64,000 nt of DNA from an uncultured bacterium (GTDB taxonomy: Bacteria > Verrucomicrobiota > Kiritimatiellia > PWTM01). The stretch spans positions 1-64,000 of the forward strand of contig CALLFZ010000034.1 in the NCBI GenBank assembly GCA_938010045.1, read 5' to 3'. The notes below the pieces were generated by a model. It saw only the letters and a program-made list of their open reading frames with translations, did not search any database and was not told where the DNA came from. Within the stretch, counting starts at the first letter, position 1. Each line of letters starts with the position of its first letter. The position numbers were made by a program, and so were the translations under genes. This document shows, piece by piece, positions 1 through 64,000 of the stretch.

Positions 1-78
1 GCGGCGCCGCGGCCCCCGGGCCCATGTTGGATCGTCACAACAGCCCACCATCGCCACCCGAACAACGGAAAACAAACC

Positions 79-807
79 ATGACCCGCACATCCTCCCCCA
101 TCACGCTGTTCTCGCCTGCCGCCACGCTGCTGTGGGCGGCCCTCTCGCTGCCGCTGATGGCGGCAGAAGCCGAACCGGTCGGAACCGCCTCGCTGGATCT
201 GGCCACCGCCTACATGTTCCGCGGCGTGACGGTGACCGACACGTTGGTCGCACAACCGGCGCTGAAGGCGCAGGTGTGGCCCGGACTCACGCTCGGCGCC
301 TGGGGTAACATGGACCTGGACTCGGATGGTGGGCGCTACCGCACGCGGGAGTTGTCCGAGATTGATCTGACCGCGAGCTACGCCCTCCCCATCGAAGGCC
401 CCTCGCTCACCGTCGGCTATATCGAATACCTGTACCCGCATGCGGACGTCGGTCCCGACCGCGAACTGTTCGTGTCGGCTGGGCTCGACGTGCCGCTGCA
501 GCCCACCGTCACGGCCTACTGGGGCCTGGACGGCAGCGTTCACCGCGAGTTGTATGCGGAGGCGTCGACCTCGCATTCGTTCGAACTCGTCGGCGGACTC
601 GCACTCGATCTATCCGCTCGGATCTCGGCTCGGCACTCCGATCACCGCGAATCCGGCCTCTCGCACGCAGTGCTCGAGGCGGCGCTCCGTTACGAGCTCG
701 TGAAGCTCGGCATCGCATGGTTGCCGACGCTGAACGACGACGTGCTGCCGGATGCGGCCCACGTGCGCGAGGTTGTCGGAACGCTCTCGTTCAGTGTAGA
801 CTTTTAG
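79..807 (+). CDS. TorF-like outer-membrane beta-barrel protein (putative porin)
   Basis: The 242-residue product begins with a signal peptide (hydrophobic stretch near residues 8-28, likely cleavage after PLMAAEA). The mature part has alternating short beta-strands and ends in phenylalanine, as outer-membrane barrels do. The start of the mature part (DLATAYMFRGVTVTD) resembles the opening strands of the TorF family of putative porins. Role is inferred as a small outer-membrane channel or barrel of unknown substrate. It stands alone: a perfect 16-bp hairpin follows and separates it from pyrG. The family call rests on pattern and the first strands only. Confidence 0.6.
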   Translation: MTRTSSPITLFSPAATLLWAALSLPLMAAEAEPVGTASLDLATAYMFRGVTVTDTLVAQPALKAQVWPGLTLGAWGNMDLDSDGGRYRTRELSEIDLTASYALPIEGPSLTVGYIEYLYPHADVGPDRELFVSAGLDVPLQPTVTAYWGLDGSVHRELYAEASTSHSFELVGGLALDLSARISARHSDHRESGLSHAVLEAALRYELVKLGIAWLPTLNDDVLPDAAHVREVVGTLSFSVDF

Positions 808-823
808 CCCGAAGCGATCACGT

Positions 824-868
824 CACGGGGAAGGCCGCGCGGCGTCGGCGCCCGCGGCCTTCCCCGTG
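824..868 (+). terminator. Strong hairpin between porin and pyrG
   Basis: Arms at 824-839 and 853-868 are perfectly complementary over 16 bp (CACGGGGAAGGCCGCG), around a 13-nt loop. It lies just after the porin stop and before the pyrG ribosome binding site. There is no U-run, so it may be a GC-type terminator or mRNA-stabilising stem. It could also act as a leader structure for pyrG, since it ends 36 nt before the start codon. Confidence 0.6.
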
Positions 869-874
869 CTGTAG

Positions 875-3704
<2,830 letters not shown>

Positions 3705-3708
<4 letters not shown>

Positions 3709-5252
3709 GCGCCGCGCACGAGTGGATCGCGGTGTTCGACTTCGGCTCGCAGTACACGCAGCTGATCGCGCGCCGCGTGCGAGAGCTTCACGTCTACTGC
3801 GAGATTCTGCGGCACGACACACTGATCGAGTCGCTGCGCGCGCGCCCGCCGATCGGTGTGATCCTCTCGGGCGGTCCGGCCAGCGTGCTCGCGCCCGACG
3901 CCCCCCACGGCGATCCCGCTCTCTGGCGCGCCGATCTGCCCGTGCTCGGCATCTGCTATGGCATGCAACTGATGGCCCGCGACCTCGGCGGACGCGTCGA
4001 ACGCGGTGATCGGCGCGAATACGGGTTGGCGCGCATCGCGGTCGTGGATCCGGACACGCTGTTTGAGGGTATGGACCGGGAGCTCGACGTCTGGATGAGC
4101 CACGGCGACCGGGTCACGGAGCTGCCGCCGGGCTTTCGCGCGTTGGCGCGCAGTGAGAACTGCCCTGTCGCTGCCATGGCCGACGCCCAGGGCCGCCGGT
4201 TCGGGCTGCAGTTCCACCCCGAGGTCGTGCACACCCCGCGCGGCCTCGATCTCCTCCGGCGCTTCGTGCGCGACGTCTGCGGCGCCCGCGGCGACTGGCG
4301 CATGGCCGATTTTATTGAGGACAGCGTCCGATCGCTGCGCGAGCGCATCGGCGACGATCACGTCCTGTGCGCGCTCAGCGGCGGTGTCGACTCCTCGGTG
4401 ACCGCCGCACTGCTCCACCGCGCCATCGGCCGCCGCCTGCACTGCGTCTACGTGGACACCGGCCTCATGCGCGACGGCGAGACCGAGCAGATCGAGGCCG
4501 AGTTCGGCCGGCATCTGGGAGTCGATCTGCGCATCGAGCGCGCGGGCGCCCGGTTCTTCTCGGCGCTCAAGGGCGTCGAGGATCCGGAACGCAAGCGCAA
4601 AATCATCGGCGCGACCTTCATCGAGGTGTTCCGCGATGTCGCGCGTTCGCTGGGCCCGGTTCGTTTCCTCGCGCAGGGGACCCTCTATCCTGACGTCGTC
4701 GAAAGCGTTTCGCCGTTCGGCGGACCCACCGCCACGATCAAGAGCCACCACAATGTGGGCGGGCTGCCCGCGGAGCTCGGGTTCGAGCTGGTCGAACCGC
4801 TGCGCGCGTTGTTCAAGGACGAGGTGCGCGAACTCGGTCGCCTTCTTGGCTTGCCGGATGCGCTCGTGGACCGCTGGCCGTTCCCGGGCCCCGGCCTCGC
4901 CGTGCGGATCATCGGCGAAGTCACGCCGGAGCGGGCGGACCTTCTGCGGCGGGCGGATGCGATCGTCGAGCGCGAAATCCGCCGCTGGCCCGGCGCCCGC
5001 GAGGTCTGGCAGGCGTTCGCCGTGCTGCTGCCGGTCCGCAGCGTCGGCGTGATGGGCGACGAGCGCACCTACGAGAACGTCGCCGCGGTGCGTGCCGTGC
5101 AAAGCCTCGATGGCATGACCGCCGACTGGGTGCGCCTGCCCGCCGAGGTGCTCGACCGCATCGCGCGCCGCATTGTGAACGAGGTCCGCGGCATTAACCG
5201 CGTCGTCTACGACATTACGTCGAAGCCCCCGGGCACGATCGAATGGGAGTGA
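3705..5252 (+). CDS. guaA: GMP synthase (glutamine-hydrolysing)
   Basis: Converts XMP to GMP using ATP and glutamine-derived ammonia. The N-terminal glutaminase domain has Cys84 in LGICYGMQ and a HPEV motif. It is followed by an ATP pyrophosphatase domain with the PP-loop LSGGVDSS and the GMP synthetase signature [10 protein letters not shown]. The C-terminal dimerisation domain ends in [11 protein letters not shown], the usual terminus. At 515 aa the length is standard. The ATG overlaps the carA stop and the stop is one base from the carB start, so all four genes of the operon should be co-translated. Confidence 0.97.
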
Positions 5253-5253
5253 C

Positions 5254-8481
<3,228 letters not shown>

Positions 8482-8543
8482 TGACCGCGGCGAATTGCGC
8501 CCCGCCCGGTCCCCCACGCGCACCCGTCCCGTCCATCAGGCTT

Positions 8544-8564
8544 CCCGGCCTCACCGAGGCCGGG
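8544..8564. terminator. Hairpin between convergent carB and ftsB-like genes
   Basis: CCCGGCCTC at 8544-8552 and GAGGCCGGG at 8556-8564 form a perfect 9-bp stem with a 3-nt loop. It sits in the 69-bp gap after carB and covers the last codon of the convergent gene. No U-run is present on either strand. Confidence 0.45.
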
Positions 8565-8934
8565 GAGACCAACGCGATCCCGTGGAGGAGGCGGGCGGTG
8601 TTGGCCGCATCGCGCTGTTGCTCACGCGATTGGTCGCCCGGTCGCCGGCCGTCTCGCGGACCACCCGGTAGAGAACCTCGTTCGACCGGGCCAGACCGAG
8701 GTCGCGCGCGATCCGCTCCACAAACCGGGGATCCGTCCGAAACCGCTCCTGTTTCTGGCGCAGCAGTTTCGTCAGTTCCTCCTCAATCGCGATTTGCCGC
8801 TCGAGATCCTCCTTGCGGCGCCGGTAATCCTGCATCGCTCGCCATTTGGGTACGATGCCAAGCGCGGCGACCGTCGCCAGCAGCCCGAACGACGCCACCA
8901 CGGCGGCGCGATAGATGGCGGTCCAGATGTTCAC
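8551..8934 (-). CDS. FtsB/DivIC-like septum formation initiator protein
   Basis: A 127-residue single-pass inner-membrane protein. It has a short cytoplasmic start, a transmembrane helix near residues 8-29 (VVASFGLLATVAALGIV), then a charged coiled-coil rich in Arg, Glu and Lys (about 30-75). The motif DPRFVERIARDLGLARSNEVLYRV matches the periplasmic end of FtsB/DivIC proteins, which link FtsL to the divisome. GTG 8934 is chosen because its GTGA overlaps the adenosine deaminase stop; the frame also extends upstream inside that gene. The C-terminal 30 residues are low-complexity and not conserved-looking. Confidence 0.75.
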   Translation of the reverse strand: MNIWTAIYRAAVVASFGLLATVAALGIVPKWRAMQDYRRRKEDLERQIAIEEELTKLLRQKQERFRTDPRFVERIARDLGLARSNEVLYRVVRETAGDRATNRVSNSAMRPTPPASSTGSRWSPRPR

Positions 8935-10181
8935 GGCGTCCGGCCGGTCGTTTCGGGCTCCGCTCGGCCTATACACTCATTCAGACGTTCGATCACACGG
9001 TGGACATACCGCCGCTTGTCCACGTAGCGCAAGGGCATGAACGCGCCCTTGAAGCCCGCCACAATCACATTTCGGAACTGCCGCCCATCGAGCGGCACGC
9101 CCTCGACCAGCCGTTCAAGCTCGCGGGTCACGGTCGTGTGCGAGACGAGCCGGTTGTCGGTGCAGATCGTGACGGAGAGTCCGCGCTCAATCATCTGCCG
9201 CACCGGGTGCTCCGCGACCGACCGGATGGACGGCGTGGTCTGCAGGTTGCTCGTCAGGCAGACCTCGATCGTAATGCGCTGGCTTGCCATGTACTCGGCC
9301 AACTGCTCGACATAGCGCGCTGGATCGGCAATACCCGGACCGCGGACCATGTCGACCGCGAACAGGAACGTGCCGTGGCCAATGCGATTCGCATGGCAGT
9401 CGGTGATCGCCTGAAAGATGGATTCGGGCCCGTACGCCTCGCCGGCGTGCACGGTTTTCTTGAGGAAGTGGCGGTGGGCGTACTGATATGCTTCGCGGTG
9501 GTCCTGCGCGGGATACCCGGCCTCCTCGCCGGCGAGATCAAACCCGACGATCGGTAAACCGTCGCGGTCGCGAATTGCCACCGCGGTGCGCACAACCTCG
9601 AGCGACGCGATACCGAACACCTCCTTGCGCGGCGCAGCGCCGAGCAAGTCCAGCAGGGCCGCGAAGTAGGGCCCATAGTGTCGTGTGAACGCGCGCAGCG
9701 CACACACGATGATTCCATAGTGGAACGCGAGATCCTCGCCCGAGCGCACGGCCGCGCTCTCGTTGTGACGGCGCGCGGCGCGCTCCAGCCCCCGGTTCAC
9801 GGCGGCGAGCACCTCGCGCATGTGCAGGCCGGAGTGGTAGTGCAACTGCGGCGCAAACCGCACTTCGATGTACCGCACGCCTTCGGCGATGTTGTCTTCG
9901 GCCAGCTCGAATGCGACCCGTTCCAGATGCTCCGGAGTCCGCAGCACCGCGGTCGTGTAGGCGAACCCGCGCAGATACTCGGCCAGGTTCTCGTACGAGT
10001 CCTTGAACACCAGCTCACAAAGCCCTTCCTCGGTCTCCGAGGGCAACTCCACCCTCGAGGCGCGCGCCAGCTCGATCAGCGTCGGGATCCGCACCGACCC
10101 GTCTAAATGAACATGTAGGTCGGTCTTCGGAATCCGCCGCAGCAGCTCGGCCGTCATCGGCACTCCACCGGTGTTGTTCAC
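8931..10181 (-). CDS. add: Adenosine deaminase
   Basis: Deaminates adenosine (or deoxyadenosine) to inosine in purine salvage. It is a zinc TIM-barrel of the amidohydrolase type: metal ligands in DLHVHLDGS near residue 21, the catalytic motif VHAGE, RIGHG, the SNLQT segment and the late CTDN aspartate site. At 416 aa it is longer than E. coli Add (about 333); the extra length includes an insertion around HNESAAVRSGEDLAF. GTG 10181 is preferred because a GGAAAGGA sequence lies about 8 nt upstream; ATG 10157 is the alternative. Related aminodeoxyfutalosine or adenine deaminases cannot be excluded. Confidence 0.85.
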   Translation of the reverse strand: MNNTGGVPMTAELLRRIPKTDLHVHLDGSVRIPTLIELARASRVELPSETEEGLCELVFKDSYENLAEYLRGFAYTTAVLRTPEHLERVAFELAEDNIAEGVRYIEVRFAPQLHYHSGLHMREVLAAVNRGLERAARRHNESAAVRSGEDLAFHYGIIVCALRAFTRHYGPYFAALLDLLGAAPRKEVFGIASLEVVRTAVAIRDRDGLPIVGFDLAGEEAGYPAQDHREAYQYAHRHFLKKTVHAGEAYGPESIFQAITDCHANRIGHGTFLFAVDMVRGPGIADPARYVEQLAEYMASQRITIEVCLTSNLQTTPSIRSVAEHPVRQMIERGLSVTICTDNRLVSHTTVTRELERLVEGVPLDGRQFRNVIVAGFKGAFMPLRYVDKRRYVHRVIERLNECIGRAEPETTGRTP

Positions 10182-10186
10182 GCCGT

Positions 10187-10216
10187 TTGTCCTTTCCGTT
10201 CGGCCGCGCGTATGAT
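10187..10216 (+). promoter_or_regulatory. Candidate sigma-70 promoter for the lipoate ligase gene
   Basis: TTGTCC at 10187-10192 and TATGAT at 10211-10216 are separated by 18 nt in the 67-bp gap between divergent genes. The -10 box matches five of six consensus bases. Identified by eye only. Confidence 0.4.
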
Positions 10217-10248
10217 AGCCCGTGGCCTAGTCAACTGGAACCGGCCCG

Positions 10249-11190
10249 ATGATCCTCGTGCGACTGCGCGGGCGCGACGCCTGGCACAACCTCGCGGCCG
10301 AAGAGTGGCTGCTCGACCATGCGGCGGCGGCCCGCGTCCTTCTCGTCTATATCAACGATCCCGCGGTGGTGATCGGCCGCCATCAGAATCCGTGGTCCGA
10401 GTCCGATCCGGACGCCCTTGCGGCGGCGGGGGTGCGACTCGCCCGACGGACCTCCGGCGGCGGCGCGGTGTGGCATGACCCCGGCGTCCTGAACTACTCG
10501 TTTCTTCTCCCTCGCCGGGCCTACCGTCGCCTGGAGCTACTCGAGACGGTGCAACGAGCGCTCACGCGCCTGGGCGTCGACACGCGCGTCGTGCACAACA
10601 CCTCCCTCTTTTCGGGCGACCACAAGGTGGCCGGTCATGCGTTCCGATTGCGCGGCGATGTGGCGCTGCACCACGGCACGCTCCTGATTTCGGCCGACCT
10701 CGATCGCCTCCGCGCGGCCCTCGTTCCGGCCTGCCGCGTGTGCTCTTCGTCGGCGATCTCCTCCATTCGCGCTCCGGTCACGAACCTCGCCACGCGGCGT
10801 TCGGACCTGACCGCCGAGGTCTGCATCGAAGCCCTAACCGCGGAGACCCAACGCATGTGGGGGCCGATCGCGCAAACCCTGGACGAGCGCGATCTCGACG
10901 CCGACGACGTCCGCGCGGGAGTCGAACGCCACCGGTCGTGGGCCTGGCGATTTGGCGAGACACCGCCGTTCACCGCCGAGTTCGATCTGCCGACGGCGAC
11001 CGGCGGCTCCGCCCTCTGGCGGGTGGAAGTCCGCGAAGGTCGCGTCACCGCCCTCCGCTCCGATCCCCCCGGCGCCCCGCCGGATCACCTGGTGGGGATG
11101 CCGTTTGAGCCGTCGTTGCTGGCCGCGGCGCTCGCGTCCCTGGCCGCCGGCTCGCGCCCGGTCGGCTCAACAATCCAAAGTCCGAGATGA
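10249..11190 (+). CDS. lplA: Lipoate-protein ligase A family protein
   Basis: Attaches lipoate to E2 and GcvH lipoyl domains after activation with ATP. The BPL/LplA catalytic fold (about residues 1-185) is clear: the lipoate-binding signature RRTSGGGAVWHDPGVLNYSF near 65-85, and the lysine motif DHKVAGHAFR with HHGTLL downstream. A C-terminal accessory region (about 230-313) corresponds to the LplA C domain. It diverges from add across a 67-bp gap holding a plausible promoter. Its stop overlaps the next ATG, although that gene is unrelated in function. Lipoyl or octanoyl transferase activity is the main alternative. Confidence 0.85.
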   Translation: MILVRLRGRDAWHNLAAEEWLLDHAAAARVLLVYINDPAVVIGRHQNPWSESDPDALAAAGVRLARRTSGGGAVWHDPGVLNYSFLLPRRAYRRLELLETVQRALTRLGVDTRVVHNTSLFSGDHKVAGHAFRLRGDVALHHGTLLISADLDRLRAALVPACRVCSSSAISSIRAPVTNLATRRSDLTAEVCIEALTAETQRMWGPIAQTLDERDLDADDVRAGVERHRSWAWRFGETPPFTAEFDLPTATGGSALWRVEVREGRVTALRSDPPGAPPDHLVGMPFEPSLLAAALASLAAGSRPVGSTIQSPR

Positions 11191-12668
11191 GCACACCTCG
11201 CATCTGTCTCCTGCCGCACTGCCGGCTGGGGGGTGCGGCCGCCGCCGCGCTGTACGCGGCCGAAGCGCCGCCGTGGGCGAACGCGCACATCTTGGGCATT
11301 CACGAGCTACCCTCGCATGCGGTGCGGCACGCGGACCCGGACGAACCCGCGGCGCTCGCGGGAACGCCCAGCCCGTTGATCCAATCCTTGGACGGCACCG
11401 GGACAGTCCACTGGGTTCCGCATCCGGATCAACGCCCGCACGACATCTGGCGCCCCGACTCCGATGGCCGCACGTGGTGCGATCTGCCGATCCCGTCAAA
11501 CGGGGACATGCACGGATTCGGAACGCCGATCTACGTCAACCTCACCTACCCCTTCGCGAACGACCCGCCGCGCATGATGACCGACCCCCCATCCAGCGAC
11601 TCGGCATTCGCGGAGCGGACTCCGGTGGGGTCCTACCGCCGCTCGTTCCGTCTCGAGCGAGACCCGGCCGGCCGCGAGGGCATGTTGACCGTGCGCTGTG
11701 CTCTCCCGAACGACACGTCATGGGCGCCGGCCGGCCACGTCGGCGCATGGGACCAGCTTCCCTTCGGCGGTGGGTGGTCGCCGCCGCCCGTGCGGTCCGG
11801 GGGCCGCCTTGAGGTGGAAACCGCACCCGCGACGTATCTCATGCGCGGCGCGGAGTTTGAGGTGCGGATCGGACGCGCGAGCGGCGTCATCGAGTCCTGG
11901 ACTGTGCAGGGCTGGCCGATCCTGCGGGCGCCGCTGGTACCGAACGATTGGCGCGCCCCCACGGACAACGACCGCGGCAACCAGGTGCCCCAGTGGGCCA
12001 GCGTGTGGCGCGACGCCGCGGCGAAACGCACGGTCGAGCGCTGCGAGGTCGCGCGCCGCGCGGCCGACGGTGCCGAGATCGTGGCCCTCATCAAGTTGCC
12101 CGCCGGGGAAAGCCGTGCACGATACAGCTATCGGGTGAATGGCACTGGACAAATCGAGATCGAAACACGGTTCGAGCCGGCTGGCGCGAAACTGCCGCTG
12201 GTTCCGCGCGTCGGCCTCATGACGGAGCTGGCGCCCGACTGCACGAACGTCGCGTGGTACGGCCGGGGGCCACACGAGTGCTATTGGGACCGCAAAACCG
12301 GCGCGGCGGTGGGCCGATACCGCTCGACGGTCCGCGAGCTGATCTACAATGATCTCAAGCCTCAGGACAACGGCCATCGAACCGACGTCCGATGGCTGGA
12401 AATCACGGATCCCTCCGGTCGCGGTCTTCGGGTGATCGGGCTACCCCTGTTCGGGTTCAATGCATGGCCGTATCGGCAACGCGATCTTGAAGGGCCCATG
12501 CATCCGTGGCGGATACCGCGGCGCGAGCTCGTGACCTTGTGCCTCGACGCCGCGCAGATGGGGGTGGGCGGGGACGACTCGTGGGGCGCGCGCACGCATC
12601 CGGAGTACTGCATTCATCCGGGCCGGACGCTCGTGCATCGTCTCCGCATCGAACCGGTGAACCAATGA
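11187..12668 (+). CDS. GH2 LacZ-type beta-galactosidase lacking the catalytic domain
   Basis: Residues 25-155 match the N-terminal sugar-binding domain of LacZ (SLDGTGTVHWVPHP, MHGFGTPIYVNLTYPF, VGSYRRSF). From about residue 165 the protein matches LacZ domains 4 and 5 (LTVRCALPNDTSWAPAGHVGAWDQ, then a small-chain domain with WRAPTDNDRG, GRGPHECYWDR and MGVGGDDSW). The remainder of domain 1, the jelly-roll domain and the whole TIM barrel with both catalytic glutamates, roughly 550-600 residues of a usual 1000, are absent, yet the frame is open. The product (493 aa) cannot hydrolyse galactosides and has no signal peptide. It is ATGA-coupled to the genes on both sides. Either a real in-frame deletion or an assembly collapse. 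Confidence 0.85.
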   Translation: MSTPRICLLPHCRLGGAAAAALYAAEAPPWANAHILGIHELPSHAVRHADPDEPAALAGTPSPLIQSLDGTGTVHWVPHPDQRPHDIWRPDSDGRTWCDLPIPSNGDMHGFGTPIYVNLTYPFANDPPRMMTDPPSSDSAFAERTPVGSYRRSFRLERDPAGREGMLTVRCALPNDTSWAPAGHVGAWDQLPFGGGWSPPPVRSGGRLEVETAPATYLMRGAEFEVRIGRASGVIESWTVQGWPILRAPLVPNDWRAPTDNDRGNQVPQWASVWRDAAAKRTVERCEVARRAADGAEIVALIKLPAGESRARYSYRVNGTGQIEIETRFEPAGAKLPLVPRVGLMTELAPDCTNVAWYGRGPHECYWDRKTGAAVGRYRSTVRELIYNDLKPQDNGHRTDVRWLEITDPSGRGLRVIGLPLFGFNAWPYRQRDLEGPMHPWRIPRRELVTLCLDAAQMGVGGDDSWGARTHPEYCIHPGRTLVHRLRIEPVNQ

Positions 12669-14785
12669 ACACGATTCCCTCCCTCTCTCTGGCAATTGTG
12701 TGCGTGGCTCGTGCCATGTGCACCGACGTGCACGGCGCCGAACCCGCGGACCTCCCGCCTCACCCGCGGTTGTTGCTCGACGCGCGCGGCGTGGCCGCGC
12801 TGCGCGACAAAATCCACCAGCCCCCGTGGGCGGATCTCTGGCGGCAACGCCTTCGCGCGCTCGAGCGCGCGATCGCCGAGCCGTTGAGGCTGCCGCCCCG
12901 AGGCGGCAATTGGTACCACAACTATGTCTGCCCCGAACACGGCGTACGGTTGACCGAAGGCCCGCGCATTGGCGACTGGACCTGGGAACACCGATGCCGC
13001 ATCGGACCGCACATGCTGCGGGGCGACCCCGCGGTGGCGGCGCGAGACTTCGACGGCTATTCGATCATGGCCATCCACAACGCGCTCGCCGCCGAGGCGC
13101 GCGACGCCGGCTTGGCCTGGGCCGTGACCGGTGATGAACGGTATGCGGAACGGGCGGCGGCAATCGTGCGGGCCTATGCGGCGGCCTACACGACGTATGC
13201 GCGCCACGACAATCAGGGACGGCCGGTCCGATCCCGTGGCGCCGGCGGCCGCGTCGGCTCGCAACCCCTGTCCGAGGCGACATGGCTCGTGCCGCTCCTG
13301 CAGGGCGCCGACTTTGTCTGGTCGCGGCTGAGCGAACCCGACCGGCATCGCTTTGAGAGCAACTTGGTGCGCGTCGCCATCGAGGAGACGATCCGCAACC
13401 CCGACTCGAACCCGTGTGTGCACAACATCCAGTGTCACCGAAACGCGGCCATCGGCTTGGCGGGTTTCCTGCTCGGCGACACGAACCTCGTTCACGAGGC
13501 GATCCACGGCCGCCACGGTTGGCACACAAATCTCGCCAACGGCGTGATGGCCGATGGCACATGGTTCGAGGGCGCGTGGGGCTACCATACCTATACGCTC
13601 AGCGCGCTCTGGCCGCTCGCCGAGGCGGCGCGGCACGCGGGCATTGACCTGTATGGTCCCCCGCTCCGCCGCATGTACGAAGCGCCGATGATGCTCGCCA
13701 CACCCGACGGCCGACTGCCCGCGTTCAACGATTCCACCGAAACCTCGCTCGCGGCAATGAGCGACCTCTACGAGCTGGCGTTCGTTCGTTACGGCGATCC
13801 GGTCTTCACGTCCCCCCTTCGCGAGTCCGGCCGGCGCACCGGATCGCTCGCGCTATGGTATGGTGCGCCGAGTCTCCCGGACGCCGCTCTGGCGCGCGCG
13901 CCCTCCCGCTCCCGCAATCTGCCGGCCGCCGGCTACGCGATCCTGCAGCGCGGCGACGGCCCCGAGGCCACGTGGCTATGCCTCAAGTACGGACCTCACG
14001 GCGGCGGGCACGGCCACTTCGACAAAAATCATTTCGTGCTGCGCACCCGCCGCGTATGGCGGCTCGGCGACGTCGGCACCCACCTGTACGGGTCCGATCT
14101 GCACCGCGACTGGGATAAAACCTCGATTGCCCACAATACCCTGACCGTGGACGAAGCGTCTCAAGCCGCCGCCGCCGGCCGGTGCCTAGCGTTCGGCTCC
14201 GCAGAAGGCGTGGACTATGTCATGGCGGAGGCCGGGCCGATCTATCCTCATCTGCGATTCGTCCGGACCGTCGCGCTGCTCGAAACCAATGTCGTGCTGG
14301 TCTGCGACCGAGTGACCTCGGACCGCCCTCGCCAACTGGATATCGCCGTGCATCTCGGGGGTGTGTGGACCCACCTACCCGCCGGCCGACCTTGGCTGCC
14401 GCCCCCCGCACCCGGCTACCGCCGATTGCGCGACGCCATCATCCTGCCCCCCTCCAATCGAGTGACCCTTGCCGTGCGCGTTCCCGACGACGATTCGCCG
14501 ACGCAGTTGGTGGCGGCCTCTCCCGATCCTGTGTCCGTCATCTGTGCCCACGGGGTCGGCGCATCCTCCGCCGATCAGGTACCGGTGGCCATCCTCCGTC
14601 GGACCGCTACGGATTGGTTTCTGGTCTGGTCACTGATTTGGAACGACAGCGCAGCTCCAGTCGGACTAGATCCGACCCTCGGGGACGATGGGCGAGAGCG
14701 TGTTCGGATCGTGCAGGGACGGCGGGTCCTTGACCTCATCCTCGATACCGCCCGCGGACGCGTCGCCATCACCGTGCCGCCTTGA
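12665..14785 (+). CDS. Secreted heparinase II/III-like polysaccharide lyase
   Basis: 706 residues starting at an ATG that overlaps the previous stop; the start is followed by a signal peptide (IPSLSLAIVCVARAMC, about 1-27). The helical toroid domain (about 60-400) contains NPCVHNIQCHRNAAIGLAGF and the tyrosine-rich segment GAWGYHTYTLSALWPLAEAA. The heparinase II/III-type beta domain begins near GHGHFDKNHFVLRTRRVWRLG and continues with TSIAHNTLTVDEASQ. The family cleaves uronic-acid polysaccharides by beta-elimination, with Tyr/His catalysis. Substrate unknown; alginate, heparan-like or other sulfated glycans are possible. Probably part of glycan degradation together with nearby GH genes. Confidence 0.85.
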   Translation: MNTIPSLSLAIVCVARAMCTDVHGAEPADLPPHPRLLLDARGVAALRDKIHQPPWADLWRQRLRALERAIAEPLRLPPRGGNWYHNYVCPEHGVRLTEGPRIGDWTWEHRCRIGPHMLRGDPAVAARDFDGYSIMAIHNALAAEARDAGLAWAVTGDERYAERAAAIVRAYAAAYTTYARHDNQGRPVRSRGAGGRVGSQPLSEATWLVPLLQGADFVWSRLSEPDRHRFESNLVRVAIEETIRNPDSNPCVHNIQCHRNAAIGLAGFLLGDTNLVHEAIHGRHGWHTNLANGVMADGTWFEGAWGYHTYTLSALWPLAEAARHAGIDLYGPPLRRMYEAPMMLATPDGRLPAFNDSTETSLAAMSDLYELAFVRYGDPVFTSPLRESGRRTGSLALWYGAPSLPDAALARAPSRSRNLPAAGYAILQRGDGPEATWLCLKYGPHGGGHGHFDKNHFVLRTRRVWRLGDVGTHLYGSDLHRDWDKTSIAHNTLTVDEASQAAAAGRCLAFGSAEGVDYVMAEAGPIYPHLRFVRTVALLETNVVLVCDRVTSDRPRQLDIAVHLGGVWTHLPAGRPWLPPPAPGYRRLRDAIILPPSNRVTLAVRVPDDDSPTQLVAASPDPVSVICAHGVGASSADQVPVAILRRTATDWFLVWSLIWNDSAAPVGLDPTLGDDGRERVRIVQGRRVLDLILDTARGRVAITVPP

Positions 14786-14803
14786 GAACCTCGCCCGACC
14801 GGG

Positions 14804-14832
14804 TTGCCGCCTCGCGATTCGCTCCGTATAGT
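14804..14832 (+). promoter_or_regulatory. Sigma-70-type promoter for the kinase-lpx operon
   Basis: TTGCCG at 14804-14809 and TATAGT at 14827-14832 are exactly 17 nt apart. The -10 matches five of six and the -35 four of six consensus bases. Transcription would start near 14839, which supports the internal ATG at 14889 rather than the upstream in-frame TTG at 14832. Confidence 0.6.
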
Positions 14833-14888
14833 TGCCCACCGAAGGTCGGACGAGTCTCACGCAAGGAGCGACGCTGAACGAGGCCGAA

Positions 14889-17378
14889 ATGCCAGAGATA
14901 CAAATACCTGGCTACGAGATACTTGATGTCGTCGGCGACGGTGCGATGGGCATCGTGTACCGGGCCCGTCAACAGTCGCTGAACCGCCTCGTGGCCATCA
15001 AGGTGCTGCGGGAGGAACTCCGCTCCGATCCTGCCGCGATGGCGCAGTTTCGGCTCGAGGCCAACTCCGTCGCCACGCTCAAGCACCCGAACATCTTGCA
15101 AGTATACGAGGCCGGCGAGATCCATGGCATTCCATACTTCGTGATGGAGTACGTCGCGGCCTACAGTGTCGCGGACTGGCTCGCGCGTAAGGGCGTGCTC
15201 GCCGAACGAGATGTCCTCACCATCGCCGACACGGTCGCGCGCGCCCTCCAGTATGCATGGGAGAAAGTTGGCCTGATCCACTGCGATTTGAAGCCGGGCA
15301 ACATCCTGGTGGATGACGACGGCTCGGTGAAGGTCGCCGACTTCTCCGGAATCAGCCGCACCAACGTCTCGGCCGAAGCAGATTTGTTGCGTGATGTGAC
15401 CATCGGCACGCCAAACTACATGGCGCCCGAGCAGGTGCGGGGCGTGGCCGACATTGACTGTCGGGTGGACATCTACGCGCTGGGCGCCGTGATGTATCAC
15501 CTCGTCACCGGTGTGCTTCCGTTCGAGCACTGCACCGACCAAGAGGCGATGCGGCAGCAGGTGGACGGCACCCTCACCGACCCCGCCGAAGTGAATCCAG
15601 CGGTTTCGGCGCACTTTTCGATGCTGGTCGAAAAAATGATGATCAAGGACCGCGACCAGCGCCCGGGCAACTGGGAAACCGTTTTGGCCGACATCGAGCG
15701 CGTTCAGGCCGGTCTGCCGCCGCTTCCGCCTCTGGCCTATCCCGGCTCGAGCACTATTCGCCGGACCGTTCAGCCTCAGGCGGCGGCGCCGGTGGTCCGG
15801 CCAAAATCCCCGCCCGTGTTCAGTCCCCCTGAGACCGCGCTGGCGCCCCTGCCGACGACTCTCCCCCAGCGGCGTCGTCCCGTTTTATGGGTGTTAATCG
15901 GCGTGGCGGCGCTGTTGCTCGTGGCGGACCTTTTCCTTTGGTTCTTCTGGTCCCAATCTCCACTGCATCGACCGCGACGCCGCACCGCGCCGGAGGCCCC
16001 CGCGCCGGTCGAACCGCTGTCCGCACCGCCCCCGGTCGTGGTGGAGCCCTCGACGACCTCGACGCCGCCGGTGGCAGTCGCTCCACCGCATCGGCCGCCA
16101 CGGCCGCCGCGCCCCCCGCCCGCCGCGACCGCGGAGGTCGCGGCCGCCACGGGCGAGACTTCCGCCCCCCCCTCGACCGTTGAGACGTCCACGGCCACCA
16201 CGGCGACAGTCGCGCAAGCCGCCACGCATCCCCCATGGGCGGAGTATCGTGAGTATCTGCGCCTGATGCAGGACGCGATGACGGAGTGCGCCCGTCGAAA
16301 CTACGCCGGCGCGCTTGAACGGCTACGCGCCTGGCTCGGCGAACACCCCGTTCATGCGATGCGCGAGCAGATCGAACGCGAAACCGAACGCATCGCATCG
16401 GTCCAGAAGCTGTTTGACATTCTCACGAACAATTCGCGCGCCCTCTGGGGACGTCCGATCCGGTTCACCGCGGGCGTCACGGGCACCGTCCTGGCGGTGC
16501 GTGGCACCCGCGTGATCGTCTCCCGCCGCCTCGGCGAAGGTACGGCGGAGACCGATCACGACCTGCTGCGGTTTTCGCAACAGGATATCCTCGACCTCCT
16601 GCGCGCCGCCGACGAGGCCCACTTCCCCCTCCACGCCGCACGGTTTCTGCTCAGCGAACTTCAGTTCGCCGCGGTGGACATGCACATCGCGGCCGCGCAG
16701 CGGATCAGTCTGCCGACGGATGACCTTGCCGCATGGCTGGCCGATTGGCGGAGGATTGCCCTGAACATCCGGGCCGATCGCGCGGTCGACGACGTGAAAG
16801 CGAAAGTTGCGGCCGGAGAGTTTGACGCCGCCGCGGAATCTCTGTCGGCCGCCGTGCCGGCCTACCAGGGCACAGACGTGTTCGAGTGGGGCCGCGCCGC
16901 GGAGATTGCGGCGCTGGACGCCACGATCAACGCGCTATCGCGACCCACGCCGGAGCCCGCTCCGACAGAGCCCGCCACAACCGGAAAGGTCGCCCAGCCC
17001 GTGAAACCCGCCGAATCCGCTCCAACCGACACCGCCAGCGCCGCCGATATTGAGCAGCTCAATGTGGGCGAATTGGTCAGTCGTCTGCGCGAATTGGATG
17101 GTCGCGTAGTGCGCTTGCGTTTCCGCTACCGCGGCACCATCTCGGAAATCGGTCCCGGCATGTATGCGACGGATCTCGGTATGGATTCCGCCACGATTCG
17201 CGTCGAGTTTTCTCAGGAAGGCTATCGCTGGTTCCGGAATTCCGTGAGCACAGGATTCGCGCTCGACCAGCCGATCCGGGTCGCGTATGGCGTGGTGGAC
17301 GCCCGCCGACAAACGATCCGGCTGCTGGGGCGCACCATGAAACGCCGCATCGGCGGTCCGGATGAATTCCTCTGGTAA
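14889..17378 (+). CDS. Transmembrane Ser/Thr protein kinase (PknB type) with DFS motif
   Basis: The kinase domain (about 1-265) has the Gly loop GDGAMGIVYRA, the ATP lysine in VAIKVL, HCDLKPGNIL at 131-140 and APEQV. The metal-binding DFG is DFS (residues 151-153), and the HRD arginine is Cys, so this is a non-RD kinase; activity is uncertain but all catalytic Asp/Lys residues remain. A membrane helix (about 331-354) follows a proline-rich stretch, then a Pro/Thr/Ala-rich linker (about 355-455) and a roughly 370-residue extracytoplasmic region I do not recognise, ending in a possible OB-like segment (RVVRLRFRYRGTISEI). ATG 14889 has GAGG 5 nt upstream. It overlaps lpxI by 17 nt. Confidence 0.85.
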   Translation: MPEIQIPGYEILDVVGDGAMGIVYRARQQSLNRLVAIKVLREELRSDPAAMAQFRLEANSVATLKHPNILQVYEAGEIHGIPYFVMEYVAAYSVADWLARKGVLAERDVLTIADTVARALQYAWEKVGLIHCDLKPGNILVDDDGSVKVADFSGISRTNVSAEADLLRDVTIGTPNYMAPEQVRGVADIDCRVDIYALGAVMYHLVTGVLPFEHCTDQEAMRQQVDGTLTDPAEVNPAVSAHFSMLVEKMMIKDRDQRPGNWETVLADIERVQAGLPPLPPLAYPGSSTIRRTVQPQAAAPVVRPKSPPVFSPPETALAPLPTTLPQRRRPVLWVLIGVAALLLVADLFLWFFWSQSPLHRPRRRTAPEAPAPVEPLSAPPPVVVEPSTTSTPPVAVAPPHRPPRPPRPPPAATAEVAAATGETSAPPSTVETSTATTATVAQAATHPPWAEYREYLRLMQDAMTECARRNYAGALERLRAWLGEHPVHAMREQIERETERIASVQKLFDILTNNSRALWGRPIRFTAGVTGTVLAVRGTRVIVSRRLGEGTAETDHDLLRFSQQDILDLLRAADEAHFPLHAARFLLSELQFAAVDMHIAAAQRISLPTDDLAAWLADWRRIALNIRADRAVDDVKAKVAAGEFDAAAESLSAAVPAYQGTDVFEWGRAAEIAALDATINALSRPTPEPAPTEPATTGKVAQPVKPAESAPTDTASAADIEQLNVGELVSRLRELDGRVVRLRFRYRGTISEIGPGMYATDLGMDSATIRVEFSQEGYRWFRNSVSTGFALDQPIRVAYGVVDARRQTIRLLGRTMKRRIGGPDEFLW

Positions 17379-18258
17379 TCCGAACCCGGCCATCCCCGTC
17401 TCGCCGTCGTCCTCGGCCGCGCCCGAACACCTGCTGCTCATCGCCGGTCGCGGCCTCTATCCGCGGCTGCTGGCGGAATCCGCGCGGCGGCACGGCGTGC
17501 GACGCCTCTCGATCATCGCCTTCCCGGGGGAAACCGACCGCCAAGTGCGTCGTCTCGCCGACGACCTTCGGATGGTCCGCGTCGGCGCAATGACAGAGTT
17601 CCTCGAGGCGGTCCGGTCGACCGGCGCGCACGACGCTGTGCTGGCCGGGCAAATCTCACCGATCAGCCTCTTCCGCGCGCGCCCCGATGCGGCGATGATC
17701 AAGCTGCTGCGCTCCCTGCCGGCGCGCAATGCGCGCACCATCTTTGGCGCCGTCATCGCCCAACTCGCTGATCTCGGCATTCGCGTGCATCCGGCCTACC
17801 GGTTCATGGAGGACGCGATGCCCGCCGCCGGCCAACTCACCCGCCGCGCGCCCGATGACCGCGAACGCGCCGACATCGCGCTCGGGCGGCGCGTCGCGAA
17901 GGCCACGAGCGCCCTCGAAGTGGGCCAGACCGTGATCGTGAAGGAGGGTGTCGTCCTCGCCGTGGAGGCGTTCGAAGGCACCGACGCTGCGATCCGTCGC
18001 GGCGGCGCGCTCGGTGGGGCCGGAGCGGTCGTCGTGAAGACGGCCCGCACGGGCCACGATCTGCGCTACGACATTCCGGTGATCGGAGTCCGGACGATGC
18101 GCGTGATGCGCCGCGCGCGCGTGAGCGCGCTCGCGGTCGAAGCCGGCCGCACGATCCTGCTCGAACGCGATCGTTTGATCGAGGAGGCCAACCGCATGGA
18201 CCTGGCATGGATTGCAGTTCCGTCCGACGACCCCCGCCCGGAGCCCGACCACGCATGA
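17362..18258 (+). CDS. lpxI: UDP-2,3-diacylglucosamine pyrophosphatase LpxI
   Basis: Hydrolyses UDP-2,3-diacylglucosamine to lipid X and UMP, the fourth step of lipid A synthesis, in the cytoplasm. The 298-residue protein has the DUF1009/LpxI layout: an N-terminal domain opening LLLIAGRGLYPRLLAESAR, a linker with AGQISPISLF, and a C-terminal domain with the signature VVKEGVVLAVEAFEGTDAAIRRGG. LpxI replaces LpxH in alpha-proteobacteria, many deltas and PVC bacteria. The start overlaps the kinase end by 17 nt, and the stop overlaps the next start (ATGA). Confidence 0.92.
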   Translation: MNSSGNPNPAIPVSPSSSAAPEHLLLIAGRGLYPRLLAESARRHGVRRLSIIAFPGETDRQVRRLADDLRMVRVGAMTEFLEAVRSTGAHDAVLAGQISPISLFRARPDAAMIKLLRSLPARNARTIFGAVIAQLADLGIRVHPAYRFMEDAMPAAGQLTRRAPDDRERADIALGRRVAKATSALEVGQTVIVKEGVVLAVEAFEGTDAAIRRGGALGGAGAVVVKTARTGHDLRYDIPVIGVRTMRVMRRARVSALAVEAGRTILLERDRLIEEANRMDLAWIAVPSDDPRPEPDHA

Positions 18259-19202
18259 GCTCTCCGGTTCGGGTCGGCGTCGTGGGCGTGGGCAGCCTCG
18301 GCGAGCACCACGCTCGCATCTACGCCTCGCTGCCGGGCGCTGTTCTCGCCGCCGTGTATGACATCGACCGTGCCCGCGCGGCGGCCATCGCGCGCCGCCA
18401 CGGCGTCCATCCGGCCGAGTCGCTGGAGGACTTCGCCGGCCGCGTCGAGGCGGCGAGCGTCGTGGTCCCGACCGACCGCCACCGCGAGGTCGCCATGGCG
18501 CTGCTCGAGCGCGGCCTCCACGTGCTGGTCGAGAAACCGATCGCGGCGACCACCGCCGAAGCCCAGGAGATGGTCGCACTCGCCGACGCGCGCGGCCGCA
18601 TCCTGCAGGTCGGCCACGTGGAGCGGTTCAATCCCGTGCTGTCAGTCCTCGAGCGAGCGGGCGGCCGTCCCCGCTTCGTCGAAGCTCACCGGCTCGCCCC
18701 CTACCCACCCGGCCGGCCCGGCGCCCCGCCCCGTGGCACCGAGGTCAGCGTGATCCTCGACCTCATGATCCATGACCTCGAAATCCTGCTGCATCTGGTG
18801 CGCGCGCCGGTCGCCGAGATTCGCGCGGTCGGCGTGCCGGTGTTGAGCCCGACTGAGGACATCGCGAATGTCCGGTTATCCTTCGCGGACGGCACCATCG
18901 CGAACGTCACCGCCAGCCGCATCAGCCCCGAACGGATGCGCAAGATCCGCGTGTTCTACGAGCAGGCGTACGTCTCGCTCGACTATCTCAACCAGAGCGG
19001 CGAGATCTACCGGCTCGACCACGGCCGGATCGTGCGCGAGGCGGTGCCGATCGAGCGCGGCGAACCGCTGCGCAACGAGCTGGCGTCCTTCGTGGACTGC
19101 GTCGCCCGGCACGCGGAGCCGGTCGTGGACGGCCGGCAGGCCGCTCGCGCGTTGCAGCTCGCGATCGAGATCCACCGCCGGCTCACCGCCGGTCCCTCGT
19201 GA
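18255..19202 (+). CDS. Gfo/Idh/MocA-family NAD(P)-dependent oxidoreductase in the lpx operon
   Basis: 315 residues. The Rossmann N-terminus has the dinucleotide motif VGVVGVGSLGEHHARIY and the VEKPIAATTAEAQEM signature; the C-terminal alpha/beta domain has ILDLMIHDLEILLHL. ATG 18255 overlaps the lpxI stop; the frame also extends upstream inside lpxI. A dehydrogenase of this family commonly sits between lpxI and lpxB in other bacteria. It may oxidise a UDP-sugar, for example a GnnA-like step giving 3-amino-GlcNAc for lipid A, but no GnnB aminotransferase is near, so the substrate is open. Confidence 0.85.
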   Translation: MSSPVRVGVVGVGSLGEHHARIYASLPGAVLAAVYDIDRARAAAIARRHGVHPAESLEDFAGRVEAASVVVPTDRHREVAMALLERGLHVLVEKPIAATTAEAQEMVALADARGRILQVGHVERFNPVLSVLERAGGRPRFVEAHRLAPYPPGRPGAPPRGTEVSVILDLMIHDLEILLHLVRAPVAEIRAVGVPVLSPTEDIANVRLSFADGTIANVTASRISPERMRKIRVFYEQAYVSLDYLNQSGEIYRLDHGRIVREAVPIERGEPLRNELASFVDCVARHAEPVVDGRQAARALQLAIEIHRRLTAGPS

Positions 19203-20332
19203 GCACGTCGCTGCTCATGGTCGCCGGCGAGCTCTCGGGCGATCTGCACGCCGCCGCGCTGCTGGCCGCCCTCCGCGAGCAGTACGGGGCGTTGGAGGCG
19301 TGGGGCGTGGGCGGTGATCGGATGGCCGCCCAAGGCGTGCGCCTGCTCGCCCACGTCCGCGACACCGCCATCATGGGATTCGTCGAGGTCGTTCGCCATC
19401 TCGGATTCTTCCTCCGCCTCCGCCGCACCGTGCTCGACGAAGTGCGTCGCCGCCGGCCGAACCTCGCCGTTCTCGTAGATTATCCTGGATTCAATCTACG
19501 GCTCGCCCGCGATCTGCACCGCCTCGGCGTCCGCGTCGTGTACTTCATCTGCCCCCAGGTATGGGCCTGGCATCGCTCGCGCATCCCGGCCATGGCTCGC
19601 TGCGTCGACCGCCTCATCGCCATCTTCCCGTTTGAGCCCGAGGTGTTTCGCGGCACAGGCCTGCGCGTGGATTTTGTGGGCCACCCGTTCGTTGACCAAC
19701 TCGTGCCGCTGCTCGACGCGCCCCCACCGGTGGATCTTTGGCCCCCGGGGACACCGCGCGTGGCGTTGCTGCCCGGCAGCCGACGCCAAGAGATCCGTCG
19801 CATCCTGCCGCCCATGCTCGGGGCTGCCGAACTCGTTCGGCGATGCTGGCCAGATGCCGCAGTCCTCATCGCGGCAGCCGAGCCGGCGCTGCTCGACCTC
19901 CTCGGCCCGTCTGCCCAACCACACGGCGTGGCCATTGTCGCCGGACGCACGCGGGACATTCTTCGCTCGGCGGACGCCGCGTGGGTGGCGTCGGGCACCG
20001 CGACGGTCGAGGCCGCTCTCCTGCGCTGCCCGCAAGTGATCGTCTACCGAGCCCATCCTCTGAGCTACCAAATCGGCCGCCGGCTCGTCCGCGTGCCGTT
20101 CATCGGCATGGCCAACCTGATTGCTGGCGAACGCGTCTGCGCCGAACGGATCCAGCACGAGGCCACGCCGGACGCACTCGCGGCGGCGATTCATCCTCTG
20201 CTGGAGGACGGCCCCGTTCGTCGCGCGATGCTCGCGGGATACGACCGGATTCGCGAGCGACTCGGCCCACCCGGCGCCGTCGCGCGCGCCGCCGCCATCG
20301 TCGCGGAAGAGCTCTCCCCCCGCTCCCACTGA
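19199..20332 (+). CDS. lpxB: Lipid-A-disaccharide synthase
   Basis: A GT19 glycosyltransferase that joins UDP-2,3-diacylglucosamine to lipid X to form the lipid A disaccharide at the inner membrane. Signatures include VAGELSGDLHAA at the start, YPGFNLRLA, YFICPQVWAWHRSR, the hinge VGHPFVDQ, LLPGSRRQEI and the C-terminal SGTATVEAALL. At 377 aa the length is normal. GTG 19199 overlaps the preceding stop (GTGA). It is the last gene of the kinase-lpxI-oxidoreductase-lpxB operon, and a repeat cassette starts 10 bases downstream. Confidence 0.95.
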   Translation: MSTSLLMVAGELSGDLHAAALLAALREQYGALEAWGVGGDRMAAQGVRLLAHVRDTAIMGFVEVVRHLGFFLRLRRTVLDEVRRRRPNLAVLVDYPGFNLRLARDLHRLGVRVVYFICPQVWAWHRSRIPAMARCVDRLIAIFPFEPEVFRGTGLRVDFVGHPFVDQLVPLLDAPPPVDLWPPGTPRVALLPGSRRQEIRRILPPMLGAAELVRRCWPDAAVLIAAAEPALLDLLGPSAQPHGVAIVAGRTRDILRSADAAWVASGTATVEAALLRCPQVIVYRAHPLSYQIGRRLVRVPFIGMANLIAGERVCAERIQHEATPDALAAAIHPLLEDGPVRRAMLAGYDRIRERLGPPGAVARAAAIVAEELSPRSH

Positions 20333-20341
20333 ACACCGAGC

Positions 20342-20940
20342 GCCGATGGCGCTGTGGATTGCACCAGTGCCTGTCCCCAATCGAGCCCCAGTGCCTGTCC
20401 CCAATCGAGCCGCCAATCGACACGATCGCGGCTCCCAATGCGGACAGGCACCTGACCAGAAGTCATCGTAGAGCGACAGCGATCTGGTTGCGTCGTCTCC
20501 ACCTATGCCGCTCCACAAACGAAGAAAGGAAAACCGGGGAAAACAGGGGACAGGTCGCCCGCAATCCCCTAATTCGGCATCACTCCCGCCGTGGTGGCTG
20601 TCGTTTGGGCTTGTGCGGCCGGGGATGTGTCGGCCACCAACTCGCCCAGAGAGGCGCCCGAGAGCGCCTGTCCCTAACGTCCTAACGTTTCAAACGTGCC
20701 TGTCCCTAGCGCCGCCCCAGCGGCCGTCCCCGGTGCCTGTGCCCAGGGAGGTCCCAGGTGCCTGCCCCCCGGGAAGCCCAGAAGGCGTTCAGCCGTCCCG
20801 CACCGCGCTCAGGACCTTTTCAGCCGGCAGGGTCTGGAAGAAGGCGACGGGCGGTGTCAAGGACGGGAGAGTCGTTGAGGCGATCCCCGCCCGAACCGAG
20901 AGGGGTGTAGTTGAAGTTCATGCGGGTCGTATCCGCCGCC
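20342..20940. repeat. REP-like repeat cassette, copy 1 (intergenic)
   Basis: The non-coding region after lpxB holds a clustered family of short motifs around GTGCCTGTCCCC and its reverse complement. It shares both edges with the region at 39850-40452: the left edge GATGGCGCTG(T/C)G(G/A)ATTG, and a right edge of about 110 nt (20825-20939 against 40337-40451). The middle is variable. Both copies are about 0.6 kb and in the same orientation. The motif style resembles REP/REPIN elements moved by RAYT transposases, but no transposase is in the window. Confidence 0.7.
20367..20452. repeat. REP-like motif pair and inverted copy
   Basis: Two direct GTGCCTGTCCCC motifs (20367-20378, 20391-20402) lie 24 nt apart within a tandem unit. 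An inverted copy GCGGACAGGCAC (20440-20451, one mismatch) follows after 37 nt, giving a REPIN-like stem-loop. Further degenerate copies lie near 20546 (GGGGACAGG), 20664, 20696, 20732 and 20758. Confidence 0.7.
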
Positions 20941-21065
20941 CCCCCACCCGCGTCCCGGGACTGGGTGGTCGAAATATCCGTATTTCTGGGGAGAACGGCG
21001 AGACACACCGGCGCAGAACGCGGGGGCGATGGTGGCCCACGATGTTCGCCTCCCTTCGCCCGCAT
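20820..21065 (-). other. Coding-like tail of repeat cassette copy 1
   Basis: On the minus strand this stretch reads as an open frame ending DRLNDSPVLDTARRLLPDPAG. The same frame in the other cassette (40320-40598) gives DRLDGPPDLETGRRYIP, and both share (D/N)T(T/A)RM about 14 residues earlier. The preceding 25 residues also align without gaps. Two homologous segments that keep one frame suggest a decayed or short conserved coding sequence, family unknown. It may simply be part of the repeat. Confidence 0.35.
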
Positions 21066-21121
21066 CGTGATGTCCAGCTGGTTCCCTGTCGCGCAATCGG
21101 TTCGAACAACGATCGTTCTGC

Positions 21122-21150
21122 TTGCGGCAACCCGCCGCCGCGCCTATCTT
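21122..21150 (+). promoter_or_regulatory. Candidate promoter for the NifU-like gene
   Basis: TTGCGG at 21122-21127 and TATCTT at 21145-21150 are 17 nt apart. A GGGAG ribosome binding site at 21165-21169 precedes the ATG at 21175. The boxes are only partial matches. Confidence 0.35.
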
Positions 21151-21174
21151 GTACCGATCTGAACGGGAGCAGCG

Positions 21175-21456
21175 ATGAACCAACCCGACGACATGACCAC
21201 GCCCGACGCGGCCGATTCGTTCGAGGAACGAGTGCGCCGTCTCATTGACGACCAGATCAGCCCGGCGCTGGCCAGCCATGGTGGCTTCGTCCGCCTTGTC
21301 GCCGTCGAAGGCCACGATGTACTGCTCGAGCTGGGCGGGGGGTGTCGCGGGTGCCCTGGTGCCCGCATGACCGTTCACCGCGGCATCGAGGCATTCCTCC
21401 GGGAACAGTTACCCGAACTCGGCCGAGTCATTGACGTGACCGACCACGGCCGCTGA
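21175..21456 (+). CDS. NifU C-terminal-domain iron-sulfur scaffold protein
   Basis: A 93-residue stand-alone NifU C-terminal domain. Residues 18-90 carry the family layout (RVRRLIDDQISPALASHGGFVRLV) and the cluster-binding pair in GGCRGCPGARMT, CxxC near residues 57-60. Such proteins carry or deliver Fe-S clusters in general assembly. A NifU domain alone does not indicate nitrogen fixation. A GGGAG ribosome binding site sits 5 nt before the ATG. It converges with the NYN-domain gene, whose last base abuts this stop. Confidence 0.88.
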   Translation: MNQPDDMTTPDAADSFEERVRRLIDDQISPALASHGGFVRLVAVEGHDVLLELGGGCRGCPGARMTVHRGIEAFLREQLPELGRVIDVTDHGR

Positions 21457-21921
21457 TTACGGCGATGTAGAAAACGCATCGCCGAGTCGGCGATCAAACC
21501 CCGGGCTGGGCGACGCCCGCTGGGACGGCGTCCGAATGGCCTCGCAGCGTTCCAAAAACTCGCTACATCCCATCGTCTCGACGCCCGCCGCCTCCGCGGA
21601 CTGGCGCACTGCACGGTCCGAGGTGACCACCAGCAACCCCGCTGGCGTCATTGCGCGTCGCACTTCACGTTCGATCCAGAGGTCCGCGCTGAACGGCGCC
21701 CGCGCGAACACCACCTCCACCACTGTGGAGAGCGCCTCAACGTCCGCATCGCCGCGCCCGTCAAAGACGATGGTCACCCGATCCGCCAGCGCGCCCACCA
21801 TTCGCTCGATCCGTCGGATCAGCCGCGCGCGCGCAGAATCCCCGCCGCGGCCGGCGGGCGGGCCTTCGATGTGGTGCAACAGGTTGTAACCGTCCACGAA
21901 GGCATGCCGCCATCGGCTCAT
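21457..21921 (-). CDS. NYN (YacP/Rae1-like) domain ribonuclease
   Basis: A 154-residue PIN-like protein. The opening FVDGYNLLHH, then TIVFDGRGDADVE and VVTSDRAVRQSA, place the conserved acidic residues of the NYN/YacP family. YacP relatives such as Rae1 cut ribosome-bound mRNA. ATG 21921 overlaps the stop of the CNNM/CBS gene upstream, so it is the last gene of the minus-strand operon. The final 30 residues (PSQRASPSPGFDRR) appear unstructured. Confidence 0.8.
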   Translation of the reverse strand: MSRWRHAFVDGYNLLHHIEGPPAGRGGDSARARLIRRIERMVGALADRVTIVFDGRGDADVEALSTVVEVVFARAPFSADLWIEREVRRAMTPAGLLVVTSDRAVRQSAEAAGVETMGCSEFLERCEAIRTPSQRASPSPGFDRRLGDAFSTSP

Positions 21922-22916
21922 GCGCGCCCCCCCCCGGCCGGCGTCGGCGTTTTCGGCTGGCCCACCATGATCGCCAGCACGTCCTCGAGCGTCAGGATGC
22001 CGGTGACCTGCCCCCGATCATCGGCCACCAGCATCAGCGGCTGCCGCGTCACACGCATCCGCGGCATCACATGATCGGCAATGGTGTGCTCGGCGACCAT
22101 TTGCGGCCGGCGCATGTAGTGATCCACCGTACGCTGCTCGCTCTCGGCGTCGGCCAGCACATCGTAAATATTCACGACACCCTCGATCGCGCCCGTCACT
22201 GGATCGCGCACCGGGAACCGCGAGAGATCCGTCCGCCGGGCAATCTCGAGCAGTTCCGGGACGGGAAGCCCCTTCGGCACCACGGTCGCCTGCTCGATGG
22301 GCCGCATGATGTCCCGGCAACGAATGCCGCCGATGCGGATGACGCCCGTGATCATATTGGCCTCCACCGGGGAGAGAATACCGCTTTGACGGCCCTCGTG
22401 CGCCAGATGGACAAACTCCTCCCGGGTCAGCAAGGGAGCCGCGGCGGCGTCGCTCGCCGCCCGCCCGAGCAGCGGCCGGAGAAGCGCCGCGAGCACGACG
22501 CGGGCGGGCCACAGCACGATCGAGGCCGCGCGCAGTACGCCCGCCCACGGCAACACGCGGTGCGTCGGAAACGCCTGGAACCACGCCTTCGGCACATATT
22601 CGCCGAACACCAGTAGCACAAGGGTCACCGCCGCGCCCGCCATCGCCTCCGCCCAGGGCCAGCCCGTACGCAACGCCATGTGCGCCGCGACGACCGCCAT
22701 CGTCACGTGGCACAAATTCGTTCCCACCAGCGTCGTGCCGAGCAGAACGTCCGGCCGCTCGAGCATCGCCTCGATCGCCGCCGCGCCCCGCACGCGATGT
22801 TGAACGAGATGGCGCAGGCGCAGCCGGTTGATCGCGACCACCCCGGTCTCGATGCCCGCGAAGAACGCGCTACCGACGAGCGCCAGCGCCAGCAGGATCA
22901 GGTCCGCCGCGATCAC
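21918..22916 (-). CDS. CNNM/CBS-domain membrane protein (second of pair)
   Basis: 332 residues: a DUF21/CNNM transmembrane domain (about 1-150) with three or four helices (LILLALALVGSAFFAGIETGVVAINRLRLRHL), then a CBS pair (about 190-320, from RCDRIMRP-like text GIRCRDIMRPIEQATVVP to ILTLEDVLAIMVG). The family is linked to Mg2+ or other cation transport. It lacks the C-terminal CorC_HlyC domain that its partner upstream has. GTG 22916 overlaps the partner stop (GTGA); the frame extends further inside that gene without a better start. Confidence 0.85.
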   Translation of the reverse strand: MIAADLILLALALVGSAFFAGIETGVVAINRLRLRHLVQHRVRGAAAIEAMLERPDVLLGTTLVGTNLCHVTMAVVAAHMALRTGWPWAEAMAGAAVTLVLLVFGEYVPKAWFQAFPTHRVLPWAGVLRAASIVLWPARVVLAALLRPLLGRAASDAAAAPLLTREEFVHLAHEGRQSGILSPVEANMITGVIRIGGIRCRDIMRPIEQATVVPKGLPVPELLEIARRTDLSRFPVRDPVTGAIEGVVNIYDVLADAESEQRTVDHYMRRPQMVAEHTIADHVMPRMRVTRQPLMLVADDRGQVTGILTLEDVLAIMVGQPKTPTPAGGGRA

Positions 22917-24163
22917 GTCGTCACCTCCGGCGGCCCGCCCGCCTCGGGCAGTTTTTCGATGTGCGCCAACGTCACGCGGCGCCGCTCGGCCTGCAACACC
23001 GTCACCCGTACCCCCTGCGCCTCCACCACCTCGTTGGCCTGCGGCAAGTGGCCCGCGTGGGCCGATACCCATCCGGCCAGCCGGTCCGCCCCATCCGCGC
23101 TGAGGTGGATGCCGAGCTTGCGGTTCAGGTCTTCGAGGCTCAGCGACGCGTCCACGAGCCAGCGGTTCGGCCCGGCCTCCTGAAACACCGGGCGCGGCCG
23201 GCTCATCTCCTGGTAGATCTCACCGGTGATCCGTTCGAGAATGTCGCCGCGCGTGATGAGGCCTGAGGTGCCGCCGAACTCGTCCACAACCACCGCCACT
23301 CGCCGTCCGCCGCTCTGAAAGTCCGCCAACAAGCGGTTCAACCGCAGGTTGGCCGGGACAAACCATGGCGGCAGCCGCGCCGCTTCGATCGAGTGAGTCG
23401 GATCGAGCAGGAACCGCCGCACGTCGAGCAGTCCCTCGATCTCATCCGGCGTACCCCGGTAGAGCAGCAAAAAGTGCCGGCGCGAGGCGCGAGCGATCGC
23501 GACCGGATCCTGCGACGGGTCGTCGAGATCAATCCCCTTCAGGTCCACGCGCGGCGTCATCGCATCGGCCGCGGTCATCGTTTCAAGGCTGATGATCGCC
23601 TTGATCAGCGAGAGCTCTTCCTCGTCGATCACCCCCTGCTGCTGGCTAATGTCCACGAGGCTCCGAAACTCCGCGCCGGTGAGGCCGGGACGATCCGGCC
23701 TCAGCCAAGGCTCGAACATCGCAGTGGCCCGCTCAAGCAGCGCACGCAACGGCGCCACCAGCCACATGGCCCGACGCAGCGGCGCGACGTAGGCGGGCAC
23801 CAGCCGCGATCCGAAGGCCATCGCCGCCTGCTTGGGCCCGAATTCGCCGAACACCAGCAAGATCGCGGTCATCGCCGCGATGCTCATCACCTCGGCAGAC
23901 TCCGGCCAGACGCGGCGCATCATGCGGTAGAACAGCGCGGAGGCGGCAATGTTCACGAGCACGTTCAGAATGAGCACCGAGGAGAGAAGACGGCGCGGCT
24001 CCGCGAGCAGGTCCCGCAGGTCCTTCTCGATGGCAGGACGCGCACGGATGATGCGGCGAACATGCAAGGGATCCAGCGAGAAGAAGAGCGTCTCCGCCGA
24101 TGAGCAGAAGGCCGACACCGCCAGCAGAACCGCGAACAGCGCCAATTCGACCGCCCAGATCAT
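22913..24163 (-). CDS. CNNM/CBS/CorC-domain membrane protein (hemolysin C-like)
   Basis: 416 residues: a CNNM transmembrane domain (about 1-180, beginning IWAVELALFAVLLAVSAFCSSAET), a CBS pair (about 200-320, TAADAMTPRVDLKGIDLDD) and a C-terminal CorC_HlyC domain (about 335-410, ending MTLAHIEKLPEAGG-like). The motif VVVDEFGGTSGLITRGDILE is typical. The predicted function is cation (Mg2+/Co2+) transport or its control. Two unequal paralogues are coupled here, suggesting a heteromer. ATG 24163 begins at the first helix, 40 nt after the cutA stop. Confidence 0.88.
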   Translation of the reverse strand: MIWAVELALFAVLLAVSAFCSSAETLFFSLDPLHVRRIIRARPAIEKDLRDLLAEPRRLLSSVLILNVLVNIAASALFYRMMRRVWPESAEVMSIAAMTAILLVFGEFGPKQAAMAFGSRLVPAYVAPLRRAMWLVAPLRALLERATAMFEPWLRPDRPGLTGAEFRSLVDISQQQGVIDEEELSLIKAIISLETMTAADAMTPRVDLKGIDLDDPSQDPVAIARASRRHFLLLYRGTPDEIEGLLDVRRFLLDPTHSIEAARLPPWFVPANLRLNRLLADFQSGGRRVAVVVDEFGGTSGLITRGDILERITGEIYQEMSRPRPVFQEAGPNRWLVDASLSLEDLNRKLGIHLSADGADRLAGWVSAHAGHLPQANEVVEAQGVRVTVLQAERRRVTLAHIEKLPEAGGPPEVTT

Positions 24164-24203
24164 GTGCGCGGCACCGCTCTTCGGCGGGCTGGTCGGCCGG
24201 CCC

Positions 24204-24557
24204 TCATCCTCGGCGGCGGGGCCTCGCGCGCGGCGGCGTTTCGTCAGCGGTCTCCGCGGCGATCCAGGCCACGAACGCTGGCGCACCGCGCGAGGGCTCG
24301 AAGGCCAGCACGCAGGGACATTCGTACGGGTGATCCCGACGCACCGCCGCCAGTAGGGCCGGCCATCGCCGGGCCGTCGTCTTCACGATGAGCGCCGCCT
24401 CGTCGGCATGCTCGATCCGGCCCTTCCACCGGTACACGGCCTCGATGCGCGGCACAATGTTCGCGCAGGCAACAAGCCGTTCGCTCACCCATCGTTCCGA
24501 CAGCCGCCGCGCGGTCGCCGCGTCCGGCGTCGTAATGTAAACCCAGAGCGCCTTCAT
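24204..24557 (-). CDS. cutA: Divalent-ion tolerance protein CutA
   Basis: A 117-residue CutA1-family trimer protein. Signatures are VYITTPDAATARRLSERWVSERLVACANI, the RWKGRIEHADEAALIVKTT strand-loop and the HPYECPCVLAF motif. CutA is widespread and was linked to copper tolerance; its cellular role is still uncertain. ATG 24557 overlaps the sulfatase stop (ATGA). The location next to two CNNM cation-transport-type genes is consistent with a metal-related role, but that is inference. Confidence 0.93.
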   Translation of the reverse strand: MKALWVYITTPDAATARRLSERWVSERLVACANIVPRIEAVYRWKGRIEHADEAALIVKTTARRWPALLAAVRRDHPYECPCVLAFEPSRGAPAFVAWIAAETADETPPRARPRRRG

Positions 24558-25960
24558 CGCGGAGGTATGATAACCCGGTCTGGCTCCGTTTGCCGATGTG
24601 CCGCGTTCAGCGCGCGCCGATCTCGCTCGATCGCGCATTGCGCCCGTCGAATCGCGCCGGCCAGAGCTCCGATGTCTCCTTGCCGCCGTCGGTCAATGGC
24701 CAGGTTGTTTGTTTCGCAGGGATCCGCGTCCAGATCATACAATTCCTCCGAGGCGATCGAACCCGGCTCGCCGGGCGTCTCGGTGCGGACGTATTTGAAC
24801 GGCCACTCGCGCCACGTCCACGCCGCGCGCGCTCCGCCCCGTGGCGCCGGCAGTTCATGCAGGAAGCCGTCCCGCCAGTCCGGCGCCGGCGGCCACAGAG
24901 CCCGCCCGTGGGCCGGTTCGTCCGCGGGACATCCAGCCAACGACAACAGCGTTGGGGCCAGATCCACCGTTAAGGCCACCCGCCCATCGTCCCCGCCCGG
25001 CAAACCCGGCGCGGTGATCACGAGTGGCACGCGGATCACCAGCTCGTAGGGCAGACCGGCCCCGATGAGCCCGTGCTCTCCGGCCAGCCACCCGTGCAAA
25101 CTCGTCACCACCACGCAGACCGGCCGTCCGCCGCGGCAGGACTCCCACGCGTGCCGCACACGGCCGATGCGCCGGTCCAGCGCAGCGAGCGCGTCCCGGT
25201 ACGCCGCGGCGACTCTCGCCGCGCCCGACGCATTGGTCGCGCCGGCCGCCCGCGCGCGCTCGCGATGCGGCCCGTACGGCAAGTAGGCCGGCCGCCCGAC
25301 CAATTCGTCATCCCAAAGCACGGGCGGCGGAGTCGGCGAGATGTGCGGCCGCGTCTTCATCTCGCGCATATCGGCCGCGGGACCGTGCCAGATCACCGTC
25401 AAAAACAATGGACGCCGGTCGTCCTCGATGACGGCCGCTACCTGTTGGGCGATCCACTCGTCCGGCTCCACGTTGACGTGGCCGGTCCGTCCGTCGAACC
25501 CACTCACGTCCGCACCACCGCCCACCGCCGAACCGAACGAGATCGCCGCGGCGTCGTAGCCCAGGCGAGACGGCGGGGCGCCAAGCCGCCATGCCCCCAC
25601 ATGGACCGTCCACCAACCGGCCGCCCGAAAGCGCTCGGGCAGCCGCGGAGCGTCCGGCAGGGGCACCGGAAACTCGCGGGCGGGCGAAGCGAGCGTTCCC
25701 GGATACAGACCGGTCAGCAACGCGGCCTGTGCAAAGGCTGGCGAGGCCGACACACTGAACGCATTCGTGAACCGTCGGCCGCTCGCCGCCAGCTCCTCGA
25801 CGGCCCGCATCGCGGGCCGCGCGCCGCTGCCATAGCCCGGCGCCTCGGCGCGCCAACCCGTCGCCACGAGAACCACCACGTCCGGACGGCTCTCGCCCTT
25901 CGCGTGCCCGGCCAACGCGGCCATCACCGCCGCCGCGGCAATCGCCCCCACCCCCCTCAC
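24554..25960 (-). CDS. Sulfatase-fold protein without sulfatase catalytic residues
   Basis: 468 residues with a signal peptide (VRGVGAIAAAAVMAALAGHAKGES). The arylsulfatase fold is recognisable: FTNAF...AALLTGLYP, LAGEHGLIG, VPLVITAPGLPGG, LAPTLLSLAGCP and LYDLDADPCETNNLA. Every key position is changed. The first metal pair DD is AT (residues 33-34). The C-x-P-S-R formylglycine motif reads PAFAQ from residue 74, in a gap-free alignment with iduronate-sulfatase-type sequences. The SDHG aspartate is Leu, and the Lys after GEHG is missing. It is thus probably a pseudoenzyme, perhaps glycan-binding. GTG 25960 overlaps the GH127 stop. Confidence 0.8.
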   Translation of the reverse strand: MRGVGAIAAAAVMAALAGHAKGESRPDVVVLVATGWRAEAPGYGSGARPAMRAVEELAASGRRFTNAFSVSASPAFAQAALLTGLYPGTLASPAREFPVPLPDAPRLPERFRAAGWWTVHVGAWRLGAPPSRLGYDAAAISFGSAVGGGADVSGFDGRTGHVNVEPDEWIAQQVAAVIEDDRRPLFLTVIWHGPAADMREMKTRPHISPTPPPVLWDDELVGRPAYLPYGPHRERARAAGATNASGAARVAAAYRDALAALDRRIGRVRHAWESCRGGRPVCVVVTSLHGWLAGEHGLIGAGLPYELVIRVPLVITAPGLPGGDDGRVALTVDLAPTLLSLAGCPADEPAHGRALWPPAPDWRDGFLHELPAPRGGARAAWTWREWPFKYVRTETPGEPGSIASEELYDLDADPCETNNLAIDRRRQGDIGALAGAIRRAQCAIERDRRALNAAHRQTEPDRVIIPPR

Positions 25961-28374
25961 GGCTTGCTCGGCAGCACGCGCCATTCGAGAATGCCGCCCG
26001 AACACTCAGGTTGTAGATCCACCTCGAGACGGATCGCGGTGGTCTCCACGGGCTCAAACTCGACGCGGTTGAACCGGTCGCGTTCCACCGGTGGCTCCGC
26101 TGGTTGTTGTCCGCGCGGAGCACTCCAAGTCTCGCCCTCGCGCACCCGAACGCGCCAACCCGCCGGTACCCGGCAGTGCCCGCGCCCCGTGTCATCAAAC
26201 CAGTACACCTCAACCCCGTTCACGCCGACGGCCACCGGCCAGGTGTACTGAACCCACTCCGTCGTGCCGCGATGGTCCCACCACGTCATCCGTGGCACAC
26301 CGTGATCGTTCGACGACGCCGGCCGCACGCCATCGTTCATCGCCGCGGGCGAATCGGAGGGATGGTGAAACGAGGCGCTCGCCTCCGCCCGCCCCTCGAG
26401 CGTCGCGGCGGGATGTGGAATCGCGAGCTCCGGCGTCGTCGGAATCCAGACTCGCATCTCGTTCGCTCCACGGTGGCACCAGACGTTGTAGGGAATCGCC
26501 ACCATTTCCACCGGCTCGTCTTGAACCCGGCCGACCTCCACGCCGCGGCGGGCGCGCGCCGGCGCCCGGATCACGACCACACCGCCGAGCAGGTCCGGCC
26601 GCTCCTCCGCCGTCAGCGGCGCATCGTCGGGCAGCCAAAGGTTCCGCACAACACGCTCCGGATGGTCGGCACCCTCGATGCAATACACGATCGGCCCCCG
26701 TTCGATCGCGACGCGGCCGAGATTGTTCGACACCGCGGGATGCGAAACCACCCTGCGCGGCGGCATGGGCAAATGCATCTCGATGCGGTCGCCGAGATTC
26801 CAAACCTTGGACAGCTTCACGTAGCCGCGGTCCAAGGCTTGGAGGCCGATCGGCTCGCCGTTGACGCTCAGCTTCGGCGACTCGGCGGGAAGTACGAGGT
26901 CCCGATACAGATCCCCCGGCACCGGCCGGCCGAGCGACCAACCCGGCACGCGCACCATCACATCGAACCTCGTCGGCCGCTCGGGCCGCATCTCAATCGT
27001 CACATCGCCCGCCCACGGATAGTGCGTCACTTGGCGCACTGCGACTCGTACACCCGCGACCTCCGCCGTGGCCAGGCCGGCCTCGAACAGATGGATGTAC
27101 AGCCGCCCCTCGGCCACGGAATACATCCAGCCGCCGACTTGCGGGATGGCCCGCGCAACGTTCACGGGACAGCAAGAGCAGCCAAACCACGGCTGGCGCT
27201 CCGGCCGCCCGTGGTTGAACCCCCATCGGCCGTCCGACGCCAGCGGGTTCGGATAGAAAAACCGGTCGCCGGAGAGCGAAACGCCCGCGAGCACCGCGTT
27301 GTATAGGATTCGCTCGAGCACGTCCGCGTACTTCGCGTCCGCCTCGAGCTGGAGCATCGCCGAACTGAACAACACACCCGCGATCGCGGCGCAGGTTTCC
27401 GCATAGGCGGTATCGTTCGGCAACTCGTACGCCTCTCCGAACGCCTCGCCCGCATGCCGGGCGCCGAGCCCGCCGGTGATGTAGATCTTATGGCGCACCA
27501 TGTCCTCCCACAGCGCCCGTACCGCCGCGCGCCAGGCCGCGTCGGGGGTGATGGCCGCATAGCGCGCCATCGCCGCCAACAGGTACAGCGCGCGAACGGC
27601 ATGCCCAACGGCTTCGCGCTGCTCGAGCACCGGGCGGTGGTCCTGCGCGTACGGCCCGTACAGCCGGTGGGTCTCCGGCCGACCCCGAAGGTCCATGAGC
27701 CGGCGCGCCGTCTCGTGATAGCGACGTTCGCCGGTGGCAGCCGCCAGCCGCAGCAGCGCAAGCTCGATTTCTGGATGCCCGGCCGGTTCACCCCGATGCC
27801 CGTCCAGCCAGAGCGACGCGATCAAGTCGGCGCTGCGCCGCGCCACCCCCAGCAGGTTGGTCTTGCCCGTGGCGTGCCAGTGGGCCACGCCCGCCTCGAT
27901 CAGATGCCCCATGTTGTAGAGCTCGTGGCTGTCCCGCAGGTTCGACCAACGCTCTGGACCGGCCATCTTCGGCAGCTTCTCCGGCGCCACGAGGCGTCGA
28001 ATCGTGTAGAGATATCCATCCGGCTCCTGCGCGGCCGTGATCTTCGTGATGAGCTCGTCGAGGAATCGGTCCAGTTCCGGATCCGCGTGCAGCGCGAGCG
28101 AATAGGCCGCCCCTTCAATGACTTTGTAAACGTCCGAGTCATTAAAGCCGATCCCTGTGAACGGCCCCGGCTCGAGACCGCCCGCGCGTGCAAAATTCGC
28201 GATGCGGCCCGTGTCCTCGCACTTGCGAAAGCAATACGGAATGGTGGACACGCGGTTCGTTTCGATCCGCGCACGCCAGTATCCGTCGGCCCGGACATCG
28301 GCACACCACACCGGTTGGAGCTCGGCGGCGGCGGTGCCGGCCGAAGCCATCAGCGACACACACAGCAGGCGCAT
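25957..28374 (-). CDS. Secreted GH127-family glycosidase (beta-L-arabinofuranosidase-like)
   Basis: 805 residues with a signal peptide (MRLLCVSLMASAGTAAA). GH127/DUF1680 proteins fold as an alpha/alpha barrel with a zinc-bound catalytic cysteine. The expected motifs are present: ETC (Glu326, Cys328) and the CSCCPVNV site (Cys399, Cys401, Cys402), matching the Glu/Cys and Cys-Cys ligands of HypBA1. A C-terminal beta region and a discoidin-like tail (about 690-805, WWDHRGTTEWVQYTWP) follow. ATG 28374 has GGAGGA 7 nt upstream. It heads a minus-strand operon running down to the NYN gene. The sugar released may be arabinofuranose or another furanose/uronate. Confidence 0.88.
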   Translation of the reverse strand: MRLLCVSLMASAGTAAAELQPVWCADVRADGYWRARIETNRVSTIPYCFRKCEDTGRIANFARAGGLEPGPFTGIGFNDSDVYKVIEGAAYSLALHADPELDRFLDELITKITAAQEPDGYLYTIRRLVAPEKLPKMAGPERWSNLRDSHELYNMGHLIEAGVAHWHATGKTNLLGVARRSADLIASLWLDGHRGEPAGHPEIELALLRLAAATGERRYHETARRLMDLRGRPETHRLYGPYAQDHRPVLEQREAVGHAVRALYLLAAMARYAAITPDAAWRAAVRALWEDMVRHKIYITGGLGARHAGEAFGEAYELPNDTAYAETCAAIAGVLFSSAMLQLEADAKYADVLERILYNAVLAGVSLSGDRFFYPNPLASDGRWGFNHGRPERQPWFGCSCCPVNVARAIPQVGGWMYSVAEGRLYIHLFEAGLATAEVAGVRVAVRQVTHYPWAGDVTIEMRPERPTRFDVMVRVPGWSLGRPVPGDLYRDLVLPAESPKLSVNGEPIGLQALDRGYVKLSKVWNLGDRIEMHLPMPPRRVVSHPAVSNNLGRVAIERGPIVYCIEGADHPERVVRNLWLPDDAPLTAEERPDLLGGVVVIRAPARARRGVEVGRVQDEPVEMVAIPYNVWCHRGANEMRVWIPTTPELAIPHPAATLEGRAEASASFHHPSDSPAAMNDGVRPASSNDHGVPRMTWWDHRGTTEWVQYTWPVAVGVNGVEVYWFDDTGRGHCRVPAGWRVRVREGETWSAPRGQQPAEPPVERDRFNRVEFEPVETTAIRLEVDLQPECSGGILEWRVLPSKP

Positions 28375-28402
28375 GCGGTGGTCCTCCAGGTGCATGGGGC
28401 CG

Positions 28403-28431
28403 ATCTTAGGGTGCCACGAACGGCCGCGCAA
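28403..28431 (-). promoter_or_regulatory. Candidate promoter for the GH127 operon
   Basis: Read on the minus strand: TTGCGC (28431-28426), a 17-nt spacer, TAAGAT (28408-28403), about 30 nt before the ATG at 28374. Partial matches only. Confidence 0.35.
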
Positions 28432-28515
28432 TGAGCGGGAGCCACGGCAGCTTCGCGCGCGCGCCGCTTGGATCAGCGCTTGCGCACCGGCCGCCTCGCG
28501 CGTAGTTCTCAAGCC

Positions 28516-28920
28516 ATGCGCCGCGCCATCGAGTTTGCATCGGCCGTGTGTCGGGGCACCGTGATCATCCCGCGGGTTCGACTCGCCGCCGGCCCGGTCG
28601 GACGCGCGCTCGGCTTGCTCGGCCGCTCCGCTGTGCCGCCTGGCGAGGCGTTGCTGCTTCGCCCGTGCGGCGCGGTCCACACCTTCGGGATGCGGTTCCC
28701 GATCGATGTGGTGTTTCTCGACGCCCACGACCGCGTCGTGCGAATTGTCCGGGATCTTCCCCCAGGGCGCGTGGCGAGGGGCGGACGCGGCGCGAGGGCG
28801 GCGTTGGAACTGCCGGTCGGGTGGCTGGCGCCGGAGGCGCTCGCGCCGGGCGATCAGCTCACCTGGGTGCCGGAATCCGGAGGGGCTCGATCGCAAGGAT
28901 CTCCCCCGCCCCAATCTTGA
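28516..28920 (+). CDS. DUF192 family protein
   Basis: 134 residues with the DUF192 core: a hydrophobic/basic start, GLLGRSAVPPGEALLL, the signature HTFGMRFPIDVVFLD, a strand DRVVRIVRDLPPGR, and LELPVGWLAPEALAPGDQL. The function of the family is unknown. ATG 28516 is the likely start; the frame is open a little further upstream. Its 3' end overlaps the convergent PEGA gene by 62 bp, so the last 20 codons serve both strands. Confidence 0.75.
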   Translation: MRRAIEFASAVCRGTVIIPRVRLAAGPVGRALGLLGRSAVPPGEALLLRPCGAVHTFGMRFPIDVVFLDAHDRVVRIVRDLPPGRVARGGRGARAALELPVGWLAPEALAPGDQLTWVPESGGARSQGSPPPQS

Positions 28921-30214
28921 GGATGGTGCCCGTGTCGAGCTGCAGCTCGATCGAGCCGTCCGGAAACTTCCGCATCAACATTCCCTCGCGGACGATCTCG
29001 CCGCTCTCCAGCTTCATGCGCACCCGCGTGTCGGGCACATACCGTCTCGCCATTTTTTCGTGGAGGTCCACCACCGCGTTCGGACCCACGGTCACCGTCT
29101 TCGGCGTGTGGCTGTAGCCCGGTCGCGTGAGCCGGATCTGGTAGGTGCCCGGCGGCAGCAGATCTACCTCGAACGGCTCCGAGATCACGCCGGAGGGCGC
29201 AGGTTTCGTCTCGCCCTTTTCCTCGCCGTTCACGAACACCCTCGCGCCGGGCGGTTCGCTCACGATGACGATCTTGCCGCTATTTTTCTGCAGGCGGAAC
29301 TCCTCGACCGCCATGGCCTGCGCGGCCAGGTTGACCGTTCGGGCCAAGGGCTCATACCCCGCCAGTTCGGCGCGCACGCGGTGCTCACCCGGAGGAAGGT
29401 CGGTGAGCTCCAGCGGTGCGTCGCCGCGGTACTGGTTGTTGACATAGATGCGCGCGCCCTTCGGCAACGACTCGATGCGCAGCGTCGTCGGGATCGCCTG
29501 CAGCACGCCCGCGACCTCGCGCGTCTCCTGCACGCGAACCTCGACTTTCTCGCTGAACGGCTTGTAGCCCGCCAGCAGGATTTCCACGACGTTCTCACCC
29601 GCGGGCACGTCGTCGATCTCGCACGGCGTACGGCCGCGCTCGACGCCATTGATCCGCACCGTCGCCCCTGGTGGCGTCGAGCGCACCGCGAGCCGGCCCG
29701 CGTTCCCGGGCAGCTCCGCGAACACCCGCTGGGGCACGCGGTCGCGGAAGTCCGCCTCGACCTCGCGCGGCAGCCGTCCCGGCGATTCGAATCGGAAGCG
29801 GTGTCGGCCGGGTGGTACGTCCACCAGGAACAACGGCGTGCGGCCGCGGAACACGCCGTCCATGTGCACCTCGGCGCCCGGGGGCTTCGATTCGACAAGA
29901 GCCAGTCCGAACGCCGGCTCCAGTTTCACCTCCACCGTGGCGCGCCCGCCCTCGAGGATCGCAGCGGTACGGTAGGCGGGCAGATAACCGGCCTTGTCCA
30001 GCTTGATCAGGTACGTGCCGGCCGGCAGCCGCGTCACGGTCGTGGGTGTCGGCTCCACCGCGCGGCCGTTGAGGGTCACCGCCGCGCCCTCCGGATCGCT
30101 CGTGATGCGGATTTGTCCATCGCCCCGCGGCGCGGCATCGCATCCCGCGAACGCGAGGATCGAAAGCACCGCCGCCACTCCGCCGATTCTGCGCATCCGC
30201 ATCGTCCCCTTCAT
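28859..30214 (-). CDS. PEGA-repeat lipoprotein
   Basis: 451 residues. A lipoprotein signal ends in the lipobox LAFAGC, so Cys25 should be lipidated. Five PEGA repeats follow (about 32-385), each with a PxGAxVxxNG turn and LPxGxxxxxLxxxGY ending; the last repeat has an insertion (KPAPSGVISEPF). A C-terminal region (about 395-451, VRMKLESGEIVREGMLMRKFPDGSIEL) may be a small Sm-like beta barrel. PEGA proteins form surface or periplasmic assemblies. The ATG overlaps the FHA gene stop, suggesting the two work together. Confidence 0.85.
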   Translation of the reverse strand: MKGTMRMRRIGGVAAVLSILAFAGCDAAPRGDGQIRITSDPEGAAVTLNGRAVEPTPTTVTRLPAGTYLIKLDKAGYLPAYRTAAILEGGRATVEVKLEPAFGLALVESKPPGAEVHMDGVFRGRTPLFLVDVPPGRHRFRFESPGRLPREVEADFRDRVPQRVFAELPGNAGRLAVRSTPPGATVRINGVERGRTPCEIDDVPAGENVVEILLAGYKPFSEKVEVRVQETREVAGVLQAIPTTLRIESLPKGARIYVNNQYRGDAPLELTDLPPGEHRVRAELAGYEPLARTVNLAAQAMAVEEFRLQKNSGKIVIVSEPPGARVFVNGEEKGETKPAPSGVISEPFEVDLLPPGTYQIRLTRPGYSHTPKTVTVGPNAVVDLHEKMARRYVPDTRVRMKLESGEIVREGMLMRKFPDGSIELQLDTGTILKIGAGEILAIEPLRIPAPR

Positions 30215-31560
30215 TTCCGCTGCAACCGCCGTTGAACGTCCACGAGCTTCTTATAAACCTTCTGGTACCGCTCGTCAGACCGATCCACCAACGATTCGAG
30301 CAGCACCTGGAGGTGAGCGTTGGCCTCGCGCCAGTCGTTGAGCTTGATCGCCCGGTCGGCGCGGAACATGTAATCGTCGTACTTCGCCTGGAGCTGCCGA
30401 CGGGCCTCCTCGCGCAGCGCGATCGCCTCCTCGTAGAACGGCGGCTTCGGCTCCACTGACTCGACGAGACTTTCGGCCTCGGTCAACGACCGAATCGCGC
30501 GGGCCAGGTTGTCGTGCCGGACTTCGCGCTCGTCGAACAGCTTCTTGCCTGAGAGCCACGCGTTTCGGCCCAGCTCCACCAACTTTTCGGGTGGCAGCGC
30601 CAGCGCGTGCAGGCCCATTTCGTTCCGCACGAATTCCTCGATTTCGTCGCTGACTTTCTTGAACGCGTCCGGCGGAAGGCGGTTGAGCACCTTCACGCGA
30701 TGCGCTCGCCGATTCACAATGATCGTCAGGTCGGACAGTACCCACACGTTGGGCGAAATACCGGAGTACTCATTCATCAGCTGGAAGAAGCCCGACTGCT
30801 CGATGGACGACGCGAGCAACTCGATCACCTTCGGATCCGTGGCCTTCTCGCGCCGGATGTGCTGGCCGGTTTGCAGATTGTCCACACGCACCGCGAGCTG
30901 TCCGCCCTCGAGGTCCACCGCGTAGCGAAAGATGTTCTCGGGACTGGCCTCAATTTTCTCGTAGTGCACTTCGAGCTGCGCGGGGCCGGTGCCGCCGCTC
31001 ACGCGCGGGCGGGATCGTGGCGGGAATCGCCGCATCGAGAGGACTGCCACCGCCGCGACCAACACGACCAGCACCCCATAGACCAGCCACCGGCGCCGAG
31101 CCGCGGCTCGATCGGCGCTCGAGGCCGACGTCGCCGGCGCGAAATCGTCGTCCCGCGCCAACCCGAGGTCCACCTCGAGCGGTGCGGCCTCGCCGGCGGC
31201 CGCCGGGGGCTCGACGGAGGCCGGCGCCGGCGGAAACTCCCCGCGCACCGGGGTCTCGGAGGGCGAATCGCGCAGAACTTTCAACACCGTCTGCCCGATG
31301 GTCACCCGATCGCCCGTCGTGAGGCGTCCGTCCATGGACGGACGCCCATTGATGAGCGTTTCGTTCGTGCTCGCCAGGTCGGAGACGTGCAGCCGGCCGT
31401 CCTTGTAATAGAAGCGGCAGTGAAACCGCGACAGCGCCGGGTCGGTGAGCACGATGTCGTTGCCCGATGCCCGCCCGAGCCTCGCGCCCGACACCGGCAC
31501 CCGGATTTCCATGCCCTTGTCGGGACCGGATTCGACCAGCAGGTTCGGTTCGTCGTTCAC
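30211..31560 (-). CDS. FHA-domain membrane protein
   Basis: 449 residues. An N-terminal cytoplasmic FHA domain (about 4-95: LGRASGNDIVL, LSRFHCRFYYKDGRLHVSDLASTNETLING) binds phosphothreonine. A Pro/Ala-rich linker, one membrane helix (about 155-175, WLVYGVLVVLVAAVAVL) and an extracytoplasmic part follow, ending in a helical, possibly TPR-like region (about 330-449). It could read the output of a Thr kinase such as the one at 14889. GTG 31560 has GGAG 7 nt upstream; it is ATGA-coupled to the PEGA lipoprotein downstream. Confidence 0.82.
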   Translation of the reverse strand: MNDEPNLLVESGPDKGMEIRVPVSGARLGRASGNDIVLTDPALSRFHCRFYYKDGRLHVSDLASTNETLINGRPSMDGRLTTGDRVTIGQTVLKVLRDSPSETPVRGEFPPAPASVEPPAAAGEAAPLEVDLGLARDDDFAPATSASSADRAAARRRWLVYGVLVVLVAAVAVLSMRRFPPRSRPRVSGGTGPAQLEVHYEKIEASPENIFRYAVDLEGGQLAVRVDNLQTGQHIRREKATDPKVIELLASSIEQSGFFQLMNEYSGISPNVWVLSDLTIIVNRRAHRVKVLNRLPPDAFKKVSDEIEEFVRNEMGLHALALPPEKLVELGRNAWLSGKKLFDEREVRHDNLARAIRSLTEAESLVESVEPKPPFYEEAIALREEARRQLQAKYDDYMFRADRAIKLNDWREANAHLQVLLESLVDRSDERYQKVYKKLVDVQRRLQRK

Positions 31561-31618
31561 CGCACACTCCAAATGGCTCGAGTTCGTGGCCGCCCGCATG
31601 GCGGCGCTCGGGCTCATA

Positions 31619-31646
31619 TTGCAAGAACCAACCGCTCTGGTAAAGT
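31619..31646 (+). promoter_or_regulatory. Candidate promoter for the OmpA/TSP3 gene
   Basis: TTGCAA at 31619-31624 and TAAAGT at 31641-31646, 16 nt apart, in the divergent gap between the FHA and OmpA genes. Each box matches four of six bases. Confidence 0.3.
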
Positions 31647-31702
31647 TCTATGAGGCGGGCAACGACGTTGACGTGGATTCACCCGCTCAGGAGATTCCGA
31701 GC

Positions 31703-33061
31703 ATGCGCAGTTCGGCAGCCAGATGGTTCGGGATGGCGGTCGTCATGGCGGCGGTCACGGTCGGCCGCGCCGCCGAGGACTTGTTCGACCGCGCGCCGTG
31801 GTCCGGCAGCGCGCTGCTCGGCGGCATGCTGTTCGAGGGCGACGAGGAAGTCAAAAGCGGGCTCTCGATCGGGCTGCGCCTCGGCTATACGTTCAACCCG
31901 TGGTGGGAGGTCGAGGCCGGTCTCGACTGGGCCCCGGTGCTGCGCGCCCGAACGTTCACGAACAGCAACCGGTACCAGCTCAAGGACGACACGTTTGGCG
32001 TACGCCTCGGCGTGGACGGCCTCCTCCACCTGCGTAATCAGGCCGACCAGCGCATTGATCCCTATCTCTCTTTCGGTGCCGCGCTGATGATCTACGGCGA
32101 GGACATGGGCGAAACCGAGGACAACATCGACCCAATCATGATGGCCGGGGGCGGGCTCCAGTACCACTTCAACGACGAGTGGGCCGTCCGGTTCGACGCC
32201 AAACTGGCCGTCGCCGGCGCGGACACGGAGTTCAACTGGATCCTCGGCCTCGGCGTGAACTACCGCTTCGGCGCCGCGTTGCCTCCCGCGCCCGTGCTCT
32301 CCGGCGGTGATATCGACAGTGACGGCGACGGCTTGCTCGACCGCGAAGAGCCTGTGTACGGCACCGATCCCTATGATCCGGACACTGACAAGGACGGCCT
32401 CACCGACGGCCAGGAGGTTCGCCAGTTCCAAACCGATCCGCTCAACCCAGACACGGATCTCGACGGCCTAAAGGACGGCGCCGAGGTGCTCACCTACCGG
32501 ACCGACCCGAAGAATCCGGACACCGACGGCGGCGGCGTCGCTGACGGCCACGAAGTGATCGAGGATAACACCGACCCCCTCAACCCGGCCGACGATTTGA
32601 TGCTGTTCCGCCTCCACATCGAATTCGATTACGACAAGGCCGATCTGCGTCCAATCTACCACGCTCAGCTCGACAACATCATCAAAGTGCTGCAGCGCGA
32701 TCCGGGCGCGACGGCACGCATCGAGGGCCACGCCGACCGTCGAAAGACCTCGCAGCGCGACTACAACATCCGACTCTCCGAGCGTCGCGCAAAGGCGGTG
32801 ATGGACTACCTGATCCAGGCGGGCGGTATTTCGCCTTCGCGGCTCAGTTACCACGGGTATGGTTTCGATCGCCCGATCGCGCCAAACGATACGGAAGAGA
32901 ACATGCAGAAGAACCGGCGCACGGACATTTACATCCGGCCGAGCGGCCAAGTGCCGCGCACGGCGGTTGAGCCCGATCCCTCCCGCGCCGAAACGGTCGT
33001 TGCCCCGCCGGATCTCCCGAAGCCCGGCGAGCGTCGTCCGGCCGGTGGCGACCGCCGCTGA
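31703..33061 (+). CDS. OmpA-family protein with N-terminal barrel and TSP3 repeats
   Basis: 452 residues. Signal peptide (RWFGMAVVMAAVTVGRAA), then a beta-barrel like OmpA_membrane (about 30-195, LRLGYTFNPWWEVEAGLDWAPV). Next come three or four thrombospondin type-3 calcium repeats (about 205-300, DIDSDGDGLLDREEPVYGTDPYDPDTDKDGL). The OmpA-like peptidoglycan-binding domain (about 310-420) has DYDKADLRP, EGHADRRKTSQRDYNIRLSERRA and NRRTDIYI. It should tie the outer membrane to the cell wall. ATG 31703 follows AGGAG by 10 nt. Confidence 0.88.
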   Translation: MRSSAARWFGMAVVMAAVTVGRAAEDLFDRAPWSGSALLGGMLFEGDEEVKSGLSIGLRLGYTFNPWWEVEAGLDWAPVLRARTFTNSNRYQLKDDTFGVRLGVDGLLHLRNQADQRIDPYLSFGAALMIYGEDMGETEDNIDPIMMAGGGLQYHFNDEWAVRFDAKLAVAGADTEFNWILGLGVNYRFGAALPPAPVLSGGDIDSDGDGLLDREEPVYGTDPYDPDTDKDGLTDGQEVRQFQTDPLNPDTDLDGLKDGAEVLTYRTDPKNPDTDGGGVADGHEVIEDNTDPLNPADDLMLFRLHIEFDYDKADLRPIYHAQLDNIIKVLQRDPGATARIEGHADRRKTSQRDYNIRLSERRAKAVMDYLIQAGGISPSRLSYHGYGFDRPIAPNDTEENMQKNRRTDIYIRPSGQVPRTAVEPDPSRAETVVAPPDLPKPGERRPAGGDRR

Positions 33062-33118
33062 GGCTCGCTGCGCCGCTCCGCCTCGCTTGGGACAATGGGG
33101 GGACATGCCGCACCCATC

Positions 33119-33179
33119 GCGGACACCCCACCGCGTCGGCGCCTGCGGATCCGTCGTTCGTAGCAGACGGGGTGTCCGC
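33119..33179. other. Inverted repeat between convergent genes
   Basis: GCGGACACCCC at 33119-33129 is the reverse complement of GGGGTGTCCGC at 33169-33179, with 39 nt between. It lies between the OmpA gene and the convergent membrane-protein gene and may act as a bidirectional terminator. The nearby GGGGGGACATGCCGCACC (33097-33114) resembles a degenerate copy of the REP-like motif, but this may be chance. Confidence 0.35.
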
Positions 33180-33244
33180 TGGATTGGAGTGCGAGTGCTC
33201 CGCCCGGTCCGCCCGATGCGGCGGGTCGCCGGGCGCGTCCGCCC

Positions 33245-33529
33245 TCATCGCGAAGGCGGGGGCGGGTCGAGTCGGATCCAGACGCGGTCCCGGAAAGAGC
33301 CCCGCCACCGCTTCCACTCCGCCAGCGTCCGGTCGAGCCATCGCTGGACCATCGGCACGTCGGTCGCGAGCAGCGCGCTGCCAGCCGCCAGAAACAGCAC
33401 CCCCTGTAACACGGGTAGGAACAGTCCGAGGACCCCCAGCACCACCAGGCCCGAACCGACCGCCAGGCGCACCGGCTTCGGCCAGCGCCGAACTCGATTC
33501 AGGATCGTGTCCCGTCGCGGTTCACTCAT
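33245..33529 (-). CDS. Small PGPGW/DUF454-like inner-membrane protein
   Basis: 94 residues with two adjacent hydrophobic segments (about 22-42 and 44-60: VRLAVGSGLVVLGVLGLFLPVL, LFLAAGSALLA) followed by an amphipathic Arg/Trp-rich C-terminus. The layout resembles the PGPGW transmembrane family, although the PGPGW motif itself reads LQGVL here. ATG 33529 has GGTGAG 6 nt upstream and is preferred over a start 42 nt upstream with no Shine-Dalgarno. Function unknown. Confidence 0.6.
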   Translation of the reverse strand: MSEPRRDTILNRVRRWPKPVRLAVGSGLVVLGVLGLFLPVLQGVLFLAAGSALLATDVPMVQRWLDRTLAEWKRWRGSFRDRVWIRLDPPPPSR

Positions 33530-33616
33530 GCCACACTCACCATTCAGCTTTCGTGACAGAACACCGGCCACAGGCTACACTGTCTTGATCGTGGCCAGCC
33601 GCAAAATCCAATCACG

Positions 33617-34123
33617 ATGAAACCGGATGTGCGAGTCACGCTGAGGGCCCTCGTCCCAACCCCGCGGGGCGTGGGCGTGTTTCTGACCGATGGCCAAAAG
33701 GTCATCGTGCTGTTCGTCGACCACTTCGTGGCCTCGGCGATCGCGATGTTCGCGAACGACGTCGTCCCGCCCCGTCCCCTGCCCCACAACTTGATCGTCG
33801 CGATTCTGGCGGGACTCGGCGCGCGAGTCACAAAAGTCGTCATCAACGACCTGAAAGACGACACCTTCTATGCCCGACTCTACATCGTACAGGAGACCGA
33901 GCACGGTCGGAACCTCATTGAGGTCGATGCTCGTCCCAGCGATTCGATCGCTCTCGCCCTGCAGCAACGCTGCCCAATTTGGGTCGCCGCCAGCGTGTGG
34001 GAGAAAACCGAGGACGCGAGCTGGGCCCTGAAGCAAGCCGAGGAACAGGCGGCTGAACAGGGCGACGAGGATGAAGACGATTCCACACCGCCCTCACCGC
34101 CAACGGACGATCGAACTGTATGA
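33617..34123 (+). CDS. Bifunctional nuclease (BFN/DUF151) domain protein
   Basis: 168 residues. The BFN core (about 5-130) has PTPRGVGVFLTDGQKVIVLFVD, the central RPLPHNLIVAILAGLGARVTKVVINDLKDDTFYARLYI and the typical VDARPSDSIALALQQRCPIWV. The family includes DNase/RNase activity in plants and is widely conserved in PVC and Thermotoga-type bacteria, with unclear physiological role. The C-terminal 30 residues are acidic and disordered. The stop overlaps the galE start (ATGA). Confidence 0.88.
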   Translation: MKPDVRVTLRALVPTPRGVGVFLTDGQKVIVLFVDHFVASAIAMFANDVVPPRPLPHNLIVAILAGLGARVTKVVINDLKDDTFYARLYIVQETEHGRNLIEVDARPSDSIALALQQRCPIWVAASVWEKTEDASWALKQAEEQAAEQGDEDEDDSTPPSPPTDDRTV

Positions 34124-35127
34124 AAATTCTTCTCACCGGAGGCGCGGGCTACATCGGCAGCGTCACCGCGGAAGCCCTCCTCGACGCCGGACATCAGGTG
34201 GTGGTGTTCGATAACCTCGAGCGGGGGCACCGTGAAGCGGTGGATCCGCGGGCACGGCTCATCATCGGTGATCTACGGCAGGCGAATCAAATTCTTGACG
34301 CGATGCGCGCAGTGCGGCCAGACGCGGTACTGCATTTTGCCGCGTTGGCATTGGTCGGCGAATCCATGGAGCAACCCGAACTGTACTTCCACAACAACGT
34401 GGCCGGAGGGCTGCACCTGATCGAGGCCATGCGACGCGTCGGCGTGCGCCGCATCGTGTTTTCCTCCACCTGCGCCACCTATGGCATCCCCGACCGCGTG
34501 CCGATGCCCGAAGACCTTCCCCAGCGCCCCGCAAATCCCTACGGGGAATCGAAGCTCATGCTGGAAACTATGCTGCGCTGGTACGCGGAGATCCACCAGT
34601 TCGAACCGGTGTTCCTCCGATATTTCAACGCCTGCGGCGCCACGGAGCGTCTGGGCGAGGATCACGATCCCGAAACTCACTTGATCCCCAACGTGTTGCG
34701 CGTTGCACTGGGACAGGCGCCCACCGTTCGAGTGTTTGGCGCCGACTACCCCACCCCCGACGGCACCTGCATCCGCGACTACATCCATGTCGTGGACCTC
34801 GCCGACGCCCACATCCGGGCGCTCGAGACACCGCACACCGGCGCCTTCAACCTTGGCAACGGGGGAGGATTCTCTGTCCGCGAGGTGATCGAAACCGCCC
34901 GCGAGGTCACGGGCCACCCGCTGCCCGTCGTGATTGCGCCCCGGCGGCCCGGTGATCCGCCGGCGCTGGTCGCCGACGCAACCCGCGCGCGCACGCTGTT
35001 GGGCTGGACGCCCCGCTATCCCGAGTTGCGCACGATCATGGAGCACGCCTGGGCCTGGCACCGCCGCCATCCCCGCGGCTATGCGGGCGGGGGCGCCCCG
35101 GCCGCCACCTCCGCCGCATCGTCCTGA
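34120..35127 (+). CDS. galE: UDP-glucose 4-epimerase
   Basis: 335 residues; interconverts UDP-galactose and UDP-glucose for glycan and LPS building blocks. It is an SDR protein with the NAD motif LLTGGAGYIGS, substrate Ser/Thr in FSSTCATYG, catalytic YxxxK as NPYGESKLM, and the family segment FNACGA followed by GTCIRDYIHVVDLADAH. It overlaps the BFN gene stop and itself overlaps the broken DUF1648 gene start. A related UDP-sugar epimerase activity is possible, but the galE signatures are strong. Confidence 0.92.
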   Translation: MKILLTGGAGYIGSVTAEALLDAGHQVVVFDNLERGHREAVDPRARLIIGDLRQANQILDAMRAVRPDAVLHFAALALVGESMEQPELYFHNNVAGGLHLIEAMRRVGVRRIVFSSTCATYGIPDRVPMPEDLPQRPANPYGESKLMLETMLRWYAEIHQFEPVFLRYFNACGATERLGEDHDPETHLIPNVLRVALGQAPTVRVFGADYPTPDGTCIRDYIHVVDLADAHIRALETPHTGAFNLGNGGGFSVREVIETAREVTGHPLPVVIAPRRPGDPPALVADATRARTLLGWTPRYPELRTIMEHAWAWHRRHPRGYAGGGAPAATSAASS

Positions 35128-35660
35128 TGCCGGTGGGTGCGCGCCGTCTCGCCACAGGAGCGTTCGCGATGCTGGCCACCGTGTGGTGCACCGTGCCCGC
35201 TCTGCCAGCGCGTATGCCGGTTCCTTTTGACCTCGCCGGCCGCCTCAACCGTCGGACGACTCCGCCGTGAGCCGCGGGAGAGCTCACGGTGGAAATCTTA
35301 GCGACGTTCGCGTTGTTCGGCTTCGCGACCTTGCTTGTGGATCGTTGTCCGCCTCGCGGGATCAACCTTCCGCGCCGCGATGCGTGGATCGTACCGCCCC
35401 ACCGCGCTGTCGCGCTCCGCGTGTTCCACCGCTGGATCGCCCGAGAGGCGCTGGCGATCACCGCGTGGTTCGGATGGTTGTGGGCCATCCTCGTGTGGGC
35501 TCAGCGGCCGATGCCGGTGCGCCGTTCCACCGGTGCGCGGCGGGCCGGGATCGATCTCTGGCTTGCGGTGCTGGCCGCCGAGATCGCCGGGCTGTGCCGG
35601 CATTTCGCGCGGCCGCCGCTCGCTGCGCCGTCCAGCGGCGGAGGCCACCGCGCTCGACGC
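35127..35660 (+). pseudogene. DUF1648-like membrane protein split by an in-frame TGA
   Basis: From ATG 35127 the frame encodes a helix and the DUF1648-type motif RMPVPFDLAGRLNRR, then stops at TGA 35268-35270. The same frame continues at once (GTG 35289) as EILATFALFGFATLLVDR, PPRGINLPRRDAWIVPP and more helices, the expected second half of DUF1648/SdpI-like proteins. One nonsense change, perhaps TGG to TGA, would explain it. The second half has no native stop before it runs antisense into the next gene; the end given is where that gene begins. Readthrough or two separate products are less likely. Confidence 0.6.
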
Positions 35661-38468
35661 TCAGCGAGCGCGGCCGTCCGGCCGGTGCCACGCGCGCAAT
35701 TCGCAAGGGCGGGCATCGTAGCGAACGCGGCCGGTCTCCGAGATGCGTTCACCGCTGGCCGCGTCGTACACCGGCCCCTCCCCCGGAAGGCGCACCTCGA
35801 CATTGCGCAGCGGCGCCCGGCCGGTGTGCACGACCGCCCACCACGTGCCGCCGACCGGCGCGCGAATCTCCCGCACCGTGACCTCCGGCGCGTCGCACAC
35901 TCCCTCCAGCCGACGACTGGGCAGCGCCGGCAGCGCGAGAAACGCCGCGTGGAACCGCCGCGCCGCATCGGGGAACCCACGGTTGAACGACCGCCCGCTC
36001 AAATAGCCGATCATCGTCGGATCACCCCGCGCCATCGCTTCGACCTCGGCCAACATCGAGAAGTCACCCGCGAGTTCCATGTCGCCCGCGAAATAGCCCA
36101 GCGCGTCCGCGCCGGACTCGTCGAACAGCATGTGTTCGTTCAGCGCGTAATGGCGAACGATCGCCAGCCCCGTCACCGTACGAAACGCCTCGAAGGTTTC
36201 CGGCGATCGCACCGAGTACGACCGGTTCACCGCGTGCGTCATGAGCACCCCCTCGACCTCGCGATACGCCTCGGGATCGTTCGTCGGATTCGCATGATGA
36301 ATCTCCCAGCCGCCCCAATTGAGCCCCGGCGCCCTAAGCGCGCGGAGGTACAGGCCCTCGCGCGCAACGTCGTCCGGCGTGAGCACCTGGATCGTGTCGC
36401 CCTTCGGCGTGCGGTGCTCCTCCCGACCGAGCAACGGGCGCCACAGCTCGGGCAGCTCGGTGACCAACCGCGGCGTCCAGTCCGGCCACGAGGGACCTGG
36501 TTCGGCGGCGCAACCGGTGAACAGCACGATCGCATGGTCCATGCCGCCGCCGCGCAGGTGATCTCGGATGTGCTCGAGAAAGGCGCGGCGACGCCCGAGC
36601 CACCACGCGATATACCGCCCGTACAGCTCACGGTCCTGCCGAAGCTGCGCGCGGGTGACAGGTTGCCCGCCGTTCGCCTCGCGGGCAAACCGCTCGCGCG
36701 TCGCGTCGCCAAACCCCACCGGCCATTGCGACCGCGGCCGCATCCATACGCCGGCGAACCGGGCCGTATCGCGCCACGCCAGCACCGTGAGGTCGAGCAT
36801 CCGGCAAAAATCGTTCCACGTGTCCGGATCCGTGATGTCCACGTTGGCCTTCTCGATCCACGAAATCTGCGTGTAGGCGTCGTCGCGGCTGAGCGGCTTC
36901 GCGCGCCGCTGCAGCCCCAGCCCGCGCCGGCCGAGACTGCCCGCGTATTCGTAGTAGGGCAGCAGTTCGATGCCCTGCTCTGCCATCAGCGCAATGATCC
37001 GCCCCCAGAGGTCCCGCGTCCCCGCGTTGAAGAACACCCAATCGTTGCCGCCACCCGGTGTGGGATCCCAGTGCTGGCAGGCGCCAAACTCAAGCAGATC
37101 CTTCGTGTAGGTCGGCACGCCCAACACCGCCATGAGGTCCGCCTTCCAGCGGTACCAGTCGAGCCGTTCCCGGACTCCCCGCTCGCCCGCCTCGGCCGAC
37201 TCGATCACGCCATCACCCATTTCCTCGCGCCAGAACACTCGACGCCGCGGCAGCTCCGCGGGCGGCCACCGAATGGCCAGCCGCAACCGCTCCGGGTCGG
37301 GCACCTCGAGCAGCCGCACCCGCCCAATCGCAATGCCCGCCGAGAGTGGATCGTTTCGCGCGTCAAACTGCGCGATCGCCACCTCAAAGCCGTCCGCCGG
37401 CACCGCGGGCCGCGGCGCGGGCCCGCGCGGCAGCCCGCCGGTGGGAAACCGATCGTGCAGCCGAAAGTACATCGTCCATGAGCCCCAGCGTTGCGCCAGC
37501 GGCACATCCAGCGACTCGGGTAGGCTATTCACATACTTCATGTGCAACGCATCCCCCACCGTCGCGCCAGTATGGAAGCCCCGCACACTCTCGTTGCCAG
37601 TGTTGATCACCCACATCGAGCGCGGCGCGTCCTCGGGATACTCAATCTGCAACACATAGGCCGCCCCCGCCTCGAGGCCGCAGTCGCGGCCAAGCCGAAA
37701 CGTCACCCACGACGACGACTTCGAGTTCGGCGCAAGCACAAACGCGGCCCGCCCCAACAGCGACGTCATGATCCCGCTTCCTGCCGGCACGACCGTCCAC
37801 GCATGTCGTGCGAGCGGCTTGAAAGGGTCGAGTTCGTCCACCACCGGCAGCGGACCGAACGGCGGGCCGGGATCCACCGGCGGACGCGATCGCCGCTCGG
37901 CCAGCGCCCGCGCCCGCACTGTCGCCCGTTCCTCCGCCTCGCGCCGTTCCCGCTCCCGCCGCTCCCGCACGGCAGCCCATTCATCGGACGTGTACTGGTA
38001 GATCGCGATCTCTCGCACATTCGCGCCCGGCGCCATTCGAACGAACCGCACATACCGCGCTTCGACATCCAACGGAACCGCCACCCACTGCCGGTACGCC
38101 CGACACCCATTGGTCGCCACCGGCATCCACGCGCCCGGCGCCCCAACTTCAATGATCAGATCCCCCATCCCCTCCGCATCGAACAACCACAGCTTGGAGA
38201 GCGGGCGCACTTGGCCAAGGTCAATCTCAACGGCCACCGGGAAGTTCGTCCGGCTGCCGCCCGGCACTGTCCAGCCCTGACGCGGCTCGTTCGCCGGCGG
38301 TCCAATGATCACATCCTGTTCGTCCACCCAGGCCGCCGCCGAGCCGAGCGCCGGATCCGCGCGAACCATCTCGGGCGTCAACGTCACTCGACGCTCCTCG
38401 GCCACGGCCGCCGCCACCACCGCCACGACCAGCCCGCACATCCATCGGACAAATCTGCTGCGTTCCAT
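35661..38468 (-). CDS. Large secreted protein with discoidin-like domain and probable hydrolase barrel
   Basis: 935 residues, signal peptide (FVRWMCGLVVAVVAAAVA). Residues 25-165 resemble an F5/8 type C domain (AVEIDLGQVRPLSKLWLFDAEGMGDLIIEVG, ARYVRFVRM). A charged coiled-coil (RERRERERREAEERATVRARALAERR) leads to an Ig/jelly-roll-like part (about 215-390) and then a large domain (about 420-850) with WDP, ELLPYYEYAGSLGRRG and HHANPTNDPEAYREVEGV, perhaps a TIM-barrel glycosidase. I do not recognise the family or a catalytic pair with certainty. Proteins of this build are common in polysaccharide-degrading PVC bacteria. Confidence 0.7.
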   Translation of the reverse strand: MERSRFVRWMCGLVVAVVAAAVAEERRVTLTPEMVRADPALGSAAAWVDEQDVIIGPPANEPRQGWTVPGGSRTNFPVAVEIDLGQVRPLSKLWLFDAEGMGDLIIEVGAPGAWMPVATNGCRAYRQWVAVPLDVEARYVRFVRMAPGANVREIAIYQYTSDEWAAVRERRERERREAEERATVRARALAERRSRPPVDPGPPFGPLPVVDELDPFKPLARHAWTVVPAGSGIMTSLLGRAAFVLAPNSKSSSWVTFRLGRDCGLEAGAAYVLQIEYPEDAPRSMWVINTGNESVRGFHTGATVGDALHMKYVNSLPESLDVPLAQRWGSWTMYFRLHDRFPTGGLPRGPAPRPAVPADGFEVAIAQFDARNDPLSAGIAIGRVRLLEVPDPERLRLAIRWPPAELPRRRVFWREEMGDGVIESAEAGERGVRERLDWYRWKADLMAVLGVPTYTKDLLEFGACQHWDPTPGGGNDWVFFNAGTRDLWGRIIALMAEQGIELLPYYEYAGSLGRRGLGLQRRAKPLSRDDAYTQISWIEKANVDITDPDTWNDFCRMLDLTVLAWRDTARFAGVWMRPRSQWPVGFGDATRERFAREANGGQPVTRAQLRQDRELYGRYIAWWLGRRRAFLEHIRDHLRGGGMDHAIVLFTGCAAEPGPSWPDWTPRLVTELPELWRPLLGREEHRTPKGDTIQVLTPDDVAREGLYLRALRAPGLNWGGWEIHHANPTNDPEAYREVEGVLMTHAVNRSYSVRSPETFEAFRTVTGLAIVRHYALNEHMLFDESGADALGYFAGDMELAGDFSMLAEVEAMARGDPTMIGYLSGRSFNRGFPDAARRFHAAFLALPALPSRRLEGVCDAPEVTVREIRAPVGGTWWAVVHTGRAPLRNVEVRLPGEGPVYDAASGERISETGRVRYDARPCELRAWHRPDGRAR

Positions 38469-38814
38469 GTTTTCGCGATGCTCCGACTAACGTCTCGCGG
38501 ATATCGAGTGCCGCTTGTACGCGATGTCGCCTCGCTCGGCAACGTTTGCGCTCAAGGTCCAGCATAGGGCGCGGATGCCGCAGGCGTGCCCCGGCGAGCC
38601 CCCAAAACCGGCTGCACCTCAATCCAAAGCCGCGGTTGCGCCGACGCTCGACCGCCGCATGGCCCATACAAACACAGTCTCTACGAGAGTCGGCGGCCAC
38701 CCCTGCCGGGGGGGGAAGGCTGCCCTCGATTGTGCGGTCGGCCGCAGTCCGGTATGCTCCCCCCTCAACGATCACTGGCCGGGCGTCCCTCCGCCGGCCG
38801 CGAAGGACATCACC
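38469..38814. other. Divergent intergenic region, 346 bp
   Basis: No supported coding sequence. A frame on the plus strand is open through much of it but has no ribosome binding site or recognisable protein. One candidate promoter for the downstream gene lies at 38730-38758; nothing clear was seen for the minus-strand gene. Confidence 0.5.
38730..38758 (+). promoter_or_regulatory. Candidate promoter for the pterin-binding enzyme gene
   Basis: TTGTGC at 38730-38735 and TATGCT at 38753-38758, separated by 17 nt; the start codon is 57 nt further. Four of six matches in the -10 box. Confidence 0.4.
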
Positions 38815-39834
38815 ATGCGGAAACAGCCGTTCATCGTGATCGGCGAGAAGATTCACTGCAGTCGGACCGTACGCACCGCCGGGCCGCGCGTTCGCGCCCT
38901 AGGCGCCAACCGCTTCGTCATCCTCTACGAGCGAAACGGCGAGCAACGAGAACTGCCCGTTCCCCCGGTGATCTCCACGGGTCGCGAGTGGGCCGCCGGC
39001 CGCGTCCGCCCCTGCACCGTGGCCATCCACCAGGCGCTCCATGGACACGGCGAAGAGGCCAACCTCGGCGCTGACTTTCTTCAGGCGTTAGCCGAAGAGC
39101 AAAACTGCCACGGCGCCGCCTATCTCGACATCAATGTTGACGAGTTCTCCACCGATCCCGACCAGCAAATCGTTGCCATGCGATGGACAGTCGGCCTAGT
39201 GCAGGACGCCAGCGAACGCCCGATCAGCGTGGACTCCTCCCACCCAGCGGTGCTTCGCGCGGGACTCGAAGTCTGCGACCGATCCCGTGGCCGGCCGATC
39301 CTCAACTGTGTCTCCCTCGAACGTCCCGCCACATTTGATCTCGCCGCGGAGTTGGATGCCTGTGCGGTTGTCTCCGCAGCCGGGCTCGACGCGCTCCCTG
39401 ACGACGCCGCCAGCCGCGTCGCCAACCTTGCCCAGGCCGTCGATCGCCTTCGTTCCATGGGTCGCCCCGACGAGACCCTTTTTCTCGATCCGCTCGTGAT
39501 GCCCGTAGCCACCGACGGCCGCCACGGCCCCGCCGTTCTCGAGGCGATCCGGCAGGCCCGCCAACAGTTCGGCAGTGCAATTCACATCACGGTGGGCGTC
39601 AGCAATGTTTCCTTTGGACTGCCCGCCCGCCGTGTTGTGAACGAGGTCTTCGCATGGCTCGCGCGCGACGCGGGCGCCGACAGCGCGATCGGCGATCCTG
39701 CGCAAATCCGTGCCGACCTCCTCGATCGCTTGGACCCCGCGTCGGAGCCCGTCCGTCTTGCGCGCGCGTTGCTCTTGAACGAGGACGAGTTCGGGATGGT
39801 CTTCCTCGCCGCGGCGCAGAGCGGCCGCCTCTGA
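38815..39834 (+). CDS. Pterin-binding (methyltetrahydrofolate methyltransferase-like) enzyme
   Basis: 339 residues. Residues 90-310 match the pterin-binding TIM barrel shared by dihydropteroate synthase, MetH and corrinoid methyltransferases: AAYLDINVDEFS with its DxN motif, ISVDSSHPAVLRAGLEVC, ILNCVSLE, FLDPLVMP and ITVGVSNVSFGLPARRVVNEVF. The SNVSFGLP(A)R signature favours the methyltetrahydrofolate-binding branch over folate synthesis. The N-terminal 80 residues are unusual. No MetH cobalamin domain or corrinoid protein gene is adjacent, so the methyl acceptor is unknown. ATG 38815 has GAAGGA 7 nt upstream. Confidence 0.75.
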   Translation: MRKQPFIVIGEKIHCSRTVRTAGPRVRALGANRFVILYERNGEQRELPVPPVISTGREWAAGRVRPCTVAIHQALHGHGEEANLGADFLQALAEEQNCHGAAYLDINVDEFSTDPDQQIVAMRWTVGLVQDASERPISVDSSHPAVLRAGLEVCDRSRGRPILNCVSLERPATFDLAAELDACAVVSAAGLDALPDDAASRVANLAQAVDRLRSMGRPDETLFLDPLVMPVATDGRHGPAVLEAIRQARQQFGSAIHITVGVSNVSFGLPARRVVNEVFAWLARDAGADSAIGDPAQIRADLLDRLDPASEPVRLARALLLNEDEFGMVFLAAAQSGRL

Positions 39835-39902
39835 CCCGCCCCACTCGAGCTGATGGCGCTGCGAATTGTTTAGAGGGGGCAGACGAGGGTCTGGAAGCAC
39901 TT

Positions 39903-39951
39903 GTGCCTGTCCCTAATCGAATCGCGTGCGGCTCCAAATGGGGACAGGCGC
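39903..39951. repeat. REPIN-like dyad
   Basis: GTGCCTGTCCCT (39903-39914) and inverted GGGGACAGGCGC (39940-39951) flank 25 nt. The interior (AATCGA...GCGGCTCC..AATG) and the right flank (GA..AGAAGTC) match the dyad at 20391-20451 in the other cassette. Confidence 0.7.
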
Positions 39952-40004
39952 CCGAAAAGAAGTCGCAACAAATTGGAAATGAGATTTTTGCGTTGTCTGT
40001 GCAT

Positions 40005-40075
40005 GTGCCTGTCCCCAATTTAGTAACCAAGATCAGGCACCGAAGACCGGCCGGCGCCCCATGGGGACAGGCACC
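40005..40075. repeat. REPIN-like dyad
   Basis: GTGCCTGTCCCC (40005-40016) and a perfect inverted copy GGGGACAGGCAC (40063-40074) with 46 nt between. Confidence 0.7.
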
Positions 40076-40130
40076 TAGCAACCCCTAGCAACCCTCTTCG
40101 ATTTCCTTCCTACGCCACTGCGCCCAAAGA

Positions 40131-40276
40131 GGTGCCTGTCCCCATCGCGGTTCTATGGCGGCTGACGCAAGGCGACAATCGCCCAGTGCCCGGCCGACAA
40201 TACGTGCCTGTCCCCAGCAGCCCGCAAGGTGCCTGTCCCCAAAGAGTCCCCAACGAGCGCCCAGCTGCCTGTCCCC
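40131..40276. repeat. Direct array of REP-like motifs
   Basis: Four direct copies of (G/C)TGCCTGTCCCC at 40132-40143, 40204-40215, 40229-40240 and 40265-40276. Spacing is irregular (72, 25 and 36 nt), which argues against a CRISPR. The last copy is followed by AGGGAGGCCC, as in copy 1 (AGGGAGGTCCC after 20745). Confidence 0.7.
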
Positions 40277-40319
40277 AGGGAGGCCCCCACCCCGCAGAAC
40301 ACGCTCAGCCGCTGCACGT

Positions 40320-40598
40320 TTAGGAACTTGTCGGCCCGCGGGTCGGAATGTAGCGTCGGCCGGTTTCAAGGTCGGGAGGGCCGTCCAGGCGATCCGCCCC
40401 GAAGGAAGTGTGAGGGGTGGAGTCGGAGCTCATGCGCGCGGTATTCACCGCGCTCTCGAACCGCGTTGAACCCTCAACGGACAACACATTCGTGTTGTTG
40501 CGCAGCGGCGAGAACCACCGGCGATTGGCGCCGAAACGTTGGAGCCAACGATATTCGCCCCGCTCCGCCGACGCCCGTATTGGCCACTCATTCCCCAC
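40320..40598 (-). other. Coding-like tail of repeat cassette copy 2
   Basis: A minus-strand open frame ending ADRLDGPPDLETGRRYIPTRGPTSS. It aligns without gaps over about 25 residues before the RM pair with the frame at 20820-21065 (L..NT...; (N/D)T(T/A)RM), then with small gaps through DRL(N/D). Family unknown; see the companion entry. Confidence 0.35.
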
Positions 40599-40691
40599 TG
40601 GCGGCTCCCCATCGCGTCATCGGCTCCCCGCTTGCGGCCGCCCCCCTCTACCGCTACGATGTAATGGAGGGAGTCGTGCAAGGAGATGTGC

Positions 40692-43226
40692 ATGAAGATC
40701 CACGTCCGCGTCTTGGCCATCACCGCATGGGCGTTCGCCGTGTCGGCCGCTTCCCCCGACCGTTTTCCCTTCGTAATCCCCGGCGATGACACCGCGCGCA
40801 ACGCAACGGACTTTTCCCATCTGGTACCCCGTCCCGCAGGAGCCGACGGATTTGTCGCAATCCGTGACGGACGTTTCTGCGTCGGCAACCAGCGGTTGCG
40901 CCTCTGGGGAATGAACGTGTGTTTCGCGGCCAATGCGCCCGAGAAATCCATGTCGCCAGTCATCGCCGCCCGCCTCGCCAAGCTCGGCATGAATGCTGTG
41001 CGCTTCCATCACCATGACTCGCCGCCGCCACGCGGCCTGCTCCGGCCTCCTGAGCACGGCGTCCGACGGCTCGACCCCGAGATGCTCGATCGTCAGGACT
41101 TCTTTCTCGACCAGCTCCATCGCCACGGCATCTATGCCAACCTGAATCTCCACGTTGGCCGCTCATTCACCGAGGCCGAAGGTTTCGAGAACGCAAAGGA
41201 CCTTCCCTACGAATGCCGCTACGCGAAGTATGTGCTGTACTTTGAGCCCAGAATGCGCCGTCTTCTGAAGGAGTTCATCCGCGAGTATCTCGGACACGTC
41301 AACCCCTACCGAGGGGTGCGGCGCGCGGAGGATCCAGGCATCGCTGTGATTGAAATCACGAACGAAAACAGCTTCAGCGAACGCGGACCGGCCCTTGCCC
41401 AACAGCTGCCCGATCCCTATCGCTCCGAGTTTCGCCGCCAATTCAATGAATGGTTGATCAGAAAATACGCGACCACCGACGCCCTTCGGCGCTCGTGGCT
41501 CGAAGGCTACGAGCCGCCCGGCGACGTGCTCGTTCGACTCGACGGCTCGGCCACGACGCTAGAGCCCTGGACGCTCAACACACCACGCTGGTCGCCGGCC
41601 ACGGTGCGCTTCGCCGTGCCCGGACCCGAGGGCCGCCCCGCAGTGCGCATCGAGATCCCATCCGCTGCGCCATCCGGTGCGCACCACGAACTGATCTGCT
41701 CGCGCCTGTCCGTCGTCAGTGGCCGCACCTACTCCGTCACGTTCCGCGTGCGCGCCGACCGGCCACGCCAGCTCTACGTGGACCTCTCGCGCCACGGTCC
41801 GAGCAATTGGAGCGCCGTGGGCTGGGCGGAACGGTTGGAGATCGGGCCGGAATGGAAGGTTGTCCGCCGGCAGTTCCGCGCCACCGACACGCTCGTGGAC
41901 CGCGCGCGCCTGTGCTTCAAGTTTGGCGACTCGGATGTGGACTTCGAGATCGCCGACCTCGAGCTGCGTTCGGGCGGCCTGCCCGACCCTCTGCCCGCCT
42001 CGCAGTCTCTCGAGAATCGCACCATCGAAGTGCCGGAGAGCGGGCTATCCCCACGCGCCTGGGCGGACGCCCGTGAATTCATGGCCGATGTCGAGCGCGA
42101 GTTCATCCGAGACGTCACCGCCTTCATTCGGCAGGACTGCGGCGCGAAGATGCCCGTGACCGCCTCACAGATCACGTATCACGGCGCACGCATCGTCGCC
42201 GATACGTGCGAGTTCGCCGACATCCACGCCTACTGGCAACACCCTCGCTTTCCCCGCCGCCCTTGGGACCTCGACGACTGGACGATCGCAAACACGCCGA
42301 TGGAGGAGGCGCTCGGCCGCGATGTCCTGTTCGAACGCGCCACCTGGCGCCTCCTGGATCGCCCGTTCACGATGTCCGAGTGGAATATCCCTGCCCCCAA
42401 CGACTACGCCGCGTCGGTCGTGCCCTTCGCCGCGGTCGCCGCCGCGTTGCAGGATTGGGATGGCGTGTTTTTCTTCCAATACTCGAGCGATGCCGACGAC
42501 TGGTCCCGCGACCGCATCGCAAACTTCTTTTCCTTCAACGGGCATCCCGCCAAACTCGCGCTCCTCGGCGCCTTTGCCCATCTGTATATCCGCGGCGACC
42601 TCGCCCCCTTGTCACAGGTCGCGGCCGGCACCTGCGCCGACCGCCTCCCGCCCATTCTCGGCTTCACCCACCGGATCGGCATCGACCCCGCCCGCACCGA
42701 GCCGATGAAGGTCTCACTGCCCGACGGACGCCGTCTGATCACGCCCGGCGGCCATGTGGTGTGGGACGCGACGAGCCCCGCCCGCGCTCACCTCACCGTG
42801 AACACACCCGCCACACGCGCCGTTTGGGGCCGCGTCGCCGGCCGACGCTTCGAGCTCGGTGGATGGTCCCTTGAGCTCGGCGATATCGAGCGCGACTACG
42901 CCGTCGTCGTGCTCACCTCGATGGACGGCCGCCCCCTCGAGACGTCGCAGCGGATGCTGCTGGTTGCGGTCGGTTCGGCCGAAAATCACAACATGAAATG
43001 GAACGAGTCGCGGACCAGCATCGGACGACATTGGGGGCACGGTCCGACCCTCGTCAACGGGATCCCGGCCCGCGTCTCACTGGGCGGACCTTCTGTGAGC
43101 GTCCGCGCGCTCGACGGCCGCGGTGAACCCGCCAACGAGGTCGCCGTGCGCGCCAGCGAGGACCGATCGGAATTCACGATCGGGCCCTCCCATCGTACAC
43201 TGTGGTATGAGATCCGGCGCCCGTGA
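40692..43226 (+). CDS. Secreted GH5-like glycoside hydrolase with inserted carbohydrate-binding domain
   Basis: 844 residues with a signal peptide (VRVLAITAWAFAVSAAS). The TIM barrel begins with RLRLWGMNVCF, KLGMNAVRFHHHDSP and YANLNLHVG. The acid/base candidate is Glu225 in EITNENS and the nucleophile candidate Glu563 in TMSEWNIPAPN, the two-Glu layout of clan GH-A. Between them (about 275-435) sits a CBM4_9-like beta-sandwich (WSPATVRF, RTYSVTFRVRADRPRQLYVDLSRHG). C-terminal beta domains follow. ATG 40692 is chosen because AGGAG abuts the alternative ATG 40686 and is 6 nt from this one. Substrate unknown. Confidence 0.8.
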   Translation: MKIHVRVLAITAWAFAVSAASPDRFPFVIPGDDTARNATDFSHLVPRPAGADGFVAIRDGRFCVGNQRLRLWGMNVCFAANAPEKSMSPVIAARLAKLGMNAVRFHHHDSPPPRGLLRPPEHGVRRLDPEMLDRQDFFLDQLHRHGIYANLNLHVGRSFTEAEGFENAKDLPYECRYAKYVLYFEPRMRRLLKEFIREYLGHVNPYRGVRRAEDPGIAVIEITNENSFSERGPALAQQLPDPYRSEFRRQFNEWLIRKYATTDALRRSWLEGYEPPGDVLVRLDGSATTLEPWTLNTPRWSPATVRFAVPGPEGRPAVRIEIPSAAPSGAHHELICSRLSVVSGRTYSVTFRVRADRPRQLYVDLSRHGPSNWSAVGWAERLEIGPEWKVVRRQFRATDTLVDRARLCFKFGDSDVDFEIADLELRSGGLPDPLPASQSLENRTIEVPESGLSPRAWADAREFMADVEREFIRDVTAFIRQDCGAKMPVTASQITYHGARIVADTCEFADIHAYWQHPRFPRRPWDLDDWTIANTPMEEALGRDVLFERATWRLLDRPFTMSEWNIPAPNDYAASVVPFAAVAAALQDWDGVFFFQYSSDADDWSRDRIANFFSFNGHPAKLALLGAFAHLYIRGDLAPLSQVAAGTCADRLPPILGFTHRIGIDPARTEPMKVSLPDGRRLITPGGHVVWDATSPARAHLTVNTPATRAVWGRVAGRRFELGGWSLELGDIERDYAVVVLTSMDGRPLETSQRMLLVAVGSAENHNMKWNESRTSIGRHWGHGPTLVNGIPARVSLGGPSVSVRALDGRGEPANEVAVRASEDRSEFTIGPSHRTLWYEIRRP

Positions 43227-43233
43227 TGCGTGG

Positions 43234-43282
43234 CGCGACAATTTCGTTGCGGCAAACGAATCGCGTTCCGACATTTTTGTCG
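43234..43282 (+). promoter_or_regulatory. Two dyads upstream of the glnN sigma-54 promoter (candidate enhancer)
   Basis: TTCGTT(6 nt)AACGAA at 43243-43260 is nested inside CGCGA...TCGCG (43234-43265). CGACA(4 nt)TGTCG lies at 43269-43282. They are roughly 95-130 bp before the sigma-54 promoter, a usual enhancer distance. Binding by the activator at 47403 is inference. Confidence 0.35.
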
Positions 43283-43372
43283 CACTGCACGGTCCTGAGC
43301 GGCGCGCCGTTGGACTGTCCAACCTTCTGTGTTTGAGCGCCGAGAGGCGGCGGTGGGACGTATGGCATGAGA

Positions 43373-43388
43373 TGGCATGAGATGTGCT
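43373..43388 (+). promoter_or_regulatory. Sigma-54 (RpoN) promoter of glnN
   Basis: TGGCATGAGATGTGCT matches the -24/-12 consensus TGGCACG-N4-TTGCW at all but two defined positions, with exactly 10 nt between the invariant GG and GC. The start would be near 43400, leaving a 40-nt leader with GAAAGGG before the ATG. A tandem 10-bp copy (ATGGCATGAG) lies just upstream. Confidence 0.65.
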
Positions 43389-43438
43389 GAGATCCCCAGC
43401 GTTGCGGCGGATCATCGCAACGAGATAGAAAGGGATGA

Positions 43439-45628
43439 ATGAAAACAACGAACAGTCGTGTACGAGCGGTACGTGAAATCGCGAGTGCGCCATGGCCGAT
43501 GCCTCGGCTGCCCGCCGGGGAGGCTCCGGAGGAGATCTACGGGTCGCTCGTGTTCAACATGGCGGAAATGGAACGGCGTCTTCCGAAGGCCGTCGTGCGG
43601 GCGTTGCGCGAGACCATTCGCGCCGGCCGTCCGCTGGACCCGACGGTCGCCGACGTCGTCGCGCAAGCGATGAAGACGTGGGCGATGGAAAAGGGCGCGA
43701 CCCACTACGCGCACGTATTCTACCCGCTAACCGGCCAGACGGCCGAAAAGCACGACAGCTTTCTCTCGCCCGCCGAGGACGGCCGCGCGATCGCGGAGTT
43801 CTCGGGCCGCCAGTTGATCCAGGGCGAGCCCGATGCCTCATCGTTCCCCTCCGGCGGCTTGCGCGCGACGTTCGAGGCGCGCGGCTATACCGCGTGGGAC
43901 GTTACAAGCCCCGCGTACATCCTTGAAAACCCCAACGGCAACACGCTCTGCATCCCGACTGCGTTTTGCTCGTGGACCGGCGATGCGCTGGACAAGAAGA
44001 CACCACTGCTGCGTTCGATGCAGGCGCTGAACCAGCAGGCGCGCCGCGTGCTGCAGATCTTCGGCGAGCCGGATCCTGAGTACGTCGTCGCCACCGCCGG
44101 TGCGGAGCAGGAGTACTTTCTGATCGACCGCCGGCTCTATCTGTTGCGGCCGGATCTACTGATCGCGGGCCGTACGCTATTCGGCGCACGGCCCCCGAAG
44201 GGGCAGGAGTTTGAAGACCAGTACTTCGGCGCGATTCCGGAACGCGTGCTCGCATACATGTTCGATGTCGAGCGCCGCCTCTACAAGCTCGGCATTCCCG
44301 TGAAGACCCGCCACAACGAGGTCGCGCCCAGCCAGTATGAGATTGCACCGGTGTACGAGAACGCAAACGTCGCGGCGGACCATCAACAGATCGTGATGCA
44401 GACGCTGCGCGCCACCGCGCCCGCCTACGGCCTGGCGTGCCTGCTCCACGAGAAACCCTTCGCCGGCATCAACGGCTCGGGCAAACACCTCAACTGGTCG
44501 CTCGCCTGCGGCCGGCGCAACCTGCTCGACCCCGGCGAAACGCCGCATGAAAATGCCCGGTTCCTCGTGTTCTGCGCCGCGGTCGTCCGGGCGGTCCACA
44601 AACACGCGGACCTGCTCCGCGCCTCGGTCGCGCACGCGGGCAACGACCACCGACTCGGCGCGAACGAGGCGCCGCCGGCCATCATTTCGGTGTTCCTCGG
44701 CGATATGCTCACCGATATCTTCCAACAGATCGAGCGCGGCCGGCTCAACGGCGTCGCCAAACCCGGCGAGCTTCGCATCGGCGTGGACACACTGCCGCCG
44801 CTGCCCAAAGACGCCGGCGACCGCAACCGCACGAGCCCCTTCGCGTTCACCGGCAATAAGTTCGAGTTCCGCGCCGTCGGATCGTCGCAGTCCATCTCCG
44901 GCCCGCTCGTCGTGCTGAACACGATCGTGGCCGAGTCGCTCGACTACATCGCCACCGAGCTCGAAGTCCGTACCGCCGGCAACCCCTCCAAGCTCAACGC
45001 GGCCGTCCACGAGCTAATCCGCGATATCATGCGCGAGCACGGTGCCGTCGTGTTCAACGGCGATAACTACTCCGCCGAGTGGCACGCCGAGGCGGAGCGG
45101 CGCGGGTTGCCGAACCGCCGCAATACGGTCGACTCGCTCGCCTCCATTCGGCGCAACACCGAGGCCGAGCAGCTCTTCGCTCGGTACGGCGTGTTGTCCC
45201 CGCGCGAATTCGAGTCGCGCAATGAAATCTACCTCGAGCGGTACGTGAAAGAGATCCGCACCGAGGCGTTGCTCTGCCACCGGATCGCGTCGAGCACCCT
45301 GCTCCCCGCCGCGCACCGCCATCAGGGTGAGCTGGCCACCACGATCATTTCGCTGAGCAACGCCGGCGTCCCGAACCCGCACAGCGAGTACCTCCTCCGC
45401 CTCACGGGTCATGTGCGCGAATTTGAAACGCGAATCGCCACCCTCGATGCGGCCATCGCGGGCGCCGCGAATGCCCCGCACGATCCGCTCGAGCTGGCGC
45501 GCTACTACCGCGACACGGTCGTGCCCGCGATGGCCGAGGTGCGCCAGACCGCGGACGCACTCGAACCGATCGTCGCCGACGACCTGTGGCCGCTGCCCAC
45601 CTACTCGGAGCTGCTGTTCGTCCGCTGA
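43439..45628 (+). CDS. glnN: Glutamine synthetase type III
   Basis: Makes glutamine from glutamate, ammonia and ATP. The 729-residue length and the motifs [65 protein letters not shown] and [15 protein letters not shown] are specific to GSIII, not the shorter GSI/GSII. The ATG has GAAAGGG just upstream. Expression is probably nitrogen-controlled through the sigma-54 promoter at 43373 and the activator encoded 1.8 kb downstream of this gene. A strong palindrome follows the stop. Glutamine from this enzyme would feed NadE next door and PyrG/CarA/GuaA. Confidence 0.96.
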
Positions 45629-45640
45629 CTCTGGAGAGCC

Positions 45641-45666
45641 GGGTCCGCGGCGCGCGCCGCGGACCC
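45641..45666 (+). terminator. Perfect palindrome between glnN and nadE
   Basis: GGGTCCGCGGCG, 2 nt, CGCCGCGGACCC: a perfect 12-bp stem 12 nt after the glnN stop and 10 nt before the nadE ATG. It may partly terminate glnN transcripts or shield the nadE start. Confidence 0.5.
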
Positions 45667-45675
45667 GCTATCCCG

Positions 45676-47402
45676 ATGGCGACCCTCCGCATCGCCCTGG
45701 CTCAGATCAATCCGACGGTCGGCGCTCTGGCCCAGAACGCCGCACGAATCCTGGATGCCGCCTGGACCGCGGATCGCGGCGGTGCCGAGCTGCTCGCCGT
45801 ACCCGAGCTCGCGCTGTGCGGCTACCCGCCGGATGACCTCGTTTTGCGTCGCGCGTTTCTCGAGGAATGCGTTCGCACGATGCGACGACTCGCCCGCGCG
45901 CTGCCGGCCGACCAGATCGTTCTCGTTGGCGCTCCGCAGCCGACGCGGGGCCGGCCGCGGAACGCCGCATGGGTTCTCGCCGCTGGGCGCATCGCCGCCG
46001 TCTACACGAAAATGCTCCTGGCCACCGGAGGTGTGTTCGACGAGGAGCGCGTCTTCGCGCCCGGCGAGCGTCCGCTGGTGCTTCGCATCGGTTCCACGCG
46101 GGTCGGGCTACACATCTGCGAGGACTCGTGGCACCCGTCCGCCCCGCCCTGCGCCCTCCTTCGCCACGCGGTGGATCTGGTCGTGAATATCTCCGCCTCG
46201 CCATTTCAGCAAGGGAAATTTGAGCTCCGCCGCCGCGTCATCGCGGACGCCGCGGCGGTCGTCGGCGCCCCCTTCGCCTACGTGAACCTCGTGGGCGGCC
46301 AAGACGAACTCGTCTTTGATGGTTCGAGCTTCGTCACCGATGCACGCGGCCGACTCCTGGCTCTCGCCCGTTCGTTCGAGGAGGATCTTCTGTGGCTCGA
46401 TCTGCCCGTCGCGCCCCACCCGCCGCTCGAGTCGCGCGAGGTGACGCACTGGACGGCGCCGTCTCGCTCCCACCGACGGGGCCGCCCCCTTGCTGTGCCG
46501 CGTGCGCGTCGACCCACCGGCCCCGCCGAAATTTGGGCGGCGCTTCGGCTCGCGCTCCGCGATTACGTACGTAAAAATGGCGCCACTGACGTCGTGCTCG
46601 GGTTGAGCGGCGGTGTGGATTCGGCGCTCGTCGCGACACTCGCCGCCGACGCGTTGGGCCCCGAACGGGTGCACGCCCTCTCGATGCCTAGTGCGTTGAA
46701 CTCCGCCGCAACCCGGCGCGACGCGCGCCGCGTCGCGGAGCGTCTTGGAATTGATTTCCGAGCGGTACCGATTGAATCGCTGCGACAAACCGCGCTGGCC
46801 GCACTCGCGCCGGCGGCATCGGATGTGGATCGCGGACTCGCCGCCGAGAATCTCCAGGCGCGCCTACGAGCAGTGATCTTGATGGCGATGTCGAACCGGT
46901 ACGGCTGGCTGGTGCTCGCCACCGCCAATAAAAGCGAGATCGCGACCGGCTACTGCACCCTCTACGGCGACCTGGCCGGCGCTTTCGCTCCTCTCAAGGA
47001 CGTGCCGAAGACCCTCGTGTATCGGCTTGCACGATGGCGGAACCGCATTGCCCGCGGCGCAGTGATTCCCGCATCGATCCTTCGCCGCGCCCCATCCGCC
47101 GAACTGCGGCCGAATCAGACCGACCAGGACTCGCTGCCGCCCTATTCGCTCGTCGACGAAATCGTCGAGCGCGTCGAAGAGCGCGACGAGCCGCCGGCTT
47201 CGCTCGTGTCGGCGGGCCTGCCCGCGGACGCCGTGCGCGAGGTGGTGCGCCGCATCGAAACGAGTGAGTTCAAGCGCCGGCAGGCCCCGCCGGGTCCGAA
47301 GATTACGCCGCGCGCCTTCGGTCGCGACCGACGCATGCCGATCACCTGCGCGTGGCGCGCACCTCTGCCGCGCCGCCCCGCCAACGTCCGAGGGCCGTCG
47401 CC

Positions 47403-47406
<4 letters not shown>
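45676..47406 (+). CDS. nadE: Glutamine-dependent NAD+ synthetase
   Basis: Final step of NAD synthesis: amidation of deamido-NAD with ATP, using ammonia from glutamine. The N-terminal nitrilase-type glutaminase (about 1-265) has its triad in [10 protein letters not shown] (Glu), VYTKMLL (Lys) and GLHICEDSW (Cys). The C-terminal synthetase domain has the PP-loop [13 protein letters not shown] and [19 protein letters not shown]. At 576 aa the length is usual for the fused form. ATG 45676 starts the conserved part ([15 protein letters not shown]). The stop overlaps the sigma-54 activator start. Confidence 0.95.
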
Positions 47407-48963
<1,557 letters not shown>

Positions 48964-48971
<8 letters not shown>

Positions 48972-51495
48972 ACCCTACCGCCCTCTGTCCACTGGCTGGC
49001 CGGACCTCGACGCGCGCCTCAAGGGCGTCCTGCCGGGCGACAACATCGTCTGGCACGTCGACTCGCTCGACGACTTCACGCGCCTCATCGCCCCCTTCCC
49101 CGCGACCGCTCAGGGCCGTCCCTTGATGTACTTTCGCTTCAGCCACCGTCCCCCCTTGCTGCCGCCCGAGTGCGGCGCCGAGCTCCGCGCCCTCGACCCC
49201 GCCGAGGGGTTCGCCCCGTTCGTCCGACGCGTCCACGACACGATCGACCAGGTCGGTCGCGGCGCCCTGTACGTCTTCGATCCGCTCAGCGATCTGGCGA
49301 GGACTTGGCAGTCCGATGCGCTGCTCGGCAACTTTTTCCGTCTCACCTGCCCGCACCTCTACGACCTCGAAACCGTTGCCTGCTTCGCGCTGGTGCGCGG
49401 CGCGCAGTCCGCGGATGCCGTCGAGCCCATCGTTCAGACCGCCCAAGTCGTCCTCGAGGTGTTGCGCCGCGGCGATCGCGTCTTCGTGCGTCCCCTCAAG
49501 ACGCAATACCGCTACTCGCCCACCATCACGCTGCTGCACGAATGGAAAGACTCTGAGTTTGCGCCCGTCGCCGATAGCGGCGTCGTCGCCGAAGTGCTCG
49601 CCGATACAGGTGCCGGTGATCCACCCCGCACCCCACCGGCCGCCCCCCACGTGGCCGTCGCACCAACCCTGGAATCCGTCCTCGCCGGCGACGACCGCAT
49701 CTTGGCGCTCGCGCGGCGATACATGACCTCCGACGACCTCGAGGCGGTACGACGCCGCATGATTGGCACCGGCCGCATTGGCGGCAAAGCCACCGGCATG
49801 TTGCTCGCCCGCGCGATCCTCCGCCGCGACCGCCCCGAGCTTGCCGCGCGTCTCGAACCGCACGACTCGTTTTTCGTCGGCTCCGATGTGTTCATCACCT
49901 TTCTCGTCCACAATGGGCTCTGGTGGATGCGCGACGTCGCCGACGACATCGACCGCCGCCTCGTCGAGGCCGCGCTCACCCGTCACCGCATCCTCAGCGG
50001 CACGTGGCCCGAACGCGCGCGGGATGGCTTCGAGCTCATTGTCGACTACTTCGGCCAGTGGCCGTTCATTGTTCGCTCGAGCTCGATCCTCGAAGACGGT
50101 TTCGGCAACGCCTTCGCCGGCAAATACGACAGCCTCTTCTGCGCGAACCAGGGCCCGCGCGAGCAGCGCATCGCGGATGTGCTCGCCGCGGTGCGCCACA
50201 TCTACGCGAGCGCAATGAGCGAGCGCGCGCTGCGCTATCGCGCCTCCCGCGGTCTCCTCGACCGCGATGAGCAGATGGCCCTGCTCGTGATGCGCGTCTC
50301 CGGCACGCTCGCCGGCCGCCGCCTCTATCCGCCCGTCGCCGGCGTCGCCTTCTCCTTCAACCCCTACGCATGGCACCCCGACATCGATCCCCGCGCCGGT
50401 GTCGCGCGCATCGTGCTCGGCCTCGGTACCCGCGCCGTAGACCGCGTCGACGACGACTACACCCGCCTCGTCGCGCTCAACGCGCCGCATCGCCGACCGG
50501 AGGCCAACTTCGACGAGATCGCCCGCTTCGCGCAGCGCCGCGCCGACGTGGTGGACCTCGACGCCAACCGGGTCGTCAGCGTGCCCGTCGAGGTGCTCGC
50601 CGCCGATCCGCCGCCCGGCGTGCCGTTCGATCTCTTCTTCGATGGCCGCGACGAGGACGCTCCGGCCGTGCCCACGTTTAACCGTCTGCTCGCGCGCACG
50701 CGCCTGGCCGAGGATCTCCGCGATATGCTCGGCGCCCTCGAAGCCGCCTACGAAAGCCCGGTCGACATCGAGTTCACGGTCAATTGTCCGACGCCCCACA
50801 CACCGCGCATCCACCTGCTGCAGTGTCGCCCGCTGCAGGTGCACGAAGGCGAGCGCGCCGCGCCCGAATGGCCAGCCGAGGAGGCCACCGAGTGGTTGGC
50901 CGTCGCGGCCGACGCGGTCGTGGGTCACAGCCGCGCGCTACCGCTGGACTGGATCGTGTACATCCCACCGCTCGGCTACGCCTCGCTCAGCCTTTCCGAC
51001 CGACACGCCCTCGCCCGATGGCTCGGCGCGCTCGGCCGCCGCCTTCGCGAAACATCCCGGCGCAACGTCACGATCGCCCTGCTCGGGCCTGGCCGCTGGG
51101 GCACGACCAATCCCTTCCTCGGTATTCCGATGACCTTCGCCGAACTTCAACCCGCCTCCGCGGTGTTCGAGATCGTCGCGATGCACGAGCACCTGATCCC
51201 CGACGCCTCCCTCGGCACGCACTTCTTCAGCGACCTCGTCGAGTCCGACATGCTCTACGCCGCACTTCGCCCCGATCGCGCCCCGAACCATCTCGACGAC
51301 GCCCGCCTCCGGGCGTTTCCAAACCTCGCGGGCGAGATCATGCCGGACGCAGGTCGCTGGGCGGAGGTCGTGCGCGTGCTCTCCGCGGAACGGCTGCCGT
51401 CGCCCTACCGCGGACTCCGGCTTCTCGCCGACGCGCCGCGACAACGCGCCGCTATCCTCCTCGAAACCGAAACCACCGGGGCCGGCGACCGCTGA
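48964..51495 (+). CDS. KaiC-like region fused to PEP-synthase-type ATP-grasp domain
   Basis: 843 residues. The N-terminus (about 5-190) begins like RAD55/KaiC proteins ([22 protein letters not shown]), but the Walker A site is replaced by HVDSLDDF, so it should not bind ATP as KaiC does. Residues 255-640 match the pyruvate,phosphate dikinase/PEP synthase N-terminal ATP-grasp domain ([38 protein letters not shown]...LLQCRPLQ). The phosphohistidine swivel and PEP-binding domains are absent. The remaining C-terminal part (about 660-840, [19 protein letters not shown]) is of unknown role. It overlaps the activator gene by 8 nt. Reaction unknown; perhaps a phosphotransfer regulator. Confidence 0.75.
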
Positions 51496-51642
51496 GGCGG
51501 GCCGACCCGAGCCTTCGCGGCACCGAGCCCGGGCGCCCCGCCACCCTCCGCCGGCTGCTGCCAACGTCTCGTTCGCCGCTCGTTCCAAGGACCCCCGCCG
51601 GCCGGCCACCGACCCTCGGCTTCGCGCGAGGTCCCGCCGGCC

Positions 51643-53109
51643 TCAGGCCGTCACTCGGGCAACAAGGATCGTGAGGTCATCTTCGAGCGGCCGGCCGCCG
51701 GAAAACCGCCGCACACGCTCCTGCAACGCCTGCACCACCGCCGCTGCCACCGGGGGTTCGGTCCGCACCACCGTCTCCATGATCCGGTCGGCGCCAAACT
51801 CTTCGCCCTGATCGTTGCGTGCTTCGCTGAGACCATCCGTGAACCCCACCAGCACGTCGCCCGGGTCGAGCGGCACGCAGACATCCTCGATCGCCTCGTC
51901 AAACATCGTCGGGTCGCCGATGCCGATCCCAAGCCCGGCCGACTCAATTCGCGTGAGCCCTCGGGTGGGCGGACGAAACAGCACCGGCGATTCGTGCCCC
52001 GCCCGCGCGACGGTCACGCGCCGCGCCGCCAGATCGAGAATCATGTAGAGCGCAGTCACGAACATTTCGCCTTCGAGATCCGGCGCCATGACCCGGTTCA
52101 CGGCGCGGAGCACCGCGGCCGGGCTCGGACACCCCGGCGCCGCGGCGCGCGTCACGCTACGACAAACCGACATCCATAATGCGCCCGCGACTCCCTTGCC
52201 CGAGACATCGGCCACCATCAGCCCGATGCGATGGGTATCGACCTCGATGGCATCGTAATAGTCGCCGCCGACCTGGCGGGCTGGCACATTCACGGCCGCG
52301 AACTCCGCGCCGGGCGGACTCGGCAGACGGCGCGGCAGCAAGGTGGCCTGGATGCGGCGCGCCAGCGCCAGGTCGTGGTCGAGCCGCCGCTTCTCGTCGA
52401 GCTCGTCGCGCAGCAACGCATAGTGCAACGAGACCGAGGCCTGATCGGCGAGCGCCTGCAGCAGGTTTACGTCGCTCGGCGTGAAGGACCGCCGATCCGA
52501 GCGATTCACCGCCACGAGCACGCCCATCACTCGATTTCGAAATCGCATCGGCACCGCCGCGAGCGTCCGCACGCGCAGCGCCGCCACGTTATGCCGTGGC
52601 ACCTGCGGTTCGCGTTCGGCGTCGTGGATGAGCCGCGCCGCGCCGCGCAGGGCCGCATCGCCCACAATCCCCTCGCCCGCGCGCACCACCTCCGCCCGCA
52701 CCGCCGCTTCCAACGCCGCGGCGGGGCCGGCGCCCGCATCGCCGAGGGGCTCGTCCCACGAGCGCCCGAGCGGCGGAAAAAGGCCCGAAACCGCTCGCGC
52801 GCGCAGCGTCACGCCATCGGGCTCGAATAAGTAAATGGCGCCGGACAGCGCGCCGCTCGTCCGCAGTGCGTAGAACAGCACACGCTCGAGCAGCGCGTCG
52901 GTTCCCTCCTCATCCGTCTCCGAAAACACCTCCGCGACGTCGTGCACGAAGCCCATCATGACCTCGCGCTCGCGACGCAAGTCGTCCGCCTCTCTTCGGC
53001 ACCGCCGATACCGCCGCCAGAGTGCCGCGCCCAGCGCGGCCGACACCGTCGCGGCCCCCGCCGCCACCGCGGCGAGCATGCCGGCCCCCAGCTCATCGCC
53101 CACGGCCAT
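51643..53109 (-). CDS. GAF-SpoIIE (PP2C) serine phosphatase, membrane-anchored
   Basis: 488 residues. One N-terminal membrane helix (about 10-30) and a short coiled linker precede a GAF domain (about 55-245, AVPMRFRNRVMGVLVAVNR). The SpoIIE/RsbU phosphatase domain (about 265-488) has ARQVGGDYYDAIEVD, the metal motif MVADVSGKGVAGAL and GFTDGLSEARND. Such phosphatases dephosphorylate STAS-domain anti-anti-sigma factors. Its partner is probably the STAS protein encoded directly upstream, one base away, so the pair forms a partner-switch module; no RsbW-type kinase or sigma factor is in view. Confidence 0.9.
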   Translation of the reverse strand: MAVGDELGAGMLAAVAAGAATVSAALGAALWRRYRRCRREADDLRREREVMMGFVHDVAEVFSETDEEGTDALLERVLFYALRTSGALSGAIYLFEPDGVTLRARAVSGLFPPLGRSWDEPLGDAGAGPAAALEAAVRAEVVRAGEGIVGDAALRGAARLIHDAEREPQVPRHNVAALRVRTLAAVPMRFRNRVMGVLVAVNRSDRRSFTPSDVNLLQALADQASVSLHYALLRDELDEKRRLDHDLALARRIQATLLPRRLPSPPGAEFAAVNVPARQVGGDYYDAIEVDTHRIGLMVADVSGKGVAGALWMSVCRSVTRAAAPGCPSPAAVLRAVNRVMAPDLEGEMFVTALYMILDLAARRVTVARAGHESPVLFRPPTRGLTRIESAGLGIGIGDPTMFDEAIEDVCVPLDPGDVLVGFTDGLSEARNDQGEEFGADRIMETVVRTEPPVAAAVVQALQERVRRFSGGRPLEDDLTILVARVTA

Positions 53110-53110
53110 C

Positions 53111-53632
53111 TCAGCCCCCCACCGCTCCGCGATCCGCCCCGCCCGACCGCTCGCGCAAAAACTCGATCACATCGCGAAACCGGTCTCGGTTCTCCTCCGA
53201 AATCGAGGCTAGCGTCTCGTGCGCCTCCAGCAGTGTCTCTCGAGACCCACTCACCGGCGCCGCGCCCAGCATCTCGCCCGCGACCGTCGTCCCACACGGT
53301 GGCTGCGCAGCAACCTCCAGCAAACGGTCGATGCCCAGCGTCCGAAACAATCGCTGAACCCGCTCCCCCGGCGATACCGCCAGCATCCGCCCCCCGGCCC
53401 GCCGCAGGCGCATCGCAAACCCCGCGATCAGCCCAAGAACGGTGCTGTCCATCGAGTCGCACTCGCCGAGATCGAGCACCGCTTCGCGCACACCGGTCTG
53501 CTCCGCTTGCTGGATGAACTCTCGCAACGGAGGCCCAATCGAAAGCGTTCCCCGGCCCGATACGCGGATCCACGCCCGCTCCGTGTCGAGCGACACCATC
53601 ACCCGCCCCGCTGCCTGCGCGCCCTCAGCCAT
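53111..53632 (-). CDS. STAS-domain (anti-anti-sigma-like) protein
   Basis: 173 residues. The STAS domain (about 12-110) has the strand VSLDTERAWIRVSGRG, the conserved loop LDLGECDSMDSTVLGLIAG carrying candidate phosphorylatable serines (CDSMDS), and GGRMLAVSPGERVQRLFRTLGI. A C-terminal helical extension of about 60 residues is unusual for SpoIIAA-type proteins. The SpoIIE phosphatase gene follows after one base. The start is uncertain: ATG 53632 and ATG 53599 both lack a clear Shine-Dalgarno. Confidence 0.85.
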   Translation of the reverse strand: MAEGAQAAGRVMVSLDTERAWIRVSGRGTLSIGPPLREFIQQAEQTGVREAVLDLGECDSMDSTVLGLIAGFAMRLRRAGGRMLAVSPGERVQRLFRTLGIDRLLEVAAQPPCGTTVAGEMLGAAPVSGSRETLLEAHETLASISEENRDRFRDVIEFLRERSGGADRGAVGG

Positions 53633-54781
53633 AACGCACAGCGACTCTACCGGCGCCCGCCGGAGCGGTCAAACTCGTGCCCCGAGGCGACGCTCGGAAT
53701 CCGGCACGATCGCGACGGTCGCCGTTCGCGTGCCAGCCCTCGGCGCGCGGAGTGCCCGCGCAACCTCGCTCCGCTCGCACCGCTCGTGCCTCCGCGGGTT
53801 GGCCGCGCACGCGATTGGCGCGCAAGCGGCCCGCAGATCACTTCACATTCTCCCCGCCCCCCACGGCCTCGAGTACAACTCCGTTCGCTGTCGCGGTGGT
53901 CGCCATCACCGCCCGATTCCGCGGCCGCGCATGAAACACGATGACGAGTCGCCCATCGTCCCGACGCAAGTCCTGGCCCCAGTCGAAGATGTCGCGCCTC
54001 GGGTCCACGACGAAAAGGCCGACGCGCGACGACGACACGGTTATCACCTGCCATTGGAAGTTCTGTTCTTTCGTGAGCCCTTGCAGTGGAATGGAACGCA
54101 TGGTCAACTCGTCGTTGGCGATCCCGCGGCTCACACGCCTGCCACTCGGGGGCTTGAGCTGATCGTCGGAACCCGGATGTTGATGCGCTCCCGCGCGAGC
54201 CGGATCGGGTCGCGCATGTGGGCCAGACGCCGTGAGATGAACAGCGTGAACCCGCGTCTCTCCGAGCCGCCGCTGCGGTGCGTAGACGTACACGCGGCCC
54301 TGGTCCTAACCCTGTGGTGGGCGATCAACTGGCGGCGGCTCGTGCGCGCGCCACGGATGGCGGCCCACCGCCCCGGCTGAAACTGCGCCTCGGGATCGGC
54401 GAGCGCTCGCCGTCGCATCCCAAATGTGCACGCGTGGTACGCCTCACCCGCTTCTCGTCAACGGTTCCACGGATCATCCTCCTCTCTGCCCTCTTCCCGA
54501 TCCGACCGACAAATCCGCCAGCGCCGATCGTTGCCCCTTGTTCGGGTTCGTACCCCATCAAAATTCTCGTCGGCCGCAATTCGGGTGGCCCGCCACATCT
54601 CCGAAGCCACAGGGCACCCGCGAACGCGATGAGCCAACCGATCTGGATGCTGGAAGATCAGCGACAGCGGCCCGCTGGAACAACGGTGGTTGTCCGAGGG
54701 GTCCCCATGATGGAGCGCCGAGCGGAGAGGCCCGCGGCCGCCCACCCACACGCCGCGGGCCCCCGTCAAACTGTGCCCGAC
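53633..54781. other. Gene-poor, probably decayed region, 1.15 kb
   Basis: No intact recognisable gene. The minus strand carries one protein-like stretch (see 53838-54418). The segment 54420-54780 shows only short frames with skewed Arg/Gly/Pro composition, typical of non-coding GC-rich DNA. No repeats or mobile-element ends were identified. Confidence 0.5.
53838..54418 (-). pseudogene. Possible frameshifted unknown gene
   Basis: Two overlapping minus-strand frames look like halves of one protein. The first gives ERRGFTLFISRRLAHMRDPIRLARERINIRVP, and the second continues as DDQLKPPSGRRV...LTMRSIPLQGLTKEQNFQWQVITVSSSRVGLFVVD and on to VVLEAVGGGENVK at 53838. A single-base shift near 54165-54175 would join them. 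Amino-acid composition is protein-like in these parts and poor elsewhere in the gap. RRGFTLF resembles a prepilin cleavage site, but the rest does not fit a pilin. Family unknown. Confidence 0.3.
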
Positions 54782-55921
54782 TCACTCGACCGCGAGCGCG
54801 TCCACCTCGAGCTCGAACAACAAATCGTCGCGGCAAATATCGGCCTGCACAATCACGATCGGAAGATCCGACACGCCGGCGCGCGCACACCAGCGGTCCC
54901 ACGCGCCTGCGTCCGCTGTGCGCTTGAAGTAGCCAATCGCGCGGTTCACGTCCGACCATCGGTAGCCCGACTGGTCCATGATCGCCTCGACCACGCGCAT
55001 TGTGAGGTCCACCTGTGCGTCCACGTCGCCTACGTGCGCGGTTTCGCCGTTCGGATGGATGCTCGCCGTGCCGGAGACATACAGCCGCCGGTAGCCCGGC
55101 AGGCGCACCTCGACGGCTCGGCTGAACGAGCTGCCATAGGCTGGCGCCGGGCACTGCAGCGGCGAGGCGAGACTCCGGATCGACACATCGCGCCGCTTGG
55201 GGCGGATCGCCAGCGCCTCGCCGACCAGGGCCGCGCCGTACGGGTTTGCCGTACCCACGCCGGTGCTCGCCGGCACCAGCCGGTCGTACACGCCGCGTTC
55301 CGCAAAAAAGGCGTTGCGAACCCGGTTCAGCTCGTCGTACCACTCGAGGATGCGGTCACAGTACAGCCAGGTGCGCGCAATGTCGTAGAAGTTCATCCCG
55401 GCAGGCGCGAGGGCCTCCTCCATGCGCTCGAAGACCGATCGCGCCTGCGCGCCGCGCGACGCACGCCGGTCGGCCGGCAGCAGCCCCGCGAGAATCGCAT
55501 AGCGCGCGTCATCGTCCTCGAGCACGGTCCCGACGCGCCGCCCCTCGAACACGATGGGCTCGGCCGGTCCGGCCACCGCATAGAACTGCGCCGCGACGGG
55601 CGCGTGGCCGGCGCACGCCGAACCGTCAATCCACGTCAGCGGCCAGTCCACCTCTCCGCAGTGATGGCGCATCAGCTCCAATGTCGACCGCTCGAGCGCG
55701 CACGGACCGAAGAGGTCCATCGCGCACACGGTCGCCCCGGTCGCCGCGAGGAACTCGCCGATCTCCTTCACCAGCGGCTCGGGCCCGCCGTTGCCGCCGG
55801 GTGCATCGGTCGCGAAAAACCGAGGGACACCGCCGGCCGAAAGCCGCACGACATGAAGACGGGCCTGACGATAGGAGTCAATCACCGGACGGATCAAAGA
55901 CGTGGTCATGAGTCCGCTCAT
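54782..55921 (-). CDS. RidA/YjgF-fold protein, chorismatase-like two-domain type
   Basis: 379 residues. The C-terminal half (about 225-375) is a YjgF/RidA-type domain (RLYVSGTASIHPNGETAHVGDVDAQVDLTMRVVEAIMDQSGYRWSDV, IVQADICRDDLLFELEVDAL). The N-terminal half contains AGMNFYDIARTWLYCDRILEWYDELNRVRNAFF, the arrangement seen in chorismatases (FkbO, XanB2 type) and related unassigned proteins. Whether it acts on chorismate is not shown. ATG 55921 (GGTGG upstream) and ATG 55909 are both possible starts; neither has a strong Shine-Dalgarno. It follows the cytochrome gene after about 40 nt on the same strand. Confidence 0.7.
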   Translation of the reverse strand: MSGLMTTSLIRPVIDSYRQARLHVVRLSAGGVPRFFATDAPGGNGGPEPLVKEIGEFLAATGATVCAMDLFGPCALERSTLELMRHHCGEVDWPLTWIDGSACAGHAPVAAQFYAVAGPAEPIVFEGRRVGTVLEDDDARYAILAGLLPADRRASRGAQARSVFERMEEALAPAGMNFYDIARTWLYCDRILEWYDELNRVRNAFFAERGVYDRLVPASTGVGTANPYGAALVGEALAIRPKRRDVSIRSLASPLQCPAPAYGSSFSRAVEVRLPGYRRLYVSGTASIHPNGETAHVGDVDAQVDLTMRVVEAIMDQSGYRWSDVNRAIGYFKRTADAGAWDRWCARAGVSDLPIVIVQADICRDDLLFELEVDALAVE

Positions 55922-55961
55922 GACCACCGAACGAAAACACACCGGAAATATTGTTGCGGGA

Positions 55962-57794
55962 TTACAGAGACAACAAATACGCGACAAGGTCCTCGATTTC
56001 GGCCGGCGTAAGCCGCGAAGTCTCGCCGTGCTGATCGTTGGGATTGAACGTCGTGAGCACCTCGCGCAGGGTCGCCGCGCGGCCATCGTCGAGATACGGC
56101 GCCGTGCGCCACACTTCGCGCAGCGTCGGCGTGTCGAGCGGTTTGCCGGCGTCGGGGCCGACGCCGGTCCCGACATCGTAGCTCTTCAGCGACGTGTACA
56201 GCGGCGGCGGATGGCATTCGAGGCAGCCCGCTCTACGGAAGACCGCCTCGCCCCGTTGCGCTGACGCGCTCAGCGCGCCGCCGGGGCCCAGATGCGGGCT
56301 CGGCACCGGCGCAAGCGACTTCAGATACTCGTCCATCGCCTGCGCCTCCTCCTCCGGCCGAACCGCGAACTGAATGAACCGGATGCCCGAACGCACCGCG
56401 ATCTCCGCCGTCGCGCGCACACCACTGAGCATCGCCGGCGGGGTCTGATGCGCGAACAGCATGCTCTTCGTCTGTTTGGGATTGCCCATGCCGTCGTTGA
56501 GCAGATCCCAATTCAGACCATCCACCCGGCCGTCGGGATGGCAGCTCGCGCAGCTCTGCCATTCTTGAAAACAGAGCGCCGCGTCGTGGAACAGCAACTC
56601 GCCGCGCCGCACAATGGACATCGGCGCCTCGGGCCCGAGCCGCAGCAGCGCGGCGCGCCGGGGCAAAGCGACCAACGGCACCGCCGCCAGCGCGTCGGTG
56701 AAGTAGAGCGTCGCCCACGCCCGATCGCCCGCGATCGCCACGCCGCGCGGCGAATTGCCCGGCAACCGCACCCGCTCGCGAATGTCCACCAGGAAAGCAA
56801 GATCGTTCGGGACCTGCTCCACGCTCCGGCTCACGGGCGTCACGGCCTCGCCCCGCGCGACTCGGTCAAGGCGCTCGTGCAACGCGGCGCGGTCCATCAC
56901 GCTGAGCTCATGCGTGCCGGAGTGAGCGACCACAAGCCAACGGCCGTCGCCCGAGACGGCCACGCCCCATGGGTTCGCTGCGCCGCGGTCAATTTCGTCG
57001 AGCAAGACCGTGTTCACGAGCCGCCCTGCGGCCACGTCAATCACGCTGAGCGCGGCGGTCATCATCCAGCCGCGATCCAGTTGCGTGGTGGGAAGCGTGA
57101 ATCGGCCAAGGATCGAGGTCACATACGCAAACCGACCGTCGGGTGAAATCGCCACATCGCGTCCGACCGTGCAGCCATTGGGCAATTGGATGGAGGCGAG
57201 CGGCTTCAGCCCCGCGGCCTCGAATATCGTTACCTCCAGCGCGACAACCTCGGCCGTCGCCGGCACGGCGGGCAGATGGTTGACCACGACGAGGCGCGCC
57301 CCGTCGGGCGTCAGCGCGCAGGCGATCGGCTCGCGCGACGCGGCCGCCTGCTCCGTTTCGACGCCGTCTGAAGTGCGGATCGCGCGCACACGCCCCGCGA
57401 ACCGGTCGCACACGTAGAGCCGACCGCCGTCGCGCGACAGCGCCAGCGCCGCCGGCGAGTGACCCACGCGCCACTCGTGCAGCACGCGGCCATCTGAAGA
57501 TTGGACCACCCAGACGCGGCCCGTTCCGACGCCGCCGGCCACGTAGAGGCGCGAGCCATCCGCGGAGACCGCCAGCGCCGCCGGCATATCGGAGAGCGGC
57601 CACGTTGCGCGCACCGCGCCCGCCACCAGATCCACCCATATCACACAGCGCCCCGTGGCACCCGCCACCCACGCGTTAGTACCGTCGGGTCCGACCGCGA
57701 CCGCCACCGGCGAGAGCGGCTCGGCTGCCGACGCCCGGAAAAGCACTACCGCAACGAAGCAGGGCGTGATTCCGCGTGCTGTCCACATACCCAC
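55962..57794 (-). CDS. Beta-propeller di-haem c-type cytochrome (MauG-like)
   Basis: 610 residues, signal peptide (MWTARGITPCFVAVVLFRASAA). Residues 30-370 form repeated YVTN/NHL-like propeller blades (PAALAVSADGSRLYVAGG, PAALALSRDGGRLYVCDR, RDVAISPDGRFAYVTS). The C-terminal part (about 385-610) has two haem sites, CASCH and CLECH, with the di-haem peroxidase signatures NPKQTKSMLFAHQTPPAMLSG and LDTPTLREVWRTAPYLDDGRAATL. Such proteins are periplasmic oxidases or electron carriers. It diverges from the DUF4832 gene. Confidence 0.88.
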   Translation of the reverse strand: MGMWTARGITPCFVAVVLFRASAAEPLSPVAVAVGPDGTNAWVAGATGRCVIWVDLVAGAVRATWPLSDMPAALAVSADGSRLYVAGGVGTGRVWVVQSSDGRVLHEWRVGHSPAALALSRDGGRLYVCDRFAGRVRAIRTSDGVETEQAAASREPIACALTPDGARLVVVNHLPAVPATAEVVALEVTIFEAAGLKPLASIQLPNGCTVGRDVAISPDGRFAYVTSILGRFTLPTTQLDRGWMMTAALSVIDVAAGRLVNTVLLDEIDRGAANPWGVAVSGDGRWLVVAHSGTHELSVMDRAALHERLDRVARGEAVTPVSRSVEQVPNDLAFLVDIRERVRLPGNSPRGVAIAGDRAWATLYFTDALAAVPLVALPRRAALLRLGPEAPMSIVRRGELLFHDAALCFQEWQSCASCHPDGRVDGLNWDLLNDGMGNPKQTKSMLFAHQTPPAMLSGVRATAEIAVRSGIRFIQFAVRPEEEAQAMDEYLKSLAPVPSPHLGPGGALSASAQRGEAVFRRAGCLECHPPPLYTSLKSYDVGTGVGPDAGKPLDTPTLREVWRTAPYLDDGRAATLREVLTTFNPNDQHGETSRLTPAEIEDLVAYLLSL

Positions 57795-57846
57795 GGCTCC
57801 TTGGAACTCGCCAACCGCGAGTGCGCACCGAGCCTAATCGGCACGG

Positions 57847-57875
57847 TTGAGCGATTCAATCCGATTGCCTAGGAT
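57847..57875 (+). promoter_or_regulatory. Candidate promoter for the DUF4832 gene
   Basis: TTGAGC at 57847-57852 and TAGGAT at 57870-57875 with a 17-nt spacer; GGAG at 57893-57896 then lies 8 nt before the ATG at 57905. Confidence 0.4.
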
Positions 57876-57904
57876 CAGGCCAATCTTCGCACGGAGACCG
57901 CCCG

Positions 57905-59383
57905 ATGAGCCTGCTCCACGTCCTCCACGACGTTTCCTGCACCCCACCCCAACTCTCGCGCCGCTCCGTCCTCGCCATGGCGTGGATCGCGCTCGCGCGA
58001 CCCTCCGCTGCGGCCGAGGAGCCGGTCATCGTCCGGCCGAAGGAAATTTCCGATCTCCTCGCGAATCCGCATCTGGGCTGGCAGACCTTTGGCCGGACCG
58101 CCCGCAACGACACATCGCTGCCGCCGTGGATCCCGTCCACCGTGATGTATACGCGCTGGGGCTGGGACAAACTCGAGCCCGAACGCGGCCGTCTGAACAC
58201 GGACTTGCTTGACCACACACTGGCCGAATGCCGAGCCGCCGGCCAGACGCTGGCGTTCCGGGTCATGTGCTGTTCCACAAACCCAAAAGCGCCGTACCAT
58301 CCCGCCTGGCTCGAATCGGCCGGCGGCCGGGTGATCGTGGCCGACTATCACGGTGTCGAGCCGCTCCCAATCCCGGACTTCGATGACAAAACAACCTTGT
58401 CGCTGCATCTCGATTGCATCCGGCGCCTCGGCGAACGCTACGACGGACATCCCGACATCGACCACGTGGACCTCGGGTCGATTGGATGGTGGGGCGAATG
58501 GCACCTCTACGGATCGAAGCGCGCGAAGCTCCCATCGCTCGACCACCGCCGACGCGTGGTCGACGCCTACTTCGCCGCGTTCCGTCGCACCCCGCTGCTG
58601 ATGCTCGTCGGCGGCAACGAATGCCTCGCCGAGGCGGTGCAGCGGGGCGCGGGCTGGCGCGCCGACTGCCTCGGCGACATGGGCGGCTTTTCGAAGTCCT
58701 GGTTCCACATGCGGCACGGCTATCCGGTTTGGCTCGCCAAGGCCCGCGCGCTCGATGCGTGGCGCCGGGCGCCGGTGGCGTGGGAGACGTGCTGGGACAT
58801 CCGCCGGTGGGTCGCCGAGGGTTGGTCTCTCCGCTACATCTTCAACTACGCCCTCGCCTGCCACGGCTCGTTCCTCAACAATAAATCCGCCCCGCTCCCG
58901 AATCGCGACGACGTGCGCCTCGAGATCGAACGGTTTCTGCGTCGGCTTGGGTACCGGTTCGTGCTGCGAGAGCTGCGTCATCCACCTCGCGTGCGGGCGG
59001 GCGATGTGCTTCGCGTCGACACCGTGTGGCAAAACGTCGGTTCGGCTCCCTGTTATCGGCCCTACCGCACGGCATGGCGACTGACCACCCCGGGCGGACC
59101 GGCGGTCGTGCGGGTAGGCGGCGCAACGGTGAGTCGGTGGATGCCCGGCGACGTCCCCATCTTTGACGCGGCGTTTCTCGAGTCTCCGCCCGATCTGCCG
59201 CCGGGGCCGCGGGTCACCGAAGCGGAGGCGCTGCGCCTCCCCGCCGATCTGGCGCCCGGTACCTATGTGCTGGCGCTGGCGATCGTTCCGCCCGATTCGA
59301 CGCGGCCCGCGATTCGCCTCGCCATCGATGGCCGCGCCGAAGATGGATGGTATCCGCTCAGTCGGATCCAGATCGTTCGCTGA
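57905..59383 (+). CDS. Secreted DUF4832-type glycosidase-like protein
   Basis: 492 residues. The N-terminus carries a possible Tat signal (LSRRSVLAMAWIALARPSAAA). The central barrel (about 45-340) has NPHLGWQTFGR, TVMYTRWGWDKLEPERGRLNTDLLD, FRVMCCS and DHVDLGSIGWWGEWHLYG, as in DUF4832/DUF4874 proteins, which resemble GH-A beta-glycanases (WGEWH may hold the acid). A C-terminal beta-sandwich (about 365-492) follows. Activity is unproven. A promoter-like pair and GGAG precede the start. Confidence 0.75.
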   Translation: MSLLHVLHDVSCTPPQLSRRSVLAMAWIALARPSAAAEEPVIVRPKEISDLLANPHLGWQTFGRTARNDTSLPPWIPSTVMYTRWGWDKLEPERGRLNTDLLDHTLAECRAAGQTLAFRVMCCSTNPKAPYHPAWLESAGGRVIVADYHGVEPLPIPDFDDKTTLSLHLDCIRRLGERYDGHPDIDHVDLGSIGWWGEWHLYGSKRAKLPSLDHRRRVVDAYFAAFRRTPLLMLVGGNECLAEAVQRGAGWRADCLGDMGGFSKSWFHMRHGYPVWLAKARALDAWRRAPVAWETCWDIRRWVAEGWSLRYIFNYALACHGSFLNNKSAPLPNRDDVRLEIERFLRRLGYRFVLRELRHPPRVRAGDVLRVDTVWQNVGSAPCYRPYRTAWRLTTPGGPAVVRVGGATVSRWMPGDVPIFDAAFLESPPDLPPGPRVTEAEALRLPADLAPGTYVLALAIVPPDSTRPAIRLAIDGRAEDGWYPLSRIQIVR

Positions 59384-59408
59384 GCCGGCTCGGAGCAACG
59401 GTGGCCAC

Positions 59409-60161
59409 TCAGACGGGCGGAGCTTGCGCCGCGATCAGAAGGAAGTGTCCGCGCCCGGGCACCCACCCCTCGAGCCGCCGACTCAACGACGCCGGCAGCG
59501 GCATCAGGCCAATCGTCCGCACCTCGACCTTCACGAAACCCACACGCTCAAACAGCTCGCGCGCCTGCCGATAGCCCAGCACGCGCACATGCCCCGAGAT
59601 GCCGCTGAAGGCCGGATCGTCCGGCGGCACCGAGGTCAGATCAATCGCGATCTCCTCGCCGGCGTGCAGTCCGAGCGGATTGCCAAGATACCAACCACAC
59701 GTCTGCTGGAGGGAGAAGGGTGTGAAGCCGAGCATCATCGCCGCGAGATTGAGCCAACTGGTCAGATTCTCGCTCGTCACCACCGCCCATCCGCCCGGCG
59801 TCAGCACCCGGCGCATCTCTTCGACAAACAACCGCGTGTTGTGCAGGTGTTCGATGACCTGCGCCGAGTGCACGACGTCGAAGGTTCCATCCGGCACCGG
59901 CCACCGGCCATTCAAATCGAAGTCGAACACCTCAATGCCCGCCGCGCGCGCCTGCGCGGCCAGCTCCGGATGCCGCTCGACCCCGCACCAGCGATCCGGT
60001 CGTTCGCGCAGGTAGTGGAACAATCGCCGGCCGTCACCACAGCCGACGTCGAGCAGACGCCGCGGGCGGAGTGCCGCGACACGTTCGCCCGCCCAGTCGT
60101 AGGAGCGGTCGCCGCTCTCGTGATAGGCCCGGAACACCATCCGTTGTGCCCACCGGATCAT
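59409..60161 (-). CDS. Class I SAM-dependent methyltransferase
   Basis: 250 residues with the Rossmann-like SAM fold: motif I LLDVGCGDGRRLFHYL (about 37-52), acidic post-I CGVERHPE, motif FDVVHSAQVIEHLHNTRLFVEEMRRVLTPGGWAVVTSEN and a hydrophobic SWLNLAAMMLGF segment. The UbiE/Methyltransf_11-type layout with EHLHN is common in cell-surface polysaccharide clusters. ATG 60161 has GGGAGA 5 nt upstream. It lies on the same strand as the Wzt/Wzm genes but is separated by 1.3 kb of decayed DNA. Confidence 0.85.
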   Translation of the reverse strand: MIRWAQRMVFRAYHESGDRSYDWAGERVAALRPRRLLDVGCGDGRRLFHYLRERPDRWCGVERHPELAAQARAAGIEVFDFDLNGRWPVPDGTFDVVHSAQVIEHLHNTRLFVEEMRRVLTPGGWAVVTSENLTSWLNLAAMMLGFTPFSLQQTCGWYLGNPLGLHAGEEIAIDLTSVPPDDPAFSGISGHVRVLGYRQARELFERVGFVKVEVRTIGLMPLPASLSRRLEGWVPGRGHFLLIAAQAPPV

Positions 60162-61471
60162 CTCGTTCTCCCGCCGCCGTGCTGGCACCACGCGCAGAGT
60201 GTCCGGCGCGCCCCGCTCTGCGTCAATCTTGTGTGCTCACACCCGTCTCTGGGCCGCCGCCGCCGCGTACCCGACCCGACGGCGGCCCGGCGCCACAGGC
60301 CCGGCTCCGTTCGCCGCGCGCCGCGAACGCGGGGCCGCCCGGGTTCGTTCCGCCACGACGACGATCCCCGTTTGAGACGACCAACGAGCCACCGAATTCC
60401 ACTCGTGCGTGCGCTCGTCCGAGGCCACCCGTCGTGGCCCGCGGTTCGTCCAAGGCTTGGATTCGCCAACGCGGCGGCCGTCCAACGCTTGGACCAGCGG
60501 TGACCTCCCAGCAACCGAGATCACGACCGCTGCCCTCGATGGGGTCATCGCCATGCACAGGCCACACGCGGATGTCCATACTCGAGCAGATTCTCCAATG
60601 CAGTGGAGATCCGTCACCCAGGCCGCGATACACCGCAGTCGCGACGTCGCGCCAACGGATGGTGATCGTCGTGCTAACGGTGGGTGCGTCGGAGAACTTC
60701 GACACAGCCCAAGCGCCCGCACGTTACGTGTCGAGCAAGGCGCTCACGCGGCTGGCCGTTGCGCCCGAACCGCATCGAGAGCGGCGGCCTTTCGCACGGC
60801 GTGCTCGTGCCGATGCTCGTCCCGATCGAAGTGCGCGGCATCGAGGCCGCCGGCCTTCTGCGGATCAACACGGGCGTGGGCTCGGAGCAGATCGCCGCGC
60901 TGCCGAAGACCGCCGCGATCGCGATCATCGGCTCGGCGGTGCACATCAGGCGTTGGGATCTCGCCGGCACTACGCTCCGGTTCGCCGGCCGCCGAGCCGC
61001 ACAGATGCAGTGGCATATCGAACCGCCCGGCGCCCCGGGCCCGGCGCATGCGATCGCAGATAACGTCACCTCGCAACGGCATGTGCCTACGCCGGGAACG
61101 TGTCGGGCGCTCCGACGCCGCGCGGGAACGCGACGCGTGGGCGGCGATGGTCCTGAATCGGATCGAGCCGATCGCCTCCGCCGCGCCCGCCGGCGCCGCG
61201 GAGTGGGCCGATGTCCTTCACGGCACGCACCTTGGTGGCACGCTGCGGCCACGTCTCCACATGCTCGACCCGCAGCTCCGCGAGCAAGCCGCTGCGGCGG
61301 CGTGGCAGATGGTGCGGTCCCACTGGGACCGCTCCTCGCAAAGCACGTCGCCACATCACCGACGGGATTCCGTGCGGGCAACGGCACGCCGCCGCGAAAC
61401 AAGGCTGTGAAGCGCTCCTGCGAACGGCCGCCGGCACCGGCCCTCGAGACGGTGCTTCCGGCGTTCCCGGC
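60162..61471. other. Decayed or non-coding region, 1.3 kb
   Basis: No intact gene. Part of it is described as a possible pseudogene (60780-61380). The part from 60162 to about 60780 shows only random-looking frames. No tRNA, repeat or insertion-sequence end was recognised. Confidence 0.5.
60780..61380 (+). pseudogene. Possible frameshifted gene remnant
   Basis: The plus strand has a protein-like frame at about 60780-61060 (GVLVPMLVPIEVRGIEAAGLLR, AALPKTAAIAIIGSAVHIRRWDLAGTTLRF). Another frame takes over at about 61100-61330 (DAWAAMVLNRIEPIASAAPAG, LRPRLHMLDPQLREQAAAAAW). A frameshift near 61080 would join them. No recognisable family, and no good start or stop. Assembly error is an alternative. 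Confidence 0.3.
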
Positions 61472-62710
61472 TCAGGCCACCGGCGGCGGCTGCGGTGCGC
61501 CGCCGTCCCGCTCCTCGCCCACCGTCCAGCGCGCATCCAGCGCCACCAGGCCCAAAGCGCCGGTCCGGTTGCGCACCGCAAACGGATACCAGTCCTCCCG
61601 CCGGTGAAACTGCCGCGCGTGATCCCACGAGTGGAACGACAACGAAAGTAGATAATGCCCCTCCATCAGCCGCAGCGGATCGAACGTTAGCCGCACCTCG
61701 CCCTCGCCCTCGATCGCCGGAATCTCGACGCCCGCGATCTGCGTGTTGCTCCCGTGCAGATACAGGCCGTTCGCGGTCTTGATCGAATAGCCGAACACCG
61801 GTCGCTCGATGCGGCGCGGAGCCCGCCATCGAATACGCACGGTCATCGGCCGGCCCGTCTCGAACACAGCCGCTTCGACTCCGCGCTCGTCCTCGAGCCG
61901 CACCTCGGCCATCTCGGCCTCGCGCGTGCCAAACTCCTGGGTGTAGACCGGCCCTCCCTCGCCCATATACTCGCGGATGTAGCGAAGAATCGTCGGCGCC
62001 GGCTCGCCCTGCGCGACGATGCGCCCGCCGTGGAGCAGCCACACCTCGTCGCAAAACTCCTCGACCGTCTGCAGCGCGTGCGAGACGAACAGCAGCGTGC
62101 GCCCTTCCCGCTGGAGCCGGCGGATGCGATCGAGACATTTCAACTGAAACGCAACGTCGCCGACCGCCAGCACCTCGTCCACGAGCAGGATGTCGGGCTC
62201 GGCCTCGGCGGCCACGGCGAACGCGAGCCGCACATACATGCCGCTCGAATAGTGCCGCACCGGCTCGCCGATGAACCGGTCGAGCCCCGAGAACTCGATG
62301 ATGCGATCGGTGCGCCGTCGCAATTCGTCGCGCGGAATGCCCAGCACCGCGCCGTTGAGCTGGATGTTCTCAAGCCCGGTGAGGTCCGGATGAAAGCCAG
62401 CGCCCAGCTCGAGCAGTGAGCAGATCCGACCGCGCGCGACCACGCGGCCGGTCGTCGGCGTGATCGTGCCCGCGACCAGCCCGAGCAGCGAACTCTTGCC
62501 CGCGCCGTTGGGACCGATCACGCCGATGGTGCGCCCGCGCGGCACCGCAAAGGTCGCGTCGCGCAGCGCCCAGAACTCGGCGGGCGCGTGGCCGCGAACC
62601 GCATCGCGGACGCGCCCGAACAGAGTCGGCGGCCCGATGCCACGCACGCGATAGCGCTTGCCGAGCCCCTCTGCCTCGATCGCCGGAATCGTTGAACCGT
62701 TACCGCTCAC
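61472..62710 (-). CDS. Polysaccharide ABC exporter ATPase (Wzt/TagH-like) with C-terminal sugar-binding domain
   Basis: 412 residues. The ATPase domain (about 8-245) has Walker A GPNGAGKSS, the signature HYSSGMYVRLAFA, Walker B ILLVDEVLAVGD and a switch His in FVSHALQ. The family-specific LELGAGFHPDLTGLENI is present. The C-terminal Wzt_C-type beta-sandwich (about 265-400) usually binds the O-antigen end and sets substrate choice. With the permease it should export an undecaprenyl-linked polysaccharide. GTG 62710 lies 7 nt after the permease stop, with GGGGAG very close; the frame extends upstream but in poor context. Confidence 0.9.
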   Translation of the reverse strand: MSGNGSTIPAIEAEGLGKRYRVRGIGPPTLFGRVRDAVRGHAPAEFWALRDATFAVPRGRTIGVIGPNGAGKSSLLGLVAGTITPTTGRVVARGRICSLLELGAGFHPDLTGLENIQLNGAVLGIPRDELRRRTDRIIEFSGLDRFIGEPVRHYSSGMYVRLAFAVAAEAEPDILLVDEVLAVGDVAFQLKCLDRIRRLQREGRTLLFVSHALQTVEEFCDEVWLLHGGRIVAQGEPAPTILRYIREYMGEGGPVYTQEFGTREAEMAEVRLEDERGVEAAVFETGRPMTVRIRWRAPRRIERPVFGYSIKTANGLYLHGSNTQIAGVEIPAIEGEGEVRLTFDPLRLMEGHYLLSLSFHSWDHARQFHRREDWYPFAVRNRTGALGLVALDARWTVGEERDGGAPQPPPVA

Positions 62711-62717
62711 AACTCCC

Positions 62718-63566
62718 CTAGAGCAGGTCCGCAAAATGCCGCTGGGCACGCCGGAACACGAGCACCCCGACCCCGAGGATCACCGCGGGCCACGCGAGCG
62801 AGGCCGCGGAGGCCCAGCTCCACGGATACGCCGCGCCCTTCAGCAGACACGCCCGCGCCGCCGTGAACAGCGACATCAACGGATTCAACCAGAGCCACGG
62901 CGCCCAACCGGGCCGCGCCTGCACAACGGCGGAGGCGAACTCCAGGTCGTACATCACTGGGCTCACAAAAAACCAGGCGCTCAGAAGCACGCCGACCAAG
63001 TGCTGCGTATCGCGCAAGTGCACATGAGCGGCGGAGAGGATCAGGGCCAAACCCAGGTTCAGCGCTGTGAGCCCCGCCACGACCAGCGGCCAGGCCAGCC
63101 AACCGCGCAGGCTCCACTCCGCGCCGCCCAACGCCGCCAGCAGCACGGTCTGAACCACAACGCTGACCAGATATTGCACCAGGTGCGCCGCCACCGCCGA
63201 AGCGGGCAGTAGCATCCGTGGAAACAAGACCTTTTTCACGAGGTTCGCGTTCGACGTGACCGCGAGCATGCCGCCCTGCACGCACTGCGCGGTGTATTGC
63301 CATGCGAACACCCCCACCAGCACCCGCTCGATGGCCACGCGCTGCCCCGCGAGGATCCGAAGGAACACCGTGTAGATGCCAGCCATGAACAGCGGGACGA
63401 GCACCGCCCAGACAAACCCGACCACGGACCCCTTGTAGCGCCCCTTGAGCTCGCGGGCGACGAGCGCGCGAAACATGTCCCAACCCGCCCCCGTCCGCCA
63501 GGGCGACGGCGACACGCGCGCGCCACGCGGATCGTTCACCAGTACGGCACCCAGATCCACACTCAT
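62718..63566 (-). CDS. Polysaccharide ABC exporter permease (Wzm-like)
   Basis: 282 residues with the ABC-2 layout: a cytoplasmic amphipathic start (FRALVARELKGRYKGSVVGFVWAVLVPLFMAGIYTVF) and six hydrophobic segments, ending with FRRAQRHFADLL. It pairs with the ATPase downstream. ATG 63566 overlaps the stop of the GspM/PilO-like gene (ATGA), so the exporter is translationally linked to that gene, which is odd. Confidence 0.88.
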   Translation of the reverse strand: MSVDLGAVLVNDPRGARVSPSPWRTGAGWDMFRALVARELKGRYKGSVVGFVWAVLVPLFMAGIYTVFLRILAGQRVAIERVLVGVFAWQYTAQCVQGGMLAVTSNANLVKKVLFPRMLLPASAVAAHLVQYLVSVVVQTVLLAALGGAEWSLRGWLAWPLVVAGLTALNLGLALILSAAHVHLRDTQHLVGVLLSAWFFVSPVMYDLEFASAVVQARPGWAPWLWLNPLMSLFTAARACLLKGAAYPWSWASAASLAWPAVILGVGVLVFRRAQRHFADLL

Positions 63567-64000
63567 GGCCGCGCCGCCTCCTCGCGCCGCGCCGGCGACT
63601 CGAGCGTGAGCACTGCGCGCGCGCGCGTGGAGCCCGCGTCGAGCGCCTGCAGGCGCAGCGCCGATACGCGCCACGGTGGCCGGCTCGTCGCACACGCCTG
63701 CAGAAACGCCGACACGGCGTCCAGCGGAACGTCCGCCATGGCCAGGTCCACTTGTGTAATCCTCCAGTGCGCGTCGAGCGCGACCTCACGAGTGGCCGAG
63801 AGCACGGGCGGCGGCAAACCCGGAGCCGCGCCCGCAAACAAATCGAGCGGCGACCGTCCCGTCGGCGACGCGGCACAGGCCGAGTCCAACGCCCGTAGGT
63901 GCGGAGTATACCGTCGTGCGCTCTCCGCGATGCGGTCGAGTTCACGCAGATCCGCTCGAAGCGCTTCGCCGCGGGAGCGGCGCTCGGGCACCACCGCGAG
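63563..64000 (-). CDS. GspM/PilO-like protein, C-terminal part (cut by the window edge)
   Basis: At least 144 residues are visible and the frame stays open to the window edge, so the N-terminus and any membrane helix lie outside. The visible part starts with a helical, coiled-coil-like segment (ALRADLRELDRIAESARRY), then a beta-alpha-beta domain (ALDAHWRITQVDLAMADVPLDAVSAFLQACATSRPPWRVSALRLQALD) as in GspM or PilO ferredoxin-like domains of type II secretion or type IV pili. The stop overlaps the permease start. The assignment is by fold-like pattern only. Confidence 0.45.
   Translation of the reverse strand, partial: LAVVPERRSRGEALRADLRELDRIAESARRYTPHLRALDSACAASPTGRSPLDLFAGAAPGLPPPVLSATREVALDAHWRITQVDLAMADVPLDAVSAFLQACATSRPPWRVSALRLQALDAGSTRARAVLTLESPARREEAARP

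Follow-up and report, generated by a model that had tools for sequence, protein, structure and literature searches.

The repeated cassettes in the window (the whole 64,000-nucleotide stretch of DNA that we analysed) are very likely composite non-autonomous transposons, in which a MITE of an IS5/IS1182-like element carries an array of the TIRYT-type motif GTGCCTGTCCCC, seeded before most of the dispersal. An earlier note had reported two copies of a cassette built around this motif, and the repeat proved to be real. In the window's own genome (3.22 Mb, 49 contigs) the 12-letter motif GTGCCTGTCCCC has 460 exact copies, 232 on one strand and 228 on the other, compared with 0 for a reversed-pattern control. 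Allowing one mismatch, we counted 15 sites in the window, where 0.39 were expected, and 14 of them lie inside the two cassettes. These two copies align with each other at the right edge (214 nt, 70%, E 4e-17) and at the dyad flank (37 nt, 84%, E 2e-5), and the second cassette, used as a query, matched 145 places in the genome. We give next to no credence to the reading that the cassettes are an assembly artefact or a chance similarity in a GC-rich genome. Several contig ends of the assembly do fall inside arrays, but the counts refute this reading, and the exact 9-bp duplications described below also speak against it.

Terminal repeats, target duplications and a transposase remnant

When the right edges of the cassettes were aligned further outward, they terminated with CAGCGCAATCGGCTC, which is the left-edge start GAGCCGATTGCGCTG in reverse complement. 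These terminal inverted repeats, GAGCCGATTGCGCTG(TGG), are 15-18 bp long (also written GAGCCGATTGCGCTGTGG) and flank most motif clusters, facing inward. The left edge GATGGCGCTG of the earlier note belongs to this longer repeat. Across the genome, a search that tolerated one mismatch located 75 such repeats, compared with 1 in the control. Both ends, as assigned by profile, were seen in 15 clusters, and each of these 15 pairs a left edge with a right edge, both pointing inward. Neither edge was seen in 8 of the 61 motif clusters; some of these arrays may exist without the transposon, or their ends may have decayed beyond detection.

Furthermore, among 425 pairs tested we found 9-bp target duplications in nine cases, four of them exact (AACCTGCCC, CAATTCTCC, GGCCACGCC and GATGCATCG) and five with one mismatch. 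From random left/right pairings we would expect 0.09 exact duplications, or 0.24 when one mismatch is allowed. The length of the duplication is constant at 9 bp, and copy 1 of the window is among the nine cases. The elements checked in this way are 322-1015 bp long with 1-14 motif-like sites, which bears out the description of a dispersed, non-autonomous element with a variable array.

Copy 1 is a complete element of 764 bp on the plus strand (20340..21103). Its left terminal repeat, GCGCCGATGGCGCTG (20340..20354, plus strand), has 2 mismatches to GAGCCGATTGCGCTG, and its right one (21089..21103, minus strand) has 3. The left target-site duplication, GAACACCGA (20331..20339, plus strand), overlaps the final two bases of the lpxB stop codon; the right one, GAACAACGA (21104..21112, plus strand), differs from it by 1 mismatch. 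Copy 2, also on the plus strand, is a complete element of about 761 bp (39847..~40607) with a degenerate right end, and no target duplication was detectable for it. The cassettes had been taken to be 0.6 kb long; their true right ends lie ~150 nt further out. Their intergenic position was borne out: copy 1 lies directly 3' of lpxB (Pfam PF02684), and copy 2 has a pterin-binding gene (PF00809) on one side and a CBM_4_9-like gene on the other. The congener G017 has an empty orthologous site for copy 1, with the same gene neighbours side by side and the insert absent. Its homology to the window ends at the lpxB end (20313) and restarts at ~21117-21194 in the next gene region, where the gene that starts at 21175 reads as NifU-like from the G017 translation.

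The minus strand of the right edge encodes the N-terminus of a transposase, with the consensus MNFDYTPSLFGWDRLDDSPDLETVRRFFQTLRAEKLLSALRNG. In copy 1 this remnant covers consensus residues 1-49 in two frames (20792..20939, minus strand) and in copy 2 residues 1-36 (40341..40451, minus strand). There are 26 matches to MNFDYTPSLFGWDRLDDSPDLETVRRFFQTLRAEKLLSALRNG in the window's own genome and 15 in that of the sister genus, G148. Within the elements only N-terminal and some C-terminal remnants were found, with stops and frameshifts, and none is intact. The short peptide matched nothing in Pfam or NCBIfam, and no relative of the N-terminus was found on plasmids.

The copies in G148 have the same terminal repeats without GTGCCTGTCCCC. 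One of them (L327), a 907 bp internal-deletion derivative, has a left edge with 93.5% identity over 62 nt and additionally holds a transposase C-terminus that weakly resembles DDE_Tnp_1. We found no intact autonomous transposase with exactly these terminal repeats; the nearest full-length relative, L353 in genome G416, has 445 aa and is 46% identical over the N-terminus. It scores above the cut-offs for DDE_Tnp_1 and DUF772 and below the curated family cut-offs for IS1182 (82 bits, cut-off 270) and IS5_4 (71 bits, cut-off 140), and for this reason we file the frame as IS5/IS1182-like and not as a member of either family. The remnant in the right edge, the C-terminus in G148 and the domain matches of L353 together indicate that the frame is a MITE of an IS5/IS1182-like element. 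Since the unit combines terminal inverted repeats, 9-bp duplications and a truncated DDE transposase start, we infer that it spread as an IS-derived MITE rather than through a RAYT.

The transposase N-terminus is 100% identical among G265:C3:22351-22461 (L351), G148:C13 and G290:C166; these represent two genera of the host family and one genome from a different family of the class. This identity suggests recent horizontal transfer of the IS.

Arrays of the motif inside the frame

The anatomy of the arrays was worked out from the stretches around ~60 motif clusters of the window's genome. Profile searches of these stretches detected the left edge 28 times, the dyad unit 90 times, a second unit 37 times and the right edge 9 times; the count for the dyad unit is inflated, because its palindromic ends make the profile match both strands. 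Profiles of the asymmetric interiors gave 36 copies of unit A and 29 of unit B, at ~82% identity to the consensus. The motifs are of mixed orientation with recurrent spacings, chiefly 65 nt for the inverted pair and 72 nt for direct pairs. Divergence at motif sites is ~6-11%, compared with 18% in the unit interiors, so that conservation of the motif is only moderately higher.

As single-stranded DNA, the dyads fold far better than shuffles (z about -3 to -5), and unit B as a single strand does not. A perfect palindrome in unit A was rejected, as its symmetric consensus was an artefact of mixing both strands. Pairing in unit A interiors is lower within copies (0.34) than between copies (0.48), and we therefore make no claim of compensatory change.

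Copy 1 contains a motif array with a dyad (20367..20451; motifs at 20367+, 20391+ and 20440-) and a second group of motifs on the plus strand (20696..20769; at 20696, 20733 and 20758, with 1 mismatch each). In copy 2, the left terminal repeat and left edge (39847..39921, plus strand) end in the first motif. Unit A (39928..40020, plus strand) comes next, an inverted motif pair that flanks a partly self-complementary interior, with additional motifs at 40063..40143 (40063- and 40132+). Unit B (40115..40223, plus strand), with two direct motifs 72 nt apart and a conserved interior, is 88% identical to a copy at C4:93219, and final motifs follow on the plus strand at 40229..40276 (40229 and 40265).

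A GTAG-tagged hairpin family, GTAGTTCCGCCGGTCCCCCGGCGGAA, is nested in the same clusters, with 20 sites in the stretches examined and 0 in the window. Clusters of the window's genome that carry it include L078, L088, L093, L095 and L102 (4937).

The left edge is ~60 nt long. The motif stands at one fixed position after it in 20 of 31 left edges, and because this place is shared by most copies we consider the array to have been seeded before most of the dispersal. A variant of this explanation, compatible with its transposon part, holds that the motif entered repeatedly and independently: the MITE would have been a safe harbour for a now-lost TIRYT, and each array would have a separate history. 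The number, order and spacing of motifs do differ among arrays, the clusters also harbour nested canonical GTAG-type hairpins, and the congener G050 has 30 motif copies with no MITE at the loci examined. Against this stand the identical placement of the first motif and the recurrence of units A and B, whose interiors are diverged but homologous. The fixed first motif and the recurring units therefore argue that much of the array was inherited, and we regard independent entry as unlikely, with some weight left to it.

The motif and Y1 transposases

Of the 289 sampled genomes of the phylum, no more than two, the window's own and G050, have more than 3 copies of GTGCCTGTCCCC; the remaining family members have 0-1 each. 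At the G050 motif loci examined we found no MITE, units or edges. No viral contig matched the inverted motif pair, and a literature search with the motif string returned only unrelated papers.

In public genomes, the inverted motif pair was found in at least 109 stretches from many phyla. A Y1 transposase accompanies the motif in 32 of 34 genomes, which come from many phyla, and is present in 5 of 14 control genomes. The number of motif copies in those 34 genomes is 2-179, with control counts near zero in most of them. RAYT genes have the inverted motif on both flanks at L254, L255, L257, L259, L261, L263 and L264. Their proteins match Pfam Y1_Tnp and also the NCBI model for REP-associated tyrosine transposases, mostly slightly below its cut-off. 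At these flanks in other phyla (L254, L255, L257, L259 and L261) a stem that differs between lineages often encloses the motif as its loop, for example gcgtgcaaaa-GTGCCTGTCCCT-tttgcacgc. For 263 occurrences in the other-phyla genomes, the mean stem was 4.75 bp, compared with 2.86 with permuted partners, and 38% of occurrences had a stem of at least 6 bp, compared with 3% in shuffled flanks. In the window's genome no local stem was found around the motif (mean 2.57 bp vs 2.51 permuted), and GTGCCTGTCCCC has no GTAG or GTGG foot there.

A palindromic variant, GTGCCTGGCACC, flanks RAYT genes in a public Omnitrophica genome (L263, at 1236 and 2171) and in the family member G291 (L285 369-2456). 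At G213:C8:27492-27998 (L273), in the same family, a RAYT-like gene is followed by repeats of the near variant GTGTCTGTCCCC and preceded by degenerate copies in inverted orientation.

TIRYTs have been described as RAYT-like genes with terminal repeats that share the motif GGGGWSAS (Di Nocera et al. 2013, PMC3733652). The reverse complement of our motif, GGGGACAG, fits this consensus. For its motif part, then, the repeat family is not entirely unnamed, contrary to what the earlier note had considered possible. TIRYTs mostly correspond to subclass 2.1 of Quentin et al. 2018 (PMC6006769), and that survey reports no REP-like structures near subclass 2.1 genes.

The window's genome has no PF01797 match, and no intact RAYT was found in it. 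A RAYT profile search detected only two relics: C1:3576-4117, with a stop and a frameshift, and C4:93301-93540, which is truncated at the start of a motif array that it abuts. No RAYT-like gene flanked by the motif was found in this genome. The relics may instead have served the GTAG-type hairpins, because the GTAGTTCCGCCGGTCCCCCGGCGGAA hairpins are nested in the same clusters. In G050 we found only a broken RAYT and no motif-flanked one. Many contigs of the window's genome start or end in motif arrays (for example C3:1-150, C3:234764-235014, C5:1-134 and C29). The assembly has therefore been broken by this element family, and an intact RAYT or IS may hide in a gap.

These results bear on the possibility that a RAYT dispersed the cassettes as REPIN/BIME-like clusters, with the shared edges as flanking parts of the RAYT element. 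The motif is indeed tied to RAYT genes in many phyla, relics exist in the window's genome, one of them next to an array, and the dyads fold well. However, the unit has terminal repeats with 9-bp duplications, and to our knowledge RAYT/IS200-type enzymes produce no target duplications. Its right edge holds a DDE-transposase remnant, the sister genus has motif-free copies of the same transposon, and no intact Y1 transposase was found in the window's genome. RAYT dispersal of the unit as a whole is thus largely refuted, and we judge it very improbable. The suggested relation to REP/RAYT systems stands for the motif, which is linked to RAYT-type transposases, but not for the unit, which is an IS-derived MITE.

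The motif could also be a putative host-protein binding site or RNA signal, such as a terminator or stabiliser, maintained by selection. Both window copies sit after a gene end and can fold, and the motif sites are less diverged than the interiors. The near-absence of the motif from the rest of the phylum, the lack of a local stem around it in the window's genome, its equal frequency in both orientations and the lack of an Rfam match all speak against this reading, which we consider improbable.

Proposed history and known systems

Together, these data favour the composite transposon. The motif-free transposon in G148 and the transposon-free motif in G050 indicate that two systems met in the window's genome. 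The frame would be an internal-deletion derivative of an IS5/IS1182-like IS, its right edge corresponding to the start of the transposase gene. An IS5-like transposase would have mobilised it in trans, leaving the 9-bp duplications that are seen in the sequence. The GTGCCTGTCCCC of the array would be the motif by which TIRYTs, a widespread clade of RAYT-like Y1 enzymes, recognise their ends, probably captured, or seeded as an array, before most of the spread of the MITE. Later, copy by copy, the array may have grown, shrunk and diverged through recombination between repeats or the action of a Y1 transposase, and the RAYT was presumably lost from this genome. Because only RAYT relics were found there, mobilisation of the array in its own right has probably ceased. 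More tentatively, we suggest a wider scheme that we hold to be possible but not the likelier case: GTGCCTGTCCCC would be a near-universal loop for a large TIRYT clade, fixed across ~10 phyla on lineage-specific stems, and its capture by a DDE-type MITE in the window's genome would have carried it to dozens of sites after decay of the RAYT. If true, a repeat population was handed over from one transposition mechanism to another.

The layout resembles the BrickBuilt MITE of Porphyromonas gingivalis, which (PMC4596501) has IS5-type terminal repeats starting with GAG, a leader and a tail, and an internal repeat array of variable copy number. The BrickBuilt array, however, is a strict 23-nt tandem without spacers, whereas ours is built from motifs that belong to another mobile family and lie in both orientations, and BrickBuilt target duplications vary in length and sequence where ours are constant at 9 bp. 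With TIRtrons/TIRYTs (PMC3733652), our repeat family shares a motif, GGGGACAGGCAC, that fits GGGGWSAS, RAYT-like genes with the motif on both flanks, and repeats that are single, dimeric or grouped. Here the repeats lie inside a DDE-type MITE instead, and no intact TIRYT was found. No REP-like structure was found near subclass 2.1 genes in PMC6006769, whereas the motif-flanked RAYTs of other phyla, putatively of that subclass, often have a stem with the motif as its loop.

MITEs with internal repeat arrays and TIRYT repeats are thus each already known (PMC4596501, PMC3733652), and we found no report of a MITE carrying TIRYT repeats in the portions of the open-access literature covered. By the same portions, the constant-loop, variable-stem form of TIRYT ends across phyla looks undescribed. 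A conserved loop with a variable stem is a candidate structure for the ends of subclass 2.1-type RAYTs, for which a published survey (PMC6006769) gives no REP-like structures, and it can be tested in vitro.

Like the REPINs or REP-BIME repeats of RAYT systems, our cassettes contain a short motif in inverted pairs, are numerous and intergenic, and are linked to Y1 transposases. GTAG REPs and REPINs, however, are marked by a GTAG or GTGG foot beside a hairpin of 7-20 bp, whereas here the motif has no such foot and no hairpin of its own in the window's genome, and a 9-bp duplication bounds the entire unit. The BOX elements of Streptococcus pneumoniae are likewise modular intergenic repeats, in which the ends are constant and the middle modules vary in number; their ends and modules are other ones, and the likeness is one of layout. 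The cassettes suggest a way for REP-like repeats to survive the loss of their own transposase, as passengers of an unrelated transposon, and so speak to the question of how such repeats persist.
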